Source: Candidatus Eiseniibacteriota bacterium
GTDB lineage: Bacteria > Arandabacterota > Arandabacteria > JAGLYR01
Direction of reading: 5' to 3'
DNA length: 7,412 nucleotides
NCBI GenBank assembly: GCA_023132135.1
Contig: JAGLYR010000158.1
Coordinates: 1-7,412, forward strand
The translations under genes were made by a program, and so were the position numbers. The notes beneath the pieces were generated by a model. That model saw only the letters and a list, made by a program, of their open reading frames with translations, did not search any database and was not told where the DNA came from. Shown here one piece after another: positions 1 to 7,412 of the stretch. Each line of letters begins with the position of its first letter. Position 1 is the stretch's first letter.

Positions 1-28
1 GTGAGAAACGCAGGCTAAACGGGACCAT

Positions 29-47
29 GCTCTGACCATCTCAGAGC
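29..47. other. Perfect inverted repeat (7-bp stem, 5-base loop)
   Basis: GCTCTGA (29-35) is followed by the loop CCATC and then by its exact reverse complement TCAGAGC (41-47). No T-run follows, so it is not a convincing intrinsic terminator. It could be the remains of a terminator for a gene left of the window, an operator, or chance. No coding frame can be supported in bases 1-84, since stops occur early in all three forward frames. Confidence 0.35.
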
Positions 48-84
48 CGAGACCAAGGTGGAGTATCCGGTGTCACACTTGGTT

Positions 85-217
85 TTTCGGCTTTCGGCTT
101 TTGCATTTCGGCTTTCGGCTTTCGCATTTCGGCTTTTGCATTTCGCATTTCGGCTTTTGCATTTCGCATTTCGGCTTTTGCATTTCGGCTTTCGGCTTTC
201 GCATTTCGGCTTTCGGC
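85..217. repeat. Heptanucleotide tandem array, 19 units of three types, upstream of purA
   Basis: The stretch divides without any gap or partial unit into nineteen 7-mers. There are three unit types: A = TTTCGGC, B = TTTTGCA and C = TTTCGCA. The order is A-A-B, A-A-C, A-B-C, A-B-C, A-B, A-A-C, A-A, so most units also group into 21-bp triplets. TTT at positions 1-3 and G at position 5 never change. Positions 6-7 are always GC or CA together. The array begins after GGTT, ends in a partial TTTCA, and is followed by a C-run, a weak ribosome binding site and the purA start. No unit combination makes a stop codon on either strand, so long open frames through the array are an artefact and I do not read it as coding. 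Slipped-strand changes in copy number are likely. An effect on purA expression is possible but unproven. Confidence 0.93.
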
Positions 218-233
218 TTTCACCCCCCAGGCT

Positions 234-240
234 AGGCAGG
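234..240 (+). promoter_or_regulatory. Weak ribosome binding site of purA
   Basis: AGGCAGG ends five bases before the ATG at 246. It matches the anti-Shine-Dalgarno sequence only partly, but it is the only purine-rich stretch near a start whose protein begins exactly at the conserved N-terminus of the family. Confidence 0.5.
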
Positions 241-245
241 TACTC

Positions 246-1508
246 ATGAGCGTCCGAGTTGTCGTTGGCTTGCAATGGGGCGACGAAGGCAAAGGCAAGG
301 TCGTCGACTACCTTGCCCGGGACGCGGACTACATTGTCCGCTACCAGGGAGGCGCGAACGCCGGTCACACCGTGAAGGTGGAAGACCGGATCTATGTCTT
401 CCACCTGATTCCCTCGGGGATTCTTCATCCCTCCGGGATCTGCGTGATCGGCAACGGTGTCGTGGTGGATCCCGAGAGTCTGGTGGAAGAGATCGCCGGT
501 CTGGAGAGCCAGGGCATAGATGTCTGCGGGCGCCTGAGGATTTCCCACGCGGCCCACCTGGTACTGCCCGTCCATCGTCTTCTGGACCAGCTCTATGAAT
601 CTTCGAGGGATGCACCGCGGATCGGGACCACTGGCCGGGGAATTGGGCCCGCCTACTCGGATAAAGCCGGGCGGGTAGGTATTCGCATGGTGGATCTTCT
701 GGATGAGAAGTCCCTGGAGGCAAAGCTGACGGCTCTGTTGGGACGTCACCGGGCTGTTCTCGCCGGAGCTCCGAATTCTCCGCCGGGTGTCTCCGATCTC
801 CTGCAGCTCTGCCGAGGTTACCATGAGCGCCTGGCTCCCCTGATCTCGGATGTGTCCGCCATCATCAACCGGGCGATCGACCAGGGGAAGTCCGTCCTTC
901 TCGAAGGTGCTCAGGGCGCTCATCTGGATGTGGATCATGGAACCTATCCCTACGTCACGTCCTCCAGCACGGTCGCGGGTGGTGCTCCGCCGGGATGCGG
1001 GATCGGACCGGCCCGGATCACCGGCGTGATCGGCATCGCCAAGGCCTACACCACCCGGGTGGGAGAGGGGCCGTTTCCCACGGAGCTGGAGGGTCCGGAG
1101 GCCCGTCATCTGAAGGAGAAAGGTCGGGAGTTTGGAGCCACCACGGGGCGTCCCAGACGTTGCGGCTGGTTCGATCTGTTGGCCGTCCGCCGCTCAGCCA
1201 TGATCAACGGTGTGTCCGAGCTGGTGATCACCAAGATCGATGTTCTGGATGGATTGCCCAGTCTCAAGATCTGTGTTGGCTACCGGACCGGGGATGGCCT
1301 CCGCGAGCAGTTCCCCATGGAACCCTGGTTTCTCCAGGACTGCCAACCCCTCTACCGCGAGTTCGATGGCTGGGGCCCGGGCGAAACCTCCGGCGGCAGG
1401 TTGCCCTCCAATGCACGTAAGTACCTCGACTTCATCTCCGGGGAGCTGGATATCCCCATCCGGCTTGTGTCCGCGGGTATGGGACGCGCGGACGTCATCA
1501 TTCTGTAA
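246..1508 (+). CDS. purA: Adenylosuccinate synthetase (IMP-aspartate ligase)
   Basis: This cytoplasmic enzyme makes adenylosuccinate from IMP, aspartate and GTP, the first committed step from IMP to AMP (EC 6.3.4.4). The 420-residue protein is full length for the family (about 430). The start is set by the N-terminal P-loop-like motif WGDEGKGK at 11-18. This puts the catalytic pair at Asp13 and His41 (in NAGHT), the same numbers as in the E. coli enzyme. Other signatures are GTTGRGIGPAYSDK (127-140), LEGAQG followed by LDVDHGTYPYVTSS (219-240), the substrate loop GATTGRPRRCGW (297-308), the guanine-recognition motif TKID (329-332) and the C-terminal VSAGMGRADVI (409-418). No frameshift or missing key residue is visible. 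It sits alone, with 150 bases before the next gene and no other purine gene in the window. The heptamer array directly upstream lies where its promoter or leader should be. No classical purine operator or riboswitch is recognisable. Confidence 0.98.
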   Translation: MSVRVVVGLQWGDEGKGKVVDYLARDADYIVRYQGGANAGHTVKVEDRIYVFHLIPSGILHPSGICVIGNGVVVDPESLVEEIAGLESQGIDVCGRLRISHAAHLVLPVHRLLDQLYESSRDAPRIGTTGRGIGPAYSDKAGRVGIRMVDLLDEKSLEAKLTALLGRHRAVLAGAPNSPPGVSDLLQLCRGYHERLAPLISDVSAIINRAIDQGKSVLLEGAQGAHLDVDHGTYPYVTSSSTVAGGAPPGCGIGPARITGVIGIAKAYTTRVGEGPFPTELEGPEARHLKEKGREFGATTGRPRRCGWFDLLAVRRSAMINGVSELVITKIDVLDGLPSLKICVGYRTGDGLREQFPMEPWFLQDCQPLYREFDGWGPGETSGGRLPSNARKYLDFISGELDIPIRLVSAGMGRADVIIL

Positions 1509-1511
1509 CGC

Positions 1512-1534
1512 GGGCTAGCTCTTTATTGCTACCC
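1512..1534 (+). terminator. Possible stem-loop just after purA
   Basis: GGG (1512-1514) and TAGC (1516-1519) pair with GCTA (1528-1531) and CCC (1532-1534), with C1515 bulged and an eight-base T-rich loop. It begins four bases after the purA stop, which fits a terminator or 3'-end stabiliser. Only TT follows the stem, so it is not a canonical intrinsic terminator. The rest of the gap to 1658 shows nothing I can assign. Confidence 0.3.
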
Positions 1535-1645
1535 TTGCGCATCACTCGCCACTCTTCACTCGGACCACTGCTTTCCTTCAACTCCGCGCTCATTTCGCCC
1601 GACAAACATACGGGTACAAGTGCAACCCGGGCCAGAACTGAAACC

Positions 1646-1651
1646 AAGGGG
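1646..1651 (+). promoter_or_regulatory. Ribosome binding site deciding the start of the HD-GYP/HDOD gene
   Basis: AAGGGG ends seven bases before the ATG at 1659. The longer reading, from the GTG at 1620, adds 13 residues rich in Pro, Arg and Lys that match no domain, and it has no comparable upstream site. The ATG is therefore preferred. Confidence 0.55.
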
Positions 1652-1658
1652 CTCACGC

Positions 1659-3782
1659 ATGGATACATCCGTCACCTCAGAATCGGATCTTGTCTCTCTC
1701 CTCTCCACCGTGGAAGGCCGGCAGAAATTCGGCAAACGGCTCCTCCGCAATCTGCGTACCGCTGGTCTGGAGGATGACCCCCGCGTGATTGGCGACACTA
1801 TCCAAAGGGAAACGCTGGAGGCAGCCAGCGAGGAGGCGATCAAGCATTTCATGGAGCTGGTCCGGCGGAAGCTGGGTTCGGGCAATGCGCTGACCAGCCT
1901 CTTCGGGCCGGACCTGAGGAGCGTGGAGTTCATCTGGAATCACGACCGGGAAGCGGAGGAGAGCGAGCGGGAAGAGGACGAGTGGACGCCGCTCCTGGAG
2001 AAGGCCCGGGAAGCGGACGGGCCCGTCGTGGAAACCGTCACGGTGTCTTCTCTGGATGGAGTTTCCGACATCGAGGTGCCGCAGGAGGCTGCTTCAAGAG
2101 TGGCGATTCCCGTGATGGCGGGGGGCAGGAGCGTGGGCTTTCTGGCCGTCATCTACTCTCCTCCCAAGGAATTCACGTTGGGGGAAGCGCGGGTGCTGAA
2201 GGCCTCGGCCTTTGTGCTGGGACAGACGGTCCTGGAGATTGCCGGGCAGAACGAAACCCGGGGGGTTCTCTATGCGATGATCCAGTCGCTCGCCGGCGCT
2301 CTGGATGCCCGTGATTCCTATACCCGGGGGCACTCCGACCGCGTGGCGATGTATGCCATGGCCCTGGCCAATGAGATGAGTGATCAGCCGGAGGAAGACC
2401 TGGCGGAGGGATTCAGGGACCGGCTGCGGTTGGCCGCGTTGCTCCACGACATTGGAAAAATCGGGATCCGGGACGACGTTCTTCTCAAGCCGGGCTCCCT
2501 GACGAACGAAGAGTACGGGACCATCAAGAAACACCCGGTCCTGGGCGCCGAGATCATCAAGGTTTCCGGCGCGCTGGACCACGTGATCCCCGGAATCCTG
2601 TACCACCACGAGCGGCACGACGGTTCCGGATACCCCGTGGGTCTCAAGGGGGATGAAATCCCGCTGGTAGCGCGGATCATCGGTCTCGCCGATGCCTTCG
2701 ACGCCATGACCACAGATCGTGTTCATCGTCCGGGGATGTCCCACGCCGAGGCCATCGAGGTAATCGAGAGGAGCTCCGGGAGTCACTTTAATCCGGACGC
2801 GGTGGAACTGCTTCTGAGAGCCCACCGGAAAGGAATTCTCACAGCGGTGCGGGTGGCCGACGCCGCCACGTCGGAAGGAGTCCCGGTCGAAGAGGAAGGA
2901 TCCCTCATCGAGCAAGCCCATCCGGGACTGGCGGACAGTGTGCCGGCGCTTCCGGCGGTCGTGGGCCGGTTAAATTCCATGGTGAGGGATCCGGATTGTG
3001 GAGCGGGCGACATCGCCACCGTTCTCTCAACGGATGAGGGGATGGCCTCGCGGGTTCTGAAGTTCGCCAACTCCGCGTTCTATGCGCTCCCGGGACGCGT
3101 TGGCACCATCTCCCTGGCGATCACGATTCTCGGGCTCAACACGCTTCGGAACCTGGTAATCGGCGCTGCCCTGGCGGACATGACGCGATCGCTGGCCGGT
3201 TCCGCCAGGGAAGCCGAGATCCTCTGGGACCATGCGGTGGCCGTAGGTGTCTGGTGCCGCTGCCTGGCCCGGAAGTTCGGAAGTGCGGATCCGGAGGAGG
3301 CGTTCACCGCGGGACTGCTGCATGACATCGGGAAGGGCATTATCCTGCGGAGTCTGCCCGAGAGTCGCCAGAGTGTGAGGGAAAGGTTGCTCAGGCCGGA
3401 GGACACACGGACCTTCGAAATCGAAACGGTGGGGTTCGATCACTCGCAAATAGGTGCATGGGCTGCGGCCAAGTGGCGGCTCCCGGTCTCCCTGGGCCGG
3501 ACTGTGCGCTGGCATCACGAACCCGGGGGCGCCGCGGGCGAGGGTTCCGAGATCGAGAAGCTCGTGACCGTGGTGCATCTGGCCAACGTTCTGGCCTGGG
3601 GCGGGGACGCTGAGCCTGTGGTGCTGTCGCAGCTCCTGGCCGAGAAGGCGGATTTTGATATCCTGCGCAAGACCCCCGTCCGCGACGTCACTGTGATTGA
3701 GGAACTGCTGCCCGCGGTGGTTCACGGTCGGCAGCTCGCACGTGAGCTCCTGTCCGGCCAGGCGCGTCAGAAGGTCGGGTAG
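1659..3782 (+). CDS. GAF-like / HD-GYP / HDOD signalling protein, probable c-di-GMP phosphodiesterase
   Basis: This 707-residue cytoplasmic protein has no signal peptide or membrane segment. Residues about 75-205 look like a GAF sensor domain, with the strand pattern VAIPVMAGGRSVGFLAVI at 148-165 after an acidic stretch near 94-109. An HD-GYP domain spans about 210-400. It has HSDRV (His225), LLHDIGKIGI (His263, Asp264), HPVLG (His292), HHERHDGSGYP (316-326) and LADAFDAM (Asp345), so all usual metal ligands and the GYP triad are present and hydrolysis of c-di-GMP is expected. The usual RPYR motif reads RVHR here. From about 421 to 650 an HDOD domain follows, recognised by ADSVPALPAVVGRL, a downstream FANSAFYALPG, LLHDIGKG (His555, Asp556), DHSQIGAWAAAKWRLP and WHHEP (His619, His620). 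HDOD domains are generally thought to act in protein-protein signalling. There is no receiver domain, so input may come through the GAF region. The substrate and partners are inferred. The neighbouring genes do not indicate which process it controls. Confidence 0.93.
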   Translation: MDTSVTSESDLVSLLSTVEGRQKFGKRLLRNLRTAGLEDDPRVIGDTIQRETLEAASEEAIKHFMELVRRKLGSGNALTSLFGPDLRSVEFIWNHDREAEESEREEDEWTPLLEKAREADGPVVETVTVSSLDGVSDIEVPQEAASRVAIPVMAGGRSVGFLAVIYSPPKEFTLGEARVLKASAFVLGQTVLEIAGQNETRGVLYAMIQSLAGALDARDSYTRGHSDRVAMYAMALANEMSDQPEEDLAEGFRDRLRLAALLHDIGKIGIRDDVLLKPGSLTNEEYGTIKKHPVLGAEIIKVSGALDHVIPGILYHHERHDGSGYPVGLKGDEIPLVARIIGLADAFDAMTTDRVHRPGMSHAEAIEVIERSSGSHFNPDAVELLLRAHRKGILTAVRVADAATSEGVPVEEEGSLIEQAHPGLADSVPALPAVVGRLNSMVRDPDCGAGDIATVLSTDEGMASRVLKFANSAFYALPGRVGTISLAITILGLNTLRNLVIGAALADMTRSLAGSAREAEILWDHAVAVGVWCRCLARKFGSADPEEAFTAGLLHDIGKGIILRSLPESRQSVRERLLRPEDTRTFEIETVGFDHSQIGAWAAAKWRLPVSLGRTVRWHHEPGGAAGEGSEIEKLVTVVHLANVLAWGGDAEPVVLSQLLAEKADFDILRKTPVRDVTVIEELLPAVVHGRQLARELLSGQARQKVG

Positions 3783-3839
3783 AGGATCCCACGACGAAGC
3801 ACAGAGCCTTTTCCGCTGGTGCGATAGCCGGACTCCCTG

Positions 3840-3845
3840 TACAAT
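3840..3845 (+). promoter_or_regulatory. Candidate -10 element before the lipoprotein hydrolase gene
   Basis: TACAAT matches the sigma-70 -10 consensus at five of six bases and would give a leader of about 40 bases. No good -35 element is found 16-18 bases upstream, so this is only a candidate. It lies in the 108-base gap between two co-directional genes, in which nothing else is evident. Confidence 0.25.
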
Positions 3846-3879
3846 CCTCTGGTAATCTCCATACATGAATCAGCCAACC

Positions 3880-3883
3880 GGAG
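3880..3883 (+). promoter_or_regulatory. Ribosome binding site of the lipoprotein hydrolase gene
   Basis: GGAG lies seven bases before the ATG at 3891. The start also places a positively charged N-terminus (Arg2, Arg4) immediately before the hydrophobic signal segment. Confidence 0.65.
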
Positions 3884-3890
3884 TTTCAAA

Positions 3891-5285
3891 ATGCGCGTTC
3901 GAATTCTGATTGTCTTTACCGCTCTTGCGGCGCTCCTCTTCGGCGGCTGCACGGGCAAACATGAACCCGCCCCCGTCATCGGCATATGGCAGGGTTCCCT
4001 CACGCTCATGGGCGTGGAGTACCGCATTATCTTCAGCGTCTTCCAGTACGGTGACGGCCGCCTGGGAGGCACCATGCTCCGGCCCGATGAAACCGACGAA
4101 GAACTTCGTATCACGCACATGACTTTCCAGGATGGCCGTGTTCGCATCGAGATGGGCACCATCAATGCTGTCTTCGACGGGTACTTCCGACCCGATGGCA
4201 TGGAGATGGATGGTGTCTGGCAGGATCCCCGGTTTCGGCAACGGATTGTCCTCCAGCGCCTGCCCGGCATGCCCGACCTGCGCAAACCCCAGGATCCCGC
4301 GCGGCCGTATACCTATGATGAGGAACACCTCTCATTCGAAAACCTCGACGCGCCCGCCCGGCTGGCGGGTACTCTGACACTGCCGCGGGAGGCACACCCG
4401 GTGCCGGCGCTCGTCCTGATTTCCGGCGGCGGTCCCCAGAACCGGGACGGTCTCATCCTGGGCCACCGGCCCTTTCTGGTGATGGCGGACTACTTGACGA
4501 GGCATGGGATCGCGGTGCTCCGCTTCGATGACAGGGGAGTGGGAGCTTCGACGGGAGACCGTTCGATGGCGACGACGGAAGACTACGCCGGGGACGCCCT
4601 GGCGGGAGTCGCGTATCTGAAAACCCGTGAGGAAATCGATCCGGCGAGAATCGGTCTCCTTGGGCACAGCGAAGGCGGCACCATCGCTCACATCGCCGCG
4701 GCCGGCTCTGATGATGTCGCGTTCATTGTCATGATGGCATCGCCGGGTCTGCCCGGCGATGAGTACAATATCCAGTTCGAAGAATCCATTGGCCGTGTGC
4801 AGGGTCTCACGGATGAGGTCATCGCGAGCAAACGTGCGATCCAGGAGCAGATCTTCGCCATCCTCAGGGAAACCGATCCCGACTCTGTCCTTGCAGGCCG
4901 GCTCACCGAAATCCTGGTGGGTCTTGAACCCCCGCTGTCCGTAGATCGGATCCAGTCCACCGTGGACTGGTATCTCCATCCCTGGTTCCGCTTTTCCGTG
5001 ACCTATGATCCGGCTCCAGTGCTCAGGAAAGTCAAGTGTCCCGTCCTTGCTCTGTATGGGGAACGCGATGTGCAGGTTCCGCCCGAGCGGAACGCCGAAG
5101 CCGTCGAGGCTGCACTCAGAGCCGGCCGCAACAAACACCGGCGGGTCGAGGTTCTTCCGGGCTTGAATCACCTCTTCCAAACGGCCGATACCGGGGCTCC
5201 TTCCGAGTATTCCAGGATCCAGGAGACGCTTTCTCCGGCGGTGCTGGAACTTGTTGGAACCTGGATTCTGGAACAATCCCCCTGA
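3891..5285 (+). CDS. Probable lipoprotein alpha/beta-hydrolase (dipeptidyl aminopeptidase/acylaminoacyl-peptidase-like)
   Basis: The 464-residue protein starts with a type II signal peptide: Arg2 and Arg4, a hydrophobic stretch to Phe17, then GGC with the lipid-anchor cysteine at Cys20. The lipobox is not perfect, because -3 is Phe. Residues about 28-125 are a beta-rich domain (GIWQGSL near the start, then DGRLGG and GYFRPDGMEMDGVWQ) of the kind found before this hydrolase family. The hydrolase domain follows. It has the oxyanion-side motif SGGGPQNRDG at 178-187, where relatives usually read SGSGPQNRD. It also has FDDRGVG at 212-218, the nucleophile elbow GHSEGG with Ser260, LYGERD with Asp393, and LNHLF with His427. 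The triad is complete, so an active serine hydrolase acting on peptides or esters at the cell envelope is likely. The substrate cannot be told from sequence. The 50-100 residues between the Ser and Asp motifs form an alpha-helical lid-like insert. It may have its own promoter and ends before a possible terminator. Confidence 0.9.
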   Translation: MRVRILIVFTALAALLFGGCTGKHEPAPVIGIWQGSLTLMGVEYRIIFSVFQYGDGRLGGTMLRPDETDEELRITHMTFQDGRVRIEMGTINAVFDGYFRPDGMEMDGVWQDPRFRQRIVLQRLPGMPDLRKPQDPARPYTYDEEHLSFENLDAPARLAGTLTLPREAHPVPALVLISGGGPQNRDGLILGHRPFLVMADYLTRHGIAVLRFDDRGVGASTGDRSMATTEDYAGDALAGVAYLKTREEIDPARIGLLGHSEGGTIAHIAAAGSDDVAFIVMMASPGLPGDEYNIQFEESIGRVQGLTDEVIASKRAIQEQIFAILRETDPDSVLAGRLTEILVGLEPPLSVDRIQSTVDWYLHPWFRFSVTYDPAPVLRKVKCPVLALYGERDVQVPPERNAEAVEAALRAGRNKHRRVEVLPGLNHLFQTADTGAPSEYSRIQETLSPAVLELVGTWILEQSP

Positions 5286-5319
5286 TCCTAGCCTGCATTT
5301 CTCACCAGTTTTCTGCTAC

Positions 5320-5359
5320 GGTACCGGTCCATGGGCTGCGAGGCCCCCCCTACTTTTTT
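5320..5359 (+). terminator. Possible intrinsic terminator after the lipoprotein hydrolase gene
   Basis: GGGCT (5333-5337) pairs with GGCCC (5342-5346) around the GNRA-type loop GCGA, with one G-U pair. GTA (5321-5323) can close with TAC (5351-5353) to extend the structure imperfectly. A run of six T follows at 5354-5359. The bulges make the stem weaker than a textbook terminator, but the position 35 bases after the stop codon fits. Confidence 0.4.
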
Positions 5360-5391
5360 GCACCACAAGTGTTCGAAATGTGATATCATTG
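5357..5391 (+). promoter_or_regulatory. Weak candidate promoter for the propeller gene
   Basis: TATCAT at 5384-5389 matches a -10 box at five of six bases, but the nearest TTG-type -35 (5358) is 20 bases away, too far for a good sigma-70 promoter. Read as a Bacteroidota-style promoter, TTTG (5357-5360) and TATCATTG (5384-5391) resemble TTTG and TAnnTTTG, but the 23-base spacing is slightly long. TGATATCA at 5381-5388 is also a perfect 8-bp palindrome. All of this is tentative. Confidence 0.2.
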
Positions 5392-5400
5392 ATACGCTGA

Positions 5401-5435
5401 GCTGGCCCATCAGGGCCGAGCGCCTGGGTGGCGCT
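5401..5435 (+). promoter_or_regulatory. Two adjacent GC-rich hairpins in the leader of the propeller gene
   Basis: Hairpin 1 is GGCCC (5404-5408), loop ATCA, GGGCC (5413-5417). GCT (5401-5403) can extend it by pairing with AGC (5419-5421) across a bulged G. Hairpin 2 is AGCGCC (5419-5424), loop TGGGT, GGCGCT (5430-5435), perfectly paired. The extended form of hairpin 1 and hairpin 2 compete for bases 5419-5421. No T-run follows, so a transcript leader or mRNA-stabilising role is more likely than termination. It does not match any riboswitch consensus I know, including c-di-GMP types. Confidence 0.45.
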
Positions 5436-5456
5436 ATCTACTCGTAACGGAACGGA

Positions 5457-5462
5457 AAGGAG
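5457..5462 (+). promoter_or_regulatory. Strong ribosome binding site of the propeller gene
   Basis: AAGGAG ends ten bases before the ATG at 5473. A second in-frame ATG at 5482 would be 19 bases away, so 5473 is the better start. Confidence 0.7.
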
Positions 5463-5472
5463 AGCAGTTGGG

Positions 5473-7412
5473 ATGTTGAATATGCGTCTGGCATCGTGTG
5501 GGTTTCTGTTGATCCTTCTCATCAGTGCGATTCCGGGAACGGCCCTTGCCGGGTCCTGGACAACCTATACAGACGCCGGCTATGTGAGCGGCCTTGCCGC
5601 AAGGGGGAACGACCTCTGGGCCGGCACAAACGGGGGCGTACTCCATTGGGATCTGGTCGCCGGAACATACGTCAAGTACACAACCTCGGAGGGTCTTGCC
5701 GATCAGATTGTGAAGGAAGCGCTGATTGATGTGGCAGGCAACCGGTGGTTCGGGACAACTGAAGGGGTTCAGAAATTCGACGGCGCGGTCTGGACAACCT
5801 ACAATACCTCGAATTCTCCTCTTCCGAATAACACCGTGTATGCAATCGCGCAGGACCTTGTTGGGACTATGTGGTTTGGAACGGCCTTCGGCTGCGCCAG
5901 CTTCGACGGTGTGGACTGGGAGGTGTTCACCAACCTGGGAGGAGGCGCGACGAACGTTGCCGTGCGCGGCATAGGCGTCGACTCGCAGAACCATATCTGG
6001 ACGGCGAACAATCCCAGCAACTACGGCGATCCCGGCGGTGTGTCGATGTATGACGGTTCTCTCTGGACGCGCTATGATCCGGATCCCCGCTCCATCGGGC
6101 AGTATTTCCTCTCCCTGGCCGTGGATCTCCACGACGGCGTGTGGGCCGGGAGCTGGACGAACTGGGTTTTCATGTATGACGGTTCCTCGTGGACTCATTA
6201 CGATTCGGGCAACAGCGGCCTTGTGGGCACGAATATCGAGTATGTTGCGGTGGAGGACGACAACACTGTCTGGATCGCCAACCATGCCGCGTCCCCAACG
6301 CCCACGACGGGAGGAGTCGCCCGCTACGACGGATCCTGGACCACCTACACGCCCGCCAACTCGGGTCTTCCGGACAGGTATGTGTATTCGATCGCACCCG
6401 GAAACGGTGAGGTCTACTTTGGCACAGGATCCTCCGGCTGCGCCGGTTTCGACGGCGTTTCCTGGGATTACTACGTGACCTCCAACGACCCACACACGCA
6501 GTGGACTACCTCGATTGCAAGGGGTACCGTTGGTCCCAGGGGTGCAAACACCTACTTCGGAACCGAGTACTACGGCATTGCCATCTTCGATGGAAACGAC
6601 TGGTCCAGCTACACGACGGACAACAGCGGGCTGGGAGACAACTATATCAACGACGTGCATGTCTCCGACGGCATTCTATGGACAGGTTCCCAGTACTCCG
6701 GTCTCTACAAGTTCGATGGAGCAGGCTGGGTGAACTACCATACCGGCAACAGCGGCCTGTTGGGGAACATGATCCTCTCGATTGATACCGACAGCCAGGG
6801 GAACCTCTGGCTCGGGACCTCCGGTTGGGACGGCCCCATGGGGCAGGACGGCGCTCTCGCAAAATTCGACGGGACTTCGTGGACCAACTACTACCTTTCG
6901 AACAGCAGCCTCATTGATGATGACTGTCTCCAGGTTGCGGTGGATGCGACGGACATGATCTGGATTGGCACCGAAGAGGGCGTCAGCAAATTCGATGGTG
7001 GGTCCAACTGGACGAACTACGATACCGGGAACAGCGGGCTCATCGAGAACCATGTCCAGGCGATCGCCTTTGGACTGGACAACAGCACGTGGTTCGCTAC
7101 CTGGGGAGGCGTGAGTCATCTGAGCGGCTTGGATTGGGTGAGCTACACTACGGCGGACGGGCTTCCCAGCAATACGATCCGAGACATCTGCGTCACCGGC
7201 GCGGACGTTGTGTGGGTTGCAACAGCGGCGGGGGCGGCGAGCTTTGAAGGTGGTATCTGGACGGCCCACACGCAGACTGCTGGACTTGCGGACGATGACG
7301 TCACCGCCACCGGGGTTGAGAGTGACGACAGGATCTGGTTTGGAACGAGGAAAAGCGGGATCTCCGTCTACGATGGGGGCTTCACAGCCGTTGCCGGCAG
7401 CGAGGTGCTCGC
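5473..7412 (+). CDS. Secreted beta-propeller repeat protein (two-component regulator propeller type), 3' end beyond the window
   Basis: This is a single open frame of 646 complete codons with no stop before the window edge. I checked it codon by codon. The N-terminus is a clear signal peptide: Arg5, a hydrophobic core from Phe11 to Ile20, and the cleavage site ALA before Gly27. After it come 14 copies of a 41-51 residue repeat whose core is a strand like LWLGT or IWIGT, then GV..FDG..W..Y, then often NSGL..N.V..IA.D. This matches the regulator-propeller family (Pfam Reg_prop), in which each copy forms one propeller blade. Fourteen copies would fit two seven-bladed propellers, but more may follow. 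No transmembrane segment, histidine kinase, diguanylate cyclase or DNA-binding domain is reached. It could be a purely extracellular repeat protein with a C-terminal sorting or FlgD-like domain, or the sensor half of a larger receptor. The ligand is unknown. A possible promoter, two hairpins and a strong ribosome binding site precede it, so it is probably expressed on its own. Confidence 0.9.
   Translation, partial: MLNMRLASCGFLLILLISAIPGTALAGSWTTYTDAGYVSGLAARGNDLWAGTNGGVLHWDLVAGTYVKYTTSEGLADQIVKEALIDVAGNRWFGTTEGVQKFDGAVWTTYNTSNSPLPNNTVYAIAQDLVGTMWFGTAFGCASFDGVDWEVFTNLGGGATNVAVRGIGVDSQNHIWTANNPSNYGDPGGVSMYDGSLWTRYDPDPRSIGQYFLSLAVDLHDGVWAGSWTNWVFMYDGSSWTHYDSGNSGLVGTNIEYVAVEDDNTVWIANHAASPTPTTGGVARYDGSWTTYTPANSGLPDRYVYSIAPGNGEVYFGTGSSGCAGFDGVSWDYYVTSNDPHTQWTTSIARGTVGPRGANTYFGTEYYGIAIFDGNDWSSYTTDNSGLGDNYINDVHVSDGILWTGSQYSGLYKFDGAGWVNYHTGNSGLLGNMILSIDTDSQGNLWLGTSGWDGPMGQDGALAKFDGTSWTNYYLSNSSLIDDDCLQVAVDATDMIWIGTEEGVSKFDGGSNWTNYDTGNSGLIENHVQAIAFGLDNSTWFATWGGVSHLSGLDWVSYTTADGLPSNTIRDICVTGADVVWVATAAGAASFEGGIWTAHTQTAGLADDDVTATGVESDDRIWFGTRKSGISVYDGGFTAVAGSEVL
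5557..7412 (+). repeat. Protein-level tandem repeat: 14 propeller blades
   Basis: The aromatic residue of each blade's W-x-G-T strand falls at residues 49, 92, 134, 176, 224, 267, 315, 361, 403, 446, 497, 540, 581 and 622 of the protein. Spacing is mostly 41-43, with longer steps of 46-51 at blades 5, 7, 8 and 11. It is Trp in every copy except 315 and 361, where it is Tyr. FDG or YDG follows about 10-15 residues later in most copies. The first copy (WDL near 57) and those near residues 551 and 592 (LSG, FEG) are degenerate. DNA identity between copies is low apart from short patches: the 14-mer GGCAACAGCGGCCT occurs at 6208-6221 and 6745-6758. The duplications are therefore old. Confidence 0.88.

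Follow-up and report, generated by a model that had tools for sequence, protein, structure and literature searches.

We propose that the heptamer array preceding purA is the expanded heptamer tract inside a single, truncated copy of a small repeat element dispersed in the genome, and we regard this reading as highly probable. Both flanks of the array match that element, here termed module II, which is present in about ten copies in the 3.4-Mb metagenome-assembled genome. The window, the 7,412-nucleotide stretch analysed as a whole, is the entire contig C66 of an assembly of 345 contigs that is 96% complete. The proposal is built from the sequence of this one draft metagenome assembly, the length series coming from paralogous copies.

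Positions 85–217 of the window divide into 19 heptamers with no remainder and no indel. Their order is AABAACABCABCABAACAA, where A is TTTCGGC (n = 11), B is TTTTGCA (n = 4) and C is TTTCGCA (n = 4). Heptamer positions 6–7 are only ever GC or CA, and B and C are told apart by position 4 (C/T). The element lies on the minus strand, on which the units read GCCGAAA, TGCGAAA or TGCAAAA. With 19 exact units the tract is longer than expected by chance and belongs to the heptamer class of long simple repeats. A preliminary description of this DNA had reported 19 7-mers of three variants without an indel, and its coordinates, unit types, linked positions 6–7 and unit order were all correct. Its 21-bp higher-order structure is recovered by TRF as a 21-bp period at 85–220. 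The third-neighbour autocorrelation of the unit order is 0.75, a value that 1.3% of shuffled orders attain at some lag between 2 and 7, these unit-order statistics being post hoc, computed with the pattern already seen. Reversing the order and exchanging B with C returns the identical string; the proposed block-duplication history would account for this property. A diverged unit, TTTCACC (218–224), follows without a shift of register and represents the end unit of the element itself. The preliminary description missed that the array belongs to a repeated element and that the contig starts just 84 bases upstream.

At other heptamer places in the genome the same sequence stands on both sides of short tracts. 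A search with the copy on C43 identified about ten dispersed copies at 78–98% identity, together with the window at 196–226 (94%) and 55–109 (78%). The copies, all from the same genome and located between unrelated genes, lie on C43, C306, C314, C220, C313, C144, C44, C245 and C118, with partial ones on C129, C322 and C299. Module II consists of GGGGTGAAA, heptamers, and then CCAAGYCTGACACCCAATA..CCACCTTCACCCCGG. When intact it is about 60 bp and usually sits behind its upstream partner in the aligned copies, module I, a 50-bp hairpin (GCAGCAAGTGCGCACGCCGGGCTCGGCCCGGCAATCCGTCTTGCTGCAGA); its 5' hairpin arm bears the heptamers, of the form NNNGAAA and mostly four in number. On C129 module II is exactly absent between module I and the next stretch (CTGCAGA is followed directly by TCACCTC), and the modules are therefore separable.

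The window copy occupies 55–226 on the minus strand (GGGGTGAAA, heptamers, CCAAG..TGACACC..ATAC..CACCTT) and is diverged and truncated, with an expanded tract. It keeps the GGGGTGAAA end, the element's 5' arm with its own diverged heptamer (218–226, minus strand), which is present in most aligned copies and is counted as unit 20. Module I is absent, and the copy ends after CACCTT at a junction with module IV. The TGC-type units B and C were not seen in other copies of module II. A profile of the heptamer-free tail, made from nine other copies, matches window positions 82–55 (E = 0.0035 when 359 kb are searched; E = 3 for the next match, a chance one). This stretch of flank homology, free of heptamers, is a short one of 28 bases, scoring 16.5 bits.

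Tract length differs among copies in whole units. Measured from GGGG to CCAAG, six copies span 32 bases, one spans 25 and another 18, and the window copy spans 144. Each of these lengths leaves a remainder of 4 when divided by 7; in order, they amount to 4, 3, 2 and 20 units (the window count includes the end unit). The series comprises eight cleanly parsed copies and the window, C118 with its diverged start being left aside; across the nine other copies the tract holds 2, 3 or, mostly, 4 heptamers, against 20 in the window. If three tandem blocks are taken out, two of 3 units and one of 5, the array shrinks to AABAACAA with zero substitutions. Among shuffled orders, 0.7% contract equally far when only blocks of at least 3 units are used, and 1.4% do so if the count of AA neighbours is kept fixed. 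This contraction upholds the earlier suggestion of expansion by multi-unit blocks. The accompanying suggestion that the array varies in length holds among copies within one genome (2, 3, 4 and 20 units), and to that extent only. On C249 (L028, 8341–9153), three tandem copies of about 297 bp of a heptamer-armed hairpin element, 92–95% identical, have unchanged heptamer numbers. Their arm length has stayed constant despite 5–8% divergence, and expansion is therefore not frequent everywhere.

In the model that we favour, a copy of the element landed, or was left, upstream of purA and would have lost its 3' arm beyond CACCTT, at the junction with another repeat module. The tract would then have grown in whole-unit steps to 20 units, by multi-unit slippage or unequal recombination. 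The shortest history would begin with the 8-unit string AABAACAA, followed by tandem duplications of 5, 3 and 3 units. The change probably ran from 4 to 20 units. Slippage and recombination are both plausible mechanisms of growth, as duplication of 21–35-bp blocks fits either. The expansion was presumably mainly neutral for purA. A striking array beside an essential gene can thus be element debris, not a switch. The origin of such tracts is rarely visible; here the passage from a short tract inside an element to a long array can be read directly. The locus owes its special value to this series of 2, 3, 4 and 20 units, all borne by copies of one element in the same genome.

Downstream of the array, purA (246–1508, plus strand) encodes an adenylosuccinate synthetase of 420 amino acids (PF00709, E = 5e-166), whose best named matches are from metagenome-assembled genomes of other groups at 50–52% identity. 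The gap of 28 bases between the array and the ATG at 246 is as first described. It contains a candidate Shine-Dalgarno sequence, AGGCAGG, at 234–240 (plus strand), 5 bases 5' of the ATG. The visible leader, from the contig end to about base 227, contains nothing unique to the locus and is a mosaic of repeat modules. Scans of window positions 1–400 found no terminator and no sigma-70-like promoter (a scan confined to that promoter type), and the window matched nothing in Rfam. A 7-base periodicity near the window's score is absent from all 29 purA upstream regions taken from other genomes. On either strand, the expanded tract folds less well than its shuffles (z +2.95 and +1.6). The claim that the array regulates purA through promoter spacing or leader length is unsupported by these results, and the tract is moreover carried by an element whose copies adjoin unrelated genes; a part for the array in purA control is possible but lacks support. 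We rejected a hairpin function for the array, whose RNA structure is weaker than that of shuffles, and likewise a G-quadruplex, there being no GGG runs in the units. A coding reading (a plus-strand ORF at 58–249 and minus-strand ORFs of 85 and 364 amino acids through the array) was also rejected; open frames are automatic here because the units hold no stop in any frame. Beyond purA, window positions 1620–3782 encode a protein of 720 amino acids that combines an HD and an HDOD domain in a single chain.

The preliminary description had raised the possibility that the heptamer family is dispersed, and many intergenic tracts were indeed found across the genome. Used as a blastn query, the array matches 12 places. 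The purine-strand pattern CGARRVS in three consecutive units matches this genome 39 times on the forward strand and 13 times on the reverse. Each of the seven same-phylum genomes has 0 or 1 match, and each of the other 33 genomes in the relatives set has 0–6; among 31 genomes reached via named PurA relatives, three have a few matches. With a looser pattern there are 84 matches, spread over roughly twenty places; these genome counts derive from pattern searches and selected stretches. The search of the genome and its relatives thus yielded some twenty other places here and essentially none in the same-phylum genomes (n = 7). By our own simple gene calls, 28 of 30 tract places lie outside predicted genes. 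In 213 kb of stretches chosen because they bear arrays there are 14 period-7 tracts, against 0–1 for each of periods 4–6 and 8–11; 110 kb chosen regardless of arrays hold one period-7 and two period-8 tracts. In 227 kb from relatives of the same class, the scan found no tracts with periods of 4 to 11. The array and its flanks are absent from the 40 other genomes of the relatives set, and no similar DNA turned up in the phage collection.

Several of the other tracts are long or of a different kind. On C282 (L027, 9575–9740), a 166-bp heptamer tract of the CGAAAGC/CGAAAAC type starts 2 bases past the stop codon of a gene whose product terminates in ..VVIPAGDAEKT and stops about 30 bases short of a response-regulator-like gene starting MARILIIDDEEKM, within an apparent single operon. 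On C11 (L180, 8763–8889) a tract runs from a stop codon and drifts from ACAGAAA through CGAGAAC to TAGAAAA. Eight-base purine-rich tandem tracts of the GCGACAAG and GCGAGGGC types, heptamer-like in look, occur at L186:6858–6933 and L193:3985–4063.

Compared with shuffles, folding is stronger for module I (z −4.5), for intact module II (z −3.3) and for the paired forward and reverse heptamer elements of C249 (z −5.6). A heptamer-armed hairpin on C301 (L185, 4184–4255) lies between convergent genes, with its stem 10–11 bases from both stop codons (−49.6 kcal/mol, z −6.6); in its predicted fold it looks like a bidirectional terminator. All seven tracts within 40 bases of a stop codon have the purine strand in the mRNA sense, two of them being arms of one hairpin. 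The purA array has the opposite sense and stands before a start codon.

These observations bear on several other readings of the array. It might be a contingency (phase-variable) locus, in which unit number alters the spacing or leader of purA and hence its expression. The distance of 28 bases to the ATG would suit such a role, recent growth would fit the three-type purity and block structure, and unit number does differ among copies of the same element. We nevertheless consider it quite unlikely, as the leader yielded no promoter of the sigma-70-like type covered by the scan, the tract is unstructured relative to shuffles and forms part of a dispersed element beside unrelated genes, the array recurs in none of the 29 other purA upstream regions, and similar repeats in Xanthomonas are considered unlikely phase-variation devices (PMC4692102). 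An independent family of simple repeats of the STRR type, originating by local slippage, would make the likeness of the flanks to module II coincidental or a product of shared heptamers. Many tracts without a recognisable module II flank (for example those on C282, C11 and C327) would agree with this. It is already disfavoured and, in our judgement, improbable, because the heptamer-free tail was detected alone, in the right place and on the right strand, and the opposite side of the array carries the GGGGTGAAA end.

The heptamers could instead be repeated protein-binding sites on DNA or RNA, making the array a high-affinity regulatory platform. The uniform mRNA sense of the purine strand near stop codons points this way, as does the annotation of four-heptamer elements in Geobacter as putative global regulatory elements (PMC2700814). 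Against it, the units differ widely among places with no conserved unit set or gene class, and no binding protein is known here; the idea is very doubtful. An assembly artefact is the hardest of these readings to credit. The window is one whole short contig among the 345 of the assembly, and its first bases fall within a dispersed repeat, but the array is internal to it and 133 bp long, its ordered three-type mosaic would be hard to make by collapse or chimera, and other long tracts, such as that on C282, lie inside longer contigs. A last reading takes the heptamer hairpins as regulatory or transcript-end elements used genome-wide in the lineage and the purA array as tunable, its unit number setting expression. 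It arises because the purine strand is mRNA just after stop codons and hairpins lie between convergent genes, and we hold it to be very improbable. Expansion within a truncated copy of module II remains the preferred account.

STRR sequences are tandem degenerate heptamers between genes of filamentous cyanobacteria, with units such as CCCCRRT. The comparison with STRR made in the preliminary description holds in kind, both being dispersed tandem degenerate heptamers, but fails for the units, as TTTCGGC, TTTTGCA and TTTCGCA are not known STRR sequences. Dispersed heptamer tracts are the commonest long simple repeats in several bacteria, and heptamers are summarised as the most abundant class of long simple repeat in the majority of surveyed bacterial genomes (Mrazek et al. 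2007, in PMC4679880). A close parallel in organisation is a 49-copy element of Geobacter metallireducens with four tandem heptanucleotides GGACCGG (features Gmet_H4##; PMC2700814). Like it, module II is a dispersed multicopy element with typically four tandem heptamers (most full copies have 4, one has 3 and another 2) in a genome rich in intergenic multicopy sequences. The heptamers are unrelated, NNNGAAA as opposed to GGACCGG; Gmet_H4 also occurs inside genes, and the portion of the Geobacter account drawn on here mentions no expansion to about 20 units (PMC2700814).

The Xanthomonas GGGAATC and Nostoc GGGGA(T/C)T repeats form heterogeneous dispersed tracts of 2–26 units, four being commonest, for which phase variation was judged unlikely; the same source mentions Calothrix heptanucleotides (PMC4692102). 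They share with the present family dispersed, mainly intergenic mosaic heptamers with length variation, but are G-rich and quadruplex-forming, whereas here there are no GGG runs and the tract lies within a defined palindromic element. The TAACTGA direct repeats of Beggiatoaceae are likewise dispersed intergenic heptamer arrays adjoining genes (PMC4679880); they have a single invariant unit in two to six copies and are mostly start-codon-directed, in contrast to the variable units without start-codon preference found here. As in REP/BIME mosaics and MITEs, short hairpin modules are combined between genes, and one 181-bp module has inverted ends (PMC3733652, PMC3116915). Unlike REP/BIME, module I (GCAGCAAG...CTTGCTGCAGA) lacks the GTAG/CGTC end tag, and a Y1 transposase is indicated only by one partial PF01797 match (29.7 bits, on C145) with no module I, II or V nearby. 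Spread of REP sequences driven by a RAYT was rejected, the sole partial Y1 match being away from the modules. The present family is of a known kind but is a new, unrelated member, its units and carrier elements differing from known ones. Scans of IMG/VR gave nothing for one of modules I and II and, for the other, one possibly chance match.

The start of the window is itself composed of repeats. Positions 1–63 have 40 scored matches in the genome, the best at 88–93% identity over 44–63 bases. Positions 18–57 (plus strand) are a dispersed module IV (AACGGGACCATGCTCTGACCATCTCAGAGCCGAGACCAAG), and positions 1–17 (plus strand) are the terminal inverted repeat (GTGAGAAACGCAGGCTA) at the end of module V, a MITE-like repeat of about 181 bp, with 17 of 17 bases matching that end. 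A contig start inside module V fits an assembly break within a repeat. Module V is short and multi-copy with terminal inverted repeats (TAGCCTGCATTTCTCACCAG), as a MITE should be; complete 181-bp copies have their ends inverted about 161 bp apart (for example L188:17634–17814, at 96%). No transposase was found among the ORFs around the shared end motif at two IMG/VR loci where a parental transposon was sought. This motif, GTGAGAAATGCGGGCTA, ends near-identical stretches of about 105 bp at the ends of viral metagenomic contigs in IMG/VR (L343:107–123; L345:108–124 and 4670–4686), which suggests that it may be a widespread transposon end. Within the window, positions 5289–5347 hold a truncated module V copy (98% over 59 bp) directly 3' of a hydrolase gene.
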